Assembly (NCBI GenBank): GCA_020439745.1
Contig: JAGQSC010000025.1
Location: forward strand, 62,001-126,000
From: Acidobacteriota bacterium
GTDB lineage: Bacteria; Acidobacteriota; Holophagae; Acanthopleuribacterales; Acanthopleuribacteraceae
Length of the DNA stretch: 64,000 nucleotides
Direction: 5' to 3'
The notes under the pieces are model-generated. The model was given only the letters and a program-made list of their open reading frames with translations. It was not told the origin of the DNA and searched no databases. Position numbers and translations under genes: made by a program. Shown here one piece after another: positions 1 through 64,000 of this stretch (the first letter of the stretch is position 1; the number at the start of each line of letters is the position of its first letter).

Positions 1-479
1 AGTTCAGGCGTTTTTTGCTCGGCAAGTGGTCGGGCCGCGTTGAAACTGTTGTCCAAGCGGCTGGCGTTGATTTGAATGTGTTCCACGCCTGCTGGAACCA
101 AAATGCGACTGGCGACCGATTCGTCGTTAAACAAGAGGGGGTCGGTCTTGAACAGTTGAACGAATGCTTCCAATTCTCGTTTGTTCAGACCGGCGGTCAT
201 GGAGACTTCGGCGATTTTGCGCTCCATACAATGACCCACAAACCAATCAATGACCGCTTTGTTCAGGTGCTTGGGCTCCACGTATTGTCCATTCACCATC
301 AGGAAATGGGCATTCACTTCAAGCGTGAGACCACCGTCTCGTTCAATGAGCGATTGGCAGCCGCTCAAAAGGAACTGAAATTGTCGGATGACCGATGGAT
401 TCTCCGCCGGGTAGATCTGACTGTAGTCAAAACACGCTTTAGTAAACGCAATGACCCCGTGGTGGGTCTTCTCAATCAC
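1..479 (-). CDS. Unknown protein, N-terminal part only (runs off left edge)
   Basis: An open frame on the minus strand begins with GTG at 479-477 and stays open for 159 codons to the window edge, so the C-terminal part is missing. A GGAG ribosome site lies about 6 nt upstream of the GTG, which decides the start. The visible part has no signal peptide or membrane segment. The pattern around residues 50-110 (a short beta pair containing LMVNGQ, then helices with RKIAEVS and KRELEAFVQLF) resembles the N-terminal region that precedes HD-GYP or related signalling domains in some delta-proteobacterial and acidobacterial proteins. That is only an impression and the diagnostic domain, if any, lies outside the window. 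It is transcribed divergently from the small gene at 627. Confidence 0.6.
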   Translation of the reverse strand, partial: MIEKTHHGVIAFTKACFDYSQIYPAENPSVIRQFQFLLSGCQSLIERDGGLTLEVNAHFLMVNGQYVEPKHLNKAVIDWFVGHCMERKIAEVSMTAGLNKRELEAFVQLFKTDPLLFNDESVASRILVPAGVEHIQINASRLDNSFNAARPLAEQKTPE

Positions 480-626
480 GATGTGCTCCAGTTATGGTGA
501 CCATTCATCCTAAATCGGGACTTGGGCTGCGTCAATTCATGTTGTTGTCGTAAACACGGACCGGATAAACTTAATCGGGCTGGGCCGTAAGCGTCAGCAG
601 ATAAAAACAGTCAATAGGTGGCAGGT

Positions 627-968
627 ATGACACTTACACTATATAGACCCACGGGGCCTCAGGAACTGGCTTTGGTCGAAGCCAGCGGGTTTCGCAGGTG
701 GCCTCCGCGACTTCCTGACCAGCCTATCTTTTACCCAGTGACCAACGAAGCCTATGCCATCCAAATCGCGCGGGATTGGAATGTTCCTGCCAGTGGAAAA
801 GGGTATGTGACGAAATTCGAAGTGGACGAAGTGTTCATGTCGCAATTTCCCATCCACACGGTAGGCGGTTCGGAGCATCAGGAATGGTGGGTTCCTGCCG
901 AAAAGCTTGAAGAACTTAACGATCACATCGTTGGCATCATCCAAGTCATTCACTCGTTTGGTTCGTGA
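627..968 (+). CDS. Small conserved protein of the ADP-ribosylation/crystallin J1-associated type
   Basis: This 113-aa soluble protein matches a widespread family usually labelled 'ADP-ribosylation/crystallin J1'. Hallmarks are LYRPTGPQEL near the start, then FPPRL-like and LPDQPIFYPV, YAIQIARDWNVP and a C-terminal WVPAEKLEELN. The biochemical function is not established; family members stand alone or near ADP-ribosyl-glycohydrolase genes. ATG at 627 is chosen over the upstream in-frame GTG at 618 because AGGTGG lies 5 nt before the ATG and the family starts just before the LYRP motif. The gene is complete and appears monocistronic, with 110 bp to the kinase gene downstream. I see no clear terminator after it. 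Confidence 0.75.
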   Translation: MTLTLYRPTGPQELALVEASGFRRWPPRLPDQPIFYPVTNEAYAIQIARDWNVPASGKGYVTKFEVDEVFMSQFPIHTVGGSEHQEWWVPAEKLEELNDHIVGIIQVIHSFGS

Positions 969-1078
969 TTCGGTTTGAGTGACCAATAGTCCACCGGTCC
1001 TGGGCTTGAGGCTGTTTGCTTTCGTTAAAGACATACGGAATGGGATAATGGTCCAGCGTCACGGGGAAGAGGTGCGTC

Positions 1079-3481
1079 CTGTCTGACCACAATCAACGGA
1101 TCCAGGAGATCGCGGACCGAGCCGCGCAACTTGAGAAGGAAGCGCGAGACGTCTACCTATCTGACCAATGTGCAGGCGATCAGAACCTGAAGTTGGCGGT
1201 GCTGGCTCGACTGAAAGACATGCCTGCACAACGATCCGGTCAACACCTCATTGGCAATCAGGTCGCCTATTTGATTTTCGAACAGGTGCTGGGCGCGGGC
1301 GGTATGGGCGAAGTCTATGTGGCCTTCGACGAACGATTGGAGCGTCGTGTAGCGGTTAAGGCGATTCGATCGAATTTCCGCTTGGATGCGGAGATCCGTG
1401 GCCGGTTTGCTCGCGAAGCCAAGATTCTGTCACAACTCGAGCACCCGAATATTTGCCGGGTCTATGATTATTTCTCAGCGGACGATGCCGATTTCCTCGT
1501 GTTGGAGTGGATTCACGGATCCACTTTGAACGATGCACTGGACAAAGGTTTAAGCTACCCCCGTAAGCTGGAAATTGCTTGCCTGATTGCAGCAGGGCTT
1601 CAAGCTGCTCATGCCAAACAGATCGTGCACCGCGACTTAAAGCCAGGCAATGTGATGATCACCGACAGAGATGAACTGAAGATCCTGGACTTTGGATTGG
1701 CACGACCTGTGGGTGACCCGGCAGACATGAAAAGCCTTCCACCAGCAGACCACGGAAGTGATGCATTTGTCACGACCGTCGGCCAGATTATGGGTACGCC
1801 CATGTTCATGAGCCCGGAACAGGCACACGGTAAGAACATCACCACCGCTAGTGACATGTATTCATTTGGGTTGCTCCTGCAATGGCTGTTCACGGAGTCG
1901 CTTCCTTATGAGCCTGGTATCAGTTCGTTTGAGTTGATTGTGCGGGCAGGAAAGGCCAACACGGTGCCGGTTGAGGGTCTGGATTCCGATTTGACTCGAT
2001 TGATCAATCGGCTCAAATCCGCAGACCCCGGCGTAAGGCCCACTGCCAGTGAAGCCCGTCGTGATTTGTTGGACGTTATTGAGGCACCCAGACGTCGAAA
2101 AAGGCGTTTCGTGGCGATTGCTTTTGTCGCGTTGCTCGTCATGGGACTTCTGGGGACTTCGGTCGGGTTAATTCAAGCGCGACGCGCTCAGGCTGAAACC
2201 TTTGCTGCATTGAGCATTGCGGAAACCGAAGCTGCAAAATCCAAGGAAATCATTTCGGTTTTTCAAGAATTCCTCACATCGCCTGATCCGGCTAATCGCG
2301 GTATTGATTTGAAAGTTACGGAGTTGATTGAGGCGTTTCAACCCACGATGAACGGGCTCAGTGAACATCCAGAAGTGAAAGCCACCATACTGCACACCTT
2401 TGGGAAGACGCTTGACGCACTTGGAGACAACGAAGAGGCCATGAACATGCTTGAAGAGGCAGTCGAGTTACGGATGGCTGTTTTCGGACCCAAACACCCG
2501 GAAACATTAGACTCACAGCACCTTCTCGGTGTCGCATTATTTCACGTAGGGTTCATGGCTGATGCTGAGTTGTTGTTTCGCGAAGTGCTGTCACTGCGCC
2601 GCGATCTCCTTGGCGAAGATCATCCCGACACCTTGCACAGCCAGTTCTACCTGGCGGCCACCCTGGATTTCCTCGGTCGGTCTGAGGAGGCGGAACCGAT
2701 TTTTCAAGAGACTCTCGAGCGACGAATCCAAGTGTTGGGTCAATCCAATCCAGACACATTGACGGCCATGAGCCGTCTTTCTGCCTGTATTCGCCATTTG
2801 GGCCGGTTGGAAGAGGCAGAGGACATGGAACGCAATTGCCTGGTCAAGCGCCGTGAAGTTTTGGGACCTGATCACCCTGATACACTGATGTCCATGAGCA
2901 ACCTGTCCAAGGTATTGTGGGATCTGAAGCAGGATCAGGAGGCCGAGACCCTATCGTGGGACGTGATCGAAGGCAGGCGCCGGGTGCTGGGACCCTTGCA
3001 CCCCTATACGCGCTACGCGCTGTACGACTTGCGCAGGGCCCTTCGATCTCGCAATCGGGTCGATGAAGCTGCGGAGATTACCAGGCAAATAGATGTGATT
3101 TTGCGAGAATCGGGTGCTGACATTGAGCTGGGGCAAGCCCTTGATGCGGGTGGTGAAACGGCACTGTTTCTCGTGGAAACACGTCTTCGTGAAGGGAACC
3201 AGCAGCTCATGACGCCCAATGATGTGGCCCGTGTCGCTTACAAATTTAATCATGAAGGATTACAAGATCGGGCCATTGCAACGCTTGAACTGGCTATCGA
3301 GTACTTTCCACAATCCTATGGGGCCTATTCCAATCTCGCAGATTTCTATGATGAGCAGGGTGAGTTGAAGCTGGCAGAGACCTATTACCGCAAAGCCTTG
3401 GCATTGGCACCGAGGAATCGCTATTTGAAAAGGCGCTTGGCAGATGTGGTCTCGAAATTCGAGGCCCCCGCCACCCACTGA
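1079..3481 (+). CDS. Hanks-type Ser/Thr protein kinase with transmembrane segment and TPR repeats
   Basis: This 800-aa kinase phosphorylates Ser/Thr residues of unknown targets. An N-terminal helical segment (about 1-45) is of the type that commonly precedes bacterial kinase domains (a RAAQLEKEARDVYLSD-like stretch followed by a short GD-containing turn). The kinase domain follows: glycine loop LGAGGMGEVY (about 71), VAVK lysine, HRDLKPGN (about 183), DFG (about 204) and SPEQ. One membrane helix lies at about 342-364, then TPR_12-type repeats (about 430-640) with the regular HPDTL spacing and a final TPR pair. The N-terminal helix has no ATG, GTG or TTG ahead of it in frame. The best start is CTG 1079 with GAAGAGG upstream; TTG 1193 would delete a conserved segment. 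The kinase faces the cytoplasm and the TPRs would lie outside. Confidence 0.85.
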   Translation: MSDHNQRIQEIADRAAQLEKEARDVYLSDQCAGDQNLKLAVLARLKDMPAQRSGQHLIGNQVAYLIFEQVLGAGGMGEVYVAFDERLERRVAVKAIRSNFRLDAEIRGRFAREAKILSQLEHPNICRVYDYFSADDADFLVLEWIHGSTLNDALDKGLSYPRKLEIACLIAAGLQAAHAKQIVHRDLKPGNVMITDRDELKILDFGLARPVGDPADMKSLPPADHGSDAFVTTVGQIMGTPMFMSPEQAHGKNITTASDMYSFGLLLQWLFTESLPYEPGISSFELIVRAGKANTVPVEGLDSDLTRLINRLKSADPGVRPTASEARRDLLDVIEAPRRRKRRFVAIAFVALLVMGLLGTSVGLIQARRAQAETFAALSIAETEAAKSKEIISVFQEFLTSPDPANRGIDLKVTELIEAFQPTMNGLSEHPEVKATILHTFGKTLDALGDNEEAMNMLEEAVELRMAVFGPKHPETLDSQHLLGVALFHVGFMADAELLFREVLSLRRDLLGEDHPDTLHSQFYLAATLDFLGRSEEAEPIFQETLERRIQVLGQSNPDTLTAMSRLSACIRHLGRLEEAEDMERNCLVKRREVLGPDHPDTLMSMSNLSKVLWDLKQDQEAETLSWDVIEGRRRVLGPLHPYTRYALYDLRRALRSRNRVDEAAEITRQIDVILRESGADIELGQALDAGGETALFLVETRLREGNQQLMTPNDVARVAYKFNHEGLQDRAIATLELAIEYFPQSYGAYSNLADFYDEQGELKLAETYYRKALALAPRNRYLKRRLADVVSKFEAPATH

Positions 3482-3629
3482 ATCGATCGGCCATGTGAGG
3501 TTCATCTGCCTGGAGACGAACAGGGCCAAGATCAGTTCGAGTATTTCCGGAAAGTTGCAGCCATCCGCTCAATTGTTTTCATTTTCATCCGATCAATAAG
3601 GCATAGACCCTTGGATGATTGGAGCGACG

Positions 3630-4922
3630 ATGCTGGTCGTTTTTTGTTTCTTTGTATGGCTGGATGACGGCGTCCCAGATATGTGTTTCGGAACAGCAGG
3701 TACGGCTGTCGCAAACCTCGGAGGTTTAGGATTTGCAAACGATGTCATTCAGGATGCTGCCGGCGGGTTGGTCGTAGTGGGTTCACTTTCCAATGGCAGT
3801 GACCATGATGGATTTGCGGTGCGTTTCTTCGCGGATGGCACGCGTGACATGAGTTTTGGACAATCTGGGATTGTGCTTTTTGATGGTGGAGAGGGTGACG
3901 ATTACTTTTTTGGTTGTACTCAAGTTAGTGGAAACAAGTTGCTTTTGGTCGGAAGCGACATCGTGCCGGCCGCTCGAAGGATATTGCTCATGCGTGTCGA
4001 TGCATCTGGCCAGCCCGATCCCACGTTTGGTACCAATGGTGTGGTGACTCACTTATTGAGCGGTCTTTCTAATTCGGGTTACGAGGCGGGTGAACTGCTT
4101 GATGGCCGGTTTTACGTAACCGGTTTCTTCAGTAGCACCCACTTCGTGGCGCGTTTCATGCCCGATGGCAGCCTCGACACCAGCTTCAACTCGGGTTCCG
4201 GCTTCAATTCCCATCAATGGGGAGACGTGGACTATCCTGCGGGTGGGCGATTACAAGACGACGGGTCCATTGTTGTGTGTGGATTTGCATCCATTAGCGG
4301 TACCCACTATGTCACCAGCAGTCGATTTCTTTCTTCGGGACCGTTGGATCCGACCTATGGAACGGCAGGTGCCACGCAACACAATTGGACCATTGATGAT
4401 CGCACAAAAAGCATGGCGATTGATGAACAGGGCCGCATTGTCTCTGCAGGATATTCTTATTATGGTGGTTACCACGTGGCGCTTTCTCGCTACGATGCCG
4501 ACGGTGCGCTCGAAATGGGCTTTGGGACGGCCGGACGGGCCCACACGACCCTGGGAACGGGTATGTTTGGTGATGACTTGCAGATCCAAGCCGATGGGAA
4601 ACTCATCGTGACCGGGATGGCCACCACTGCCACGGTTTACCATGCAAGTGTGTTGCGGTTCTTGGCCAATGGTGCCGTTGATTCGACGTTTGCATCGGGC
4701 GGCTTGATGCTGGATTCGCCCAACTTTTACAGCATGACCGTTGCGGTGACCCTTCAAAATGACGGCCGAGTGGTCCTGGCCACATTTGCGGATCGCACCA
4801 CTCATTTCGAACTGACTTTGGTTCGACTGGACAACACGTCACTGACCTTGTTCCAGTTGATGGATTCATGGGCGGTCAATCTTACGATCTTGGACCTCGT
4901 TGCTCCGTTTGTTTGTCCGTAA
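3630..4922 (+). CDS. Delta-60 repeat (beta-propeller-like) exported protein
   Basis: The 430-aa protein consists almost entirely of about 55-60-residue repeats of the 'uncharacterized delta-60 repeat' type. Each contains an LDxxFG-like element (PDMCFGTAG, RDMSFGQSG, PDPTFGTNG, LDTSFNSGS, LDPTYGTAG, LEMGFGTAG, VDSTFASGG) followed by a GxxVVxG strand and an RFxxDG turn. Such proteins are usually secreted and probably form beta-propellers; their role is unknown. A short hydrophobic N-terminus (LVVFCFFVW) could be a signal peptide, although it lacks a basic n-region if ATG 3630 is used. I prefer 3630 over ATG 3615 because GGAG lies 5 nt upstream of it. It ends tail-to-tail, 45 bp from the next minus-strand gene. 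Confidence 0.75.
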   Translation: MLVVFCFFVWLDDGVPDMCFGTAGTAVANLGGLGFANDVIQDAAGGLVVVGSLSNGSDHDGFAVRFFADGTRDMSFGQSGIVLFDGGEGDDYFFGCTQVSGNKLLLVGSDIVPAARRILLMRVDASGQPDPTFGTNGVVTHLLSGLSNSGYEAGELLDGRFYVTGFFSSTHFVARFMPDGSLDTSFNSGSGFNSHQWGDVDYPAGGRLQDDGSIVVCGFASISGTHYVTSSRFLSSGPLDPTYGTAGATQHNWTIDDRTKSMAIDEQGRIVSAGYSYYGGYHVALSRYDADGALEMGFGTAGRAHTTLGTGMFGDDLQIQADGKLIVTGMATTATVYHASVLRFLANGAVDSTFASGGLMLDSPNFYSMTVAVTLQNDGRVVLATFADRTTHFELTLVRLDNTSLTLFQLMDSWAVNLTILDLVAPFVCP

Positions 4923-4967
4923 TCACGCCGGATCCAAGGCGGAACGCGGCCCTTCTGAATACCACAA

Positions 4968-5513
4968 CTAGTCTTGGTTAATTTGGCGCAATGCCTGCTC
5001 GGCCAGCTGGTTGAAGTGGCTTTTCAGGCGCGGATTTACATCCGGGCATCGTGAAACAACTGTGGCTGCCCATTCCACGTAATGGCGTCGCCGCGTTTGG
5101 CTCCATCCTGAAGGGGGCGCTTCCATCACATCTTGAACATTGGCAATCTTGTCAGCCATTTTCACCATGGCGGCCCCCTCGCTTAACGTTGCCGCGTGCT
5201 CGATTTGTGCCTGTTTACGCGCTTCCTTCGGGAGTTGTTTGTCATCCGTGACTTCCTCAACCATGGTGCGTACGGCCGTGCCAAAATACTGATCCAACTC
5301 GTCCGTTGTGGTGGCTGTATCCTCCAAGGTGTCGTGAAGGATGGCAGCCATCAGGATCTCGGTATTGTCTACCTTTCCAATATCTGCCAGTACGCGTGCC
5401 ACGTAGACGGGATGATTGATGTAAGGCGACGCGCCGATGTCTTTGCGACGTTGGTCCTTGTGTTTCTTGGCTGCGAAATCAATTGCGGCAAGGAGCCTCG
5501 CGGTGTCCGTCAC
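4968..5513 (-). CDS. MESH1-like small alarmone (ppGpp) hydrolase, HD domain
   Basis: This 181-aa single-domain protein matches the hydrolase half of RelA/SpoT as found in MESH1 and stand-alone small alarmone hydrolases. It should remove the 3'-pyrophosphate of (p)ppGpp, with Mn2+. The HD metal ligands are visible: His in YINHPVYVA, the HD pair in [10 protein letters not shown] and Asp in [11 protein letters not shown]. The length fits the family (about 180 aa); there is no synthetase domain. The GTG start at 5513 overlaps the stop of the PPK2 gene by 4 nt (GTGA), so translation is probably coupled. Frames opening farther upstream run through PPK2 coding sequence and are shadows. It is the last gene of the long minus-strand run. 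Activity could also be on NADPH or another nucleotide, as reported for MESH1. Confidence 0.82.
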
Positions 5514-6379
5514 TGTTCGGATCTCAGTGACTTGCCGAGTGTGGCCATTTCGTCCAGTTGCTCTGCCGACAACTTTGGATAGGCCAGTTTCAACGACTTC
5601 AAGGTATCGACAATGATCTGGCACACGGAAAGCCGCATAAAGGATTTGGAGTCGGCCGGTACCGCATACCATGGAGCCCAAGGCCGCGACGTCTCGTTGA
5701 GGGCGTCTTGGTAGGCGTTCATGTAGTCGTCCCAATGTTGGCGTTCGCGGACATCGCCCGCTGCAAATTTCCAGTTCTTCTCTGGGGTATCAATACGGGC
5801 GAGGAACCGCTCTTTCTGCTCCTTCCGGGACACATTGAGAAAGAACTTCAGAATGATGGTCCCATTTCTGGCCAAGTGTTTCTCGTGATCTCGTATGGAT
5901 TCAAACCTTTGAGACCAAATGTCTTCGGGTAGGTAGGGTAGGCGTTGGCCTTGCAGATAGCCTGGATGCACCCGAACGACTAACACTTCTTCATAGTAGC
6001 TGCGGTTGAAAATGCCGATGCGACCGCGCTCGGGCAGGCGTTTGGCGGTTCGCCACAAGAAATCGTGGTCCAGCTCTTCTGCCGACGGTGCTTTGAAGGA
6101 GAATACCTGGCAGCCGGCAGGGTTGACGCCGGACATCACCGCTCGAATGGTACCGTCTTTGCCGGCGGCGTCCATGGCTTGAAAGACGAGTAGAATGGCG
6201 TACTTGTCTTGGGCATAGAGTGCGTTTTGCAACTCGGACATCTCGTCGATTAAGGCACTCAGTCTTTGTTCCCGTTGCTTCTTCTTGGGCGCCTTGTTGG
6301 GAGGTTGATTGGCTGCTTTTTGCATGCGGAAGGACCCGTCGAATGGGACGAGATAGGGACTTTTGACGGCTTCGAACAA
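5510..6379 (-). CDS. PPK2-family polyphosphate:nucleotide phosphotransferase
   Basis: The 289-aa protein has the PPK2 layout: Walker A-like [14 protein letters not shown] (about 68-81), the [18 protein letters not shown] block, a lid region with [19 protein letters not shown], and [20 protein letters not shown]. It should transfer phosphate between polyphosphate and a nucleoside mono- or diphosphate; the class (AMP- or ADP-using) cannot be told from motifs alone. TTG 6379 is the start, supported by GGGAG 6 nt upstream and 10 bp of spacing from the AAA gene stop. The gene lies between an AAA ATPase and a ppGpp hydrolase, which suggests that energy and alarmone balance belong to the same response. 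No membrane segments are present. Confidence 0.9.
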
Positions 6380-6389
6380 GGTTGCTCCC

Positions 6390-8108
6390 TTACCGACTCA
6401 AGTAGAACTTGAGTGTTTCGATTTGTTTGTTGATGGCCACATCGGTCATGGACCTCAATCCTTCGGGTAACAGATTGGGGTAGGAACAATGTAACGCAGC
6501 GATCAGGGATTGAAACTCGCGTTGGGTCTTGATGGATTTGCTGGCATACCAACCGCTCAATACTTCCTGAGCGGTTACCTCTGGATTCTTTTTCTGTTGG
6601 GCTAGGACCTCAGCTACCAGGTTTCGGTAGTCGCGAGCCGAGTAATAATCGGTTGCTTTGAGGATCTCTTCAATCTCTGAACCCAATTTGATGCCCTTTC
6701 GCTTGAACATCTCTTTCACGAACCGTTCGCGGGGTTCGCCTTCCAAGTCAAAAATCGGCACCTGAATGGGTGCCCGACTCTTGATGTCCGGGTCCAGTTC
6801 GTCGGGTCTGGAAGTCATCATGCCCCACAGGACCTTGCTGAGGTAGTCAGGGTTACCCATCATCTTGATGATGTTCCCCGATAGACGCATCTCAGTCTGG
6901 TGGGTATCACCGGAATGAACGCTACCAAATGCGGTGTGGGCCTCGTCCACGAGGATTAAGATCTTGCCGAAGGTACTGATATGCCAGCGCAGGAGTTCGA
7001 AGAAGCGATCGGTTTCACCGAAATACGAACCACGAATGCCAGCCAGCTCGATCACAACGCGACCCGATTCTGCTGCATAGGCTTCCAGTTGAAAGGTTTT
7101 GCCCGCGCCGTTGGGACCAGACACCAGAATGGCCGAAACGGCGGTTTCCCGATCTTCGCAGCGCTCAAAAATGCTTTTGAATATGCCGCCGGCTTCCTTG
7201 TAGCCAATGATGTCTTTAGACGTGTGAGAGGGGTACTTGACACGGATGATATCGCCCAGTTCGGCTTGAAGGATCTCGTTCACCTGATCCACCACCTGCT
7301 CTTTGGTGATCGGAGTTTTGCTGCGGCGGGCCTCCTCCAGCATATCCTTCAAATGGGTGAGTTTCAGACCTGCCGTGTTCTCAACAAACCGTCCCTTGCC
7401 ATCCTTGAAGCGGATGCGGTCTCCTTCGCGGTTAAACCAATTGACGAACGATTCTCGGTCGTCTTGCGCGGGTAGAGGGATCTCGATGTGCGTGCAGTGG
7501 GGCAGGGCATTGATTTTGTGGTTGATTTCCGATTTCACATCGTTGGCCAGAATCAGAAGATCCGGGCTCATCGTGAATCTAGGGTCGTTGACCCAAGACA
7601 GGAAGACGACCAATCGCTGACGGTCAAGATCACCCAGTCGTCCGAAGTCACCGGTAGGAAACAAGGCACCTGCATATTGAAACAACACACAGAGTGGCTT
7701 GATGTCGGGCTCTTCTTTGCGCACACGGACAAAGGCCTCCTGGATGCCGCGGATGAGCACCAATGCGGGCAGGGGACTGTGTCGGCTTGAATCGATAAGA
7801 CGTGTCATCTGGTCGCGACGGTCTTTGGGAATGACTACTCCGTCCTTGGATTCACAGATGCGCATCACTTCCATTTCAGTGGGCTTGTCCGGAAAGGAAA
7901 TGCCCGTGGCAATGTCCATCCGAATGATATTGAATTTCTCTTTCAGACTATCGACCAGCGTGGATTCGAAGGCCGAAAACGCATCGCGTTGCTGGTTCCA
8001 AAACAATCCGTGAATATCGCCTGTGAGCATGACGATGTTCTTCCGCCTCAGTTGGTAGGCCCGCCCCAGGGCGGCTAGAAAATCGGGTCGTGATTGTCTC
8101 TTGCTCAT
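6390..8108 (-). CDS. Cytosolic double-AAA ATPase with degenerate first domain
   Basis: This 572-aa protein has a classical AAA module in its C-terminal half: Walker A GPNGAGKT (about 346), pore-loop-like region GSYFGE, Walker [10 protein letters not shown], and a second region of homology with [18 protein letters not shown], which resembles CDC48/FtsH-type domains. The N-terminal half (about 20-235) looks like a second AAA fold that has lost its P-loop: [13 protein letters not shown] stands where a Walker A would be, then [13 protein letters not shown] and [14 protein letters not shown] follow. It therefore probably assembles into a ring with one active tier and acts on membrane or PspA-type partners. 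ATG 8108 overlaps the ABC ATPase stop by 4 nt (ATGA). Confidence 0.85.
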
Positions 8109-9031
8109 GGCGTGGGTCCCCATTCCTCTGGATCTACGGTTCGATAGGCATCTGCATGGCTCAGGTCGAAATCATGGATGTGACGGGCAATGGATGGGTC
8201 GAGCCCTTGTTGACGCACCTGCTCAATGAGCTGACTGATTTCGGGTGAGCTCTTAAAACTGGTGGGTTTGGGGTGATCACCGGGAATGCCACGGTCGGTG
8301 ACGATCTTAGAGCCTTCGTTATGGTCGCGGGCGGTTGTGTAATATTGAGAGAGCACCAGCAGTCGTGTTCCCAGGAACAGGGCTTCCACCAGATCGTGGG
8401 TCACAAAAAAGACCGTCATCTGAGTACGTTCCCACAACTCGAGAATGAACAGTTGCATGTCCGTACGGGTACTGTCATCCAGTGCCCCGAATGGTTCATC
8501 CATCAACAGAATCTTGGGTTCCATGATCATGGCTTGGGCAATCGCCACGCGTTGTTTCATGCCACCACTTAACTGGTGCGGGTACTTGTTGAGATCCTTA
8601 CCCAAACTCATACGTTCGAGAATCTCTCGAGCCCGGTCTGTACTCGCTTTGCGATGACGCAAGAACTTGTGGCGTTTGAGCCATCGGCTGGCCATGGAAT
8701 AATTTTCCATTTCCAGACCGAAAATGACGTTTTGCAGGACCGTCATGTGGGGGAACAACGAGTATTTCTGGTAGACGATGCCGCGGTCTCTATCAGGGCC
8801 CTGGATTTCTTTGCCATCAAGGAGCACGCGACCCTGAGTGGGACGCTCTGACCCCAAAATCAATCGCAAGAGGGTGGACTTACCGCATCCGCTGGGTCCC
8901 AGCAAGGTGACAAACTCGCCTTTCCGCACTTTCAGGTCAATGTCATTTAGGACGGTGCGCATACGGCCCTGATCGGGGTAGGCTTGATGGGCGTCTTCCA
9001 GATGGAGGATCACTGGGCGGGCCTCGTTCAT
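8105..9031 (-). CDS. ABC importer ATP-binding subunit
   Basis: The 308-aa nucleotide-binding subunit belongs to the nitrate/sulfonate/taurine-type importer group. All motifs are intact: Walker A GPSGCGKST, Q-loop YQKYSLF, signature LSGGMKQR, Walker B ILLMDEPFG and H-loop VTHDL. A C-terminal extension of about 80 residues follows the core; similar extensions occur in the 'urea carboxylase region' (guanidine-linked) ABC systems. ATG 9031 overlaps the permease stop by 4 nt (ATGA) and its own stop overlaps the AAA ATPase start, so permease, ATPase and AAA protein are coupled. It should power the adjacent permease at the inner membrane. Confidence 0.93.
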   Translation of the reverse strand: MNEARPVILHLEDAHQAYPDQGRMRTVLNDIDLKVRKGEFVTLLGPSGCGKSTLLRLILGSERPTQGRVLLDGKEIQGPDRDRGIVYQKYSLFPHMTVLQNVIFGLEMENYSMASRWLKRHKFLRHRKASTDRAREILERMSLGKDLNKYPHQLSGGMKQRVAIAQAMIMEPKILLMDEPFGALDDSTRTDMQLFILELWERTQMTVFFVTHDLVEALFLGTRLLVLSQYYTTARDHNEGSKIVTDRGIPGDHPKPTSFKSSPEISQLIEQVRQQGLDPSIARHIHDFDLSHADAYRTVDPEEWGPTP

Positions 9032-9840
9032 GATTCACCACCCACCCAGCGATAACGCTTCTTGATCCATATTCTCAGCAGGACGTCTGCTGCAAAGGCC
9101 AACAGACTCATCCAGATCACGTACGGGATGATGATATCCATGGCCACATAGCGCCGCACGACGAATATGCGGTAGCCGAGCCCTACGGATGCAGCCAGCG
9201 ACTCGCCGGCAATCAGGAATAAAATCATGGCTTTGAAGTTTAATCTTATGGTGTCCAAAACGCCCGGCATAATCTGTGGCAGTACGATCCGGTAGGTGAT
9301 TTCGAAATCGGATGCGCCGAGGGTAAGACCCTTCATAATCTGTTCACGGGGGATGGCCTTAGCACGCAGATAGGTGTCCAAGGCAATGGTGGGGAATACA
9401 CCGAGCAAGATCAATGCGATTTTTGAAATCTCGCCCAACCCAAAGACAATAAAAAGGATGGGCAATAAGGCGAGTGCAGGTATTTTGTCGAAGAACAGCA
9501 CAAAGCGAAGAAAGATATGTTCCAAGTAAGGAAAGACCCCCATGTAGAGGCCAAGTAATATCGCCAATGACAACAACGCGAGACTGTAACCCAAACGCTT
9601 CGCACTGGCTAAGCTGTCCACCCACAAGCGTAACTCGTCGTTGCGGTCAGGCTCGAACGCCGTACGTTGTATGCCATCCCACATTTCACTGAAAGTGGGG
9701 ACCACGTTATCATCAGGATTCTCCTGATGGCGAATATGGGCTGTGACTCCGTAGCCGATGATGCAAAGGAGAAACAGCATCGAGGAAAGCGCCCAGGCCG
9801 TTTTCCGGCCCGGGCGCGCGTTTAGATTGAACAGTCCCAT
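9028..9840 (-). CDS. ABC importer permease subunit
   Basis: This 270-aa polytopic inner-membrane protein has a membrane helix at about 15-34, a roughly 60-residue periplasmic loop, and then five helices of the BPD_transp_1 fold. The EAA loop that docks the ATPase is visible around residues 165-185 (EQIMKGLTLGAS with IVLPQ after it). It resembles the SsuC/TauC group and the permeases next to urea-carboxylase/guanidine genes. The long loop after the first helix is typical of that subgroup. The gene starts 7 bp after the binding-protein stop; the ribosome site is weak, which fits coupled translation. Confidence 0.9.
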   Translation of the reverse strand: MGLFNLNARPGRKTAWALSSMLFLLCIIGYGVTAHIRHQENPDDNVVPTFSEMWDGIQRTAFEPDRNDELRLWVDSLASAKRLGYSLALLSLAILLGLYMGVFPYLEHIFLRFVLFFDKIPALALLPILFIVFGLGEISKIALILLGVFPTIALDTYLRAKAIPREQIMKGLTLGASDFEITYRIVLPQIMPGVLDTIRLNFKAMILFLIAGESLAASVGLGYRIFVVRRYVAMDIIIPYVIWMSLLAFAADVLLRIWIKKRYRWVGGES

Positions 9841-9847
9841 AGGCTGT

Positions 9848-10900
9848 CTAAAGTTTCCCTTCGGCCGCCATCTTCATGAAGCTGGTATCAAACCGCATGG
9901 CTACCTTGTCGGCATTGCCTTGTACGGATCCGTCTGGATAAGAGATCCCTACAACGTCGGCGGATCGGGCATTTTCACCCAACAATCCATGCTTGAAACA
10001 GAACTGACGTACAAAATCCATTTTTTGCTTCAGCTCTTCACTGGCCGTGTAGTCTGCTGCGGCTTGGGCATCGTAAAACATGGCGGTGGTTTTGAGCTGA
10101 TTCTTATATTCGATCAGCGAACATTCCGCTGATTTGGCCATGAAGGTCAATGCCGCTTCGGCATCGGGACCCCGCTTCGACATCAGAGCCATCACTTCAT
10201 ACCAAGCGCCCGCAAGGGCTTTACCCAATTTGTCGCTCTTATTCAGGACATCCGTGCGAACCACCATCATATCGACCACTTCGCCCGGGATGTCGGCTGA
10301 AGTAAAGATCTTGTCCACGCCGGGAGTCTGTTCAATTTCCATGACGATGGGGTTCCAAGTGACCACCACCTCCTGGCTCTTATCAGCGATGAATATGGGG
10401 CCGATATCGCTGTCTGAGGTGTTGATGATCGACACGTCGCGTTCGCTCATGCCGTTGAGTTCTAAGCAACGGGCCAGTAGGTAATGGGATACCGACAATT
10501 CAACCAGACTTATCTGTTTTCCCTTTAAGTCTTTAATACCGATGCCGTTACGGGTAAGGATGGCGTCGTTGCCGTTGGAGTAGTCGCCAGTGATGATGAC
10601 GGTACTGTCGATGCCAGACGCCGCAGGCATATCAAGGCACTCCATATTGGTCATCACACAGGCATCTACCTGTTTGGCCACATAAGCCTCAACTGATGGA
10701 ATGTAGTCCATGCGTATCAGTTCTATTTCAATGCCATACTTGTCGGCCCACTTATCGAGGATCTTTGAATGGCCAGCATAATCCCAGGGCATCCAGCCCA
10801 CGTAGATGGACCAGGCTACCTTATATTTGTCACCTGCAAATGCAGGTGTGAGCGCCAGCGCCAAGGCGCACAGCACGATGAGTTGTTTCATTCTTCGCAT
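9848..10900 (-). CDS. Periplasmic substrate-binding protein, urea-carboxylase-region ABC type
   Basis: The 350-aa protein begins with a clear Sec signal peptide (RRMKQLIVLCALALALTP, cleavage near AFA|GD) and continues as an NMT1/ThiY-like binding fold. The opening KVAWSIYVGWMPWDYA and the VDACVMTNMECLDMPAASG stretch match what I remember of the 'ABC transporter periplasmic binding protein, urea carboxylase region' family. That family accompanies urea/guanidine carboxylase genes, but no such enzyme is present here, so the ligand is unknown. ATG 10900 follows AGGAGG closely. It lies 8 bp after the PspA-like gene and 7 bp before the permease. Confidence 0.88.
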   Translation of the reverse strand: MRRMKQLIVLCALALALTPAFAGDKYKVAWSIYVGWMPWDYAGHSKILDKWADKYGIEIELIRMDYIPSVEAYVAKQVDACVMTNMECLDMPAASGIDSTVIITGDYSNGNDAILTRNGIGIKDLKGKQISLVELSVSHYLLARCLELNGMSERDVSIINTSDSDIGPIFIADKSQEVVVTWNPIVMEIEQTPGVDKIFTSADIPGEVVDMMVVRTDVLNKSDKLGKALAGAWYEVMALMSKRGPDAEAALTFMAKSAECSLIEYKNQLKTTAMFYDAQAAADYTASEELKQKMDFVRQFCFKHGLLGENARSADVVGISYPDGSVQGNADKVAMRFDTSFMKMAAEGKL

Positions 10901-10908
10901 GGGTCCTC

Positions 10909-11739
10909 CTAAATATTTGGCCGATCGTCTTCTTTGGGCGTTGCGTCTTTTTCTTTGGGTGCAGCGCTTGCTTCTTTCTCTGCCTTTCGCGCGGCCAACA
11001 TTTGGTCCAATTTGGTGCGGGCGGTGGACTCACGACCTGCTTTTTCATAGGCCTTGTCCTGGGCCCTGACATCTGCACCTGCCAGCTTCTCACTGATCCG
11101 TGCCTTGGCCGTGAGCTCGCGATTGGCTTTCAATACGGCAGAAATCGGACCTCGATCGATGCTGGTTTCAAGTCCTTGTAGGCGGTCATTGAGCTCCACG
11201 ATCTGTTTGGCGGAGACGTAGTCGGCAATGGCTTCCGCCTTTTGTTGCGGGAGCTTCTCGATCTCGCGTTGCATTTCTTGTAACTGCAACATGTAACGGT
11301 CCATGGTGGCCCCGGTTTCGGTGATTTCGCCGTTCAGCCGCTCTTGTAATGCCTCGATCTCCTCAATGCGCACCTGAAATCGTTCAAAGGCTTGCGCATG
11401 TTTGTCATAGGCCGTTTGATCGCCGGCGCTTTGCGCTTGTTCGGCGAGGTTGAGCGCGCCTTCGCGTTTGGAAATCAGATCATCTTCTTCGTGATTGAGG
11501 TCCTCAAGACGCGATCGCTTTTCTTCCAAAACCGTCTCCACCTGCGCAATGGCGTCACGGAGTTTTTGATACTGCGCAACCACTTCGTCCTGGTGCATAT
11601 CGAAAGCTGCGGAGATGCCGTCTACTGATCCTGTGAACTGCTGATCTGCCGCATCCAAAATGTATCGCGCCTTACGCCAGTTCCAGTAGCGCAGATAGCG
11701 AAAGAATGCTCTGATAATTCCCACCCTTTGTTCGCTCAT
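10909..11739 (-). CDS. PspA/IM30-like coiled-coil membrane-stress protein
   Basis: This 276-aa protein is almost entirely helical. The N-terminus contains FFRYLRYWNWRKARYILDAAD, then long coiled coils fill about 45-205, and a low-complexity charged tail (KEKDATPKEDDRP) ends it. The size, the opening helix and the charge pattern resemble PspA/Vipp1 proteins, which form ESCRT-III-like assemblies on the inner membrane during envelope stress. Similarity is structural rather than by a strict motif, so a merely PspA-like coiled-coil protein is possible. GGAGGGAG lies just upstream of ATG 11739. No PspF, PspB or PspC gene is nearby; the partners here are the ABC importer and the AAA ATPase. Confidence 0.72.
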   Translation of the reverse strand: MSEQRVGIIRAFFRYLRYWNWRKARYILDAADQQFTGSVDGISAAFDMHQDEVVAQYQKLRDAIAQVETVLEEKRSRLEDLNHEEDDLISKREGALNLAEQAQSAGDQTAYDKHAQAFERFQVRIEEIEALQERLNGEITETGATMDRYMLQLQEMQREIEKLPQQKAEAIADYVSAKQIVELNDRLQGLETSIDRGPISAVLKANRELTAKARISEKLAGADVRAQDKAYEKAGRESTARTKLDQMLAARKAEKEASAAPKEKDATPKEDDRPNI

Positions 11740-11789
11740 GTTCTCCCTCCAAAAATCTGAATGTTGTTCATATGAATTGGTATCTGCAG

Positions 11790-12710
11790 CTACTCGCTGC
11801 TCGAAATCTTCTTGCCGGCATCGGCGTATATTTGATCCTGGTCAGGCCCTTCTCCGCGCTCCACTTCCCGGAGTTTCTGTTCAACCCTGCGTGCGGCCGC
11901 AACGGCTTCTTCAAGCTTGCTGGCCGTGTCCGTCCGCATGTGCAGTTCACCGCCATCGAGAAGCTGTGACACCTCCAACAAAGTGGTTTCCAAGGCGGCC
12001 TCGATGACTTCACTCTGCGCCAGTTGACGATGCATGAGTTCCGTTTTCTGCTTGTGCAATTCCAACCGTTGATGGTGACTCTTGATCCGTGTTCTGATGG
12101 CATCAATTTGGCCTTCGTTATAGCCAGGTCTGCTTTGCAGCCGACGAATATCGGCGGACCACGCAACGATCTCTTTTTTGAGATCGCGCACGTCCATTTT
12201 CTTTAATAGCTGATGGGTATCCAAAGCTGAACGCAAGCACGAGAGTCCCTCTTTGAAGGAGTCCTCCGCCAGAATCAAGAATTTGTAGGCATTGGCACGT
12301 TCGGCGGCATTGGCTTTTTCGATAAGGAACTCACGCAACTTAGCAAACGCCTGGCCCAACTCACGAGATTCTTTAGCGCCCTCGCGAAATCCCACTCGGG
12401 CACATTCTCGGTGTAGATCCTCCGCCAATTGACTGTAATCCTTGAATCGCGCACGTTTCATTTTTTCCATCAGCTTGCCAGCAAGATCGTCATAGCGAAA
12501 GAAATAGTGATAGACGAACGAGCTTGCGGTGACGATGGCAGCTGCAAGAAAGGTAGCAAATGAGGGCCTGTCGAAACTGATGATGAACATATAAAGACCT
12601 GCGACCAGCGACGCCGCTGCGGGGAACGTGGTGGTTGGATGCAGGATGGCCTCTTTCAACACGTGTCGCTGCAATTGCCCCTGAGTCGGTTTTGTGTGCA
12701 ATTCGGTCAA
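11790..12710 (-). CDS. Unknown inner-membrane protein with two TM helices and long coiled coil
   Basis: The 306-aa protein has a short cytoplasmic N-terminus, then two hydrophobic helices (about 29-48, AAASLVAGLYMFIIS, and 52-70, FATFLAAAIVTASSFVYHYF) forming a hairpin, then about 230 residues of amphipathic helix and coiled coil ending near GKKISSSE. I do not recognise the family. The topology would leave the coiled coil in the cytoplasm, where it could bind the PspA-like protein encoded next, as PspB/PspC do in the classical system. TTG 12710 overlaps the preceding stop by 4 nt (TTGA) and GGAAGGGA lies upstream. A 50-bp gap separates it from the PspA-like gene. Confidence 0.75.
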   Translation of the reverse strand: MTELHTKPTQGQLQRHVLKEAILHPTTTFPAAASLVAGLYMFIISFDRPSFATFLAAAIVTASSFVYHYFFRYDDLAGKLMEKMKRARFKDYSQLAEDLHRECARVGFREGAKESRELGQAFAKLREFLIEKANAAERANAYKFLILAEDSFKEGLSCLRSALDTHQLLKKMDVRDLKKEIVAWSADIRRLQSRPGYNEGQIDAIRTRIKSHHQRLELHKQKTELMHRQLAQSEVIEAALETTLLEVSQLLDGGELHMRTDTASKLEEAVAAARRVEQKLREVERGEGPDQDQIYADAGKKISSSE

Positions 12711-14254
12711 AGGGCATTCCCTTCCAAGGCAATGAACTCCACACGTGACTGGCGGTATTGGTAGGCGCGCATAGATTCACCAGGCTTTTTTTCGGGCGGT
12801 ATGCTTGAGCCGACCCCCTTGGCCATTAGTCGGTTTGCATCTAGGCTGTGAACCGCCTTTAGATATTGCACAACGCTCTGCGCCCGTTCAAGCGAAAGTT
12901 TCTCGTTTTCTGATTCGTCACCGCCCGGTGCGGTATGTCCGCGAATAATCACTCGGTAGTTGGGGTAATTATGGGCGAGCAGCGCCGCAATTCGGTCCAC
13001 GGTATCCTTACCATCCTGGGTGAGCAGATTATTCCACGATTGGAAAGTAATCGGTTCCACACGAAATACACCAACCTCCCGCAGCTGGTTCCATTGTTCG
13101 GGGTCCAGTGGCCTAAACGTGACCGGACCGGATGACTGGGCCACAGGCGCCGCACCCGTCGCAGACTTGAGATCCTCAAGAAACACGCTGTTGGTAATTA
13201 GATATGGATTTCCTTCCAAGGGGTCTCGGTCCAAGCGCTTGGTTCGTAGCAATACGTCGGTATTGGCAATAATGGTTGAGATCATGCCGTCCTTGGCGGG
13301 TTGGTCGGCTCGGGAGCTGATACCAAACAGCTCCGTACAATTCTCGTGGAGATCGAACCAGTCTATTTTGTCGACAATTGCCGACAGTTCGTGCTGCTTG
13401 AGGTCGGTGGCTCGGGCCATTTCCTCAAGCATCTGATCGCGGTTATTGGCATAGACCGACAATGTGCGAAAGTAATGTTTGAGGAAGTCCATGGCGAGAT
13501 CGGGTTTCTTCTTGATGAAGTCCCGGTGAAACACAAACACATCAAGGATGTACCCCGAGAACTTGTCGGAACCCCAAACATACGTCATTCCAGGCAATCG
13601 CATGGCCCGCGACAGGTCTGGTTCCCATAGGACAAACATATCGCCTTGGCCCTTTTCGGCGCGTTGATACACGTCTCGAGAACCATTTACTTCGACGCGC
13701 CATTGGTCGCCCGACTTGAGTTGGGCCAGGTCGAAATCAGCGATCGTGAGGTCCAGTAAGAACGCGCTGGGTGAATCGGCTGTGTACACAATGGCCAGCT
13801 GTCCATCATCCAGATCTTGGACTTTCTTGCTAGGTAACTTTTCGGCAAAACCAACAATGCCATCCGCACCTTTGGACTCGCAAATCGCGGCGACGATGAC
13901 GCCCGGAAACTGGTGGGGAAGTCCATGGGTTAAATAGGAATTGACGGGCAGGACAATGCAGTCGTATTCGCCCGCGGCAAATTTTTGCAATCGCGCTGCA
14001 TAGGTGCCGCCATCATCGGTGAACTGAATGCCAATTCCGTCTTTGGATGCGGACTTCTTCATCACGGGCGAGGTGATGAACCAATACCCCAAGTAATTAT
14101 CACCACCAATGCGCACCGTACCTTTGGTGGAACTGGCATCGGAGGTGTCTATTAAGCCCTGCTTAAACAAAAGCGGCATGGCAAGTTTCCATGCCAGAAT
14201 CCCCAGCAACCCGATCACAATCAACAGCAGAGCACCCGCTGTGCTTTTGCGCAT
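12707..14254 (-). CDS. Membrane-anchored substrate-binding domain fused to OmpA-like peptidoglycan-binding domain
   Basis: The 515-aa protein starts with an uncleaved-looking membrane anchor (about 4-28, ALLLIVIGLLGILAW). A NMT1/ThiY-like binding domain follows (about 45-320; GTVRIGGDNYLGYWFITSP, CIVLPVNSYL), and an OmpA-family peptidoglycan-binding domain ends it (about 400-510; VIIRGHTAPGGD, LSLERAQSVVQYL, SRVEFI). The architecture would tie the inner membrane to the cell wall while holding a solute-binding lobe in between. ATG 14254 lies 1 nt after the VWA stop, with AAGGA upstream inside the VWA gene. A frame opening at 14476 is only an extension through the VWA gene. Confidence 0.88.
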   Translation of the reverse strand: MRKSTAGALLLIVIGLLGILAWKLAMPLLFKQGLIDTSDASSTKGTVRIGGDNYLGYWFITSPVMKKSASKDGIGIQFTDDGGTYAARLQKFAAGEYDCIVLPVNSYLTHGLPHQFPGVIVAAICESKGADGIVGFAEKLPSKKVQDLDDGQLAIVYTADSPSAFLLDLTIADFDLAQLKSGDQWRVEVNGSRDVYQRAEKGQGDMFVLWEPDLSRAMRLPGMTYVWGSDKFSGYILDVFVFHRDFIKKKPDLAMDFLKHYFRTLSVYANNRDQMLEEMARATDLKQHELSAIVDKIDWFDLHENCTELFGISSRADQPAKDGMISTIIANTDVLLRTKRLDRDPLEGNPYLITNSVFLEDLKSATGAAPVAQSSGPVTFRPLDPEQWNQLREVGVFRVEPITFQSWNNLLTQDGKDTVDRIAALLAHNYPNYRVIIRGHTAPGGDESENEKLSLERAQSVVQYLKAVHSLDANRLMAKGVGSSIPPEKKPGESMRAYQYRQSRVEFIALEGNAL

Positions 14255-14255
14255 C

Positions 14256-15014
14256 TTAGGGTGTTCCTTCAAAGGCTGATTCGTCGTAATCAGGCAATTC
14301 GGCCAGCGTCTCCTCCAACCCACGCGCCAGATCTTCAAAGCTATCTGCAGCGCGGTATGAAGTAGCATACGAGCGAAGAGGGTGATTGGCTTCAACACAA
14401 AGGCCAATGGCATAGATGGGGAAGCCCAATTCCATGGCATATATGGAGGCTTGTGGGATGCGTTCAGCGATCCCATCGGTGACCACTACGATGCGGTACT
14501 CGCCATAACCCAGTTGCTGTTTATACTGAGCTGCTAACTGATTGGCAGCAAAAACAATTGCGTTGGCCAGAGGCGTGTCGGAACCGGCATAGACCTCATC
14601 TAATGCTCGGTTGAACTGAGCGCGGTTGTTCTGACCCAAGGGTACCCGTTCGCCTTGACCGTTGTTATCAAAAACGTAAAGGCCAAGGTTGATGTCTTCT
14701 GGAATCTTCTTGACGAATTCCTTGACTGCCCACTGAGCACCCTGCAGTTTGGAACTGAACGATTGATCGCCATGGCAGTCCGCGTCCGGTGCATCGGCCA
14801 TGCTGCCGCTACCATCAAACACAAAATAGAAATTTCGTGTCAATGCAACCCGGGCATTTGGATCCGAATCGTCCAGTTCGATTTCCTTGCGTGTGATGTT
14901 GGCTATGATTTTTTCCACATCCACGGCCTGTTCAGCGGATGGAGAACCACACCCCATCACCATCAGCGTGAGCAGGGTCAAGCCCTGTGTTTTAGTCCAG
15001 CGGCACAAATTCAT
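14256..15014 (-). CDS. Von Willebrand factor A-domain lipoprotein
   Basis: This 252-aa protein has a signal sequence ending in a lipobox (LMVMGCGS), so it is probably lipidated at Cys22. A VWA domain follows from about 60 to 230. The metal-ion-dependent adhesion site is complete: DGSGS at about 70, Thr in SDTPLANAI, and Asp in VVVTDGIAE. It probably binds a partner protein in the periplasm. The start at ATG 15014 overlaps the preceding gene by 23 nt and uses a GAGG site inside it. Placement between the two binding-OmpA fusions suggests it associates with them. Confidence 0.88.
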   Translation of the reverse strand: MNLCRWTKTQGLTLLTLMVMGCGSPSAEQAVDVEKIIANITRKEIELDDSDPNARVALTRNFYFVFDGSGSMADAPDADCHGDQSFSSKLQGAQWAVKEFVKKIPEDINLGLYVFDNNGQGERVPLGQNNRAQFNRALDEVYAGSDTPLANAIVFAANQLAAQYKQQLGYGEYRIVVVTDGIAERIPQASIYAMELGFPIYAIGLCVEANHPLRSYATSYRAADSFEDLARGLEETLAELPDYDESAFEGTP

Positions 15015-16695
15015 CTAGCTCGGCCTCGATTTGTTTGATGCGGAACACGACGCGTCGATTGGCAGCCCATTCGTCTTTGGTGCGCGGCGGACTGAATTTT
15101 GGGCTCGATGTGCCCATGCCCACAGACACGAACTGAGACTGATCCACCTTGATGCCCTTACTCGATGCATATTTCAAGAAACTACTGCGTACCGATTGAG
15201 ATCGCTCCAGAGAAAGATTCTTAGCTTGCTGCTCCATCTGAGCTATTTCAACGGATGACGTACCACTTTGTTTGGCTTTCAGGATGCCCAAAGGATCGGA
15301 ATGGCCCTCAATAATAATCAATGAACCGCCATAGGTATCCGCAATTTCCAGGGCCTTCTGAAAGTCATTGGCGTAACGTGCGTCGCTAAATTCACTTTGG
15401 TTGGGATCGAAATTGATCTCGATTTGAAAGAGCGTTCCTTCCTCGGCCCATGCCGTGGGTTCCACAGAAATGCGTTGCTCCACTTTGGAGGCTACCTTCT
15501 GTGTGTCGAACTTTGGCTTTGCCGCCACGGGCTTGGCATGGGTGAGGCCCTTGGCGAGGCTGTTGTAGTCCCAATTGGGGTTGGTGAGGGCCACCGACGA
15601 TTTCATCAGCTTCATATCCTTGAAACTAGATTGAATCTCCTTGGTGAGTCGGTCCAGTGATCGGGTGGTCCCTTCGCCCGTAAAAAACGATACGTTGCCA
15701 TCAAATCCCACGAATTCGCAATCGGCAAGCAGCGCTTCCACATCGGGAATCGCTTGAGGTGCACCCAACAGCAGATCCGCTGAACGGCTCATGAGTTGCT
15801 GGTATTCCGACTGACGACTTTTTTTGTTGGACATCAGTTGATCCAGTGACTCTTGGGCCCGTAAAAGAGCATGCGTGAACTTTTCAATTTGGGCTTTGTT
15901 GGACTGAAAATAGTCCGATCTGACTGCATAAACATCGGCAATCACACGGTTCGCGGTCTTGGTACTCAACAGGATCTTGGCGCCCTTCACCGAACCCGAA
16001 GCGCCCGTGCCTGATGTACCGCCGGAAGTGAGGTTCAAAGCATCGGGAATGATGCACATGACCGCATCCAGTGAATCGTCTTCTAGAAATGCTGTGACCG
16101 GATCGATGATCTTCCCGCCCGTATCTTCGGTAGGGAGCGTTAGATCCGAGAGCCACCTGAATGTGACCGACGATACAGGTACCTTGGCTGCCGTTAAGAT
16201 GTTGGCCGCGTAGTCCATGTGGGGACCATAAAGTTGAAGGCCAATGGATTTGTTCTTCAGTCGCTCGGGCTTACTGACATTGCGAACCACGATCGCATCG
16301 CCGCCGTTGGACCAGGTGAGTTGGTAAATAACCACCAGGTCTAGGCCCTGTTTTTTGAACGTTTCAGCAGCCGCATTGATCATACCCAAGGTGCCTCGTA
16401 TCAAAGGCGTCTCGCCTTGAAGGCACTGGGCCACCTGATTGGTGAAGTCATTTTCGACGCGCAACTTGACGTTGAGACCCGACTCCTTGAAGATGCCCGC
16501 CGAATCGGCATAAATTGTTGCCACATCGCCACCCCAGGTGATCAACGGCACATTGAAGTCTCCTGCCTTGACGGGCTTCTTGGTTGCAGTCACCACGTCA
16601 CTTAGCGGTTTTCCATCCAAGTAGGTCGGTTTTTGGGCTAGCAACCCAAATGCTGCACAGCTCAGTATCAGTGAGATCCATATCCTCTTCGCCAT
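14992..16695 (-). CDS. Exported substrate-binding domain fused to OmpA-like peptidoglycan-binding domain
   Basis: The 567-aa protein has a signal peptide (MAKRIWISLILSCAAFGLLAQ), an NMT1/ThiY-like binding domain (about 45-400; VPLITWGGDVATIYADSAGIF, GLNVKLRVENDF) and a C-terminal OmpA domain (about 430-560; IEINFDPNQSEF, IIIEGHSDPLG, NLSLERSQSVRSSF, NRRVVFRI). It is a paralogue in layout of the protein at 12707 but is secreted rather than membrane-anchored. ATG 16695 is chosen because GGGAGGAG lies 5 nt upstream; an earlier in-frame start at 16710 lacks such a site. It is the first gene of the eleven-gene run; the operon promoter should lie in 16696-16959. Confidence 0.9.
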   Translation of the reverse strand: MAKRIWISLILSCAAFGLLAQKPTYLDGKPLSDVVTATKKPVKAGDFNVPLITWGGDVATIYADSAGIFKESGLNVKLRVENDFTNQVAQCLQGETPLIRGTLGMINAAAETFKKQGLDLVVIYQLTWSNGGDAIVVRNVSKPERLKNKSIGLQLYGPHMDYAANILTAAKVPVSSVTFRWLSDLTLPTEDTGGKIIDPVTAFLEDDSLDAVMCIIPDALNLTSGGTSGTGASGSVKGAKILLSTKTANRVIADVYAVRSDYFQSNKAQIEKFTHALLRAQESLDQLMSNKKSRQSEYQQLMSRSADLLLGAPQAIPDVEALLADCEFVGFDGNVSFFTGEGTTRSLDRLTKEIQSSFKDMKLMKSSVALTNPNWDYNSLAKGLTHAKPVAAKPKFDTQKVASKVEQRISVEPTAWAEEGTLFQIEINFDPNQSEFSDARYANDFQKALEIADTYGGSLIIIEGHSDPLGILKAKQSGTSSVEIAQMEQQAKNLSLERSQSVRSSFLKYASSKGIKVDQSQFVSVGMGTSSPKFSPPRTKDEWAANRRVVFRIKQIEAELDEFVPLD

Positions 16696-16959
16696 GGTAA
16701 CTCCTCCCAATTTCCGTAACCGATTGATTGCGCTAAAGCTAGAAGAACGAGGTGCTTTCGTGGTTCTGTAAGTTGACAGATACGTCCCTCCATCATAACC
16801 CGAGCGTTCATGCCTAGCAACGCTTGGACAGGTCTTGCGATTGTGGGCGATGAAGAAATGTAAAATGTGACAACGAATTGGGCCATTTGTTCGTCTACAT
16901 AAGAGACGACAACATCAATCCGGTTTCGCGAAGCCTGGACGTCAATAGGGAGGGATCCT

Positions 16960-17640
16960 ATGTACGCTGGGCTGATTGTCACGGTCTGCTTTCCATCATT
17001 CTGGGTCACATTGCCAAGTGTGGTTCGGCCCGAGTTCCATCCATCTGGGATCAGTGACCTCCATGCGCGGGCCGTGGCGGATGCCATGATGCTCATGTGG
17101 GAGTTTGGTGACTATTCACCGCTGCTGAGGCATCTGCGGTCGGAACTCCCGCGAGAACGAGGGCGCCTGGCGGAGCTCGAAGGACGGGTAGACCTGGCAG
17201 ATCTCACCAGTTCTATGGAACTCAGGATTGCTCCAGAGTTTGCCCACCTCGATCGAATCGATCAAATCAACGTGTTGAATCACGAACTGAAGCATGCATT
17301 GGATTTTCTGAACATGAGACTGCAGATGTCCTTAATGAGTCTGCCGGCCCATTGCCGTCACGCCATCATGGAAATCAGAGCCGTTCATTTTGCCCAAAAA
17401 CAATCATCCTGGGTCCATGCTAGTCCGGGACGAAAGTTATCTGAAGAACGTCTGTTTCACGAAAGCCTGCGTGTATTGACGACGTGGTGGCAAGGAAATT
17501 CGCCTTTGGGTGAATTGGCGCTATGCGACCTGGTCGATGACTACCGTAGTCAGGGCATTCACAAGCCCAAAATACATGCTTGGATATGGCTGACCCATAG
17601 AAAACGCGAGCTGATGCACACGCTGTTGGAGCTCGTCTAG
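16960..17640 (+). CDS. Unknown protein with HExxH motif
   Basis: I do not recognise this 226-aa protein. It contains HELKH (about residues 110-114) within LNHELKHALDFL, which fits a zinc-metallopeptidase HExxH helix; a third ligand cannot be assigned. ATG 16960 has GGGAGGG just upstream, but codon use in the first 40 codons is unlike the rest, so GTG 17077 or a nearby ATG may be the true start. The stop is TAG inside CTAG, and the convergent kinase gene uses the same CTAG for its own stop, so the two genes meet tail to tail with a 4-nt overlap. That exact fit supports a real gene. It is divergent from the operon starting at 16695. Confidence 0.55.
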   Translation: MYAGLIVTVCFPSFWVTLPSVVRPEFHPSGISDLHARAVADAMMLMWEFGDYSPLLRHLRSELPRERGRLAELEGRVDLADLTSSMELRIAPEFAHLDRIDQINVLNHELKHALDFLNMRLQMSLMSLPAHCRHAIMEIRAVHFAQKQSSWVHASPGRKLSEERLFHESLRVLTTWWQGNSPLGELALCDLVDDYRSQGIHKPKIHAWIWLTHRKRELMHTLLELV

Positions 17641-19391
17641 GAAGGATCGTATACCAATGACGCGCTTATTTGACCGAACCACAGATGGTCATTGGTTTGA
17701 ATTTCCACTTCCTGCTTGACCTGGTTCTTATTGTGAAACGTCATGTTCAAGCTGCCCTCGTCACGCAGGGTGACCCGTTTGTTTTGAACGGTGATCACGG
17801 CATGGCGTCGGGACACCGAAGCACTGGGCACGCGGACATGGGCATCGTGGGTTCGACCCACCACGTTTTCGCCCGGTTGTAAAGGGAACCGGACGGCCTG
17901 GCCATCCTTACCGTACACATCCAGGTAATATCCGCTACGGCTCTTTTGTGGCAAGGGACCGAAATTCGTGGGCAAATTGATCGAACCCGTGTTCTGTGTG
18001 CTTTCAGCCAAGGGTGCATCACTGGCTCGTTTGGTCTTGAGCATGTGCATCATCTCGTGAAATAGCTGAACTTCTTCATCAAGTGCCGCATTGGCTTGTT
18101 GAAGAATTTTCAAGCTGGTTTCAGCGATGGTGACGTTACCGTCTTGAACGGCTTTGCGGAACTTTTGCCGCGCTAAGCGTATCTCTTCATCAGCCCGGCG
18201 GTGTTCGTCCAACCTACTTTGGTAAAGGCTAGCCAGTTTGTCATGGTCTGTTTCGTTGGCTGCACCCAGCTGGCATAGCCGCTCATAATGCAACTGGGCC
18301 TTTTCGAGCACAGCGGCGGATAACGCTTCGCGGAACATCTTGCGTTCTTCGTCGCGGCTCTCGTCTAATAGGCTGCGTTCCGTGGAAACGGTGGCACCCA
18401 ATTGCTTGAGTGCGTTCATTTGCTCCAGCGCCTGATCATACTGACCTAAATCCAGGTTGGTACGAAATTGTGCCCGAATTTCGCCTATCTTGTCGGTGCT
18501 CGGTCCCGAAAACGTACCACTGGCATCCACATCAAAATCAAAACGAGATGATTTCTTCTTGACGGGCATTTTGAGTAGGGCGGCGAATCCTTCAGCGTAT
18601 TCGGTGGCGCTTTGAAAACGTTGCTCCCGGTTCAGGTGAATGGCTTTTCGCATGAACACTTCAAAACCGCGCGGGTCAATCCCAAATTGAGCCTGAGGCT
18701 CGAGAATAATGGGTTCGCCGCTGACGATGCGATAGATGATTTGGCTTAGCGATTGCCCCGGGAATGGACTGTTTCCCGACACGATTTCGTGGGTCAGGAT
18801 GGCCAACGCAAAAAGATCCGCACGATAATCCACTTTCTCGTTGAGCATTTGTTCAGGGCTGGCGTATTTAACCGTACCGAGAAACTGACCAGTCTTGGTC
18901 ATCTTGTCCTCGACTAACTTGGCGACCCCAAAATCTAGAATTTTTACGCGCCCCCGTGCTGTGACCATAATGTTCTGCGGTTTGATGTCTCGGTGGACAA
19001 TGCCTTCAGCGTGGGCCGTTTCCAATGCTGAACATACCTGGCGGATAATGTCGACCAAGTTTTCCGCGTTCACCGTTTTGGCGTTCATCATATCGGCCAA
19101 CGATTGGCCCTCGACCAGTTCAAGCACAATGAAGGGCGATTCCTCGTGTTCGCCCATGTCGTAAATCACCACAATGTTGGGGTGATGCAGCTTGCCACCT
19201 ATCTGCGCCTCGCGAAAGAATCGGGCCTTGAACTTGAGCTGTTCTTCCTTTTTGTCCAACACTTCCATGCGAATGGTTTTGATGGCCACTTTTCGCTTCA
19301 ACACAGGGTCGTTGGCGCGATAAACCTTGCCCATCGCACCTTCCCCAAGCACTTTTTCCAGTTCGTATCGGCCAATTTGTTGATGTTGCAT
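17637..19391 (-). CDS. Hanks-type Ser/Thr protein kinase with C-terminal FHA domain
   Basis: The 584-aa soluble kinase starts at ATG 19391. Kinase domain (about 8-265): glycine loop LGEGAMGKVY, VAIKTI lysine, HRDIKPQN (about 133), DFG and ASPEQ. A helical, coiled-coil-like linker follows (about 310-450). The FHA domain ends the protein (about 485-580; VVGRTHDAHVRVPSASVSRRH), which binds phosphothreonine peptides and suggests self-recognition or recruitment of phosphorylated partners. There is no membrane segment. The gene lies about 1 kb upstream of the PspA/ABC operon on the same strand, separated by the convergent 16960 gene, so a regulatory link is possible but unproven. Confidence 0.9.
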   Translation of the reverse strand: MQHQQIGRYELEKVLGEGAMGKVYRANDPVLKRKVAIKTIRMEVLDKKEEQLKFKARFFREAQIGGKLHHPNIVVIYDMGEHEESPFIVLELVEGQSLADMMNAKTVNAENLVDIIRQVCSALETAHAEGIVHRDIKPQNIMVTARGRVKILDFGVAKLVEDKMTKTGQFLGTVKYASPEQMLNEKVDYRADLFALAILTHEIVSGNSPFPGQSLSQIIYRIVSGEPIILEPQAQFGIDPRGFEVFMRKAIHLNREQRFQSATEYAEGFAALLKMPVKKKSSRFDFDVDASGTFSGPSTDKIGEIRAQFRTNLDLGQYDQALEQMNALKQLGATVSTERSLLDESRDEERKMFREALSAAVLEKAQLHYERLCQLGAANETDHDKLASLYQSRLDEHRRADEEIRLARQKFRKAVQDGNVTIAETSLKILQQANAALDEEVQLFHEMMHMLKTKRASDAPLAESTQNTGSINLPTNFGPLPQKSRSGYYLDVYGKDGQAVRFPLQPGENVVGRTHDAHVRVPSASVSRRHAVITVQNKRVTLRDEGSLNMTFHNKNQVKQEVEIQTNDHLWFGQISASLVYDPS

Positions 19392-19544
19392 ATATGGAAG
19401 AGTTCTCGCGTGTTTGTGGGATCATTCTACTTAAAGCACGCCTTCAAACCAAGGTTCGCTTTGCGCAGGTTTCGCCAAAGCGTAGGTGATGAGATAGAAT
19501 GCAGGCCGTTTGTTGAGTTTTGGTATGGGTGTTGGAGGATTCAG

Positions 19545-20948
19545 ATGTCAGAGATGAAGGTACATACGGTAGTGGTTGGAGCAGGGCCCGGTGGGTACGT
19601 GGCCGCCATCCGATTGGCGCAACTGGGAATTGAAACGCTGCTGATTGAAAAAGAATACTACGGCGGCGTGTGTCTCAATGTCGGCTGCATCCCCTCTAAA
19701 GCCCTCATTCATGTGGCTCGGACCTTTGAATCGGTCCAACACGCCGATGCACTGGGCATCAGCGTCAACAAACCGACCATCGATTTCGCCAAAACTCAAG
19801 CGTGGAAACAAGCAGTCGTGAAGCAACTGACCGGTGGTATCAAAATTCTTGTGACTAAGAACGGCGCCAAGGTCATGGAAGCCACGGCCACTTTTACCGG
19901 TCCTCACACGCTCAAGGCCAAAGCTGCGGATGGTTCCGAAACAACCGTGCGGTTTGAAAACTGTGTGCTCGCCACAGGATCGTCTCCCATTCATATCCCT
20001 ACTTTTCCAGTGGGAAGCCGGATCCTGGACTCCACCGGCGCCTTGAATCTGCCTGAAGTGCCTTCTCGCCTGGCCATTATTGGCGGGGGCTATATTGGGC
20101 TTGAGTTGGGATCGGTCTACAGAAAGTTGGGCTCAGAAGTGACGGTTATTGAAATGATGGATACCGTGCTGCCCGGTTTCGATGCCGATGTCGTGAAAGC
20201 CATGTCACGCAAGTTGAAGAAGGACAAGGTGACTGTGCTCACGTCGGCCAAGGCCAAGTCATTTATTGAAAAGAAATCGGGTTTGGAATTGACGGTGGAA
20301 GTAAAGGGAAAAGACCAAACCGTATCGTGTGAGTACTTGATTGTCAGCGTAGGGCGCCGACCCAATTCCCGCGGATTTGGACTGGAGACCACGGGTGTGA
20401 CAGTGAATGATCACGGCTTTGTGTCTGTCGACAGCAAGATGCGCACGAATGTGTCACATATTTATGCCATCGGAGATCTGGCTGGCCAGCCCATGTTGGC
20501 CCATCACGCCTCTTATCAGGGTGAGATAGCCGCAGAAGTCATTGCGGGTCATCATGCTGAAGACCATGCCAAGACATGTGCCGCGGTGGTGTTCACCGAT
20601 CCGGAGATTGCTACCGTTGGGATGTCTGAGAGCGAAGCACGCGCCAAGGGGATTGACGTTGTTGTGGCACAGTTCCCATTTGCGGCTTTGGGGAAGGCCA
20701 AGGCGCAAAACGACACGGAAGGTTTCGTGAAGATGATTGCCGACAAAGAGACGGAGGAAGTCCTAGGCGTGATCATCGTGGGCCACAATGCCGGCGACCT
20801 GATAGGTGAGGCTTTGTTAGGCATTGAAATGGGTGCGTTTGTCGACGATTTTGGTTTATCGATTCACCCGCATCCTACCCTGACAGAAGCCTTGATGGAG
20901 GCAGCCAAGAAAGTGAAGGGTCAAGCCATTCACGTCTTGAATTCATGA
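19545..20948 (+). CDS. lpdA: Dihydrolipoyl dehydrogenase
   Basis: The 467-aa flavoprotein reoxidises dihydrolipoamide of 2-oxoacid dehydrogenase or glycine-cleavage complexes with NAD+. Visible motifs: FAD Rossmann GAGPGGYVAA at the start, redox disulfide GGVCLNVGCIPSKAL (about 40-54), NAD-binding GGGYIGLELG (about 183), the GDLAG FAD motif, and the C-terminal HPHPTLTEA with the catalytic His-Glu. ATG 19545 has GGAGGA 5 nt before it; the longer open frame back to 19104 is antisense to the kinase gene and is not used. It overlaps ubiX by 4 nt. No E1/E2 genes are in the window, so it may serve complexes encoded elsewhere. Confidence 0.95.
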   Translation: MSEMKVHTVVVGAGPGGYVAAIRLAQLGIETLLIEKEYYGGVCLNVGCIPSKALIHVARTFESVQHADALGISVNKPTIDFAKTQAWKQAVVKQLTGGIKILVTKNGAKVMEATATFTGPHTLKAKAADGSETTVRFENCVLATGSSPIHIPTFPVGSRILDSTGALNLPEVPSRLAIIGGGYIGLELGSVYRKLGSEVTVIEMMDTVLPGFDADVVKAMSRKLKKDKVTVLTSAKAKSFIEKKSGLELTVEVKGKDQTVSCEYLIVSVGRRPNSRGFGLETTGVTVNDHGFVSVDSKMRTNVSHIYAIGDLAGQPMLAHHASYQGEIAAEVIAGHHAEDHAKTCAAVVFTDPEIATVGMSESEARAKGIDVVVAQFPFAALGKAKAQNDTEGFVKMIADKETEEVLGVIIVGHNAGDLIGEALLGIEMGAFVDDFGLSIHPHPTLTEALMEAAKKVKGQAIHVLNS

Positions 20949-21505
20949 AGCAGATAGCGGTCGCGCTCACAGGCGCTAGTGGAGCACCCTATTTTCTTAG
21001 GCTGTGCCAGAGATTGTCGGCCGTGGATGGTGTCCAGCTGCACCTTCTCGCGTCTGAGTCGGGCCGACGCGTACTGCATGAAGAGACGGATCAGAACTGG
21101 AAGACACTCAGTTATCCTAAGGCCATGATTCACAATGAGAAGGATGTGGGCGCCAGCTTGGCCTCAGGTTCCGTCAAGTTGGATGCCCTTGTCGTGGCGC
21201 CCTGTAGCATGAGCACCCTCAGCGCCGTGGCTTACGGATTCACAGAACATCTGATCCATCGCGTGGCTTCGGTGCAACTCAAAGAGCGCCGTCCTTTGAT
21301 CTTGGTGCCGCGTGAATTACCGTTTTCACTGGTGCATCTGCGTGCCATGACGGCGTGCTGTGAAGCCGGCGCCTTCATTTTGCCCGCTTGCCCGTCTTTC
21401 TACATGAAACCCGCAAACGTGATGGATCTTGTGGACACGGTGGTGGACCGCGTTTTGGATCATCTAGGAATTGAGGATCCTGCCATCAAACGGTGGCAAT
21501 CGTGA
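20945..21505 (+). CDS. ubiX: Flavin prenyltransferase UbiX
   Basis: This 186-aa protein makes prenylated FMN, the cofactor of UbiD-type decarboxylases. The hallmarks are present: GASGAPYFLRL near the start, APCSMSTLSAVAYG in the middle (about 86-100) and the RPLILVPRELPFSLVHL stretch followed by a C-terminal PAFYMKP-like segment. ATG 20945 overlaps the lpd stop by 4 nt (ATGA), and its stop overlaps the next prenyltransferase. Pairing with a UbiA-like enzyme indicates quinone biosynthesis; no UbiD gene is in the window. Confidence 0.95.
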   Translation: MKQIAVALTGASGAPYFLRLCQRLSAVDGVQLHLLASESGRRVLHEETDQNWKTLSYPKAMIHNEKDVGASLASGSVKLDALVVAPCSMSTLSAVAYGFTEHLIHRVASVQLKERRPLILVPRELPFSLVHLRAMTACCEAGAFILPACPSFYMKPANVMDLVDTVVDRVLDHLGIEDPAIKRWQS

Positions 21506-22359
21506 GAGCGTTACGCGAAACACTGGTCATGATCAAGGTAGAGCACAGTGTGTTTGCCCTACCTTTTGCGCTGGTCAGCGCTTTTCTTGCCGCTGAAGGC
21601 GTGCCGCACCTGTCTGTTTTGGCACTGATTGTGGCTGCCATGGTTACCGCCCGATCTGCAGCGATGGCGTTTAACCGGTTTTTGGATGCCGAAATCGATG
21701 CACGCAATCCCCGAACAGCCAGTCGCAGCATTCCGGCAGGTCGCTTGAGTAAACCATTTGCCTTGGGATTCACGGTTGTCTGCATTGCCTTGTTTATCGC
21801 TGTGTGTGCGGCGTTGAATCCGTTGGCACTCATGCTGTCACCCGTGGTTGTGTTGGTGTTGTTGGGTTACAGCGCAACGAAGCGATTTACCTCTCAATCA
21901 CATTTTGTCTTGGGTGCAGCGCTCGGGTTAGCGCCCATAGGCGCCTATGTGGCGGTTCGGGGCGAACTGGCTTGGGACCCCATTTGGCTGGGCCTGGCTG
22001 TCGTTGGCTGGACGGCCGGTTTTGACATGATTTATGCCTGTCAGGACATGGAGTTTGATCGCAAGGAGGGACTGCAATCGATTCCCGCCCGAGTCGGAGT
22101 TCAAGGCGCACTGCGATTTGCTCGCGTCCTGCACTTGTTCATGCTGTTTGGTTTGACATGGTTGGGCGTTCATTGGCAGATCCACCCTATCTATTGGCTG
22201 GGCATGGTTCTTGTGGCTTTGTGTTTGGTCGTGGAGCACGCGCTGGTCTGGAACGGTGATCTGAGCCGGATCAACATGGCGTTCTTCACCATGAACGGGG
22301 TGGTGAGCTTGTGCTATGGCGCCGCAACCATTACAGCCCTTGTTTGGTCCCTTCATTGA
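21502..22359 (+). CDS. mqnP: UbiA-like prenyltransferase, probably MqnP (futalosine menaquinone pathway)
   Basis: The 285-aa integral membrane enzyme attaches a polyprenyl chain to an aromatic precursor. The first aspartate-rich motif is NRFLDAEIDARNP (about 57-69) and the second is YACQDMEFDRKEG (about 178-190); there are eight or nine helices. The opening RALRETLVMIKVEHSVFALP closely matches the 'UbiA-like/putative 4-hydroxybenzoate polyprenyltransferase' group that contains MqnP. GTG 21502 overlaps the ubiX stop by 4 nt (GTGA) and gives the usual family start; GTG 21493 is an alternative. The substrate could instead be 4-hydroxybenzoate, but adjacent ubiX and the anaerobic-style energy genes fit menaquinone. 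Confidence 0.82.
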   Translation: MRALRETLVMIKVEHSVFALPFALVSAFLAAEGVPHLSVLALIVAAMVTARSAAMAFNRFLDAEIDARNPRTASRSIPAGRLSKPFALGFTVVCIALFIAVCAALNPLALMLSPVVVLVLLGYSATKRFTSQSHFVLGAALGLAPIGAYVAVRGELAWDPIWLGLAVVGWTAGFDMIYACQDMEFDRKEGLQSIPARVGVQGALRFARVLHLFMLFGLTWLGVHWQIHPIYWLGMVLVALCLVVEHALVWNGDLSRINMAFFTMNGVVSLCYGAATITALVWSLH

Positions 22360-22428
22360 CCCAAATGTAAAAAAAACGCGAGTGTGTCAAACCTTTTGCG
22401 CGCAATTGGCGTAGTCTCACCTAGAACT

Positions 22429-22443
22429 CCTACAATTTGTAGG
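22429..22443. promoter_or_regulatory. BlaI/MecI-type operator palindrome
   Basis: CCTACAATTTGTAGG is a perfect 15-bp palindrome with 7-bp arms and a single central base. It carries the CTACA...TGTAG core known for BlaI/MecI operators. It sits 15 bp upstream of the repressor's ATG. A -10-like TACAAT (22431-22436) lies inside it, with TTGGCG 19 bp upstream as a poor -35. A repressor bound here would block both polymerase and the ribosome site, giving autoregulation of the repressor-peptidase pair. Confidence 0.75.
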
Positions 22444-22457
22444 TGGATGGAGTGGGC

Positions 22458-22838
22458 ATGGACGCCATTCACGTATCTGAAAGTGAAATGACAATACTTC
22501 GCGTGCTATGGACGCACGGTTCATTACGTGTCGCTCAGATTCAGTCACATGTGAATGAAGGTGGAAAAGCCTGGGCGTACAACACCGTCCAGACGCTGTT
22601 GACGAGGCTGGTCGCCAAAGGGGCTGTGTGTGTTTCGACCAAGGGACGCGCACACAAGTATGCCGCCAGCGTGACTCAGCATGAGTTTCTGAATCAACAA
22701 ATGCAACGTCTGGCTCAGGATGCGGGCGCGGAACATGTGCCCATGGTGATGGCTTTTGTCGCCCGCAGCGGGTTGAGTAGGGATGACATTCAAGAACTGA
22801 AAGCCATGTTGGTGGAACTGGAAAAGGGTTTGGATTAA
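22458..22838 (+). CDS. BlaI/MecI-family transcriptional repressor
   Basis: This 126-aa protein has the winged-helix layout of BlaI/MecI: VSESEMTILRVLW at the start, then AYNTVQTLLTRLVAKGAV as the recognition helix region, then a wing with KGRAHKYAA, and a dimerisation tail ending in VELEKGLD. It should bind the palindrome just upstream. ATG 22458 is chosen because GGAG lies 7 nt upstream; GTG 22443 falls inside the operator. It is followed after 16 bp by the M56 peptidase gene, the usual sensor partner that inactivates the repressor. No beta-lactamase gene is adjacent, so the regulated function is unlikely to be classical penicillin resistance. Confidence 0.93.
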   Translation: MDAIHVSESEMTILRVLWTHGSLRVAQIQSHVNEGGKAWAYNTVQTLLTRLVAKGAVCVSTKGRAHKYAASVTQHEFLNQQMQRLAQDAGAEHVPMVMAFVARSGLSRDDIQELKAMLVELEKGLD

Positions 22839-22854
22839 GGCGTCTGGGGGGCAT

Positions 22855-25443
22855 ATGTCGGGTTGGATCATTGAAAACACATTAGTGGCTGGGGTCCTGG
22901 CCATGGTCGTCGCAACCGCTTGTCGTGGGTTGCGGAAACATCCAGCCTTATGCCACTTGCTTTGGTTATTGGTGATGATTCGCCTGGCACTGCCACCTAT
23001 TCCGGTGCAAACACCGCTGTCTAAACTGCTTGAGCCCACGCGGAATGTCGCTCCCTCGGTCACGTTGATCCGTGATGTAGCAAATGTGCCTGAAGCCATG
23101 GAGGCGATTGAAAAGTCGCCGGATGAGGCACCCATGATCACTTCGGCAATGGTTGAACCGACAACCATGCAGTCAGAAGCCAAGTGGCGGATGAACGGGA
23201 ATGTTCCTCTGGTGTTGCTTTGGTTGGGTGGTTCGTTGGTGCTCTTATGGCGACAAATAGGCAGCGTATTCAGGTTTGGAAAGCTTCTTCGGCTGGCCCA
23301 GTCGCCCTCTCGAGTCTTCCTGAACCGTTTGCATCATACCGCCCAGTCCATGTCAATGAGGCCTCCGATGGCGTTGTTTAGCCATCATGTGGGTTCACCC
23401 ATGGTTTGGACGTGGGGCAAACCCAGGTTGATCTGGCCCAGCTGGCAGGCAGTAGATAGCGTTGAAAGCAGAATGATCCTTGCCCATGAGTTAAGCCATC
23501 TCAAACGAAAAGACCATTGGATCTGTTGGCTGGAATGGGTACTGATGGGCGTTTTTTGGTGGCATCCACTTTTTTGGCTGGCTCGTTTGAAGATGCGTGA
23601 ATATGCGGAGCTGGCCTGCGACGCATGGGCGTTACACATAAACCCAAACGGTAAAAGGGAACTGGCACATGCCGTTTTGTCGGCATTGGAACGCGAATTG
23701 AACCAACAGCGTCCTTTAATTGCCATTCCCGCATATGGATTAGGAAAGATACGCATGAAAAGGAGACTGAGCATGATCATGAAGACCAATTCTGAACATC
23801 GGAACCCACGATGGGCCACCTGGGCAGCGATCTGCCTATTTGCAATGTTGTTGTCCGGCTGGAAGAACCGGGAGCTGGACACACCTCCCGAAATCCAAGA
23901 TCTGGATGCACGGATCGAGCTGGCGGCTCGAGGTGGGGTTCTAGAGAAGGTTGGGAATCGACTGACCAAAGCTGAGAAATGGCCCGAGGCACTGGAAGCC
24001 TATGAAACGGCGTTGCAAGTGCATCCTAATCGTGAATCCATTTTATGGTGCATTAGCGAGGCAGCACTAAAAGCAGGTGAACCTGGCAGGGCGGAAGAAG
24101 CGCTGAAGGAAATCCTCAAGAAAGACGATGAACATCGCGGTGTTTATGTCGCTTTGGCTCAAGCGGCGGCAGCTCAAAGTAAATGGGACCAGGCCGAACA
24201 CTATTTGCGGCAAGCCGTAGAACATGGAGCCATCCAGGCTCATGTATTCGCAGACAACGTATTTGAGCCCATGACCGAAAGGCCCGAGTTCAACCGGTTA
24301 ACTCAGACTGCGCTCAAGATCGAAAGGTTGCATCACCAGAAGTTAGACCTTGACGCCCTATCTGAGATGCTCGAGTTAGCCCCCAAGTCAGCGGAACTAT
24401 GGGGCAAATTGGGCTATCAGGCCATCGGTAAAGGCGACTTGGAACGGGCTGAAGCAGCTTTTTCCAAGCAGATTGAATTAAATCCCCATTCATCGACGGC
24501 TGCCTATAACTTGGCTTGTACCCACTCATTGGCGGGTCACCACGAACGGGCCATCAAGTTCCTTGAGCGCGCATTTGAGTTGGGTTGGGATGACTCGGAA
24601 CACATGCGCAAGGATACGGATTTGGACGGCATCCGCAGTATGGCTCGATTTGAATCTTTGGTGAATCTGCTGGAACGCGAAAATCAGTTAGGCAAGGACA
24701 TCAATCGGGCCATGAGTCAAAAACAGTATCAACAGGCAGCACAGCTCATTGAGGAAGCATGGTCGTTGGAAACATTGGACGACCACGACCGCGCCTGGAT
24801 ACACAGCAAATCGGCCATGGTCGCATATCACCTCAAAGACTACTCGGCAGCCGCTGAACAGTTCATTGCATCGATGACAGAAGCCAACGAAGTCGATGCC
24901 AGCACGTTGTACAACATTGCTTGCGTCAAATCCTTGAACGGAGAAATGGAACAGGCGTTTGCCTATCTAACTGTGGCCATAGAGGCTGGATTTGACGACG
25001 CCTCGCACATCAGCGAGGACAGCGATCTCGATGCATTGCATGGCGACCCGCGCTTTGATGAATGTGTCAAAAGGGCAGGCGAAATCGAACTCCTGGAATT
25101 ACTCGGCGCCGTGGATTTGGTTTCGTTCAGACAAGACTTCAAACAGAACTTGAAAACGTGGGACGAAGGCCGCCTCAGCAAGGTAGCTTGGGCACTCTAC
25201 AAGACTCAGAATTGGCCTTTGGGTGCGGAGGCTTTTGGCGCATTGTATGAGCAGACGGATAGCGGTACTGCTGCCTATAATGCCTGTTGCTGTTGGGCCA
25301 TGGCGGGCGAAACCGAGATGGCGCTTCAATGGTTGAAAACGGCTATGGATAACGGTTTTGATGACTTCAACCACATGCAACGCGACGACGACTTGGATGC
25401 CATTCGCGATACGGAAGCATTTCGCAAGCTCGTGGCACGATAA
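22855..25443 (+). CDS. BlaR1/MecR1-like M56 membrane peptidase fused to TPR-type repeats
   Basis: The 862-aa protein has N-terminal membrane helices (about 5-50), another at about 116-135, then a cytoplasmic gluzincin domain with HELSHLKRKDHW (HExxH, about 211-222) followed by further helices. The M56 domain ends near residue 340 with a hydrophobic segment (WAAICLFAMLLSGW). Instead of the penicillin-binding sensor of BlaR1, about 500 residues of TPR-like repeats follow. They include three copies of a unit of the form G(W/F)DD..HM..D.DLDxIR...F..LV (about 580, 705 and 835). The TPR part is probably periplasmic and acts as the sensor. A terminator follows its stop. Confidence 0.85.
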   Translation: MSGWIIENTLVAGVLAMVVATACRGLRKHPALCHLLWLLVMIRLALPPIPVQTPLSKLLEPTRNVAPSVTLIRDVANVPEAMEAIEKSPDEAPMITSAMVEPTTMQSEAKWRMNGNVPLVLLWLGGSLVLLWRQIGSVFRFGKLLRLAQSPSRVFLNRLHHTAQSMSMRPPMALFSHHVGSPMVWTWGKPRLIWPSWQAVDSVESRMILAHELSHLKRKDHWICWLEWVLMGVFWWHPLFWLARLKMREYAELACDAWALHINPNGKRELAHAVLSALERELNQQRPLIAIPAYGLGKIRMKRRLSMIMKTNSEHRNPRWATWAAICLFAMLLSGWKNRELDTPPEIQDLDARIELAARGGVLEKVGNRLTKAEKWPEALEAYETALQVHPNRESILWCISEAALKAGEPGRAEEALKEILKKDDEHRGVYVALAQAAAAQSKWDQAEHYLRQAVEHGAIQAHVFADNVFEPMTERPEFNRLTQTALKIERLHHQKLDLDALSEMLELAPKSAELWGKLGYQAIGKGDLERAEAAFSKQIELNPHSSTAAYNLACTHSLAGHHERAIKFLERAFELGWDDSEHMRKDTDLDGIRSMARFESLVNLLERENQLGKDINRAMSQKQYQQAAQLIEEAWSLETLDDHDRAWIHSKSAMVAYHLKDYSAAAEQFIASMTEANEVDASTLYNIACVKSLNGEMEQAFAYLTVAIEAGFDDASHISEDSDLDALHGDPRFDECVKRAGEIELLELLGAVDLVSFRQDFKQNLKTWDEGRLSKVAWALYKTQNWPLGAEAFGALYEQTDSGTAAYNACCCWAMAGETEMALQWLKTAMDNGFDDFNHMQRDDDLDAIRDTEAFRKLVAR

Positions 25444-25453
25444 ACAACTCTGC

Positions 25454-25479
25454 AAGGAGGGCCCAACGGCTCTCCTTTT
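25454..25479 (+). terminator. Rho-independent terminator of the repressor-peptidase operon
   Basis: AAGGAG-G-GCC, a CAAC loop, then GGC-T-CTCCTT form a ten-base stem with one G-T wobble and end in TTTT. It lies 11 bp after the peptidase stop. The last two bases overlap the end of the convergent DUF188 gene. Confidence 0.8.
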
Positions 25480-25924
25480 ACTTGCGTTGTTGGATGATGC
25501 GATTCAAGGCCGACGCAAAACGGTGACGGTCGGCTCCTTGATAAGGGGCTGGCCCGCCGCTTATCAGCCCTTCATCGCGCAGTGATGCCATCAGGTTTCG
25601 GGCAGCCAATTTTGTTTTCACGTTCTCGTCATCATAAACGATGCCCCTTGGATCAAGCGCCAATCCACCTCGATCCACAACTTGCGCGGCCAAGGGGATA
25701 TCTGCAGTGATCACCAAATCACCCGCTTGGACCTGATTGATGATGGTTTCGTCGGCAATGTCGAAGCCTTTTTCGACTATCACTAATTGAATCAACGTGT
25801 CATCTGGAATTCTCATCGCCTGATTGGCTACCAGAGTCACCTCAATGCGTTCCCGTTGAGCCGCGCGATATACCAGATCCTTGGCCCCGCGTGGGCACGC
25901 ATCGGCGTCTACCCAAATCTTCAC
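25478..25924 (-). CDS. YaiI/YqxD family protein (DUF188/UPF0178)
   Basis: This 148-aa soluble protein matches the YaiI/YqxD family. The hallmarks are IWVDADACPRGAKDLVYRAAQR at the N-terminus, GFDIADETIINQVQAGDLVITADIPLAA in the middle and DDENVKTKLAARNL later. The fold is PIN/NYN-like with conserved aspartates and is thought to be a nuclease, though the biological role is not established. GTG 25924 is preceded by GGAGG and gives the family's normal start; the frame opening at 25981 adds an unsupported 19-residue extension. It is convergent with the M56 peptidase gene. Confidence 0.93.
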   Translation of the reverse strand: MKIWVDADACPRGAKDLVYRAAQRERIEVTLVANQAMRIPDDTLIQLVIVEKGFDIADETIINQVQAGDLVITADIPLAAQVVDRGGLALDPRGIVYDDENVKTKLAARNLMASLRDEGLISGGPAPYQGADRHRFASALNRIIQQRK

Positions 25925-25984
25925 GCCACCTCCGGTCGGCGATTGACCCTGAATACACACGGATTCATGAGACAAAACCACTGC

Positions 25985-27040
25985 TTATTGTCGGCGTGGC
26001 TTTTCTCGGAAGAGGGAAATGGCAATGCCGAGTGCGGTGCCTGGCAATACGAACCAAACTACGGCCTCCCTGAGAATGGTCAGCTCTTTGTGCCCAGAGT
26101 TTTCGAACACCACATACAGCAGGTATACAAGGTAATAGCCGAGGAAAACCAATCCTTCCCATCGTGAAATCCTACCTCCAGTGAAAAATATGGGAAGACA
26201 TATGATAGCAACCGCAAACATCATGGGGATGTCAAAATGAAGGGCTGGAGGCGCTACAACGAGGTCTCCAGCGACCAGTGCGGATGCACCCAATACGCCA
26301 AATACATTGAAAATATTGCTTCCGATCACGTTTCCAACTGCAATGTCGCGTTCTCCCCGCATCGCGGCCATGATTGAGGTTGCTAGTTCGGGAAAAGACG
26401 TTCCAGCCGCGACGATGGTGAGTCCTATCACCAAGTCACTTATGCCCAGTCCCTTTGCCAAAGCCACTGCTCCTTCAACAAGGTATCGGGCACCGAAAAC
26501 AAGCGTACCGAGGCCCACTGCGCAAATTATTATGTTCTTGAGAGTGGTTTGGCTCGCGGGTGTGTTGACTTCGGGTGGTTCAACTCCTGTTTTTGATTCG
26601 GTTGCGGAACTCTTGATCAAAAAAAGTGTATAAACCGCCAAGCAGACAAGAAGGACCAAGCCTTCCCAACGGCTTATTTGGCCGTCACGAGACATCACCC
26701 AGATTCCCAGTGAACCGGCAATCATCACGGGTACATCCAAGCGCACTAGTTGGCTGGAAACGGTGAGTGGCACGATTAGAGATGAAACACCCAGAATGAA
26801 GAGCACATTGAAGATGTTGCTTCCAACAGCATTGCCAATGGCCAGTTCCGTATTTCCAAAGTAGGCGGATTTTAGACTCACCGCCAACTCGGGCAAGCTG
26901 GTGCCGAACGCTACGACAGTTAATCCAATGACCACCGATGGCATACCCAAGCGCCTGGCGATGTGACTGCCACTTCGTACCAGCATATCGGCACCAAGCA
27001 CCATGGCAACAAGTCCTACCACAACCTGTAACAAAGGCAT
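25985..27040 (-). CDS. YrbG-like calcium/cation antiporter (CaCA family)
   Basis: The 351-aa inner-membrane protein has two inverted repeats of five helices. Each carries the ion-binding alpha motif: GLTVVAFGTSLPELAVSL (about 42-59) with AIGNAVGSNIFNVLF after it, and GLTIVAAGTSFPELATSI with AVGNVIGSNIFNVFG in the second half. It should exchange Ca2+ or another cation for Na+ or H+. A hydrophilic loop with SATESKTGVEPPEVNTP separates the halves. ATG 27040 is chosen because GGAG lies 6 nt upstream; ATG 27052 lacks a site. It is divergent from korA, with 256 bp between them. Confidence 0.92.
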   Translation of the reverse strand: MPLLQVVVGLVAMVLGADMLVRSGSHIARRLGMPSVVIGLTVVAFGTSLPELAVSLKSAYFGNTELAIGNAVGSNIFNVLFILGVSSLIVPLTVSSQLVRLDVPVMIAGSLGIWVMSRDGQISRWEGLVLLVCLAVYTLFLIKSSATESKTGVEPPEVNTPASQTTLKNIIICAVGLGTLVFGARYLVEGAVALAKGLGISDLVIGLTIVAAGTSFPELATSIMAAMRGERDIAVGNVIGSNIFNVFGVLGASALVAGDLVVAPPALHFDIPMMFAVAIICLPIFFTGGRISRWEGLVFLGYYLVYLLYVVFENSGHKELTILREAVVWFVLPGTALGIAISLFREKPRRQ

Positions 27041-27271
27041 TTTGCGCTCCATACAGACCGCATTTCATGAAAAACAATCATACGCTCAACTTACCTTGAC
27101 GGATGAGCGGAATACCCAAGTCTGTCGCATTTACTGGTGCCTGTTCTCCTGATTAAGTACGCACCTCTTCCCGGGGGAACCAAGGCAAGCGGAACGATCG
27201 TTTCAAGCAGCGATTGGTCCCTTGCTTTCTTTTGGGATTTGACTTAGATTACCGGAGTAGTGAGTCGTTTA

Positions 27272-27287
27272 ATCGGGATAACCCGAT
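27272..27287. promoter_or_regulatory. Inverted repeat ahead of korA
   Basis: ATCGGG-ATAA-CCCGAT is a perfect 6-bp dyad with a 4-base spacer, ending just before the GGAGG ribosome site of korA. It could be an operator for a redox or carbon-source regulator, or a small mRNA hairpin. I could not place a convincing -35/-10 pair; TTGACT at 27239-27244 is a possible -35 without a matching -10. Confidence 0.4.
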
Positions 27288-27296
27288 GGAGGTTTT

Positions 27297-29174
27297 GTGG
27301 ATACTCAGGCTGCACACCAACAAAAGAGAACCCAAGTGACTATTTCTGAACATATCGTGGAGATCGTCAGTGATTCCGGGGAAGGGGCGCAAACCGCAGG
27401 TCAGCTGTTTGGCACCATCTGCGCCAAGATGGGGAACGGCGTCTGGACGGTGGAAATTATTCCCGCCGAAATACAGCCGCCTGCTAGGTCACGAGCCGGT
27501 GCCAGCGGAAACAGGATCCGCATTGGGACGGATCCCATTACCAACGCGGGCGACTGCGCCGATCTAGTGATCGCGTTTAATGAGCAGGTACTATACAGCC
27601 GCATTGAACAAGGTGCGCTGGGACCGGGCACCCGAATTCTGTTGGATAACAAATGGTCATGGGACCCCGTGGAGTCCATTCGTGAGGCCTATCAGGAAGC
27701 CCGTGAAGATTTTGCGAGCATGGGTTATTCCATTTACGAAGTGCCTATTGAGTCGGAATGTTTCAAAGTCGTCGCCGATCCCAAGAAGGGCAAGAACATC
27801 TGGGTGTTGGGACTACTTTGTTCCATCTATCAGCGCGACCTGGACCTTGTAAAGAAGGAACTTGCCAAGAAGTTCAAGCGAAAAGGACAGGAAGCCATCG
27901 ATCGCAACCTGGAGCTGCTTCAGGCCGGATATGACTGGGCGGAATCGGAAATGGATGTGGTATTCGATCTGCCAACTAGGTCGGACGACAGACCGAAACT
28001 GGTCATGAATGGGAACCAAGCGATAGCGCTCGGCTGCATGGCGGCCGGTATCGAAGTGTGCTCCATGTACCCCATCACTCCGGCGACCTCTGTTTCCCAC
28101 GCGCTGGCGAGCATGTTCCATAAGGTAGGTGGTTTTGTCCACCAAGCAGAAGACGAGATTGCGGCCATCGGATTCGCGGTTGGTGCATCATATGCTGGGA
28201 AAACCGCACTAACCGTAACTTCGGGTCCAGGACTGGCCCTAAAGACTGAGTTCATTGGATTGGCAGTCATGGCTGAGGTTCCTCTGGTCATCATAGATGT
28301 ACAACGAGGAGGGCCTTCCACAGGGTTACCCACTAAAGTCGAGCAAAGCGATTTGTTGGCTGCCTATTTCGCGTCGCCCGGCGATGCGCCAAAGATCATC
28401 ATGGCTCCGTCCACGATTGAGGAGTGTTACCACTTTGTACCACTGGCCCGAAAACTGGCTGAACTGTTTCGGGGTCCTGTTTTTGTGCTGACGGATGCCA
28501 ACCTAGCAACTGGCGTGCAACCGTTTCTGCGGCCGGAGCTGTCTGAAGATACGCTTTCACCGCCCATTGATCAGAATCGTTGGAATCCTGAGATCAAACC
28601 GTACGAGTGGGACCAAGCGACCGGATTGTCCCCACGCCCTGTACCGGGTCAGCGCGACGGTATGTATACACTGACAGGACTTGCCCACGATGAACGCAGC
28701 CGTGTGGCCTATGATTCGTCGATCAATCAACGTGCAACCGAACGTCGCAGTTCCAAATTGAAGACCTTGCGTGCCACCTTGAAACCACCACAGGTATTTG
28801 GCGACGAATCAGGTGATCTTCTCGTCGTGGGATGGGGATCAACTCGGGGTGCCATTGAGGAAGCCGTGACCAAGCTGCAAGGCGAAGGACATTCGGTATC
28901 GGCGCTTCACCTTCGCTTCCTGTCACCGCTTGAACCTGGGTTGAACGAGATCTTCTCCCGCTTCAAACATGTGATGACGATTGAGATCAATTACAGTGAT
29001 GATGGCCATGTCTCTGACCGTCGTTTTGCACAACTGGCTTGGTTGCTGCGCAACGAGACCTTGATAGATGTGGATTGTTGGTCGCGAGTTCAAGGTTATC
29101 CGCTTCCACCGAGCGCGTTGGTAGAGGCCCTGCGCGAAAAACTGGGAGCTTATTCAGAAGGAGCGGTGTCATGA
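27297..29174 (+). CDS. korA: 2-oxoacid:acceptor oxidoreductase, fused gamma-alpha subunit (KorA-type)
   Basis: The 625-aa protein fuses the gamma domain (about 15-200; GEGAQTAGQLFGTI) with the alpha/PP-like domain (about 230-500; the YPITPATSVSHALA motif at about 260, VTSGPGLALKTEF, GGPSTGLPTKVEQSDL) and a C-terminal domain with LLVVGWGST. With the beta subunit it oxidises a 2-oxoacid (2-oxoglutarate or branched-chain acids are usual) to acyl-CoA and reduces ferredoxin. GTG 27297 follows GGAGG by 5 nt. No ferredoxin-type cluster is present in this subunit. It opens the kor-rnf cluster, so the ferredoxin it reduces probably feeds the Rnf pump. Confidence 0.93.
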   Translation: MDTQAAHQQKRTQVTISEHIVEIVSDSGEGAQTAGQLFGTICAKMGNGVWTVEIIPAEIQPPARSRAGASGNRIRIGTDPITNAGDCADLVIAFNEQVLYSRIEQGALGPGTRILLDNKWSWDPVESIREAYQEAREDFASMGYSIYEVPIESECFKVVADPKKGKNIWVLGLLCSIYQRDLDLVKKELAKKFKRKGQEAIDRNLELLQAGYDWAESEMDVVFDLPTRSDDRPKLVMNGNQAIALGCMAAGIEVCSMYPITPATSVSHALASMFHKVGGFVHQAEDEIAAIGFAVGASYAGKTALTVTSGPGLALKTEFIGLAVMAEVPLVIIDVQRGGPSTGLPTKVEQSDLLAAYFASPGDAPKIIMAPSTIEECYHFVPLARKLAELFRGPVFVLTDANLATGVQPFLRPELSEDTLSPPIDQNRWNPEIKPYEWDQATGLSPRPVPGQRDGMYTLTGLAHDERSRVAYDSSINQRATERRSSKLKTLRATLKPPQVFGDESGDLLVVGWGSTRGAIEEAVTKLQGEGHSVSALHLRFLSPLEPGLNEIFSRFKHVMTIEINYSDDGHVSDRRFAQLAWLLRNETLIDVDCWSRVQGYPLPPSALVEALREKLGAYSEGAVS

Positions 29175-30118
29175 TGAAAACCGATTGGATGTTTGAACCC
29201 GATTCGCGTCATTTCGTGTTGGAGGATTACGAGGCTGCTCTGGCCCGATGGTGCCCTGGATGTGGCGACCATGCGGTGTTGAACGCGGTGCAGAAGTTGT
29301 GTCGAGACGAACAGCTCCCTCCTGAACAAACGGTGATGGTGTCGGGCATTGGTTGTTCAAGCAGGTTTCCCCATTACATGAAAACCTACGGGTTTCATGG
29401 ACTGCACGGACGTGCCTTGCCGGTTGCCTGCGGGGTGCGATCGCGTCGGCCAGAGCTGAACATATTTGTCTCAACGGGGGATGGTGATTGCTGTTCTATT
29501 GGCACCGCCCATTGGATTCACGCATTGCGCTACAACATGAACATGGTCGTCATGATGTTTGACAACCGAGTGTATGGCCTCACCAAGAATCAGACCTCGC
29601 CCACTTCGCCCAAGGGTGAGAGTTCGAACACCCATCCTCAAGGTGCTTTCTTGAGCCCACTCAACCCGATCAGTGTCTGCCTGAGCATTACCAATGCCTC
29701 CTTTGTAGCTCAGACGGTCGATTGGAATCCGGTCCACCTGTACGAAACCATTCGGGCGGGATTCGAGCACCAAGGACTCGCCTTCATTCGCATCTTCCAG
29801 CGCTGTCCCCACTTCACCGACCACGCCTTCAAGGAATTCAAGGACGAGCCGGAAAAGGTACTGCTGATGACGCATGAACGCGGTATTCCCGTGAATGACA
29901 CCGTCAAACGCGTATTCACCAACAGTATGCAACACGATCCCGCGGATATCGATCAAGCCCACAAATTGGCGCGACGCGATGATGTGCTACCCATTGGTCT
30001 TTTTCTACGTAATGACCAAAGCGAGCGTTATGACGAATACACCAAACGTGGCGTGAACATGTCCAACGGCGAAAAATTGAGCGCCTTGAACCGTGAATTG
30101 GATCGATTCGCAATCTAA
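29171..30118 (+). CDS. korB: 2-oxoacid:acceptor oxidoreductase, beta subunit (KorB-type)
   Basis: This 315-aa thiamine-diphosphate-binding subunit has WCPGCGDHAVLNAV at about 28-41 (4Fe-4S/TPP-associated), VSGIGCSSRFPHY, and the TPP motif GDGDCCSIGTAHWIHALRYN (about 98-117) with DNRVYGLTKNQTSPTSP after it. ATG 29171 overlaps the alpha stop by 4 nt and follows GGAG by 7 nt; a second ATG at 29174 is equally possible. A frame opening at 29039 runs through korA and is not used. A short 17-bp gap precedes the next gene, so the run is one operon. Confidence 0.93.
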   Translation: MMKTDWMFEPDSRHFVLEDYEAALARWCPGCGDHAVLNAVQKLCRDEQLPPEQTVMVSGIGCSSRFPHYMKTYGFHGLHGRALPVACGVRSRRPELNIFVSTGDGDCCSIGTAHWIHALRYNMNMVVMMFDNRVYGLTKNQTSPTSPKGESSNTHPQGAFLSPLNPISVCLSITNASFVAQTVDWNPVHLYETIRAGFEHQGLAFIRIFQRCPHFTDHAFKEFKDEPEKVLLMTHERGIPVNDTVKRVFTNSMQHDPADIDQAHKLARRDDVLPIGLFLRNDQSERYDEYTKRGVNMSNGEKLSALNRELDRFAI

Positions 30119-30135
30119 ATAACGGGGGTTGTCCC

Positions 30136-32403
30136 TTGACTGAGCGACCACATTTAGAACTCATCAGCGATTACGAATCAGCGTGGCAGGCATTTGTTTC
30201 TAAGGCCGATCCCAATCAATCGGAACCGCACATGGCCGCTCCTGTATTTGATTTGCTGCGCAGCCGAACGTTCGACTCGCTTGTCTGGCTCAAGCTCGAC
30301 CAAGAGCCGAGATACGGTGTCTTTGCCAAATGGCTAGCTCATATGGTGCAGCAGCCGGGTTTCCAAATACTCACCACTCGTTGTGACACGGTCCAACGAG
30401 TAGCCATGAACGTGGTGCATCAACACAACGGTTCCCTTCCCATGAATCAGGTACTGGAACATGTAGCGGAAGCGCTGCGCATGCAGTTAGAGCTCAGCGA
30501 ACCCGGACAAAAGAGACTGGAAGAGGAATTCCAACATCTGCATGACGCGACCCCGGCCGGGGCAACCTTGTATGGTGCTCATCCCGCTGCATCCGAAAAA
30601 ATGATCCTCATGCTGATTCGGGCGGCTCGCGTCGATGCCTATTCGTCGTTTAGACCACGAATTGCAGCTCTAATTTCAGCCCTTGAAAACATTGTGGCGG
30701 CTCATCACCTTGCCAGTCCCGAGTCGCGGAACACCGTTTCCATCGAAAAGAACCTAGGCCAATTGGGATCGAATTTGATCGATGCCCAAAAGTTGTCTTC
30801 CGCTACCTCGCATGTTTCAAGTTCACTACCCATTCAGGACTCGCGACGTGTCCGCATTGAAAACGCGCTGTCCGATCTTCGAGACTTGTTGGACGCTGGC
30901 TTGGGTCAGGCCGAAAAGATCCACGTTCTGACATCACAGGTTAAGGATCAGGCAACAGATTCTGCTGTGATCAGCATTCATCCTGAACCTGTTCGTCAGG
31001 CTAAACATGTCTTCGATGAAGCGGTTGCCTATACCGTCCGTTGTCTAAAGGCTATTCGATGTGCCGAACTGGAAATGAGTGATGGGTATAAGTCTGAACA
31101 TGACGCTCGCCTGGCTTCAATGACGTGGTCGTCGTGTCGAGCAGGGGAGCGGTTCTTGATTCCTGCGGTGTTGGTGGTCGCGAGTGAAGCAGAATTGCGG
31201 CGCGAACAATTGGGAATGTTCCTGGAGTGTGTTGCGGCAGGCTTGCCACTGAGATGGTTAGTGCGTCAATCGATGGACGACAAGTCTGTGGTTGAAGGTC
31301 AGGATCTTGGCATTTTGGCGGCCTCACATCGCACGCCATATGTCTGTCGCACGAGTTTAGGCAGACCGGAAATGATTGCGCAGACAACCACCCAAGTCGC
31401 TCTTAATCTCGAGCCGGTGATATGGATCGTAGCTCACGCAGAGCACGAGCACAGCGACATAGCATTTTCCATGACAGAAGCAGCAATTTGGGGGCGCCTC
31501 ACGCCGCTTTATACCTATGACCCAAGTTGTGGCTCAGATTGGGCGAGTCGCCTGGACATCAGCAGAAACCCTGTCCCTGAACTGGAATGGCCTCTGATTC
31601 CGAACCCCGCCGGCGAATCGGCCCCTTTAACGGCCGCTGACGTGTTGCAGAGTTTTAGATCTGGATCTCAAATGTTGGATCCCGATTGGAATGAAGATTT
31701 GTTGGTGCCAGTGGTCCATTTTGAAGAAAAGGCGCGACAGATTCCTTACACCTGGATGGTCGGCCCGGATCGTCAACGACTCCGATCTGTGGTCACATCC
31801 GACGTGATACAAATTGGAACTGATCGCCTACACCACTGGCACCAACTCCAGGAACTTACAGGATATCGCAATCGACATGCACAAGCTGCTGCAGAAAGGG
31901 CGCGTACGGAAGCTCGCATCGAGTTTGCGGCGCAGGCGCTTGAATTACAAGCACAGATAGATGCCGCAGAAGAAATCGGTGCGCGCAAAGCTATGACTCG
32001 CCTAGCTCGTGTGCTTCTGGATGTGGACTTGAACGAGCCGGTTATGTTCGAAAAAGCCAAACCGCTGGTCACGCTGCAGGAACCGCAACAAAACGTCATG
32101 GATGCCACCGCTGAACAAGAAGAGAAGGCACCCTTGCCCGCTGAGCTTGAACTCGATGACGATGCATTCATTGATACGCCCCTTTGTACAAGCTGCCACG
32201 AGTGTATTGGGGTTAATGCCTTAATGTTTCAATACGACGATAACAAACAAGCCTATTTGGCAGATGCAGCTGCAGGCACATATGCGGACCTCGTCAAAGC
32301 TGCCGAAAAATGTCCTGCCAAATGCATTCACCCGGGCGCACCTAGGCCGGGAGACAAAACCGCAACAGAAGCTGTGGTGGCGCGCGCCGCGCCGTTTAGG
32401 TGA
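30136..32403 (+). CDS. Large unknown protein with C-terminal ferredoxin-like cluster domain (protein X)
   Basis: I do not recognise a named family for this 755-aa soluble protein. The C-terminus (about 675-730) carries a ferredoxin-like site CTSCHEC ... CPAKC that should bind one 4Fe-4S cluster. The middle (about 345-490) contains FLIPAVLVVASEAELRR, GLPLRWLVRQS, TSLGRPEMIAQ and EPVIWIVA, a pattern resembling the thiamine-binding end of pyruvate:ferredoxin oxidoreductases without its catalytic GDG motif. A charged coiled-coil stretch (about 590-625) is rich in Ala, Glu and Arg. TTG 30136 follows a GGGGG site. Position between korB and rnfB suggests an electron carrier or scaffold between the oxidoreductase and Rnf. 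Confidence 0.75.
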   Translation: MTERPHLELISDYESAWQAFVSKADPNQSEPHMAAPVFDLLRSRTFDSLVWLKLDQEPRYGVFAKWLAHMVQQPGFQILTTRCDTVQRVAMNVVHQHNGSLPMNQVLEHVAEALRMQLELSEPGQKRLEEEFQHLHDATPAGATLYGAHPAASEKMILMLIRAARVDAYSSFRPRIAALISALENIVAAHHLASPESRNTVSIEKNLGQLGSNLIDAQKLSSATSHVSSSLPIQDSRRVRIENALSDLRDLLDAGLGQAEKIHVLTSQVKDQATDSAVISIHPEPVRQAKHVFDEAVAYTVRCLKAIRCAELEMSDGYKSEHDARLASMTWSSCRAGERFLIPAVLVVASEAELRREQLGMFLECVAAGLPLRWLVRQSMDDKSVVEGQDLGILAASHRTPYVCRTSLGRPEMIAQTTTQVALNLEPVIWIVAHAEHEHSDIAFSMTEAAIWGRLTPLYTYDPSCGSDWASRLDISRNPVPELEWPLIPNPAGESAPLTAADVLQSFRSGSQMLDPDWNEDLLVPVVHFEEKARQIPYTWMVGPDRQRLRSVVTSDVIQIGTDRLHHWHQLQELTGYRNRHAQAAAERARTEARIEFAAQALELQAQIDAAEEIGARKAMTRLARVLLDVDLNEPVMFEKAKPLVTLQEPQQNVMDATAEQEEKAPLPAELELDDDAFIDTPLCTSCHECIGVNALMFQYDDNKQAYLADAAAGTYADLVKAAEKCPAKCIHPGAPRPGDKTATEAVVARAAPFR

Positions 32404-32411
32404 GGCGATTC

Positions 32412-33227
32412 ATGGGTATGTCCATATTCTTGATGCTGGGGTTGGCATTGGTGTTTGGCACCATCCTTTCTGTGGCTCATCGCTTCCTTCACGTGGACGA
32501 AGACCCTCGAATTGATACGGTTGCGGACATGTTGCCCGGATCCAATTGCGGTGCCTGTGGTGAGCCAGGATGCCGCGCGTTCGCTGAAAAGCTGGTTTCG
32601 GCTGCGGCTCAACCGGCGGGATGCAGTGTTAGCGCAACGGAGCAGGTCGACGAAATCGCAGCATTTCTAGGGGTTGATGCTGGAGAGCGGGTGAAACTTG
32701 TTGCCCGCCTTCACTGTGGTGGGGGCCGGGGATTGGCTTTGAACGCGGCCGAATACTCTGGAATGTCTACTTGCGGCGCAGCGGCCCTGGTCAATGGGGG
32801 GAACAAAGCATGTGAATGGGGTTGTCTGGGCCTTGCCGACTGCCAGGTTGCCTGCACCTTCGATGCGATTCAAATGAATGAACGCTTGCTGCCCGTGGTG
32901 CACCCGGATCTTTGTACGGCTTGTGGTGATTGTGTGGTGGCCTGCCCCAAGGACCTGTTCACCCTGGAACCCATCAGTCAACCGCTGTTGGTGCAATGCA
33001 AAGCGCCTACCACAGGTGAAGCAGCTCGAGCTGTCTGTACCGTTGCGTGCGACGGTTGTGGTCGATGTGTCGCGGACGCGGGCGAAGGTGTGATGGTGAT
33101 GGAGCAAGGACTTCCGGTGATTGTCCAACCCTTATTAACGTCGAGGTCTGCCACTTTCAGATGTCCCTCTGGCGCGATTGCCTGGGTGGAAGGCAGCCAG
33201 TTTGCCTTCGAGGCAATGGAGGTTTAG
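32412..33227 (+). CDS. rnfB: Rnf complex subunit RnfB (iron-sulfur)
   Basis: The 271-aa protein has an N-terminal membrane helix (SIFLMLGLALVFGTILSV) and the Fe-S domain CGACGEPGCRAFAEKL followed by PAGC (about 46-70). The CGGG...CGAAALVNGGNKACEWGCLGLADC block typical of RnfB comes next, then a ferredoxin site CTACGDCVVACPKDLF and a Cys-rich site CDGCGRC. It takes electrons from ferredoxin and passes them to RnfC or the membrane part. ATG 32412 is preceded by GAGG at 6-nt spacing; GTG 32400 overlapping the previous stop is the alternative. The canonical second 4Fe-4S ferredoxin site is incomplete, which is odd. Confidence 0.93.
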   Translation: MGMSIFLMLGLALVFGTILSVAHRFLHVDEDPRIDTVADMLPGSNCGACGEPGCRAFAEKLVSAAAQPAGCSVSATEQVDEIAAFLGVDAGERVKLVARLHCGGGRGLALNAAEYSGMSTCGAAALVNGGNKACEWGCLGLADCQVACTFDAIQMNERLLPVVHPDLCTACGDCVVACPKDLFTLEPISQPLLVQCKAPTTGEAARAVCTVACDGCGRCVADAGEGVMVMEQGLPVIVQPLLTSRSATFRCPSGAIAWVEGSQFAFEAMEV

Positions 33228-36200
33228 ATGATCACCCAACTGCGCGGACTTCGTGATCTGATCGAAACGGAAAAGCAGAGGGGCTGTAGTATCTTTGTGG
33301 ATTGGAGGCTTAACGATCTACAAAAGCACGTCCATCGATGCCATGACCCGGTCATGGAGGCGGGCCTAACGGCGCTTGGCGGCGTAAGGACCAGCGCCAT
33401 TACCACGCGACAGCCGGTATTGAAACCAGGCGTCGTGAGCTACGCACCGTTTGTGACCTATGTGATTGCAGACGCTGGGCTTAAATACCCTTCTCATGTT
33501 CTCAATGCAGTGCCCCAAAGTGCCAAGCAATTGCAATTGATGATCACGCAACTTCGACGTTGGGCCGAACAGACATTACATCCTGTCGTGATTTGGGTCG
33601 ACCCATCCCTTTTGCTTGGCGCTTTTGAGGCCATCACAGTGAAAGCCGAGAAGCCGGAATTGAACGTGGGGAGCGACACGTCAGATCAGCGATACCTGTT
33701 CGGTGAACATCGCCCCCTGATTCCCAATTGGTTTGAAGTCAATCGTCACTATCACACCCCCTCAGTGGAACGGCCATGGACGATTAGCAACCCTTGTCCC
33801 ATTGATTTCCTCGGTCGGGAAGGGGCACGTGAAGGGCTGGTAGTGATAGGCCCCCGCGCTGCCACAGTTGCAGGCCAAATGGCGGGGAAAAATTGTCAAG
33901 CCGCTGTGATTACAGCTTTTGTGGTTGATGATGCTTCGACAGTAAATCTGCCTACCGGGAAAAACTGGCGGCTGATTGAGACAAGCAAACACTTGCCTTC
34001 GATCAAAGGGTGGCTTGCGGCTAGGCTGGGTAACCGTTTGATTGATTCGTTTGAACGTCCAAGTGTCTCGGATCCAAGCAGCAATTTTCCGAAACGACAG
34101 GTTTGGCTCAATGAGCTGAAGCGCGATTTTCCAAGGAATGGTGTTCCCCTACATGAACGCAACAAAAATAGCGAGAACGTAGCCGTTCTGTCCGACAACC
34201 TCAACACATCCTCACAAATTGAAGAGACCACTCCTCAACAGGTTGCGTGCTTTGGGTCTCACTTCTTGCAGGTTTGGGGCGATGACGAGCAGGGTCTGAT
34301 GAAACGGCTTGTGTTGGACACGGCACTTGAAACACTCATTGATTGTCCTTTTCGGATATGTGGGACAGGTGCCGAAGTGATTTTGCTCGTCAACGGATTG
34401 GACGACCCACTTCAGTTACCTGCCGATTGGGTCGAAATGGGACGCGCGCGCCAGATTATGCTTATACGCCAAGATCGAACATCGGGCAGTAAGCGGACGC
34501 TAGATTGGGAATCCGTTACCGAGTTCGATCGCTCAAACCTTGTGAGTCCACCCGTAGCTGCCACTGATCTTCAAGTCTCCTATTGGGGGGCGCAACTTCA
34601 ACCCAGGCTGGGCGGTGAGGTCCATCAGCTTTGGCGCGATCCTTGTTCCGATATCGGCATCAAACCCGCCGGTATGCACGGTTTCCTACAACGCTGGAAT
34701 TGCCAGCAGGCGGTCATTGATCCTAAGTCCTGCTCCGGCTGTTCCCGATGTTGGACCAGTTGCCCCGAAGGCGCTATTCACGCGACAGTGCTTGAAACAC
34801 CTCAGGTTTTGGCGTGGGCGTTTGAAAGGTGGAGCCTGGACAGTTCAATGATCACTCCGGCCAAAAGACTCATGCCCAAAATCGGTCAAATTCTGGATCA
34901 AAGCAATTGGGCAGATCCAGCGGGGGTTTGCGATCGCATTATGGGCAGCGCAAAGCTGGACGAGGACAAGCGTCCATTGATTCATGCGTTTTGGGCCAAG
35001 GTGCTAGACCAGGTGACTGCCCTGCCACGCGTTTCAATGCACGACGGTCTTCAACTTTTCATAGACATCGAAGGAACGGCATGCACCGCGTGTGGCCTAT
35101 GTGTGCAGGTTTGTGCCGACCGCGCGATAAGCTTGGAAACGCGTACTTTAACTTCCTTTGTGCGGGACATGCCGGAAACGTCGGGCGCAAATATCGCGGC
35201 CCTAGAGGAGAAACAAGACTGGCCTTCGTTAGCTTGCCGAATGTTAGCCCATTCAATTGGCCTGGTGTCTGGATCAGGTGGCATCACCCGTTCTGGTTCA
35301 GGGACACGGCTTGCTTTGCGTCTGCTGGCGACAAGTATTGAGTACTGTGAGCAGGTCAGCAATCTCAGGTGGTTAGAGGAAATAGGGCATGTACGGGATC
35401 AGGTACAGGCGCGTATTGACCGAACACTAAAGGAAGCAGTCAGTTCCTGTGATCATCGTGAACTTCTTCTTAGCTTGCGCAGCGGAAGAGATCAAAGAGA
35501 ACCGCTTTCACAACTGGTTGCTCGGTTGGAGTTGAGTTCGCCTAAGGGTAGCTTCGATATGGATGCGCTGAATACGTGGCTTGACTACGAGGAAAAGCTT
35601 AATAGGCTGATCCAAAACAGGGAAAATAGCGGACCGACATGGTTCATGGTCGCAGATCGCGACTTGGATCTGAGTGAGTTCATGCCCATAAATGCATCTG
35701 TCTGGGTGTCGGAAGCAGAAGATATGGCCGCGGTGTGTCGGGGTATCTGGCGTGGACTGGCGCACCGCTATTTATCGGAAGTGAATTTGGTTCGCCGCTG
35801 CAAGTTGGCCTTGGAGGAGGGGCCAAAAGCGGCAAGCGTGATGGAGGACAGCCTTGAGGTGGGCGATCTGGCCGACCATGAAAAAAGCAGCGTCCCGCGT
35901 CTTTTGTTGCTGCTCGGTGAAAACGGTATGAACCAATTCGTTTCCGATCTAGGGCGAGGCGACTTCCACGGCGTACCCTTTGTTGTCGGGTCCCTAGCCG
36001 AAAGCGCCAGTCGCGATGAGCGTGTGGATATGAGCGCGATGCCGTTTCCCTTTGTTCGAGCGTCACTTGATCAACCTGGTGTGATCGGCGACGCAGTGAC
36101 TCGTGCCTATCACCGTGATGGACCGACCGTGATTCACATCTTTGTACCTGAACCCCATCGCCTTGGTGTGGCAACCGACCAGACCTTGATCTTGGCAGCT

Positions 36201-36377
36201 CAAGCGCGTGAACAGGGATTACATGCTGACTTCGCAGAAACGCCTGTCGCTGATGACCGCCAGACTTCAGATGCCATCGTAACGCCCAATCCAGCGTTAT
36301 CGGTGATGTCTGATGAAGCCAGAGTCCAGCACTTGGCGAATCGTCTTTATGCGCTTTCACGCAGGGTGGATGACTGA
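33228..36377 (+). CDS. Giant ferredoxin-domain protein inserted between rnfB and rnfC (protein Y)
   Basis: This 1049-aa protein has two complete 4Fe-4S ferredoxin sites: CSGCSRCWTSCPEGAI (about 502-517) and CTACGLCVQVCADRAI (about 618-633). The N-terminal 480 residues have no motif I know. The C-terminal part (about 900-1010) reads PFPFVRASLDQPGVIGD ... GPTVIHIFVPEPHR, which recalls the end of the TPP domain of pyruvate:ferredoxin oxidoreductase, as does part of protein X. No TPP-binding GDG motif is visible. ATG 33228 directly follows the rnfB stop (TAG ATG). It is probably a cytoplasmic electron-transfer partner of Rnf, not a usual Rnf subunit. Confidence 0.78.
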   Translation: MITQLRGLRDLIETEKQRGCSIFVDWRLNDLQKHVHRCHDPVMEAGLTALGGVRTSAITTRQPVLKPGVVSYAPFVTYVIADAGLKYPSHVLNAVPQSAKQLQLMITQLRRWAEQTLHPVVIWVDPSLLLGAFEAITVKAEKPELNVGSDTSDQRYLFGEHRPLIPNWFEVNRHYHTPSVERPWTISNPCPIDFLGREGAREGLVVIGPRAATVAGQMAGKNCQAAVITAFVVDDASTVNLPTGKNWRLIETSKHLPSIKGWLAARLGNRLIDSFERPSVSDPSSNFPKRQVWLNELKRDFPRNGVPLHERNKNSENVAVLSDNLNTSSQIEETTPQQVACFGSHFLQVWGDDEQGLMKRLVLDTALETLIDCPFRICGTGAEVILLVNGLDDPLQLPADWVEMGRARQIMLIRQDRTSGSKRTLDWESVTEFDRSNLVSPPVAATDLQVSYWGAQLQPRLGGEVHQLWRDPCSDIGIKPAGMHGFLQRWNCQQAVIDPKSCSGCSRCWTSCPEGAIHATVLETPQVLAWAFERWSLDSSMITPAKRLMPKIGQILDQSNWADPAGVCDRIMGSAKLDEDKRPLIHAFWAKVLDQVTALPRVSMHDGLQLFIDIEGTACTACGLCVQVCADRAISLETRTLTSFVRDMPETSGANIAALEEKQDWPSLACRMLAHSIGLVSGSGGITRSGSGTRLALRLLATSIEYCEQVSNLRWLEEIGHVRDQVQARIDRTLKEAVSSCDHRELLLSLRSGRDQREPLSQLVARLELSSPKGSFDMDALNTWLDYEEKLNRLIQNRENSGPTWFMVADRDLDLSEFMPINASVWVSEAEDMAAVCRGIWRGLAHRYLSEVNLVRRCKLALEEGPKAASVMEDSLEVGDLADHEKSSVPRLLLLLGENGMNQFVSDLGRGDFHGVPFVVGSLAESASRDERVDMSAMPFPFVRASLDQPGVIGDAVTRAYHRDGPTVIHIFVPEPHRLGVATDQTLILAAQAREQGLHADFAETPVADDRQTSDAIVTPNPALSVMSDEARVQHLANRLYALSRRVDD

Positions 36378-37683
36378 AATGGTTTTGATTGCGAGCGCAC
36401 CTACATTTTCACATGGCGTTCATCCTGCCGATCAAAAGGCACGATCGGCGACTGAACCCATAGGGCGCATGCCTTTTGTTCGCGAATACTCCGTTCCGTT
36501 GCGTCAACATATTGGTGCGGCATCCGAACCGATTGTGGCTGTAGGTGATATCGTGCAACGCGGGCAATTGATTGCCAAACGCGCCTCTTTTGTGTCCACC
36601 AACCAGCATGCTCCGGTGACGGGTCGCGTGAAAGCCATCGAAACGCGACCGCACCCTTCCGGTGTCTCAGTTCGCGCCATCGTCATTGAGTCCGACCCCT
36701 TCTCAAGTCAGCAAATGGGCGCTTCAGGTCCAAGATCGGACCAAGCCCTAGCTGATTCGGTATCTGATGCGGGTATTGTCGGTATGGGCGGCGCCGCATT
36801 TCCAGCCCATGTCAAATTGAGTGTTCCGGAAGGTCGAACAGTGGATACGCTGCTGATGAACGGGTGTGAGTGCGAGCCCTACCTCACCTGCGATCACCGC
36901 ATCATGTTAGAACACCCAACTGCCGTATTGGAAGGTACGGCAATGATTCAGACAGCATTGGGTGCAAAGGCATCTGTGATTGGGGTCGAGCAAAACAAGT
37001 CAGATGCGGCCGACGTGCTGCGCGCCGCGTCCAAGGGGTCAGTTTCCGTGGCGCAAGTGGCGGTCAAGTATCCACAGGGTGCCGAGAAGATGTTGATCAA
37101 AGCGGTTTTGGGCCGAGAAGTTCCCGTTGGCAAACTGCCATTAGACGTGGGTGTAGTGGTCCATAACGTGGGTACGGCGTTTGCCGTTCACGAGGCTGTA
37201 CGTTTGGGCAAACCACTGATCGAGCGGGTCGTCACGGTCAGCGGCCCTGCGGTCTCTCAGCCGAGGAATCTCTGGGTCCCCATAGGCACGCCTATCTGCG
37301 ATCTACTGGCCTTTGTTGGACTGGACCAACTCGATCAATACATCGTGATCTCAGGCGGACCCATGATGGGGCAAGCTCAGAAAAATCTCCAGGCACCCGT
37401 TGTGAAGGGGATGTCGGGTATTTTGGTCTTCCCGGCTGCGCATCAGGCAACAAAGGAGTATCCCTGCATTCGCTGTGGTCGATGCTTGGATGCCTGTCCC
37501 ATGTTTCTGAATCCTACGCGCTTGTGGCTGTTAACTCGCAATCGCGACATCGAGGCGCTGAACCAGCATCACGTGCAGGCTTGCTTTGAATGCGGCTCAT
37601 GCTCCTATGTCTGCCCCTCGCATATTCCTTTGGTTCATGCCATTCGAATGGGGAAAAAACTGGTTCGGGAGGCTCAGGTTTGA
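36370..37683 (+). CDS. rnfC: Rnf complex subunit RnfC
   Basis: The 437-aa peripheral subunit binds NADH/FMN and Fe-S clusters. The N-terminal RnfC barrel domain (about 10-110; VPLRQHIGAASEP, GDIVQRGQLIAK) is followed by the Nqo1-like domain (GMGGAAFPAHVK, LLMNGCECEPYLTCDHR). Two 4Fe-4S sites follow: CIRCGRCLDACPM (about 376) and CFECGSCSYVCPS (about 415). It carries the usual 437-440 residues. ATG 36370 overlaps the preceding stop by 8 nt; ATG 36379 lies one base after that stop and is equally possible. It docks on RnfD/G in the membrane. Confidence 0.93.
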   Translation: MTEMVLIASAPTFSHGVHPADQKARSATEPIGRMPFVREYSVPLRQHIGAASEPIVAVGDIVQRGQLIAKRASFVSTNQHAPVTGRVKAIETRPHPSGVSVRAIVIESDPFSSQQMGASGPRSDQALADSVSDAGIVGMGGAAFPAHVKLSVPEGRTVDTLLMNGCECEPYLTCDHRIMLEHPTAVLEGTAMIQTALGAKASVIGVEQNKSDAADVLRAASKGSVSVAQVAVKYPQGAEKMLIKAVLGREVPVGKLPLDVGVVVHNVGTAFAVHEAVRLGKPLIERVVTVSGPAVSQPRNLWVPIGTPICDLLAFVGLDQLDQYIVISGGPMMGQAQKNLQAPVVKGMSGILVFPAAHQATKEYPCIRCGRCLDACPMFLNPTRLWLLTRNRDIEALNQHHVQACFECGSCSYVCPSHIPLVHAIRMGKKLVREAQV

Positions 37684-38660
37684 GCAAGCTACTCCTGGTA
37701 TCGTCCCCTTTTGTCAGGGACGAACGGAACACCCCGCAGTTGATGCGAGATGTGATTGGGTCGTTGGTGCCCATTCTGATCATGAGCATGTGGGTTTTTG
37801 GTGTGATTGCTTTACTCATGGTTGCCGTTACCGGTGCGACCGCGGTCGTGACCGAGCGACTCGTAACGTCGAAACGGTCGCTTCATGATGGCAGTGCACT
37901 CCTAACCGGATTATTGCTGGGATTTGTGTTGCCGCCCGGCCTACCCCTATGGATGGGTGCTCTGGGCTCGGCATTCGCCGTGGGTTTGGGAAAGGCCGCT
38001 TTCGGCGGGTTGGGCGCCAATATCTTTAATCCTGCCTTATTAGGCCGTGCCTTTCTTCAAGCTGCATTTCCCGAAGCTATGACCACATGGGTTGCCCCTC
38101 AGATGGGGTTTTGGCAATTACCTGAACGTAGCCTTGCCTGGCCGTTGATGGGGTCGCATGTGGATGGCATTTCCGCAGCAACACCCTTGGGAGGCTTTAA
38201 ATTCCAAGGACTGACAACCGACCTATCAGAGATGGTGGTTGGAACCACAGCAGGCAGCTTGGGTGAGACCGCCACGTGGCTTTTGGTACTGTGTGGGCTG
38301 TGGTTGGCGTTGAGGAAGGCATTCGACTGGAGGCTTCCCGTATCCACGTTATTTTCAGTGGCCTTGCTATCTTGGGTACTCCATGCAACGGTCCCTGAAC
38401 GTTGTGCCGACCCGATGACCATGCTGGGTTCTGGCGGCCTTATGTTCGCCGCCGTGTTCATGGTGACGGATCCGGTAACCACTCCGGTGACTGCCAAAGG
38501 AATGTGGCTCTTTGGCTTTGGCACCGGTGTTTTGGTGGTGCTCATAAGGAGCTTTGGGGGGCTGCCAGAAGGGGTCATGTATGCCGTCTTGCTGATGAAT
38601 GCCGTCACACCTTGGATCAACCGGTTCACGCAACCCAGAGTTTTTGGCGGCCTAGCATGA
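37680..38660 (+). CDS. rnfD: Rnf complex subunit RnfD
   Basis: The 326-aa polytopic membrane subunit carries a covalently bound FMN. The attachment threonine is in DGISAATPLGG (about 168-178). Helices occupy most of the sequence, starting at about 20 (VIGSLVPILIMSMWVFGV). TTG 37680 overlaps the rnfC stop by 4 nt (TTGA) and has GGGAGG 7 nt upstream. Longer frames starting at 37590 run through rnfC. Its stop overlaps rnfG (ATGA). It forms part of the ion channel with RnfA and RnfE. Confidence 0.93.
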   Translation: MSKLLLVSSPFVRDERNTPQLMRDVIGSLVPILIMSMWVFGVIALLMVAVTGATAVVTERLVTSKRSLHDGSALLTGLLLGFVLPPGLPLWMGALGSAFAVGLGKAAFGGLGANIFNPALLGRAFLQAAFPEAMTTWVAPQMGFWQLPERSLAWPLMGSHVDGISAATPLGGFKFQGLTTDLSEMVVGTTAGSLGETATWLLVLCGLWLALRKAFDWRLPVSTLFSVALLSWVLHATVPERCADPMTMLGSGGLMFAAVFMVTDPVTTPVTAKGMWLFGFGTGVLVVLIRSFGGLPEGVMYAVLLMNAVTPWINRFTQPRVFGGLA

Positions 38661-39268
38661 GTGCCGCTGATCATCCCTGGAAACTCATTGGTGCATTGGT
38701 GGTAACCGCCGTGGGTAGTGGCTTTTTACTGGCTTTGGTATTCAATTGGACGGCACCTGCCATTGAGGCTCACCGTCAGGAAGCCATGCGCCGAGCTGTT
38801 CTCAATGTGGTTGACCAAGCCGAAACGTTTGAGGCCGTGGTTTGGGTGGAAGGCGCTTGGGAGGTGGTTCCCTTGGATTACAACGGAGGTACCCGCTTGT
38901 GTTACCGAGGTCTGGACTCGACTCAAACGGTAGTCGGCTATGCGTTTGCGGCCCAGGGACCGGGATTCATGGATACCATCAAACTGATTTATGGGTTCAA
39001 CCCGTCGTCGCGAACGGTAACGGGGATGGAAGTGCTGGATAGTCGCGAGACACCGGGACTCGGCGACAAAATTGCCAAGGACCACGCCTTCCTGCAAAGC
39101 TTCAAGAAGTTGTCTATTGATCCACGAATCATTGCCGCTGCAAAACCGAGCTCAGCCAACGAGGTGGACGCCATCAGTGGTGCCACTATTTCGTCTGAAG
39201 CGGTGGTGTCCATTGTCAATCAAGACCTTCAATGGGTGCGTGATCGATTTGAGGAACCTCATCCATGA
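38657..39268 (+). CDS. rnfG: Rnf complex subunit RnfG
   Basis: This 203-aa protein has one N-terminal membrane helix (LIGALVVTAVGSGFLLALVF) and a periplasmic FMN-binding domain. The flavin-linking threonine is in AISGATISSEAV (about 174-185). The ETPGLGDKI stretch is also typical. ATG 38657 overlaps the rnfD stop, and its own stop overlaps rnfE, both by 4 nt. It passes electrons through the covalently bound FMN in the Na+- or H+-pumping complex. Confidence 0.93.
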   Translation: MSAADHPWKLIGALVVTAVGSGFLLALVFNWTAPAIEAHRQEAMRRAVLNVVDQAETFEAVVWVEGAWEVVPLDYNGGTRLCYRGLDSTQTVVGYAFAAQGPGFMDTIKLIYGFNPSSRTVTGMEVLDSRETPGLGDKIAKDHAFLQSFKKLSIDPRIIAAAKPSSANEVDAISGATISSEAVVSIVNQDLQWVRDRFEEPHP

Positions 39269-39879
39269 CACAGCAGAAGAGCTTTCAAACAGAATTGATA
39301 AAAGGCCTTTGGCGGGAGAATCCAGTGTTTGTGGCTGTTCTTGGACTCTGTCCCGCCTTAGCTGTGACCAACTCGCTTGCTAATGGACTCGCCATGGGCT
39401 TGGCTACTCTGGCAGTATTGGTGGGATCTAGCTGTCTCGTTTCTGGTTTGCGCCATTTCATTCCCAAGCCGGTTCGTATTTCCGTATTTATTTTGATCAT
39501 TGCTACTTTTGTGACGGCTGTAGATTACGTTCTGGCTGCCACGCTGCCCGACATCCACAAAGAGTTGGGCGCATTTATTTCCCTAATTGTGGTCAACTGT
39601 TTAATTCTTGGTCGGCAGGAATCGTTTGCATCCAAAAATCCCATGTGGCTGTCCATAGCGGATGCCGCAGGGATGGGCGGCGGCTTCACACTGGCACTGG
39701 TCATGATAGGCGGTGTTCGAGAGGTTCTGGGGTCGGGCTCAATACTGGGATTTCCACTGTTTAGTGACGACTTCGTGCCTTGGGTCGTGATGGTGATGCC
39801 ACCAGGTGGCTTTTTCACAATGGGTCTGCTGCTTTTGATCATGGCCTTTGTGACTGAAAACCGGAGGCGAAAAACATGA
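39265..39879 (+). CDS. rnfE: Rnf complex subunit RnfE
   Basis: The 204-aa integral membrane protein has six helices and the family signature ENPVFVAVLGLCPALAVT near the N-terminus, with CLILGRQESFA in the middle and DAAGMGGGFTLAL later. The cysteines in LGLCPALA and VNCLILG match the conserved pair that may bind iron-sulfur at the RnfA/RnfE interface. It overlaps rnfG and rnfA by 4 nt each. RnfE pairs with RnfA. Confidence 0.94.
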   Translation: MTQQKSFQTELIKGLWRENPVFVAVLGLCPALAVTNSLANGLAMGLATLAVLVGSSCLVSGLRHFIPKPVRISVFILIIATFVTAVDYVLAATLPDIHKELGAFISLIVVNCLILGRQESFASKNPMWLSIADAAGMGGGFTLALVMIGGVREVLGSGSILGFPLFSDDFVPWVVMVMPPGGFFTMGLLLLIMAFVTENRRRKT

Positions 39880-40451
39880 GTCACTTCCTCTGGATTTTCG
39901 TTAGTGCGGCTGTAATTAACAATTTCACGTTGAGCTATTTCCTGGGCTTGTGTCCGTTTTTTGGCGTGAGTGGTCGACTTGATACGGCACTGAGGATGGG
40001 ATTTGCCAACCTATTCGTGCTCACGATTACTTCGTTTTGTGCCTGGTTCCTGAACGTGTTTGTCTTAGTTCATGCGCCCTATTTGCGTTTGATCAGTTTC
40101 ATATTCGTGATAGCAAGCTCAGTGCAATTGGTGGAAATGATTATCAAGAAGACCAGCCCAGCGCTGTTTCGTGCCTTGGGCATCTTTCTGCCGTTGATTA
40201 CCACCAACTGCGCCATTCTTGGGTTGGCTCTGTTTCAAACGAATCGCGATTATTCGCTCATGGAAGGGCTGGTTTTTGCCTGGGGCGCTGGCGTGGGTTT
40301 GACATTGGCACTGGTGATTATGGCGGGAATCAGAGTCGAAGTAAGCATGCAGGACGTACCCAAGTTGATACGCGGGGCCGCGTTGAACTTCATCATAGCG
40401 GGTATGTTATCGCTGGCGTTTATGGGTTTTGCGGGCCTCTTTTCACAATAA
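39876..40451 (+). CDS. rnfA: Rnf complex subunit RnfA
   Basis: The 191-aa integral membrane protein matches RnfA: FVSAAVINNFTLSYFLGLCPFFGVS at the N-terminus, then LITTNCAILGLALF in the middle. It has six helices and the inverted topology relative to RnfE. ATG 39876 overlaps the rnfE stop by 4 nt. It is the last gene of the cluster; the next gene is convergent 28 bp away and I see no strong terminator between them. RnfA as the last gene after rnfE, rather than first, is an arrangement seen in some anaerobes. Confidence 0.94.
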   Translation: MSHFLWIFVSAAVINNFTLSYFLGLCPFFGVSGRLDTALRMGFANLFVLTITSFCAWFLNVFVLVHAPYLRLISFIFVIASSVQLVEMIIKKTSPALFRALGIFLPLITTNCAILGLALFQTNRDYSLMEGLVFAWGAGVGLTLALVIMAGIRVEVSMQDVPKLIRGAALNFIIAGMLSLAFMGFAGLFSQ

Positions 40452-40479
40452 GCCATTAACAGTAATTCCAACCTTTAGC

Positions 40480-42171
40480 TTAGGTACCCTCAAGGGGCTG
40501 ACCAGGGGGAACCGTCTTTTTTCGAAGCTTAGCTGTGACCATCAGAGCAAGACCCAACAAAGCGAATTCGCAGAATAGGGTCAGTTCGGTTCCGCTGCGC
40601 AAATCAATGAGAATCAGTTTGGCGCCAAGGACCAGTAACACGAGCGGAGACAACCATACACATTCTCTTAGGGTGTCCCGTCGGCCAAGCAAGACGAGAG
40701 CGATGGAGGCTGCCGCACCCACGGTGATGACCACAAGGTGTCCGTGTGCCACGCTTGCCGTCATGAGTGATGCGATCACCTGAAACAGCCCAAAAACCAG
40801 CGCCACACAGATACCAGAAACCAGAAGGAGCAGCGTGAGTGAGCGAGCGGCGCGTTCGGTCCAATGCATCACGTCAGGAGGGTTGGCGATAAAGACCCCG
40901 TAGCATACGCCTGCGGCCATGGCAGGTAGAAACGCCATCCACTCTGGGCTGGGACCCATGGGCCCCTGGCTAAGGATCTTGGCGGTCCATACAATCAAGT
41001 TTGCGAAGAAAGCAGCCGCCGTCAGAGACACAGCGATATGCAGGTGAAGGTCGGCCCTTTGGTAGCTGCGTGCTAGGGCCAACAACAGGAGGCTGCAAAT
41101 GACGAGCCCCCAGGCTGCTACGTTCTGAGCGGATAAGGCGCTAAACAGCAAGGTCATCAGCCCTAAGATGCCAGCCAGGCGTCCAGCCTGAGGGTCCTCA
41201 GGTACCGAGAAACTCCAGTGGAACGAGAACGCCGAAATAAGCAATGCCATCAATGCCACCCAGGTACTGCTGATACCTATGGGTGTGAGCACAGATGCGC
41301 CTGTAATACCAATGGCGCAGATGGCGATGCCCTGGATGTAGGCAAATAGTCTGGTGGGTCTGCCACTGGCCTGAATGATCCTGAATAGAATCAGGAAAAG
41401 CGCAGGGATGGCCAGTGCAATGGCCTGCGCGATAGGAATTGAAAAGGGTTCAAATAGTCCACTCGACTCACTCTTTGGCAATCGATAGCCAACCAGCATC
41501 AGGAAATCCAGCGAAAGAGCGCAAGGCCATCGCAGCCAGCGCCAGGATTTCGAGTAGCCCATCCATGTCGTGCCAAGCGCAAGCAGGGACAGAGGCAGCA
41601 CGAACAAGGCGATCTGATGGGTGCGAAACGCCATCACCATGAGTGCTGCCATCGTACCAATGACCGTCAACCAGGCTACGGTTCGCAACGCCCGGCGGTA
41701 AGCCACAGTCAAATAGGCGGTCGTCGTCGCCGTGATGGCGCATGCTGCTAATACGGGTGTCAAGATGTGAAAGGTAAACAAGGCTTCGATGATAAGAGGA
41801 ATACTCAACAGGGCGGAAGTGGCACCGTGAAACGTGGCGCTCAGGCGTTCTTGACCTGAGCGATTGGCTAGCCACAACCAACTCAGGGCATATACGGCAC
41901 CCAAACTGAGTCCCACAACGGGTACCACCGATCCTGATTGTGTAATGAAGCGAAGCAGAAATGCTCCGGCCAATACCAACGACGTTCGACCCAAGAGTGA
42001 CGTAAAACGCATGCCAGTCTCGGTGGTAATGGTCACGGTATCAGCGGCAATGGACGCCTGAGTTGGCGGGACTTGAACATCTGTTGCCATGTCCAATCGG
42101 CGTTCGATACGGGCAAGGCGCTGTTCGATGCGAGCCAACCGAACGTCCCATGAATCCATGGATTCGACCAT
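40480..42171 (-). CDS. Polytopic membrane protein of DUF2339-like type
   Basis: The 563-aa protein starts with a short coiled coil (RLARIEQRLARIERRLD) and continues with about 17 hydrophobic helices. The stretch GRTSLVLAGAFLLRFIT near residue 60 and the LSLGAVYALSWLWLA helix resemble a family of unknown function found in acidobacteria and relatives, related in layout to DUF2339. No catalytic motif is visible. ATG 42171 is set by GGAGGT 5 nt upstream; the track start at 42237 lacks a site. It is convergent with rnfA and divergent from the cytochrome operon. Confidence 0.75.
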   Translation of the reverse strand: MVESMDSWDVRLARIEQRLARIERRLDMATDVQVPPTQASIAADTVTITTETGMRFTSLLGRTSLVLAGAFLLRFITQSGSVVPVVGLSLGAVYALSWLWLANRSGQERLSATFHGATSALLSIPLIIEALFTFHILTPVLAACAITATTTAYLTVAYRRALRTVAWLTVIGTMAALMVMAFRTHQIALFVLPLSLLALGTTWMGYSKSWRWLRWPCALSLDFLMLVGYRLPKSESSGLFEPFSIPIAQAIALAIPALFLILFRIIQASGRPTRLFAYIQGIAICAIGITGASVLTPIGISSTWVALMALLISAFSFHWSFSVPEDPQAGRLAGILGLMTLLFSALSAQNVAAWGLVICSLLLLALARSYQRADLHLHIAVSLTAAAFFANLIVWTAKILSQGPMGPSPEWMAFLPAMAAGVCYGVFIANPPDVMHWTERAARSLTLLLLVSGICVALVFGLFQVIASLMTASVAHGHLVVITVGAAASIALVLLGRRDTLRECVWLSPLVLLVLGAKLILIDLRSGTELTLFCEFALLGLALMVTAKLRKKTVPPGQPLEGT

Positions 42172-42324
42172 CGATACCTCCAGTTGGAGCGTGTCTTTAC
42201 CGTTAACTTGAGGCTGCAAATGACATAAGTCAACCAAAAAATGGAATAATTGATCCGATAAGCAGAAATTCCTTGAAAACGCTGTTCGACATGCATAAAT
42301 TTAGGGGTAAGTTGAGGTTGCGCC

Positions 42325-42873
42325 ATGCATTTATTTGGGCTTTTGGTTTTACTGGCATGCTTCATGTGGGGGACGCCCCCAGGTGACCCTCAAGCTCAGG
42401 AGGGACCTTTACCGTTTACCGTGGATCCTCGTAAGCCGGTGTTAGAGGACAATGGGTATTTCCCTTGTACGGACTGCCATGACAACGACAGCCAGAAATC
42501 GAATCCGCGAGTTCGCAAACTGGATGACGAACATGACGATTGGAAACTGAACCATGGGGATGGACGGTTCTGGTGCCTCGCGTGTCATGATAGTGAGAAC
42601 CGCGACAAACTCGTCAATCGCGCTGGTGAGCTCATTGATTTCAATGCGTCTCATGAGCTATGTGGCGATTGTCATTTTCAGCAGTTCCGCGATTTCAAGC
42701 TGGGCATCCATGGCAAGCGGCTGCACCAATATGCTGGCGACCGCAAGTTAACAGCGTGTGCAGCGTGCCACAACGTACACGATCCAAGCATCAAGCCCAA
42801 AATGGCTTGGCAACCGCCCAAGGTACGAACGGGATTACATATGAGTGAGAAAGGTGTGGCGCACCATGACTGA
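42325..42873 (+). CDS. Tetrahaem cytochrome c lipoprotein
   Basis: The 182-aa protein has four haem-binding CxxCH sites: CTDCH (about 49), CLACH (about 87), CGDCH (about 113) and CAACH (about 149). The N-terminus MHLFGLLVLLACFMWG contains a lipobox-like LLAC, so it may be lipid-anchored; otherwise it is a Sec signal. It resembles small NapC/NrfB-like multihaem cytochromes that pass electrons to a Fe-S/NrfD quinone module. It is followed with an 8-nt overlap by the Fe-S gene. Confidence 0.88.
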   Translation: MHLFGLLVLLACFMWGTPPGDPQAQEGPLPFTVDPRKPVLEDNGYFPCTDCHDNDSQKSNPRVRKLDDEHDDWKLNHGDGRFWCLACHDSENRDKLVNRAGELIDFNASHELCGDCHFQQFRDFKLGIHGKRLHQYAGDRKLTACAACHNVHDPSIKPKMAWQPPKVRTGLHMSEKGVAHHD

Positions 42874-43789
42874 GTCGAAGAACATGACCCGCCGAAGGTT
42901 ACTGCAAGTGCTTGGAATTGGTAGTGGAGCTGCTGCCACATTGACTGCTGCCAGCAGCAAGCTGGGCAATGAGGACCTGCGCATGACCATGTTGGACGCG
43001 TTGGGAGATATGTTCCAAAACCACTTCAAACGAATGGACAAGAACGAAGTTCAAGAAACCTTGGCTCGAATGGAACGCAAATACGCGGCTCAGTACCAAA
43101 AAGACATCAAAGTAAGTGCAAACGGCGCTCTGCCCAACACACGCTATGGTTATGCCTTGAACTTGTCAAAGTGCAAGGGATACCGGGCATGCGTCCAGGC
43201 TTGTGTGGCCGAAAATAACCAGAGTCGTGACTCCGAGATTCAATACATTCGTGTAGTTGAGCTGCCCCATGGAACCTACAACTTGGAACATGGCAACCAT
43301 TACTACGAGGGAGAAGTACCCAAACCCGATCACACGTATTTTCCCATCCAATGCCAGCAATGCGACAACCCGCCTTGCGTACAGGCTTGTCCTGTAGAAG
43401 CCACCTGGCAAGAACCCGATGGCATCGTGGTCATTGACTACGATTGGTGCATCGGATGTCGTTATTGCCAGGCGGCATGTCCTTATTGGGCGCGCAAATT
43501 TAATTGGAATGAACCTCAAATTCCCGTTGAGGAGATCAACCCCGAAACCCATTACCTCAGTAATCGGCCACGGCCCAAAGGGGTCATGGAAAAGTGTACG
43601 TTCTGTCTTCATCGTGTGCGGCAACAGCGAATGCCGGCTTGCCAGGAGGCTTGCCCCACCGGAGCACGGATCTTTGGCAATCTTCTGGATCCACAGAGCG
43701 AGATTCGTCAGGTGCTTGCACACAAAAATGTGTTCCGGCTCAAAGAAGACCTGAATACGGAACCCAAATTTTGGTATTTCACGGACTAA
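42866..43789 (+). CDS. Twin-arginine-exported 4Fe-4S ferredoxin subunit (HybA/NrfC-type)
   Basis: The 307-aa protein has a twin-arginine signal (MTRRRLLQVLG, then AAATLTAASS) and four cysteine-rich blocks. Block 1 CKGYRACVQACVAEN (about 93) has Tyr where the second cysteine of CxxCxxCxxxC is expected. Block 2 CQQCDNPPCVQACP, block 3 CIGCRYCQAACPYW and block 4 CTFCLHRVRQQRMPACQEACP are complete. It should therefore hold three normal 4Fe-4S clusters and one altered or 3Fe-4S cluster. ATG 42866 overlaps the cytochrome stop; GTG 42845 is an alternative. It should work on the periplasmic side with NrfD downstream. Confidence 0.9.
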   Translation: MTESKNMTRRRLLQVLGIGSGAAATLTAASSKLGNEDLRMTMLDALGDMFQNHFKRMDKNEVQETLARMERKYAAQYQKDIKVSANGALPNTRYGYALNLSKCKGYRACVQACVAENNQSRDSEIQYIRVVELPHGTYNLEHGNHYYEGEVPKPDHTYFPIQCQQCDNPPCVQACPVEATWQEPDGIVVIDYDWCIGCRYCQAACPYWARKFNWNEPQIPVEEINPETHYLSNRPRPKGVMEKCTFCLHRVRQQRMPACQEACPTGARIFGNLLDPQSEIRQVLAHKNVFRLKEDLNTEPKFWYFTD

Positions 43790-43793
43790 TCAA

Positions 43794-45026
43794 ATGACAG
43801 CTTTTCGATTCATCAAAGATTGCACACGTGCTGCGTTTACCGGAGGTAGTCCTCGGTTTGTGGCCTGGGTGGGGTCTCTATTTGCGGTTTCCTTGGCGGG
43901 CGTTTGGGCATATAGCTATCAGTTGAACCACGGATTGATTGTAACCGGGATGAGTGACCAGGTCTCATGGGGTATTTACATTGCCAATTTTACCTTCCTT
44001 GTGGGGATGGCCGCCGCGGCAGTCATGTTGGTGATTCCTGCCTATATTTTTCACAATCAGGCGGCTCGTTCGGTGGTTCTTTTGGCTGAAGGGGTGGCTG
44101 TAGCGGCGTGTATCATGTGCATGTTGTTTGTCACTGTGGATTTAGGACAGCCATTGCGATTCTGGCACATGATTCCTGGTCTGGGCCGGTTGAATTGGCC
44201 CCAGTCGATGTTGGCTTGGGATGTCATTGTGCTTTCGGGTTACCTTGCGTTGAATATTTCCATTCCCTGGTACATCACCTATCAGAGATATCGCGGTCGC
44301 AAGGCAGACATTCGAGTCTATTTCCCCGCTGTGTTGATTTCCATCTTCTGGGCAATTTCCATTCACACGGTGACCGCGTTCCTCTTCATTGCGAACCCTG
44401 CACGGCCGTTTTGGAATACGGCCTTGTTAGGTCCCCGTTTCATCGCATCAGCGTTTACGGCTGGCCCTGCATTTATGGTTCTGGCTTTCCGGTTGATTGA
44501 TCGCGAAACCAGTTTCAAGGTGGACCCAAAGGTCATGCGTTTACTGGCTTTGATCACGGCTATATCCTTACAGATCAATTTGTTCATGGTCGGTGTGGAA
44601 CTGTTCAAAGAGTTTTATGCACCGACCGCGCATTCCGCCTCGGCCCAATTCTTATTCTTTGGAATTGGGGGCGAAAACGCACTGGTTCCTTGGATCTGGG
44701 GCGCACTGCTCATAGAGTGCATCGCGGTCGTGATTCTGATGGTGCACAAACTGAGGCAGAATGAGAATCTCTTGGCCATTGCATGTATCTTTGCCATTGT
44801 TGGGATATGGATTGAAAAAGGAATGGGCCTGATTATTCCTGGCTTTACGCCTACCCCTTTAGGTGAGGTTTTTGGTTATTTTCCGACTTGGACAGAGACG
44901 CTGGTGTCTTTTGGTATTTGGGCGATTGGTTTCATGGTGTTTACGGTTCTGGCTCGAGTCACCATTATGATTGAAACGGGCCGGTTGAAGTTGGGTACTT
45001 TGGGCGAGTCCCAAGTGCTTGAGTGA
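43794..45026 (+). CDS. NrfD/PsrC-family quinone-interacting membrane subunit
   Basis: The 410-aa protein has about ten helices. The stretches SWGIYIANFTFLVGMAAAAVML, VTVDLGQPLRFWHMI and LNWPQSMLAWDVIVLSGYLALN are typical of the NrfD/DsrP/HmcC group, which binds menaquinone/menaquinol. It sits directly after the Fe-S subunit, so the complex should exchange electrons between the quinone pool and the cytochromes on either side. ATG 43794 lies 4 bp after the Fe-S stop. Whether it oxidises quinol or reduces quinone is not decided by the sequence. Confidence 0.92.
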   Translation: MTAFRFIKDCTRAAFTGGSPRFVAWVGSLFAVSLAGVWAYSYQLNHGLIVTGMSDQVSWGIYIANFTFLVGMAAAAVMLVIPAYIFHNQAARSVVLLAEGVAVAACIMCMLFVTVDLGQPLRFWHMIPGLGRLNWPQSMLAWDVIVLSGYLALNISIPWYITYQRYRGRKADIRVYFPAVLISIFWAISIHTVTAFLFIANPARPFWNTALLGPRFIASAFTAGPAFMVLAFRLIDRETSFKVDPKVMRLLALITAISLQINLFMVGVELFKEFYAPTAHSASAQFLFFGIGGENALVPWIWGALLIECIAVVILMVHKLRQNENLLAIACIFAIVGIWIEKGMGLIIPGFTPTPLGEVFGYFPTWTETLVSFGIWAIGFMVFTVLARVTIMIETGRLKLGTLGESQVLE

Positions 45027-45760
45027 GGTGGTTTATGTGGGTCTTAGTTGTTGCAGTGTTTGCATTTGGTGGAGGCGAAGAAGCCGTGAAAGACTCGTGC
45101 ATCGCCTGCCACCAGTCCAATGATTTCCTCGTCACTAACAAGAAACTCTATACCTATTTTCAAGACTGGCGCGCGTCCGTTCATGGTCAAGAAGATATTG
45201 GCTGTATGGACTGCCATGGCGGAGACAACAAGACCATGGACAAAGACCAGGCACATGGCAAAGACATGGAAACGGGCACCAAAGCCAGTGCTGTCAACTT
45301 CGAGAATATCCCGAAAACCTGTGGCCACTGTCACGACGACCAGTTAAACGCCTACGTCCAAAGTGAGCACTTTCAGCACTTGAAGAAGGAAGAAGACGAG
45401 GGAAGAGGGCCCAACTGTGTCACCTGTCATGGCTCCCTGAATTCACGCAAATTGAATGTGAACACGGTGGCCCGTGTGTGTGAACAGTGCCACAACTCGG
45501 AGACAGATAATCATCCTCAGATCCCAGATCAGGCAACGGCTTTACTGAATGATTTCAACACGATCAACGGCTATCGCAGGTTCATCATGCGGCGGGGCGA
45601 AGACGAACGGGCGTTTGTCAGCATATTGGACAAGGATCTGGCAGCGCTTTCCATTGACTGGCACCTTTTTGATCTGGATCGCATTGGCATGCAGACCGAG
45701 AAAATCATGAAGACAACCAAGGAAAAGCGCAGTGCCATTCTCAACAAGGACAAAGACTGA
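45023..45760 (+). CDS. Pentahaem cytochrome c
   Basis: The 245-aa protein has five CxxCH sites: CIACH (about 26), CMDCH (about 59), CGHCH (about 98), CVTCH (about 134) and CEQCH (about 155). The N-terminus RWFMWVLVVAVFAF is a signal-like segment. GTG 45023 overlaps the NrfD stop by 4 nt and supplies a basic residue; ATG 45035 has GAGG 6 nt upstream and is an alternative start. It is the last gene of the module. The C-terminal 80 residues are helical and haem-free. Confidence 0.88.
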   Translation: MRWFMWVLVVAVFAFGGGEEAVKDSCIACHQSNDFLVTNKKLYTYFQDWRASVHGQEDIGCMDCHGGDNKTMDKDQAHGKDMETGTKASAVNFENIPKTCGHCHDDQLNAYVQSEHFQHLKKEEDEGRGPNCVTCHGSLNSRKLNVNTVARVCEQCHNSETDNHPQIPDQATALLNDFNTINGYRRFIMRRGEDERAFVSILDKDLAALSIDWHLFDLDRIGMQTEKIMKTTKEKRSAILNKDKD

Positions 45761-45763
45761 TCG

Positions 45764-46222
45764 CTATTCCTGAATACTTTCGTAGATCTTGTTGATCATC
45801 TCTTGATTCGAATCGATATCGCCCAGTGCGATGATTACCATATTCTTTTTTGAGCCGACACACAGTGTGAGATCCCAATCAATTCGGACATCGTCCACAT
45901 TGCCGTAACCCTCTACATAGTATTGGGTGACGCCGTTGATTTCCACCGATGTGGGTTCCGTGGAAATGGCCGAATCGGTCATCACAGAATCCAGACCATG
46001 AACCGCATCCATCATGGCTTCTTCTACTTCGCCGGGCTTACCCACCATGAACATCAGGTGGATGGTCTCATCTGGAGATGAGGCCTCGAAATGATCGCCC
46101 TCACCTACGTAGGTCCAACCTGCCGGCAATTCAAAGCTGAATCCCGAAGGACCGTGAGTAAAGCGCTCTTGCGCCATGAGCGTCAATGGCACGAACAGAA
46201 AAGCAATTATTAGACTCCTCAT
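45764..46222 (-). CDS. Exported small protein, PsbP/DUF1795-like
   Basis: This 152-aa protein has a signal peptide (RSLIIAFLFVPLTLMAQ) and a compact mixed alpha/beta domain with FSFELPAGW near the N-terminus, a motif of PsbP/DUF1795-type proteins. I do not recognise a specific family; the role is unknown. It ends 3 bp from the convergent cytochrome gene. The divergent region 46223-46383 holds TATAAT (46268-46273) and TATAGT (46339-46344) hexamers, but no convincing -35. Confidence 0.6.
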   Translation of the reverse strand: MRSLIIAFLFVPLTLMAQERFTHGPSGFSFELPAGWTYVGEGDHFEASSPDETIHLMFMVGKPGEVEEAMMDAVHGLDSVMTDSAISTEPTSVEINGVTQYYVEGYGNVDDVRIDWDLTLCVGSKKNMVIIALGDIDSNQEMINKIYESIQE

Positions 46223-46383
46223 AGTAAAAACCTCATTTGCGTTGTGGTGAAGAACGAATCATCATCGTATAATTGCTGACGTGGATCAATCCCGAGTTTA
46301 TGTGACATTTTTTTTGGGGTTGTTCGGTGATTTGTTGGTATAGTTTGTCGGAATTATGACCACGGATATTCTTGGAGGATTTG

Positions 46384-47052
46384 ATGCGGAGATTCGTAGC
46401 AGGATTAATTGTTTGTTCCTTTAGTGTAGTTTATGCACAGTTGACGCAATACAACGATCGGCCCAGTTGGCTGACGGCTGTGGGAAGCGTAGACGTACTT
46501 GAAGATTTCGAAGGTTTTGGCGTTGATACCGAATTTAGGACAGGGCCTGTTGCTCTGACGATCGGCACCATTCAACAAACAGGTGAAGACCTTGCGTTTC
46601 GTAATGAAGTGGATACGCCACCTTTGGTATTCACAGACAATGGCGGCACGAGTCATGCCTCTTGCTTTGTGAACTTCCCGGAAGGTGCGTCACCAGGCAC
46701 ACAAGTGCTGATTACCTTTGATCAACCGATTCGCGCGTTTGGTGTCCAGCTTTATGGCGTTGCTGGTGCTGAACTCACGGTGTTCGATGTTATGGAAGGC
46801 ATTGGCACGGTGACGCCCGTAGCACAAGATACCTTCCTCGGATTTACATCCACGACACCTGTAACATCGGTTTTGATCCGTGCACAAACGCTAATTGCCG
46901 GTGGAACCGGTGAAGGTTTTGGTGCGGACGATATGGAGATCGCCTTTGCGGGCGCCCAGATCCCCACATTGGGCCAGTGGGGCCTGATCGCGTTCCTGAC
47001 CATCATGGCGGGAGCGGGATTCTTCGTCATGCGCCGCAATCGCTTGGCGTAA
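46384..47052 (+). CDS. IPTL-CTERM-sorted surface protein
   Basis: The 222-aa protein has a signal peptide (RRFVAGLIVCSFSVVYAQ), a beta-rich body and a C-terminal sorting tail IPTLGQWGLIAFLTIM followed by a hydrophobic stretch and MRRNRLA. This is the IPTL-CTERM variant of PEP-CTERM signals, processed by an exosortase-type enzyme. No exosortase gene is in the window. ATG 46384 is set by GGAGGA 4-5 nt upstream. A strong terminator follows the gene. Confidence 0.9.
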   Translation: MRRFVAGLIVCSFSVVYAQLTQYNDRPSWLTAVGSVDVLEDFEGFGVDTEFRTGPVALTIGTIQQTGEDLAFRNEVDTPPLVFTDNGGTSHASCFVNFPEGASPGTQVLITFDQPIRAFGVQLYGVAGAELTVFDVMEGIGTVTPVAQDTFLGFTSTTPVTSVLIRAQTLIAGGTGEGFGADDMEIAFAGAQIPTLGQWGLIAFLTIMAGAGFFVMRRNRLA

Positions 47053-47073
47053 GACTTACAACTTTCAAAGAAC

Positions 47074-47098
47074 GGCGCCTTTCGGGGCGCCTTTTTTT
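47074..47098 (+). terminator. Rho-independent terminator after the IPTL-CTERM gene
   Basis: GGCGCC at 47074-47079 and GGCGCC at 47086-47091 pair across a short TTTCGG loop and are followed by seven T residues. It lies 21 bp after the stop and is a textbook strong terminator. Confidence 0.9.
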
Positions 47099-47186
47099 GG
47101 CTTTGGGACACCCGTTTTTCTTATTCTTGATGCGCAAGACCCTAAGCTCGCGTTTAGCTTAGATCCAAAAGAGCTTGGGGGTCACA

Positions 47187-48830
47187 TTGATCACTGTATT
47201 TGTCGCCTTGTGGTTGAGCGGTGAAAGTATTCGCATATTGGGTCATATCACTCGCCCAGATGGCGGATTTCAAACCCAAATAATCCTGACAAACCCCACA
47301 ACGGTTGGGGCTACTGCCACACTTGAAGGTTATTCCCTTCAGGGTAATTTGATTAGTTCGGTGACGCTTTCGTTGGGCGCGCAGCAGGCTCGATTCGACG
47401 ATGCGGCCAGGCTGTTTGGCAGCCAGGACGTGTCACATGTCCGCGTGACAGGTGATTCGAAATTGGTCGTAAGTGCTTCGTATCAAGCTGACTCAGGTGG
47501 CAGTCCCGCCCAAGTTCAAGCCACGGGGTCTGTAGCTAAGGTGTGGATGGTGCTTCCGGGCAATTGGGATCTGAGTTGGGACGGAATTGCGGTCGTGAAT
47601 ACGGGCGATGAAACCGCAGATGTGGCGATTGACCTAGTCTACAAAACAGGTGATGTGTTTGATCATCACGTATTGGCGCAAATGAAGCCCTTCGAGAAGC
47701 GACTGCTGGTGTTTGGCGATGTGTTCCCCGAAATCTTTGAGAGTCGCTTTCAGATTTCATGCAGTCAACCCTTGGCGATAGTCGCGTTGCGCGGATCGGT
47801 GGCTGCCAGTGACACACTGTGGGAGAACGTGGCCGTGCCTGTGGAGACGGCCCAAGAACAAGGTTCTGTGGTTGTGCCACCCTGGTATGGCTGCCCCGAG
47901 CCGACCGATTTGGTAGGAGCCACGTTTGTCACGCTTTCTGAAAACGCGTTTCATTTCTTTGGCGAAGAGAATCGTCGTGACCTGATCCACGTCGCAGAAA
48001 TGCCGGTGGGAACTTATCGTCAAATCGGATTGTGGCTGTCGTTGGATTGTCCGGACTCGGGTCTATGTGATCATTGGGACCGAACCGGGAGCGTGGAGAT
48101 GGTGTTGAACCCCGAGCAGGACGTGAGCGAATGGGATTATTTAGAGATTACGCGGTTCATCACGCCTTACCGTCGCGGTATGTGCCAATACATCGACATC
48201 ACTCCGCTCGCCTCGCTACTGCGTGGTGAAATCATCCTACGCAGTTGGATTGATACCTGGGTGGGACCTGGTCATGTCGATGGTGATGGGTGGAACCTCA
48301 CGCTGAGAGCGGTGTTCCTGACCGGACCCGAACCTGACCAACCCGATGTGGTGCAGGTGTGGGGCCGACACAATCTAATCGTAGGTCAGCGCGGGGAAGG
48401 AGAGACCATTGAGGAACAAACCACTCCGTTCCTGTTTGATGTACCTGCAGACGTGACTCGTGTGGAAGCGCATCTGATTGCGACCGGTCACTCGTTCGGG
48501 AACAGCTTGAACTGTGCTGAATTCTGCGAAATGCGCCAGAACCTGTTGATCAATGACAACACCTACTCGGTACTCAATTGGCGCAGTGATTGCGAACTCA
48601 ACCCCGTCAGTCCCCAGTCTGGGACCTGGCGATTTGATCGAAATGGCTGGTGTCCCGGTGCCATCGTCCCTGGTCAGATCGTAGATATCAGCAAGGCGAT
48701 CCAATTTGGTGCCCAGAACCGACTGGATTTTGACGTTCGTCTACTGAATGGCGATGTGTACGAGAACACCAATCCTGTGGACCTGCTGCCCAGTCAATGG
48801 GTCTCGCTCAAACTCTATTTCTACCGATGA
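47187..48830 (+). CDS. Secreted peptide-N-glycosidase F-like protein
   Basis: The 547-aa protein starts at TTG 47187 behind TTGGGGGT, with a short signal-like N-terminus (ITVFVALWLSG). After an immunoglobulin-like or adhesion-type domain (about 20-210), the PNGase F core follows: N-terminal half with LDCPDSGLCDHWDRTGSVEM (about 285-304) and C-terminal half with NCAEFCEMRQNLLIN (about 430), PQSGTWRFDRNGWCPG and later beta strands. PNGase F proteins remove N-linked glycans by hydrolysing the Asn-GlcNAc amide bond; the Asp and Glu of the catalytic centre cannot be assigned without alignment. It stands alone between a terminator and a 390-bp gap. Confidence 0.8.
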   Translation: MITVFVALWLSGESIRILGHITRPDGGFQTQIILTNPTTVGATATLEGYSLQGNLISSVTLSLGAQQARFDDAARLFGSQDVSHVRVTGDSKLVVSASYQADSGGSPAQVQATGSVAKVWMVLPGNWDLSWDGIAVVNTGDETADVAIDLVYKTGDVFDHHVLAQMKPFEKRLLVFGDVFPEIFESRFQISCSQPLAIVALRGSVAASDTLWENVAVPVETAQEQGSVVVPPWYGCPEPTDLVGATFVTLSENAFHFFGEENRRDLIHVAEMPVGTYRQIGLWLSLDCPDSGLCDHWDRTGSVEMVLNPEQDVSEWDYLEITRFITPYRRGMCQYIDITPLASLLRGEIILRSWIDTWVGPGHVDGDGWNLTLRAVFLTGPEPDQPDVVQVWGRHNLIVGQRGEGETIEEQTTPFLFDVPADVTRVEAHLIATGHSFGNSLNCAEFCEMRQNLLINDNTYSVLNWRSDCELNPVSPQSGTWRFDRNGWCPGAIVPGQIVDISKAIQFGAQNRLDFDVRLLNGDVYENTNPVDLLPSQWVSLKLYFYR

Positions 48831-49220
48831 CGAGCCACACACGAAGAATTGAGTATCAACTTTGAGACGCGTCAAAAAAATGTCTCACGCGAAGGCGCGA
48901 AGACGCGAAGGCATGATCCACGATGCGCGCGATTAGGGTTTCAAGCTCTCGTATGCGCGTCGTGACAACAAGAAATGGGTGGAATTGATGAGTCAGGTGT
49001 TGCCATCGAGCCGACATTGTCTCCCAATAGTGTACAAGTAACTCTAATCCCCGATATTTGACCCTGGTTGATTTTCGATCGGCAAAAGCTAGTCATGAAA
49101 AAAAATGTCCGGGCGGTTCAACACAGCTGACAATCGCACATGCGGGTAAGTTTTCACAAACGTATCTTCGCGCCTTCGCGTGAGATGTTTTGATCTTAAT
49201 TGCGTGCGTGGGCTTGGAAA
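48831..49220. repeat. Gene-free 390 bp framed by a 20-bp inverted repeat
   Basis: The gap between the PNGase F-like gene and the methyltransferase gene has no open frame that looks coding. CTCACGCGAAGGCGCGAAGA (48884-48903) and its exact reverse complement TCTTCGCGCCTTCGCGTGAG (49165-49184) face each other 261 bp apart. The left copy continues as a GCGAAG tandem (CGCGAAGGCGCGAAGACGCG over 48888-48907). This looks like a small non-coding repeat or MITE-like element. No target-site duplication or transposase is evident. Confidence 0.6.
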
Positions 49221-50141
49221 TCAAGTCTTCTGTGCGATCAACTCGATGGTACCACCGCGCCTGAATGCCGCTTCCGCCAAAGAAAGAAACACAGCAGGAA
49301 TGGCTAGCAGGGCAAAGGCCACCTTTTGCAGGCTTAAGGGCGATCCCGACGTCTTCAATTGCTCATAGAGGTCATCCCTGGGTTGTATCCAACGATTCAA
49401 AAGGCTTTGAACGAAACCAAATGGGTTCTGTTCCAAAGAAAAATGGCGGACTTGTCTGAGACGATAACCCCGGCGCTTGAGTTCGCGGACCAAACCCTGT
49501 GCAGTAGGCAGAAAAAGGTGCCTTGGAGGGTCCAGGTGGAACCAATGCGCGCCAAACCACCTGCATTGCCAACTGGCCGCGTTGGGTAGGGAGAGGAACA
49601 AATGGCCTCCCGCTTCCAACAACTGGTCAATCCTATCCCATGCTGCTTTTGGGTCGTCAAGGTGTTCAAACACATGCCATAGGGTGATGGCTTGAAATCT
49701 GTGCTCGTTCAATGACACATGAGGAAAACCGCCCAAGTGTAAATGCACATTGGGGAGTTGTGCGGTTCTTTCGGCGGCCTTGCCCGGTCGTTCTACGCCG
49801 TGCGCTGAGTACCCTCGCAATGCCATTTGGGTGAGAAACTGACCATTGCCACAGCCGATATCAAGGATCAAATCACCCGGCTTGAGGTATCGAGAAACCC
49901 GCCTGGATCGCGCCTCCCGAAACCACTGAACGGCTCGCTCGATCGGTGCGGCAAATTTGCTGGTCCCTTCGCCGTAATAGTCGTCTGCATAGGCTTGGGC
50001 CAACTCGTCGTCCGTGGGTGGAGGGCATAGGAACAAGCAAGCGCATTCGGCACAGCGATGGACCTTGTGCTGCGTATGGAGTCGGGTAGATGCTGTGTAA
50101 GCAAACGAGGCATTAGAGGCTTCGCAGAACATGCAATTCAT
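49221..50141 (-). CDS. Class I SAM-dependent methyltransferase with N-terminal zinc-ribbon-like motif
   Basis: The 306-aa protein begins with MNCMFCEAS and a CAEC pair (about 30), forming a probable four-cysteine zinc site. A Rossmann methyltransferase domain follows (about 90-210; ILDIGCGNGQFL for SAM binding, later WHVFEHLDDP). The C-terminal region contains an amphipathic helix. The acceptor is unknown; similar proteins are found in polysaccharide or surface-glycan gene sets, and here it is divergent from a glycosyltransferase. ATG 50141 is used; GTG 50144 is one codon longer. Confidence 0.85.
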   Translation of the reverse strand: MNCMFCEASNASFAYTASTRLHTQHKVHRCAECACLFLCPPPTDDELAQAYADDYYGEGTSKFAAPIERAVQWFREARSRRVSRYLKPGDLILDIGCGNGQFLTQMALRGYSAHGVERPGKAAERTAQLPNVHLHLGGFPHVSLNEHRFQAITLWHVFEHLDDPKAAWDRIDQLLEAGGHLFLSLPNAASWQCRWFGAHWFHLDPPRHLFLPTAQGLVRELKRRGYRLRQVRHFSLEQNPFGFVQSLLNRWIQPRDDLYEQLKTSGSPLSLQKVAFALLAIPAVFLSLAEAAFRRGGTIELIAQKT

Positions 50142-50237
50142 CACGCAACCCCTTTCAATCGAAGATCATACTAGATCCGCCACCTGCCATCGGCATGAAA
50201 CCTTACCCTATGGCATAATGGCGCCAAAAGGTGGCTC

Positions 50238-51017
50238 ATGTTCCAAGACAAACGCGTGGTGGTGGTAATGCCGGCATACAATGCCGAGAAGACATTGCGA
50301 CGTACCTATGATGAAGTCATGAGCCAGGGGATTGTGGATCACGTTATCTTGGTGGATGACCTCAGCAAAGATCATACGGTGGATTTGGCGCGAAGTCTGG
50401 GCGACGTTACGGTGATCGTTCATGAACGCAATCTCGGGTATGGCGGTAATCAGAAAACCTGTTATCGAGCTGCTCTTGAGGCAGACGCCGATATCGTGAT
50501 CATGGTGCATCCCGATTACCAGTACACACCCAAACTGATCCCTTCATTGGCAGGACTGATCGGGAACGGCCTGTACGAATGTGTCTTGGGCTCCAGGATT
50601 CTCGGAGGTAACGCTCGTGCACAGGGCATGCCTTGGTGGAAGTATCTGGCCAATCGCGGGTTGACAGCGTTTGAGAATCTGATGATTGGCGCGAAGCTAT
50701 CGGAATATCACACTGGGTACCGTGCCTTTTCACGCAAGCTTCTTGAGACGTTGCCCCTGGCTGAGAACTCGGATGATTTTGTTTTTGATAACCAGATGTT
50801 GGTTCAGGTGCACTGGACGGGCACGTTTATTGCCGAAGTCAGCTGCCCCACCAAATATTTTGCCGAGGCTTCGTCGATCAACTTCCGTCGCAGCGTCACC
50901 TATGGGCTAGGTTGCGTACGGACCGCGCTGGAGTACCGCCTGGCACGTTTGGGCCTCATTCGCAGCAAACGTTTTCCCGCCCCACTCCGCGGAAAACTCG
51001 GCTTGAGTGACGTTTGA
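50238..51017 (+). CDS. Family 2 glycosyltransferase (dolichyl-phosphate mannosyltransferase-like)
   Basis: The 259-aa GT-A enzyme has VVVMPAYNAEKTL (nucleotide-binding strand, about 8-20), VDDLSKD, the NLGYGGNQKTCYRA stretch and the acceptor/metal motif MVHPDYQY (DxD-type). It resembles DPM1-like polyprenyl-phosphate mannosyl/glucosyltransferases but lacks membrane helices. It overlaps the next gene by 4 nt and probably makes the lipid-linked sugar used by the downstream GT-C protein. ATG 50238 follows AGGTGG. Confidence 0.9.
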   Translation: MFQDKRVVVVMPAYNAEKTLRRTYDEVMSQGIVDHVILVDDLSKDHTVDLARSLGDVTVIVHERNLGYGGNQKTCYRAALEADADIVIMVHPDYQYTPKLIPSLAGLIGNGLYECVLGSRILGGNARAQGMPWWKYLANRGLTAFENLMIGAKLSEYHTGYRAFSRKLLETLPLAENSDDFVFDNQMLVQVHWTGTFIAEVSCPTKYFAEASSINFRRSVTYGLGCVRTALEYRLARLGLIRSKRFPAPLRGKLGLSDV

Positions 51018-52852
51018 CCGCATCCCGGTACCGCCTCGTTTTGCTGGTATTGGTGACCGCCGTGTACCTACCTGTGTTGCAAAATGGGTTCGTGCATTTT
51101 GACGATGGTGACTATGTCTTTGCAAATCCGGTCGTGGCGCAAGGGCTCACTTGGCACGGTGTGATTCAGGTGTGGCGTGAACCGATGATCGACAACTACC
51201 ACCCATTGACCATGATGTCGCACATGATCGATGTGACCTTGTTCGGAATGAATCCAAAGCTCCACCATGCGGTGTCGCTGTGTCTTCACCTGTGTCTTGT
51301 GGTTTTGCTGTTTGCCTTTGTGCGGAGGATCATTTCTGACGATCGAATCTCTTTTTTTGTGGCGCTTCTTTTTGGGGTGCACCCTTTGAATGTAGAAAAC
51401 GTAGCGTGGATTGCTGAACGAAAAAGTCTGCTTTGCGGATTAATGATGCTGTTGTGTTTACTGGCCTATCACTCGTGGGCTACGCGCAAGGTCCGGTCGG
51501 GTCTCGTCTTGGCGCATTTGGCTTTGGCAGCCGGTCTCTTGTGCAAATCAATGCTGGTCACGCTGCCCTTTGTCCTTTTGGTTTTGGATGCGGGTGTGTA
51601 CGGTCGCCTTGATCGTTTGCAGCGGCACCTATGGAAAATGCCCGTCATAGAAAAGTCCGGCATGTTTGTCATGGTTGGTGGCATGGCACTTTTGACCGCC
51701 TTGATTCAACCTACCCAACATGTGTCTCGTCCGGTGGTCGAGCGGATGCAGCACGTGTGGGCGAGTTACGCCATCAACCTCAAGCAGCTGTTGGCCCCGG
51801 GCCATTTGACGGTGCTTTATCCCTACACGACCGAGCATATGCTTGCCTATGCGCTGATCGGGTTTTTTGTGATAGGACTCGTCAGTTTGTTTTTGTGGCA
51901 TCGTCGATTGCTCCAGCCCGCAACCGGTTGGCTGTGGTACTTGGGCATGCTGGTGCCTGTCAGCGGCATCGTGCCATTGGGGTATCACTTGGTGACCGAC
52001 CGCTATGCCTACCTGCCTATGATTGGATTCTGGTTTGGGCTCATGGCTTTTGTGAACCGACGTTGGCCCCAGGCCAAGTGGATCACGGTAGTTACCTGCA
52101 TCTATGTGGCGGTGTTGGGAACCCAGGCCCATCGACAAGCCAAACGATGGCGAAATTCGGAAACCCTATTCACGTACACGTTGAAACATACGCAGCGGAA
52201 TTTTGTTGTGGCTATGAATCTGGCTCAAACACGAATGAATGAAGGTCGTTTCAGGGATGCTCTGCCCTTGCTTGAAGATGCGCGGCAATGGGCACCTGAA
52301 TCTGCTCGCGCGGAACTACATTTGGGGTGGTGTAAATTCGGCTTAGGCGATGCGACTGGCATCGAAGAGATGGAGTCTGCGGTCAGGCGCAACGCTCTTG
52401 TAGAACACGGAAGCCAGTACCTGGTGGATGCATACATGGCATCGGACCGCTTTGAGGATGCATGCCCCATCCTAGAATCACTACTTGCCGAAGCGCCTGG
52501 CCAGACGGATCTACGCGTGAAACTTGCCATCTGCCAGGCTCACCTTGGTCGTAACGACGAAGCAGAACGGACCTTTCAAAAGGCGGTCGAACTTGACCCA
52601 GCCTCATACGATGCTCACTTCAACTACGCAGTCTGGCTGAGCATGGAAAATAGATCTTCAACTGCAATCGATTTCTACCGCAAATCCCTTGAGCTGCGAG
52701 ACACCAGGGAGGCTCGGTATGGTTTGGCAAAAGCGCTTGCTGAGGTTGGCAATCGCGAAGCCGCAACGGCATTGCTGCGCCATTTGTTGCTTCTGGACCC
52801 CAGTGACCGAGCCGCCAGACGGTTGCTATGTGAATTAGACGAGGAGAGATGA
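51014..52852 (+). CDS. TMTC-like GT-C membrane glycosyltransferase with C-terminal TPRs
   Basis: The 612-aa protein has about ten membrane helices and an early exposed loop with VHFDDGDYV (about 27-35), an acidic pair typical of GT-C O-mannosyltransferases. The stretch NYHPLTMMSHMIDVTLFG resembles the TMTC family (O-mannosyltransferases with C-terminal TPRs). TPR repeats occupy about 390-605. It would use a lipid-linked sugar, consistent with the GT2 upstream. TTG 51014 overlaps the GT2 stop by 4 nt (TTGA). The acceptor protein is unknown; it may modify secreted proteins. Confidence 0.82.
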   Translation: MTASRYRLVLLVLVTAVYLPVLQNGFVHFDDGDYVFANPVVAQGLTWHGVIQVWREPMIDNYHPLTMMSHMIDVTLFGMNPKLHHAVSLCLHLCLVVLLFAFVRRIISDDRISFFVALLFGVHPLNVENVAWIAERKSLLCGLMMLLCLLAYHSWATRKVRSGLVLAHLALAAGLLCKSMLVTLPFVLLVLDAGVYGRLDRLQRHLWKMPVIEKSGMFVMVGGMALLTALIQPTQHVSRPVVERMQHVWASYAINLKQLLAPGHLTVLYPYTTEHMLAYALIGFFVIGLVSLFLWHRRLLQPATGWLWYLGMLVPVSGIVPLGYHLVTDRYAYLPMIGFWFGLMAFVNRRWPQAKWITVVTCIYVAVLGTQAHRQAKRWRNSETLFTYTLKHTQRNFVVAMNLAQTRMNEGRFRDALPLLEDARQWAPESARAELHLGWCKFGLGDATGIEEMESAVRRNALVEHGSQYLVDAYMASDRFEDACPILESLLAEAPGQTDLRVKLAICQAHLGRNDEAERTFQKAVELDPASYDAHFNYAVWLSMENRSSTAIDFYRKSLELRDTREARYGLAKALAEVGNREAATALLRHLLLLDPSDRAARRLLCELDEER

Positions 52853-52853
52853 C

Positions 52854-53663
52854 ATGCGCGCCGTGATTGACGTAGAAACCCTGAGAAATTACCTGAGCGA
52901 CCCTGACTGGTTCGTATTTGATGCCCGATTCTCTTTGCAGAAGCCCGATGCTGGGCAGGAAGCCTACCAATCGGGCCACATCCCATCGGCACAGTACGCC
53001 CATCTGGATCGAGACCTGTCACAACCTTTGAGTCCACACAGTGGCCGACATCCGCTCCCAACTGCAGCTCAGTTCCAAACCACAATGCGCAAGTGGGGCG
53101 TGAATGCCGCTTCGAATCTGGTGGTTTACGACAGTAGCCGCTTCGCGTTTGCTGCCCGGTTCTGGTGGCTGTGTCGTTACTTTGGCCATGACCGCGTATG
53201 GGTTCTGGATGGTGGATTGGACGCATGGATGCAACAGGGGAACCCGTTGGACACGGATGTGCCGGAGTTTGCGGAAGGGAATTTCGTGGCACAACCGCGC
53301 GACCTGCAGGTCATGAACCGTGAGGCCATCCTCTCCCGACCCGAAGATTTGGTACTGATTGATGCCCGTGAAGCACCTCGGTATCAGGGGATCCACGAGC
53401 CCATTGACCCCATTGCCGGGCACATCGAGGGTGCGTTCAACGTACCATGGCAACACGTGACCGACGAAAGGGGATTCCTGAAACCAAGGGAGGTATTGGC
53501 ATCGCTTTTCAAGGAGGTCCCAGAGGGCAACCGGGTTGTCTATTGCGGTTCGGGTGTCACTGCTTGTGTGGTGCAGCTTGCGCTCTTCGAATTGGACCAA
53601 CCCATGCGCATGTACCCGGGTAGTTGGAGTCAATGGTGCAGCTACATGCTCGAAAACGGTTGA
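52854..53663 (+). CDS. sseA: 3-mercaptopyruvate sulfurtransferase/thiosulfate sulfurtransferase (rhodanese tandem)
   Basis: The 269-aa protein has two rhodanese domains. The second carries the active-site loop YCGSGVTAC with the catalytic cysteine (about 230), and CGSGVTA is typical of mercaptopyruvate sulfurtransferases. The first domain is inactive, with VLDGGLDAWMQ and GVNAASNLVVYD seen. GAGGAG lies 7 nt before ATG 52854. It is followed by serS after a 104-bp gap. The substrate could be thiosulfate instead, but the loop favours mercaptopyruvate. Confidence 0.88.
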   Translation: MRAVIDVETLRNYLSDPDWFVFDARFSLQKPDAGQEAYQSGHIPSAQYAHLDRDLSQPLSPHSGRHPLPTAAQFQTTMRKWGVNAASNLVVYDSSRFAFAARFWWLCRYFGHDRVWVLDGGLDAWMQQGNPLDTDVPEFAEGNFVAQPRDLQVMNREAILSRPEDLVLIDAREAPRYQGIHEPIDPIAGHIEGAFNVPWQHVTDERGFLKPREVLASLFKEVPEGNRVVYCGSGVTACVVQLALFELDQPMRMYPGSWSQWCSYMLENG

Positions 53664-53767
53664 ATTGTCTGCGGGCTGAGGTCTGAATCTGAACTGGAGA
53701 CTAGCTCCTAGCCGCCTCAATTGCTATGCTTAAGGGCCTTGGGGGAGGCTTCTTAGGTGGATTCTTC

Positions 53768-55048
53768 ATGTTGGATTTGAAGTTTATCAGGGATCACCTC
53801 GATCAGGTTGAGGCGATGTTAAAAGCTCGCGGTGGCGCCATGAATCTGGACGACTTTCGCAGCCTGGAAAGCCGCCGACGTGAAAACATCGTTGAAAGCG
53901 ATGGGCTGAAGCAGTCGCGTAATGAGCTGTCAAAACAAATCGGCCAGATCATTCAAAAAGGGGAGGACCCAGAGCCATTAAAACAACAAGTTGGAAAGAT
54001 GGCGGGTCGGATCAAGGAACTGGACGCTGAGCTGAAGGATATTGAGACATCGTTGTTCGCTTTGGTGGATCGCATCCCCAACATGCTTCATGCGTCAGTA
54101 CCTATGGGAAAGGGTGAAGCCGATAATGTCGAGGTGTCACGTCATGGCCAGCCCCCTCAGTTTGATTTTGAGCCCTTAGACCACGTAGATATTGGGAACG
54201 GATTGAGAATTCTCGATCAAGAAACCGCCGTGAAGGTAACGGGAGCGCGATTCGCGGTGCTTCGAGGAGACGGTGCCAAAATGGAGCGCGCATTAATCCA
54301 ATTTATGATGGATGTGCATAGTGAACAGGGCTACTTCGAAGTGTTGCCGCCCTTTATCGTGAACGGAGCCAGCATGTACGGCACCGGCCAGTTCCCAAAA
54401 ATGAAAGAAGACGTGTTCAAGCTTGAAGGCTTGGACTATTACCTGATTCCCACTGCCGAAGTACCGGTGACCAATATTCACCGTGATGAGGTGCTCAAGG
54501 AAGAGGATTTACCTCTTCTGTATCAGGCATTTACGCCTTGTTTCCGCTCTGAGGCGGGGGCCTATGGCCGCGATACTCGGGGCTTGATTCGGCAACATCA
54601 GTTCAACAAAGTGGAGATGGTCAAGTTTGTTCATCCGGACACTTCAGAGGCACATCTGGAGTCGCTGCGCGACCACGCTGAAGAGATCTTGCGCCGGTTG
54701 GGCCTTTCCTATCGCGTCGTGTCCTTGTGTGCAGCTGATCTGAGTTTTTCTGCTCAGAAATGCTACGACATCGAAGTCTGGTTGCCGGGCCAAAACACTT
54801 ATCGAGAAATATCGAGTTGCAGTAATTTCGGCGATTTCCAGGCGCGCCGAGCAAAGATACGCTACAAAGATCGCGAATCGGGCAAGAATCAGTTGGTGCA
54901 CACACTGAATGGAAGTGGCTTGGCTGTGGGCAGGACATTGATTGCCATTTTGGAAAACTATCAACAGGCCGACGGTACGGTGGTCATTCCTGACGTTTTG
55001 GTTCCCTACATGAACGGCCAGACACGAATTGAAAAACAAGCAAGATAG
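53768..55048 (+). CDS. serS: Seryl-tRNA synthetase
   Basis: The 426-aa class II synthetase has the N-terminal tRNA-binding coiled coil (about 30-105) and class II motifs 2 and 3: [20 protein letters not shown], and [18 protein letters not shown] near the C-terminus. It charges tRNA-Ser and tRNA-Sec. The family start [14 protein letters not shown] is at ATG 53768, preceded by AGGTGG; the frame back to 53726 is not used. It is followed closely by a thiolase gene. Confidence 0.97.
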
Positions 55049-55056
55049 GAGTACAC

Positions 55057-56241
55057 ATGAGCCGAGAAGTGGTGATTGTTGGGGCGGCACGAACGCCCAT
55101 AGGTAAATTTCAAGGAGCTTTCTCCCCTCTGACAGCAGTCCAGTTAGGCACTGTGGCAGCGAAAGCTGCTATGGAGCGTGCGGGCGTCGCGCCAGACCAG
55201 ATCGAAGAAGTGATCATGGGCTGCGTGTTGCCTGCAGGCCAGGGTCAAAACCCCGCCCGTCAGGTATTGATCCACGCTGGTATTCCCGATTCGGTAGGGG
55301 CCTTTACCCTCAACAAGGTATGTGGTTCGGGCCTTAAGACAGTCATGTTGGCAGCCCAAGCGATTAAGGCAGGGGACGCTGATGTGGTGCTTGCAGGCGG
55401 CATGGAAAGCATGACCAATGCACCGTATCTTCTGCCCAAGGCGCGTGATGGTTATCGTATGGGTCACGGCCAATTGCTGGATTCAATGATCTGTGACGGT
55501 TTGTGGGATATCTATAACGACTTCCACATGGGAAGCACGGCCGAAATGGTTGCGGAAAAGTACCATGTGAACCGGGAACAACAGGACGCTTATGCGGTTT
55601 CGTCTCACCAAAAAGCAATCCATGCGATGGATGCTGGTCTGTTCAATCAAGAAATCGTCCCAGTAAGTGTCCCCCAGCGAAAGGGCGACCCTCTGGTGGT
55701 AAGCCAGGACGAGGGGCCACGCCGAGATACGTCCGATGCGTCGCTAGCGCGTTTGCGTCCTGCATTCAAGAAGGACGGCACCGTGACTGCGGGCAACGCA
55801 CCCAGCGTGAATGATGCGGGTGCTGCAGTAGTCGTCATGAGTGCCGAAAAGTGTGAAGCTCTTGGACTAACACCATTAGCTCGCATTGTGGACTATGCCC
55901 AGGGCGGTCTGGCACCTGAGTGGGTGATGATGACACCTGTGCCTGCCACGCGGCGACTTTTCGAAAAAACGGGTTGGAATCCCGACAACGTTGACTTGTT
56001 TGAGTTTAATGAGGCGTTTTCGGTACAGTCTTGTGCCGTGACCAAAGAGCTTCAGGTTGATTTAGCCAAGGTAAATGTGAACGGGGGCGCTGTGGCCTTG
56101 GGTCATCCCATTGGGGCCTCCGGCACGCGCATTCTGATCACGTTAATCCATGCTTTGAAGCAGCGTGGACTGAGCCGGGGTGTGGCTTCCCTGTGCATGG
56201 GTGGCGGCAACGGCCTCGCCATGGCGATTGAGTCGATCTAG
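55057..56241 (+). CDS. Acetyl-CoA acetyltransferase (thiolase)
   Basis: The 394-aa enzyme condenses or cleaves acyl-CoA. Active-site residues are visible: nucleophile cysteine in [10 protein letters not shown] (about 89), [11 protein letters not shown] with the active-site histidine, and the second cysteine in [16 protein letters not shown] (about 316) is also typical. It lies between serS and purD with short gaps, so it is co-transcribed with housekeeping genes. Biosynthetic (acetoacetyl-CoA) and degradative roles cannot be separated. Confidence 0.95.
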
Positions 56242-56249
56242 GAGGCTAC

Positions 56250-57500
56250 GTGCGTGTCTTGATCGTAGGGGGCGGGGGCCGCGAACATGCCCTTGGCTGG
56301 AAAATCGCCCAGAGCCCCCTCCTCTCAAAACTCTACTTTTCGCCAGGAAACCCGGGAACTGAGGGTTTGGGCTCGAATGTCCAGCTGATGGATCAGGCTG
56401 CAATGGTTCAGTTTGCGGCCGATGAGTCCATCGATCTGGTTGTGGTGGGTCCGGAAAAGGAACTGGTTGATGGGATTGCTGATGCCTTGGCGTTGAAGGG
56501 AATTCCCTGTTTTGGTCCATCGAAAGCGGCTGCACAGTTGGAAGGCAGCAAGGCCTTCTCCAAGGAAGTGATGGATCGAGTGGGTGTGCCAACAGCGAAG
56601 TATGGTGCCTTTACGGATTACGATCAGGCATGTAAGTTCCTGGAAAAGATGGGTCTTCCCGTGGTCATTAAGGCCGATGGGTTGGCGAGCGGTAAAGGCG
56701 TGACGATTTGCCAAACCCGAGATCAGGGTAAAGCGGCTCTTAAAGAAGCGATGCTGGACCAACGCTTTGGTTCAGCGGGTAACATGGTCGTGATCGAAGA
56801 GTTCCTCACCGGAACCGAGGCGTCATTCCACGTGATCACCGATGGTGAGCGACTGTTACGTTTGCCTACAGCACAGGATCATAAGGCGTTGGGAGAGGGG
56901 AACACAGGTCCCAATACCGGGGGCATGGGCACTTGCTCGCCCAATCCAGTCTGGACGGAGCGCATGAGTGATGAGGTGATGGAGTCCGTTGCAGGTCCCA
57001 TTATCGATTACATGCGCGATCAGGGCATGCCATTCCGCGGGGTTTTGTTCATCGGGCTGATGCTCACTTGGCACGGACCCAAGGTACTTGAGTTTAATGT
57101 GCGGTTTGGGGATCCCGAGACCCAGGTCATGATGCCGCGGATCAAGACGGACCTGTTGCCGGTTCTTTTTCAGTCTGCCAGGGGAAGGCTTGAAGTTCAG
57201 GACCTGGAGATTGATCCACAACACGCGGTTTGTGTGGTTTTGTCGGCCGCGGGTTATCCCGATTCACCGCGCAAGGGTGATGTGATCACTGGCATCCCGG
57301 AATCGGGCCCTGATCAGGTGGTGTTCCATGCTGGCACGGCACATGGTAGGGACCATGAAGTCATCACGTCTGGGGGACGCGTGATGGGCGCAACTGCATG
57401 GGCGGGCAATCTGGAAACCGCTCGGAAAAGGGCATACAAAGTGGCCAATCAGGTCCAATTTGAAGGTAAATACATGCGAAAGGACATAGGGTTGAAATGA
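56250..57500 (+). CDS. purD: Phosphoribosylamine-glycine ligase
   Basis: The 416-aa ATP-grasp enzyme catalyses the second step of purine synthesis (PRA plus glycine to GAR). It starts VRVLIVGGGGREHALGWK and shows PVVIKADGLASGKGV, TGPNTGGMGTCSP and EFNVRFGDPETQV. GTG 56250 follows AGGAGG and its stop overlaps purE by 4 nt. It is complete at the usual length. Confidence 0.97.
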   Translation: MRVLIVGGGGREHALGWKIAQSPLLSKLYFSPGNPGTEGLGSNVQLMDQAAMVQFAADESIDLVVVGPEKELVDGIADALALKGIPCFGPSKAAAQLEGSKAFSKEVMDRVGVPTAKYGAFTDYDQACKFLEKMGLPVVIKADGLASGKGVTICQTRDQGKAALKEAMLDQRFGSAGNMVVIEEFLTGTEASFHVITDGERLLRLPTAQDHKALGEGNTGPNTGGMGTCSPNPVWTERMSDEVMESVAGPIIDYMRDQGMPFRGVLFIGLMLTWHGPKVLEFNVRFGDPETQVMMPRIKTDLLPVLFQSARGRLEVQDLEIDPQHAVCVVLSAAGYPDSPRKGDVITGIPESGPDQVVFHAGTAHGRDHEVITSGGRVMGATAWAGNLETARKRAYKVANQVQFEGKYMRKDIGLK

Positions 57501-58012
57501 GTCAAGCACGTGTTGGGATATTAATGGGAAGCGATTCGGACTTTCCTGTCATGGAAGAAGCACTGAATGTATTGGAGTCCTTTGGGATTACGGCCGAAGT
57601 GGTGGTGACCTCCGCGCATCGTTGCCCAGCCCGAACCTCAGAATATGCCAGATCGGCACGTGAACGCGGTTTGGAAGTGATTATTGTGGGTGCGGGTGCA
57701 GCCGCTCATCTTGGCGGCGTGGTTGCAGCAGAAACCACCCTTCCTGTCGTAGCGGTGCCTATAGATGCCACGTCATTGCGCGGTGTGGATGCACTATATG
57801 CCACAGTCATGATGCCGGGGGGTATCCCTGTAGCTTGTATGGCCATTGGAAAGGCAGGCGCAAAGAATGCAGGCTTATTTGTGGTCGCCATGTTTGCCAG
57901 CAAAGACCCCGAACTGGCGAAGTTGCTCGATGAGTACCGTCAGAAAATGGCTGCTGCGGTGGAAGAAAAGTCACTGCGGTTACAAAGAAAACTAGCGGAA
58001 CGAACGGTTTAG
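57497..58012 (+). CDS. purE: 5-(carboxyamino)imidazole ribonucleotide mutase
   Basis: The 171-aa PurE converts N5-CAIR to CAIR. The family signature MGSDSDFPVMEEA opens it, followed by VTSAHRCPARTSEYA with the key histidine, then GAGAAAHLGGVVAAET and MPGGIPVA. Class I PurE is indicated by the MGSDSD and SAHR motifs, so a PurK partner should exist elsewhere. ATG 57497 overlaps the purD stop (ATGA). Confidence 0.95.
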   Translation: MSQARVGILMGSDSDFPVMEEALNVLESFGITAEVVVTSAHRCPARTSEYARSARERGLEVIIVGAGAAAHLGGVVAAETTLPVVAVPIDATSLRGVDALYATVMMPGGIPVACMAIGKAGAKNAGLFVVAMFASKDPELAKLLDEYRQKMAAAVEEKSLRLQRKLAERTV

Positions 58013-58043
58013 TCCCTAATGGTCTGAGAGATGCCTTATGCGA

Positions 58044-58064
58044 GCGGGTGCCAATGGCGCCCGC
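58044..58064. terminator. Strong hairpin in the purE/GH3 convergent gap
   Basis: GCGGGTGCC, AAT, GGCGCCCGC form a nine-base stem with one wobble and a three-base loop. It lacks a T tract on either strand, so it may end both convergent transcripts with Rho help. The surrounding 209-bp gap (58013-58221) shows no other feature. Confidence 0.45.
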
Positions 58065-58221
58065 ATCCCGCCTGGCCGTTTGGTTTTCCCGACCGGAATG
58101 CGATGGGTCGGCAATTGGGTGTTGACCAACTTCTGAGACCGACCAACAGACTTCCTGGATAGGCAGGCCACCCGCCAAATGGTTAGGTACAACGGTGCAC
58201 TGTCAACCGAGGCATTGCGGA

Positions 58222-59670
58222 TTAAGGTCCGTTGGAGTCAAGAAGCAATTGGACTTCGGTTGCGGACAATAACCGCGGAAATTTCCGTTGACCGCCTTCA
58301 TCGCGGCCCAGTCTTCTGAGGTAAGCGCCTCTATCTGAAATTCGTACAGCTTGGGGTTCTTTGATTCGGCCATCGCTGCGGTAGTCGTCATAGTCCTGGT
58401 TGCAGTCGCGCAGATGGCGGTCCAACTGCTGTACCCAGCCTTGGGGAAGGGGTTCGCTTGTAACCACAAACCAAACATGACAGCGACCCTCCAGGTCCGG
58501 ACCCACCGAATAATCGGCAAAAGTGGGTTGGATTTTGGCCATGGCTTCGGCACACTCGCCTTCGGTCACCTTTTCGTCGAAGGCGCTCATGGTTTTGTCC
58601 CGCGCGACATGGGATAGAATGAGTGGATCTGTTTGTGAAAAGACCAGTTGATCACCAATACGGTAGCGCCATAAGCCTGAACAACACGTGACCAATACTT
58701 GATAGGCATGCCCTGGTTTCACTTCCCAGAGGGGAATGATTTGCCCATTCTCGCATTCAAACTCGTAGAACACGTCGTAATGCGGGGTGAAACGCATGCC
58801 CTGTTCGCCGGGCCACTGAAACGCTCCGATGCCCAATTCAGAGGCCGCATAGACCTCGACAAATTGCACTTCGGCCGGTAGGAGCGATTGCATGCGTGCG
58901 CGATAGGGGGCGATCGACATGCCACCGTGAACCAGAAACCGTATTTGCGTACGTGCCTTTTCACTCAAATGCTCCAGGAGGGTGAGCTGCCAGATGGGAA
59001 TCCCGGAAAGTAGTGCGATGTCGGATCGTGATTCGAACAGTCCAATCGTGGCCTCAAGACGCTGGTTCCAATCGGGCAATGATGAAATGCGTTGAGGTGG
59101 CATGGCGAAAAGGTCTAGCCACCTGGGCGCTAGATATTTGGTGAGTGCACTCATGTCACCGGCTAGCACACCATTCACATTTCGATGTAGTTTCGTACTA
59201 CCACTCATGTATAGCGACTTGGATGCCAGGGGTTGGAATCCAGCCTCGATCAAGTGAGCTGTTAAGTCTAATGCCGCCCGACGATTCACGCGGATCATGT
59301 CCTGCGAGTATGGAATGAACTTGGTTCTGCCTGTAGATGTTCCTGAACTTAGGCAGTAGGTATCGATGACGCCGGGCCAGCCTTCGTTCACCAGAGGTGC
59401 GGCGGTCGCCTCATCCCGTGGGGCGCGTTGACCCAGCCACGCGGTCCAGTCCGCGTAGTCCGTAGGGTTGATCTGTTCTCGGAACACCGGATACAAGTCC
59501 GGTGCCTTCAAGAGTGACTTAAATTGGTGCTCTTGTCCAAAACGGGTTTCCTGCGCCCTCGCCACCAAGCGAAATAACGTGTCTCTAGGATCGCTTGCAG
59601 GTATGCGGATCCGGCGACGGGCCCAGAATCGTCCCAGCCGATCGCTTAACCCAGTACTTGTTCGAGCCAT
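58222..59670 (-). CDS. GH3-family acyl-adenylate amido synthetase
   Basis: The 482-aa protein matches GH3 auxin-responsive promoter enzymes (adenylate-forming). The ATP loop CLSSGTSTGRTKFIPYSQ (about 106-123) is characteristic, and SGLWRYRIGDQLVF, near the C-terminal domain hinge, also fits. GH3 enzymes join amino acids to carboxylic acids in plants; bacterial members have unknown substrates. ATG 59670 overlaps the upstream hydrolase gene by 25 nt and lacks a clear ribosome site, so coupling is likely. It is the last gene of a three-gene minus-strand operon. Confidence 0.9.
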   Translation of the reverse strand: MARTSTGLSDRLGRFWARRRIRIPASDPRDTLFRLVARAQETRFGQEHQFKSLLKAPDLYPVFREQINPTDYADWTAWLGQRAPRDEATAAPLVNEGWPGVIDTYCLSSGTSTGRTKFIPYSQDMIRVNRRAALDLTAHLIEAGFQPLASKSLYMSGSTKLHRNVNGVLAGDMSALTKYLAPRWLDLFAMPPQRISSLPDWNQRLEATIGLFESRSDIALLSGIPIWQLTLLEHLSEKARTQIRFLVHGGMSIAPYRARMQSLLPAEVQFVEVYAASELGIGAFQWPGEQGMRFTPHYDVFYEFECENGQIIPLWEVKPGHAYQVLVTCCSGLWRYRIGDQLVFSQTDPLILSHVARDKTMSAFDEKVTEGECAEAMAKIQPTFADYSVGPDLEGRCHVWFVVTSEPLPQGWVQQLDRHLRDCNQDYDDYRSDGRIKEPQAVRISDRGAYLRRLGRDEGGQRKFPRLLSATEVQLLLDSNGP

Positions 59671-60890
59671 GGATCCAAATGGGCCTGGTATCGACTGGCC
59701 TGAAAGATCAGATCGGAGTGCGTGACTTTTCGCTTGTCATCGAGGCTGTACACGACTTCCACGCGTGCATTGGGGAAAATGGTTTGTAATTGTTCCATGT
59801 CAGACAAGGTGTTGAAGGTAGGTGAGTTAGGTGCCAGTACATCCTGTTCCCCTTCCGCAAAAAGTACAAGTGTGGGTAGGTTTGTGAGGTAACGGATTTC
59901 CAGCGGTTTTTCATCCTGAAGGCCCAAGTAACGCTGAAAAAATCCTGAATCTGGGGAAAAGTTCTCATCGAATATCCGCAACACATCTTCTTCAATGGCG
60001 AGAATGGGGATGTTCTCCTTTTCCTCGTAACTCAGGTGTTTGGCACCGGACTGAAACATTTTCGTGAAGATATTGCGCGCCTTCTTCATGGCTGCTTCCA
60101 CGGCATCACTATCGTTCGGGTCCACGTCATACAACGGTGCAACCGCTCTTCCAACCAATGTCTTTTGCTTGTCTGCACCTAATTCCAGGACATCATCCAG
60201 GCACAGGACTGGGCTCAACAAGACGAGACCGCGTATGTCCACCGTGGCTGCGAGGTTGAGGTCCTGCAGCCACGCAAGAAAACTAATGATAATACGGCAT
60301 CCGAAACTGGTACCGATCAATAGTGGTGCTGTTTTCTGGCCCACAGATTTGATCGTTCGACTGTTTTGGTCGCGTACCAGATCGTAAATCTGATGAAACA
60401 GCGTTTCCTTGTTGAAATGCTGGTTTGGGTAGTTGAAATAGAACACGGGACCGTAGTTCAAGAAGCTTTTGCGCAGCAAGAAGAAGGCTTCATTGCCATC
60501 AGGTATGAAGCCGGGAATCAATATGGAGGGCGACCGTCCCATGGCACGTTCCCTGTAAATCGAACTGAGTGTGTAGGCAAACTGCTGTCCTTGGTCAATC
60601 AGGGTTTCCCTGAAGCGATTGGTAGGCGATTCCTTGTTCACTTTGGGTGTGTAGGGCTTGATCCGCCAAGACCGAATGCGTTTGGCGATTTTCGCTTTTA
60701 AGTAGTTCTTCGCGATTTGAGCCACGGCTTCAGGGTTGATGGGTTTCCGATCCTCGAGTCTGGCGAGACGCTCGTTGAGTTCATGGCGCAGGGTACCCAG
60801 GTCCAGAACCCTGCTGACGCGTACTGCCACCGTCATCAGACGAATGCCTTGATCGGCTTCGTAGGCCTCCTTAAAGTAATCCCGCCTCAT
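59646..60890 (-). CDS. Alpha/beta hydrolase with long N-terminal extension
   Basis: The 414-aa protein has a catalytic triad: nucleophile in LLIGTSFGCRI (GxSxG, about 195), Asp in LFAEGEQDVLAPN and His in KVTHSDLIF. The first 120 residues are a helical, charged extension of unknown role. No signal peptide. It is the middle gene of the DHH-hydrolase-GH3 operon. A carboxylesterase or thioesterase activity is plausible, perhaps releasing the acid activated by GH3, but the substrate cannot be deduced. Confidence 0.75.
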   Translation of the reverse strand: MRRDYFKEAYEADQGIRLMTVAVRVSRVLDLGTLRHELNERLARLEDRKPINPEAVAQIAKNYLKAKIAKRIRSWRIKPYTPKVNKESPTNRFRETLIDQGQQFAYTLSSIYRERAMGRSPSILIPGFIPDGNEAFFLLRKSFLNYGPVFYFNYPNQHFNKETLFHQIYDLVRDQNSRTIKSVGQKTAPLLIGTSFGCRIIISFLAWLQDLNLAATVDIRGLVLLSPVLCLDDVLELGADKQKTLVGRAVAPLYDVDPNDSDAVEAAMKKARNIFTKMFQSGAKHLSYEEKENIPILAIEEDVLRIFDENFSPDSGFFQRYLGLQDEKPLEIRYLTNLPTLVLFAEGEQDVLAPNSPTFNTLSDMEQLQTIFPNARVEVVYSLDDKRKVTHSDLIFQASRYQAHLDPWLEQVLG

Positions 60891-60911
60891 GCTTGATCGC
60901 TGTGCGGCGGT

Positions 60912-62006
60912 TTACTGGCCTGAAATTCGATCGAATATTTCGGCAGTTAACTTTGTGCTCAATGCATTCCATACAAGCATGCGCACATTGTCGCCTGAAT
61001 TCTTGGGTGCCATCAAACCCAAGGGTACCCGTGCACCGCCAGCTCCAGACTTGGCACCTGAGTAGTTCTCGCCAAAGATGGAATGACAGATACTGTTCAA
61101 ACTGATGGATTTGTTGGTGGTTCTAAGGCTGGCGACCAGAAAATCCTCAATAATGCCGAAGACCACGACGGTCTCAATGCCTTCCATGCGCAGAAACTTG
61201 TCGCCAATATAAGGTAGGCCATCGCGTCGCTCCGGTTTCAAGAACTCGAGTCCTGTAACCAGTACAGAGCCTTCAATTTGCTTGTTCTTGTTGGCAAGCT
61301 CTTCCAGCTCAAAGAAGTAACGGGGTATGGGGTAATTGCGAATGTTGGTGAGGATATTGATGTCGACTCGTTTGAGCAGGTAGAGAAAACAGTCGATATC
61401 TAATTGTCGAGTGTTTTCTGAAACCAAGTTCCAGGTGTCGTTTTCGATGCCGAAGAAAAGGGCTGTAGCAACCTGAATATCCTCTTCAACTTCCTCTTTG
61501 AGTTCGTAACCTGCTTTCAAGATGTAATCCGCCACGATGGTTGCCGTAGCGCCCACTTGGCGAATGTCTTTGAGAATGTAATCGCCTTCCGGGTCATCTT
61601 CGTGGTGGTCGATGATGATGTCTGGAAATACCGATGTACTTTGAAGGTTCTTTTTACCTGAGCTGGCCACATCGACGAAGATCTTCAACGCGTATTCGGA
61701 ATAACTGTGTTTTGGGTCCACCTTCTTCATAACCACATTGAGCAAGTTAACCAAGGTTCGGTTCTGGGGGTGCGATATTTCAGCGCCGTGGAAGATACAG
61801 GTATTGATGGATGGATTGATTTTTCGAACCAGATAGGAAAGGCCCACGGCGGAGCCGATAGCATCTGGATCAGGATTGTCCTGAGTAAAGATGGCTACCT
61901 TTTCTGAGCGTTTCAAACTGGTGACCGCCGAGACAAAGATCTCATGTGGCTCCAGTGTGCGACTGCGCTCACCAACGAATGACTTGACCGTACTAGTTTT
62001 GTTCAT
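60912..62006 (-). CDS. DHH-family phosphoesterase (NrnA/pAp-phosphatase-like)
   Basis: The 364-aa protein has the DHH motifs: TQDNPDPDAIGSAVGL (about 40-55), VDVASS, IIDHHEDD (about 133) and a C-terminal DHHA1 domain with GAGGARVPLGL. The group contains NrnA (nanoRNA/pApA hydrolysis) and pAp phosphatases. No CBS or other extra domain is seen. ATG 62006 is preferred over 62024 since AGGGA lies 7 nt upstream. It is the first gene of the operon that continues with the hydrolase and GH3; the promoter should lie in 62007-62153. Confidence 0.85.
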   Translation of the reverse strand: MNKTSTVKSFVGERSRTLEPHEIFVSAVTSLKRSEKVAIFTQDNPDPDAIGSAVGLSYLVRKINPSINTCIFHGAEISHPQNRTLVNLLNVVMKKVDPKHSYSEYALKIFVDVASSGKKNLQSTSVFPDIIIDHHEDDPEGDYILKDIRQVGATATIVADYILKAGYELKEEVEEDIQVATALFFGIENDTWNLVSENTRQLDIDCFLYLLKRVDINILTNIRNYPIPRYFFELEELANKNKQIEGSVLVTGLEFLKPERRDGLPYIGDKFLRMEGIETVVVFGIIEDFLVASLRTTNKSISLNSICHSIFGENYSGAKSGAGGARVPLGLMAPKNSGDNVRMLVWNALSTKLTAEIFDRISGQ

Positions 62007-62153
62007 GAAGGGTCCCTTTCCCAAAAACGGGGTCCAATTTTACCACGCTGCGCAATACATCGACGAATGGTTTCAGAACTGTTGCCCGGCGACATGTGCT
62101 TGGTTGAATGATTCTAGACGTTTAGAATCTGTTCAGAAGGGCGAGGGCAATCG

Positions 62154-63707
62154 ATGAGCGACACGCAAAAGGTACTGCGCAATTCGCGGACCATGGCCAT
62201 TATGACGGCTATTTCTCGTGTGTTTGGGCTGGCACGTGAAATGCTCATTGCACTTCTTTTGGGTACCACTCGATTTGCGGATATCTGGAATATGGCGTTC
62301 ATGGTACCCAACTTGTTTAGGCGTTTTTTGGCCGAAGGTGCCATGTCCAGCGCGCTGGTGCCTACCTTTTCTGAGATCCATGCTCAGGGTGACAAGAACC
62401 AAGAACAAGCATTTACCCGCGCCTTTTTCACACTGATTTTGGTGAGTTCGGCTGTGATCACCATCCTAATGATCGTCATGATGCCCGTGGCGCTGCCAGC
62501 GTTGGTCGAATTGATGACGCCTGGCAAAGCCAACCTTGCAATCAAAGATGCGGTTCTGCCGACGCAAGTGATGTTCCCATATTTGGTGTTTGTGAGTGTT
62601 GCAGCCGTTTGCCAGGGCATCTTGAATGTCTATGATCGGTTCGGGCTACCCGCGGCCACACCTGTGTTCTTGAACATCTGTGTAATCGCTTTGGGTTATG
62701 GATTGCGTCATCAGTTTGGCAACCCTGTCTGGGGTTTGTGCATCGGGGTCCTGGTGGGTGGGTTCCTTCAATTTGCGCTGCAGTGGGCGTATTTGGCGAG
62801 AATGCAAATTTGGTTGTGGCCTTCGATGAAGGTTTGGACCCGAAAGACCGCAGAGGCCGTGGGTTTGTGGCTACCCATGACTTTGGCAGCGGGTGTCTAT
62901 CAGATCAATGTTTTGGTGAGCCAATCCATTGCTTTTGGTCTTTTTGATGGCGCCATGGCTGCACTTAACTACGCTAACCGCCTGATTGAATTGGTGCTAG
63001 GCGTGTTTGCCACCGCGGTCAGCACCTCCATTTTGCCTATGCTTTCCGTGCAAAAACTGCTTCCCGACAGATCGGCAATGCGCCACAACCTGTGGCGGGG
63101 TCTGGAGGCACTATCCTTAATCACGTTACCGGCATCCGCCGGGCTTGTACTATGTGGCTACTCTTTGATTAGCTGGTTGTTTCAGCGCGGACGATTTGAC
63201 AGTCATAGTTTGAACCTGGTCTATGGAGCACTGTTGGTGCATGCCATGTCACTGCTGCCTGTTTCCTGGTATCGTGTGATCAGCCAGACATTCTTTGCCT
63301 TTAAACATGTGAGAACTAGCCTGGTACTCACGATTTTGGCGGCCACATTGAACATCGTGTTCTGTCTCTTGTTTCCAGGCCTTTTTGACCGAAGCTATGC
63401 GCACATCGGCATTGCGCTGGCTACGGTTTGCTATTCCTGGATTCTCGTTATCATTGCGATTCGATTGGTTGCCAAGCGCTACGCGTTGGCACCGGACCGT
63501 ACATTTTTGTGGGAACTGATGAAGATAACACTTGCAACCATCGCATTTGTCCCTGTGTGGCTCCCCCTGGAATTACAAAAGCTCGGTCTTGTGGAATTGG
63601 GTCTTCGACTGGCGGGCTCTATTGCGGTTTTTGTTGGAGTCGGTTATGTTTTGCGTATCAAGTCACTTCATGCACTTTGGCGCCAATTGCGCCGGAGGGT
63701 GGGGTAA
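62154..63707 (+). CDS. murJ: Lipid II flippase MurJ
   Basis: The 517-aa membrane protein matches MurJ/MviN: RTMAIMTAISRVFGLAREMLIA at the N-terminus, FRRFLAEGAMSSALVPTFSE and 14 hydrophobic helices. It flips the peptidoglycan precursor lipid II. ATG 62154 follows AAGGGCGAGG. It is divergent from the DHH operon. The next gene begins 28 bp later. Confidence 0.94.
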   Translation: MSDTQKVLRNSRTMAIMTAISRVFGLAREMLIALLLGTTRFADIWNMAFMVPNLFRRFLAEGAMSSALVPTFSEIHAQGDKNQEQAFTRAFFTLILVSSAVITILMIVMMPVALPALVELMTPGKANLAIKDAVLPTQVMFPYLVFVSVAAVCQGILNVYDRFGLPAATPVFLNICVIALGYGLRHQFGNPVWGLCIGVLVGGFLQFALQWAYLARMQIWLWPSMKVWTRKTAEAVGLWLPMTLAAGVYQINVLVSQSIAFGLFDGAMAALNYANRLIELVLGVFATAVSTSILPMLSVQKLLPDRSAMRHNLWRGLEALSLITLPASAGLVLCGYSLISWLFQRGRFDSHSLNLVYGALLVHAMSLLPVSWYRVISQTFFAFKHVRTSLVLTILAATLNIVFCLLFPGLFDRSYAHIGIALATVCYSWILVIIAIRLVAKRYALAPDRTFLWELMKITLATIAFVPVWLPLELQKLGLVELGLRLAGSIAVFVGVGYVLRIKSLHALWRQLRRRVG

Positions 63708-63734
63708 TCAGTCCACGGCCTAAAGGGGGTTCAC

Positions 63735-64000
63735 ATGGAAGATCGTCATTTATTCGACAAGATCTGGGAAGCTACCAAGGACATCTCAGTCAAGGTCTCC
63801 CGTAAAGCCGAAAAACATTGGAAGATCAATACACTACGCGTAGAAATCGCCTCGCTTCGCCATCGAATCACGGTGAAACACCGCGAGCTTGGTCGTTTCG
63901 TGTACGAATCGATTAAGTACCAAACCGTGGACGAAGCTGATTACAAAGCTTCGGTCCAGGGACTGTACCAAGAGATCAGTGATATCGAAGGCGAGATCAA
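63735..64000 (+). CDS. Coiled-coil protein, N-terminal part only (runs off right edge)
   Basis: The frame opens at ATG 63735 behind GGGGG and stays open for 88 codons to the window edge. The visible part is charged and helical (DKIWEATKDISVKVSRKAEKHW, then RVEIASLRHRITVKHRELGRF), suggesting a coiled coil without a membrane segment. I do not recognise the family. It may be co-transcribed with murJ. Confidence 0.6.
   Translation, partial: MEDRHLFDKIWEATKDISVKVSRKAEKHWKINTLRVEIASLRHRITVKHRELGRFVYESIKYQTVDEADYKASVQGLYQEISDIEGEI

Follow-up and report, generated by a model that had tools for sequence, protein, structure and literature searches.

A conserved trio of two binding-protein–OmpA fusions and a VWA protein in an Acidobacteriota operon: a possible envelope sensor or strut

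Organisation of the operon

We analysed a 64,000-nucleotide stretch of DNA from an Acidobacteriota bacterium (the window; contig JAGQSC010000025.1). It carries a nine-gene operon on the minus strand, to which all coordinates below refer, in the order OmpA1, VWA protein, OmpA2, coiled-coil protein with a transmembrane (TM) segment, PspA-like protein, free TIGR03427 binding protein, permease, ABC ATPase and AAA ATPase. OmpA1 (14992..16695, 567 aa) consists of a signal-like N-terminus, a TauA/SsuA-type binding domain and an OmpA-type domain; its gene starts with ATG at 16695, preceded by GGGAGGAG, and stops at 14992. The start of the VWA gene (14256..15014, 252 aa) overlaps the end of ompA1 by 23 nt. 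Its product shows a lipobox-like VMGC by eye, and the VWA metal-site motifs (DGSGS, TPL and TDG) were found in all eight aligned sequences. OmpA2 (12707..14254, 515 aa) combines an N-terminal membrane helix with a TauA/SsuA-type binding domain and an OmpA-type domain. Its conserved start is the ATG at 14254, immediately past the VWA stop, and its stop lies at 12707; the start at 14476 of the listed reading frame was rejected, as the extra part falls within the VWA gene and aligned orthologues begin at 14254 or nearby. The first-pass annotation, which had described the two fused proteins, was silent on the VWA gene between them and on the downstream genes for the PspA-like and AAA proteins.

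Next comes a coiled-coil-like protein that has a membrane segment (11790..12710, 306 aa); its gene overlaps the end of ompA2 by 4 nt, and it matched no Pfam family over cut-off. It is followed by the PspA-like coiled-coil protein (10909..11739, 276 aa), the free substrate-binding protein (9848..10900; NCBIfam TIGR03427, 489.3 bits, cut-off 333.9), the ABC permease (9028..9840; BPD_transp_1, 66.4 bits), the ABC ATPase (8105..9031; 129.4 bits) and the AAA ATPase (6390..8123). The last has a Pfam AAA domain at residues 332-455 (50.7 bits), and its N-terminal half gave no Pfam match at E<=0.01. Promoter-like sites numbered 6, against 9.1 expected from shuffles, and terminator-like sites 17, against 12.7 expected (sd 3.6), so neither defines the transcript.

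The operon resembles a type described by Ravi et al. (2024, mSystems, PMC11237479), PspA/Snf7-TM/AAA operons with an ABC transporter and a PBPB-OmpA protein, in which the AAA protein has an inactive N-terminal AAA copy. In common with these are the genes for AAA, the permease and the ABC ATPase and the fusion of a binding domain to OmpA, all confirmed in the window, and, as candidates, PspA and the membrane-segment coiled coil. The PspA and Snf7 assignments are drawn from position and coiled-coil character, the protein at 11790..12710 possibly corresponding to their "Snf7 homolog with a TM segment". The PspA-like protein was named from its operon position and gave no match to Pfam PF04012 at E<=5, and two of ten aligned relatives matched this family (best 0.00053; at least one of the two scores below the cut-off of 33.9). 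At the relative locus L068, the protein encoded beside the SBP-OmpA gene (SBP, binding protein) reached 36.1 bits with PF04012 (cut-off 33.9 bits), and profile comparison between it and the window protein was weak (probability 2.3%).

Folds and peptidoglycan residues of the two fused proteins

It had been claimed that both proteins pair a binding fold with a C-terminal OmpA domain, and our analysis confirmed this. The predicted fold of OmpA2 residues 45-359 (13178..14122) matched TauA (6ssy_B) with Z 30.2 and rmsd 2.4 Å over 287 residues, and that of OmpA1 residues 45-380 (15556..16563) matched the same structure with Z 22.3 and rmsd 4.3 Å over 285, which answers the objection that the N-terminal domains might not be binding folds. 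From these models we regard it as settled that OmpA1 and OmpA2 each have a predicted TauA/SsuA-type lobe of the two-lobed type II fold. The OmpA-type domain of OmpA2 (12776..13045) scored 55.7 bits against Pfam PF00691, above the cut-off of 27.2. An OmpA-type fold is also present in OmpA1 (residues 422-555, 15031..15432) despite a score of 23.6 bits, below that cut-off; its predicted fold matched the peptidoglycan-binding domain of TagL (5m38_C) with Z 12.7 and rmsd 1.9 Å over 111 residues. Profile searches alone gave a divided answer: OmpA1 exceeded the cut-off for NMT1 (26.1 bits, cut-off 20.5) but not for OmpA, and OmpA2 exceeded that for OmpA but gave nothing with NMT1 at E<=0.01. OmpA2 scored 43.3 bits with TIGR03427, well short of 333.9, and OmpA1 gave nothing with it at E<=0.01. 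Searching the PDB by sequence returned nothing for OmpA1, matches confined to the OmpA part for OmpA2, and two weak taurine-/sulfonate-type matches for the free binding protein, the second titled nitrate transport protein. Orthologues of OmpA1 and OmpA2 had 42-75% identity, so chance is excluded; these orthologues together with the structure models rule out a chance fold or wrong frame.

The two N-termini differ, as the first-pass annotation had it. That of OmpA1 is signal-peptide-like, as read from the sequence rather than by a predictor, and in OmpA2 residues 8-26 (14177..14233) form a hydrophobic stretch, within a helix at 4-37 in the model. A lipobox was seen by eye in OmpA1 of Chloroflexi and Nealsonbacteria MAGs, so envelope retention seems to be kept.

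In the OmpA-type domain of PMC6572160, the Asp271/Arg286 pair is described as binding diaminopimelate. OmpA1 retained both residues in 42 of 42 sequences (Asp467 and Arg498 in the window), whereas the Asp was absent from all 38 OmpA2 sequences, which have Arg (24), Ala (6), Gly (6) or Ser (2) at that position; the window has Ala442. The Arg286 position was kept in 38/38 (Arg457 in the window). As a control, both residues were present in 16/16 other OmpA domains taken from among the best OmpA2 matches: four of this genome and 12 of the Poribacteria phylum, the latter including the SBP-OmpA protein of G021. The two OmpA domains thus differ, with opposite states of the peptidoglycan pair. OmpA1 is expected to sit on the wall; the suggestion that both domains bind peptidoglycan is not supported in that form, the pair being complete in OmpA1 alone. 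The fold is common to both proteins and to the OmpA C-terminal, TagL and A. baumannii OmpA domains; compared with these, OmpA1 keeps the pair at a longer Asp-Arg spacing and OmpA2 is without the Asp.

For both lobes, the closest folds belong to proteins that bind small sulfonates, a phosphonate and similar compounds. OmpA1 and OmpA2 share their fold with TauA/SsuA (NMT1-type) proteins, but have only 15-16% identity to TauA and carry an OmpA domain, and OmpA2 is membrane-anchored. OmpA2 also matched the regulatory binding-protein domain of CmpC/NrtC (9uai, 9uak and 8wm7; Z 23.4-24.6), a binding-protein fold that serves regulation, not delivery (as also in the title of entry 9uak). That domain is cytoplasmic and fused to an ATPase, whereas the OmpA2 lobe would be periplasmic and is OmpA-fused. 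Two ligands suggested by names were not adopted. On two Vibrio plasmids the OmpA2 orthologue is named "phosphate ABC transporter substrate-binding/OmpA family protein", but phosphate is unsupported, the fold matches being of TauA/SsuA type. Urea, from the name of TIGR03427, was not accepted, since nothing found ties the operon to urea or guanidine. Some guanidine degraders import guanidine through ABC transporters, according to PMC12186494; in an Rfam search of the window no family scored at its gathering threshold, known guanidine riboswitches included.

The trio with and without a transporter

OmpA1-VWA-OmpA2 is the most constant unit of the operon. Its order is kept in Acidobacteriota, Aminicenantes, Chloroflexi and Vibrio-plasmid records, and in some lineages, Vibrio plasmids included, TelA occupies the place of PspA. 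In the Poribacteria phylum the trio was kept with transporter genes absent from the stretch in 22 of 24 neighbourhoods read, and was accompanied in most by a different gene set. None of the 24 stretches, of about 15-19 kb, contained a transporter gene; G681 and G682 have such genes shortly beyond the stretch read. Moreover, in 36 of 41 OmpA1-bearing genomes of this phylum a search for the free binding protein gave nothing at E<=1e-10; among them are G702, G738 and G740, all nearly one contig. This genome-wide search covered the free binding protein alone, and ABC systems elsewhere in these genomes could use the lobes. The Poribacteria neighbourhood sequences form a single clade whose nearest relatives and members G680, G681 and G682 carry the transporter; the 36 genomes therefore count as about one event. 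With G246, the transporter-free cases represent about two evolutionary events. In G246 the aaa gene begins 1 nt after pspA, and genome-wide the free binding protein and permease were matched only at a divergent locus (C293; E<=0.001).

These data bear on the published reading, in which the fused protein serves the ABC transporter (PMC11237479): its OmpA domain would hold peptidoglycan while the lobe catches solute for the linked transporter, directly or, as our own addition, by handover to the free binding protein. Outside the Poribacteria phylum, transporter genes occurred in nine of ten loci spanning the trio to aaa (the window, G366, L007, L010, L012, L014, L042, L043 and L073; the exception is G246), so a role in transport is still conceivable. 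Simpler relatives fit this reading as well: in G005 and G021 a binding protein, permease and ATPase are accompanied by one SBP-OmpA protein, and at L068 a single SBP-OmpA protein adjoins a permease, the free binding protein being absent from its 10 kb contig. The lobes are also related, by hhalign, to each other (OmpA1 versus OmpA2, E 2.3e-8) and, for OmpA2, to the free binding protein (E 9.7e-12). Tethered and permease-fused binding proteins are common. The earlier argument that a tethered lobe cannot easily feed a permease is consequently weak in view of L068. Against the published reading stand the Poribacteria genomes and stretches, and the three lobes (OmpA1, OmpA2 and the free protein), whose motif sets are each conserved and differ from one another, suggesting three ligands or roles. 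We consider it possible but doubtful. The idea that the fused proteins are not ordinary shuttles is supported: a free binding protein is already encoded in the operon, and the trio persists where our search found none.

Further differences from the operons of Ravi et al. concern composition. Their account of these operons speaks of one fused protein and the window has two, with opposite pair states; the window adds the VWA gene between them and a third, free binding protein, and some lineages have the trio without the latter. The terms VWA, von Willebrand, TelA and tellurite are all absent from the main text of that paper. In the open-licence literature we found no account of the trio with VWA beyond this partial one, to which its Text S2.2 and Table S3 may add.

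Two MAGs were set aside, with no argument built on them. G403 (Bacteroidia, fragmented) was dropped as a case of the free binding protein without permease, because a permease orthologue lies on another contig (388 bits); searches of it with AAA (E<=1e-5) and with the PspA-like alignment (E<=0.001) gave no match. G405 (Chloroflexi) has the trio and an AAA match, without orthologue-level free binding protein (45 bits, OmpA2 itself) or permease (62 bits).

A possible sensor or strut between wall and membrane

The trio often accompanies a membrane-remodelling and import operon but also occurs where the importer's binding protein is missing, so an envelope sensor or strut seems a better description of it than a plain shuttle for nutrients. 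The first-pass annotation had likewise proposed sensors or scaffolds, which the trio without free binding protein favours, with transport left as a contender. We tentatively propose that OmpA1, VWA and OmpA2 form one periplasmic sensor or strut coupled to lineage-specific partners, a reading that falls somewhat short of being probable. OmpA1, anchored to peptidoglycan through its OmpA domain, would display one lobe, and OmpA2, held in the inner membrane, would display another that is related to it. The VWA protein, itself membrane-anchored and with its metal-site motifs intact, would bridge the two in a physical complex, although it may not do so. The state of the link would be set by ligand occupancy or wall-membrane distance, and relayed usually to the ABC importer and to a PspA-like or TelA coiled coil in the cytoplasm together with its AAA ATPase, or, in most Poribacteria read, to the different gene set.

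Residue conservation bears on whether the lobes bind anything. In OmpA2, D52, G129, D131, S163, E211, P212, G234 and D238 were each found in 38/38 sequences, 22 of which come from Poribacteria stretches that carry no transporter gene; binding-site-like motifs are thus conserved there, as judged from the alignment. Uneven conservation speaks for pure structural spacers, lobes that no longer bind anything small and serve to fix the spacing between wall and membrane machinery: in OmpA2 columns conserved at 95% or more made up 8% of the binding domain versus 12% of the OmpA domain. The OmpA2 motifs of G246, on a long branch, were clearly changed (GDGSLSHWF and REP). However, both proteins have particular residues that hardly vary between phyla, and in OmpA1 conserved columns made up a larger share of the binding domain (20%) than of the OmpA domain (17%), which makes spacers quite improbable. 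Least likely of all are receptors for a peptidoglycan-derived compound released near OmpA1, reporting wall damage to the PspA-like/AAA module or recycling the fragment: the expected place of OmpA1 on the wall and membrane-stress-type partners (the L068 PspA match, weak for the window protein) fit them, but the closest folds bind other small compounds.

The sensor or strut reading can be carried further, to a version that we consider unlikely as a whole. Here a self-contained wall-to-membrane sensor, with paralogous lobes fixed to peptidoglycan and to the inner membrane and a metal-dependent VWA link, would report ligand or spacing to a machine that remodels membranes, made up of an ESCRT-III-like protein (PspA or TelA) and AAA, while the ABC importer would be one client, and an optional one. 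As a sensor, the trio would give PspA-type membrane machinery a defined periplasmic input, where the published reading is transport, and would offer a testable contrast between an OmpA domain that has the peptidoglycan pair and another that lacks it. The operon was found in Acanthopleuribacter pedis KCTC 12899 and Sulfidibacter corallicola M133 as well as on Vibrio plasmids, which makes the role testable.

Domain architecture and gene layout of two binding-OmpA paralogues

In the window, three minus-strand genes are transcribed in the order OmpA1 (16695-14992), VWA protein (15014-14256), OmpA2 (14254-12707); the first two overlap by 23 nt, and 1 nt separates the second from the third. OmpA1 and OmpA2 are the proteins that join a TauA/SsuA-type binding domain to an OmpA-type domain. 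The same-strand run continues past OmpA2, at spacings of -19 to 50 nt, with a coiled-coil-like protein that has a membrane segment, then a coiled coil of PspA-like type, the free substrate-binding protein (9848-10900), a permease, an ABC ATPase and an AAA ATPase (aaa). The minus-strand interval 4968-6379, immediately 3' of aaa, encodes a PPK2-type polyphosphate kinase (231.5 bits) together with an HD-domain protein (HD_4, 63.3 bits). The same-genus genome G366 also has PPK2 with a similar ORF downstream, and no PPK2 match was found in the 13 loci from a scan of genome contigs.

In Pfam searches, OmpA1 matched NMT1 at 26.1 bits (cut-off 20.5) and OmpA at 23.6 bits, below the cut-off of 27.2. 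OmpA2 exceeded the OmpA cut-off at 55.7 bits, and its binding domain gave only sub-cut-off NCBIfam matches (TIGR03427, 43.3; SsuA family, 35.5). In AlphaFold2 models (mean pLDDT 82.8 for OmpA2 and 78.0 for OmpA1), the N-terminal domains matched TauA with Z 30.2 (rmsd 2.4 over 287) in OmpA2 and Z 22.3 (rmsd 4.3 over 285) in OmpA1, and the C-terminal domain of OmpA1 matched TagL (Z 12.7, rmsd 1.9 over 111). The first-pass annotation had assigned a periplasmic binding fold to both N-terminal domains, and this assignment held, because both model onto TauA. In hhalign comparisons, OmpA2 showed a relationship with the free binding protein (E 9.7e-12), and OmpA1 aligned with OmpA2 at E 2.3e-8 over 403 columns; at the level of sequence profiles, the two are full-length paralogues.

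Several residues of the binding domains are near-invariant: D52, G129, D131, S163, E211, P212, G234 and D238 of OmpA2 in 38/38 sequences, and W54, G55, W128, S129, D133, G157, P158, H159, P217 and D218 of OmpA1 in 41/41, a count that leaves out the OmpA1 of comparison genome G246, which is cut at that region. Judged from the fold, they belong to loops expected to border the cleft. These residues were retained in Poribacteria; however, the OmpA2 of G246 is altered at several of the conserved motifs.

The peptidoglycan-binding Asp/Arg pair

In A. baumannii OmpA, residues D271 and R286 have been reported as critical for diaminopimelate binding, with calorimetry on D271A and R286A proteins (PMC6572160). 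When the OmpA-type domains were aligned to that domain, OmpA1 carried both residues in 42/42 sequences. In contrast, OmpA2 kept the Arg in 38/38 and the Asp in 0/38, the position being occupied by Arg (24), Ala (6), Gly (6) or Ser (2). Both residues were present in 16/16 control OmpA domains, four from this genome and 12 from the phylum, picked as strong OmpA2 matches and including the single binding-domain + OmpA protein (SBP-OmpA) of G021; control locus L026 gave no OmpA match and stands outside the 16. Three simpler relatives (G005, G021 and L068), each with one SBP-OmpA protein, also have the Asp there. Since the pair is intact in OmpA1 and the Asp absent from OmpA2, wall holding in the standard way would be expected of OmpA1 only. 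Hence, of the two peptidoglycan-binding domains proposed from the first reading, the residue pair supports that of OmpA1 but not that of OmpA2.

Distribution of the trio and of the importer genes

The full nine-gene order was found in L007, L010, L011, L012 and L014 of the contig scan, and in G366 (L040). L013 is identical to L012 over 21.5 kb on two scaffolds of Acanthopleuribacter pedis, reflecting either a recent duplication or an assembly duplicate. Contig ends break off the operon in L008, L009 and L017-L019, L015 holds OmpA2 only, and in L016 unrelated genes separate the operon genes. L042 and L043 retain the order at ~30% identity, with an unmatched ORF in the coiled-coil position. In the phylum sample, the OmpA2 alignment matched 381/396 genomes (E<=0.001); among the matches listed, the majority span the OmpA domain alone, five genomes (G000, G366, G246, G016 and G012) give near full-length matches, and G005 (120 bits) and G021 (71 bits) give weaker partial matches. 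At E<=1e-25, OmpA1 matched 1/251 genomes in the phylum of the Chloroflexi MAG and 1/395 in that of the Bacteroidia MAG, each time the MAG itself, and 41/84 in the phylum of the Poribacteria MAG (G400), referred to here as Poribacteria.

The free binding protein, in contrast, was found in only 9/84 Poribacteria genomes (E<=1e-10), and just five (G400, G662, G680, G681 and G682) have both; the search could pick up divergent copies of the kind found at 115-251 bits. In 24 Poribacteria neighbourhoods (15-19 kb fetched each), OmpA1-VWA-OmpA2 occurred in order in 22, pspA in one and aaa in three, and no transporter genes were found within those stretches. When G681 and G682 were read over a wider stretch, pspA, ompA2, the free binding protein, the permease, the ATPase, the coiled coil and aaa were all found close by. 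Many of the Poribacteria trios (L104-L107, L117-L136) adjoin a DUF4159 protein that carries a TAT-like signal (135.9 bits in one scanned; relatives in 21/24 neighbourhoods), and often also proteins of ~263 and ~598 aa without a Pfam family. In G246, a single nucleotide separates the pspA stop from the aaa start, so that the free binding protein, permease and ABC ATPase are all missing from between them, and a genome-wide search for free binding protein and permease matched only a divergent locus on contig C293. Both trees place the Poribacteria neighbourhood sequences in a single clade beside transporter-bearing G012 and G016, with the OmpA1 of G400 (L011) apart. Loss of the transporter is the simpler reading, with about one event in Poribacteria and a second in G246.

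A published reading holds that binding-OmpA proteins serve an ABC transporter (Ravi et al., PMC11237479). This is possible: outside Poribacteria, transporter genes occur in 9/10 loci spanning the trio to aaa, and in L068, the compact C293 locus, the tethered lobe may be the sole one available. This locus combines a PspA that exceeds the Pfam cut-off (36.1 bits) with a single SBP-OmpA protein, a permease and an AAA, and a search of its 10 kb contig found no ABC ATPase. The evidence fits a periplasmic unit in which a wall-held and a membrane-held lobe would be linked by VWA and, in many lineages, coupled to the importer, to AAA and to a coiled coil of the PspA-like or TelA kind; complex formation, ligands and signalling are inferred. 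Compared with the operons in the main text of Ravi et al., where the terms VWA, von Willebrand, vWF, TelA, toxic anion and tellurite are absent, our analysis adds the constant trio with VWA, the absence of the Asp in OmpA2 and the trio without the importer's binding protein, none of which came up in searches of open-licence papers.

TelA, plasmid and simpler variants

TelA takes the place of PspA in L016/L073 (92.8 bits) and on Vibrio plasmids (168.2 bits in L100, plus record annotation, as 'toxic anion resistance protein'). A plasmid search matched 7/72,556 records; six of them, all from Vibrio, cover 80% or more of OmpA1 (37-38% identity). On the large plasmids pAM7 of V. rotiferianus (L100) and pIFO15640 of V. 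penaeicida (L101), the ABC ATPase is shifted to the front of the operon, and no AAA was found in 29.6 kb of L100. V. coralliilyticus p380 (L102, 8335-11380) bears distant versions of OmpA1 and VWA as a gene pair (124 and 90 bits), with OmpA2 and the rest of the operon absent from the 18.9 kb read. L073, from an 800 kb Nealsonbacteria MAG (G404), has several other genes inside the operon, including two ORFs of 380 and 399 aa that resemble each other and one that looks transposase-like by eye; its AAA reads VDQAE, against VDEAH in the other 6/7 aligned. In G005 and G021 (L044, L045), a four-gene cassette of SBP-OmpA (Asp/Arg pair intact), free binding protein, permease and ATPase possibly represents a simpler ancestor.
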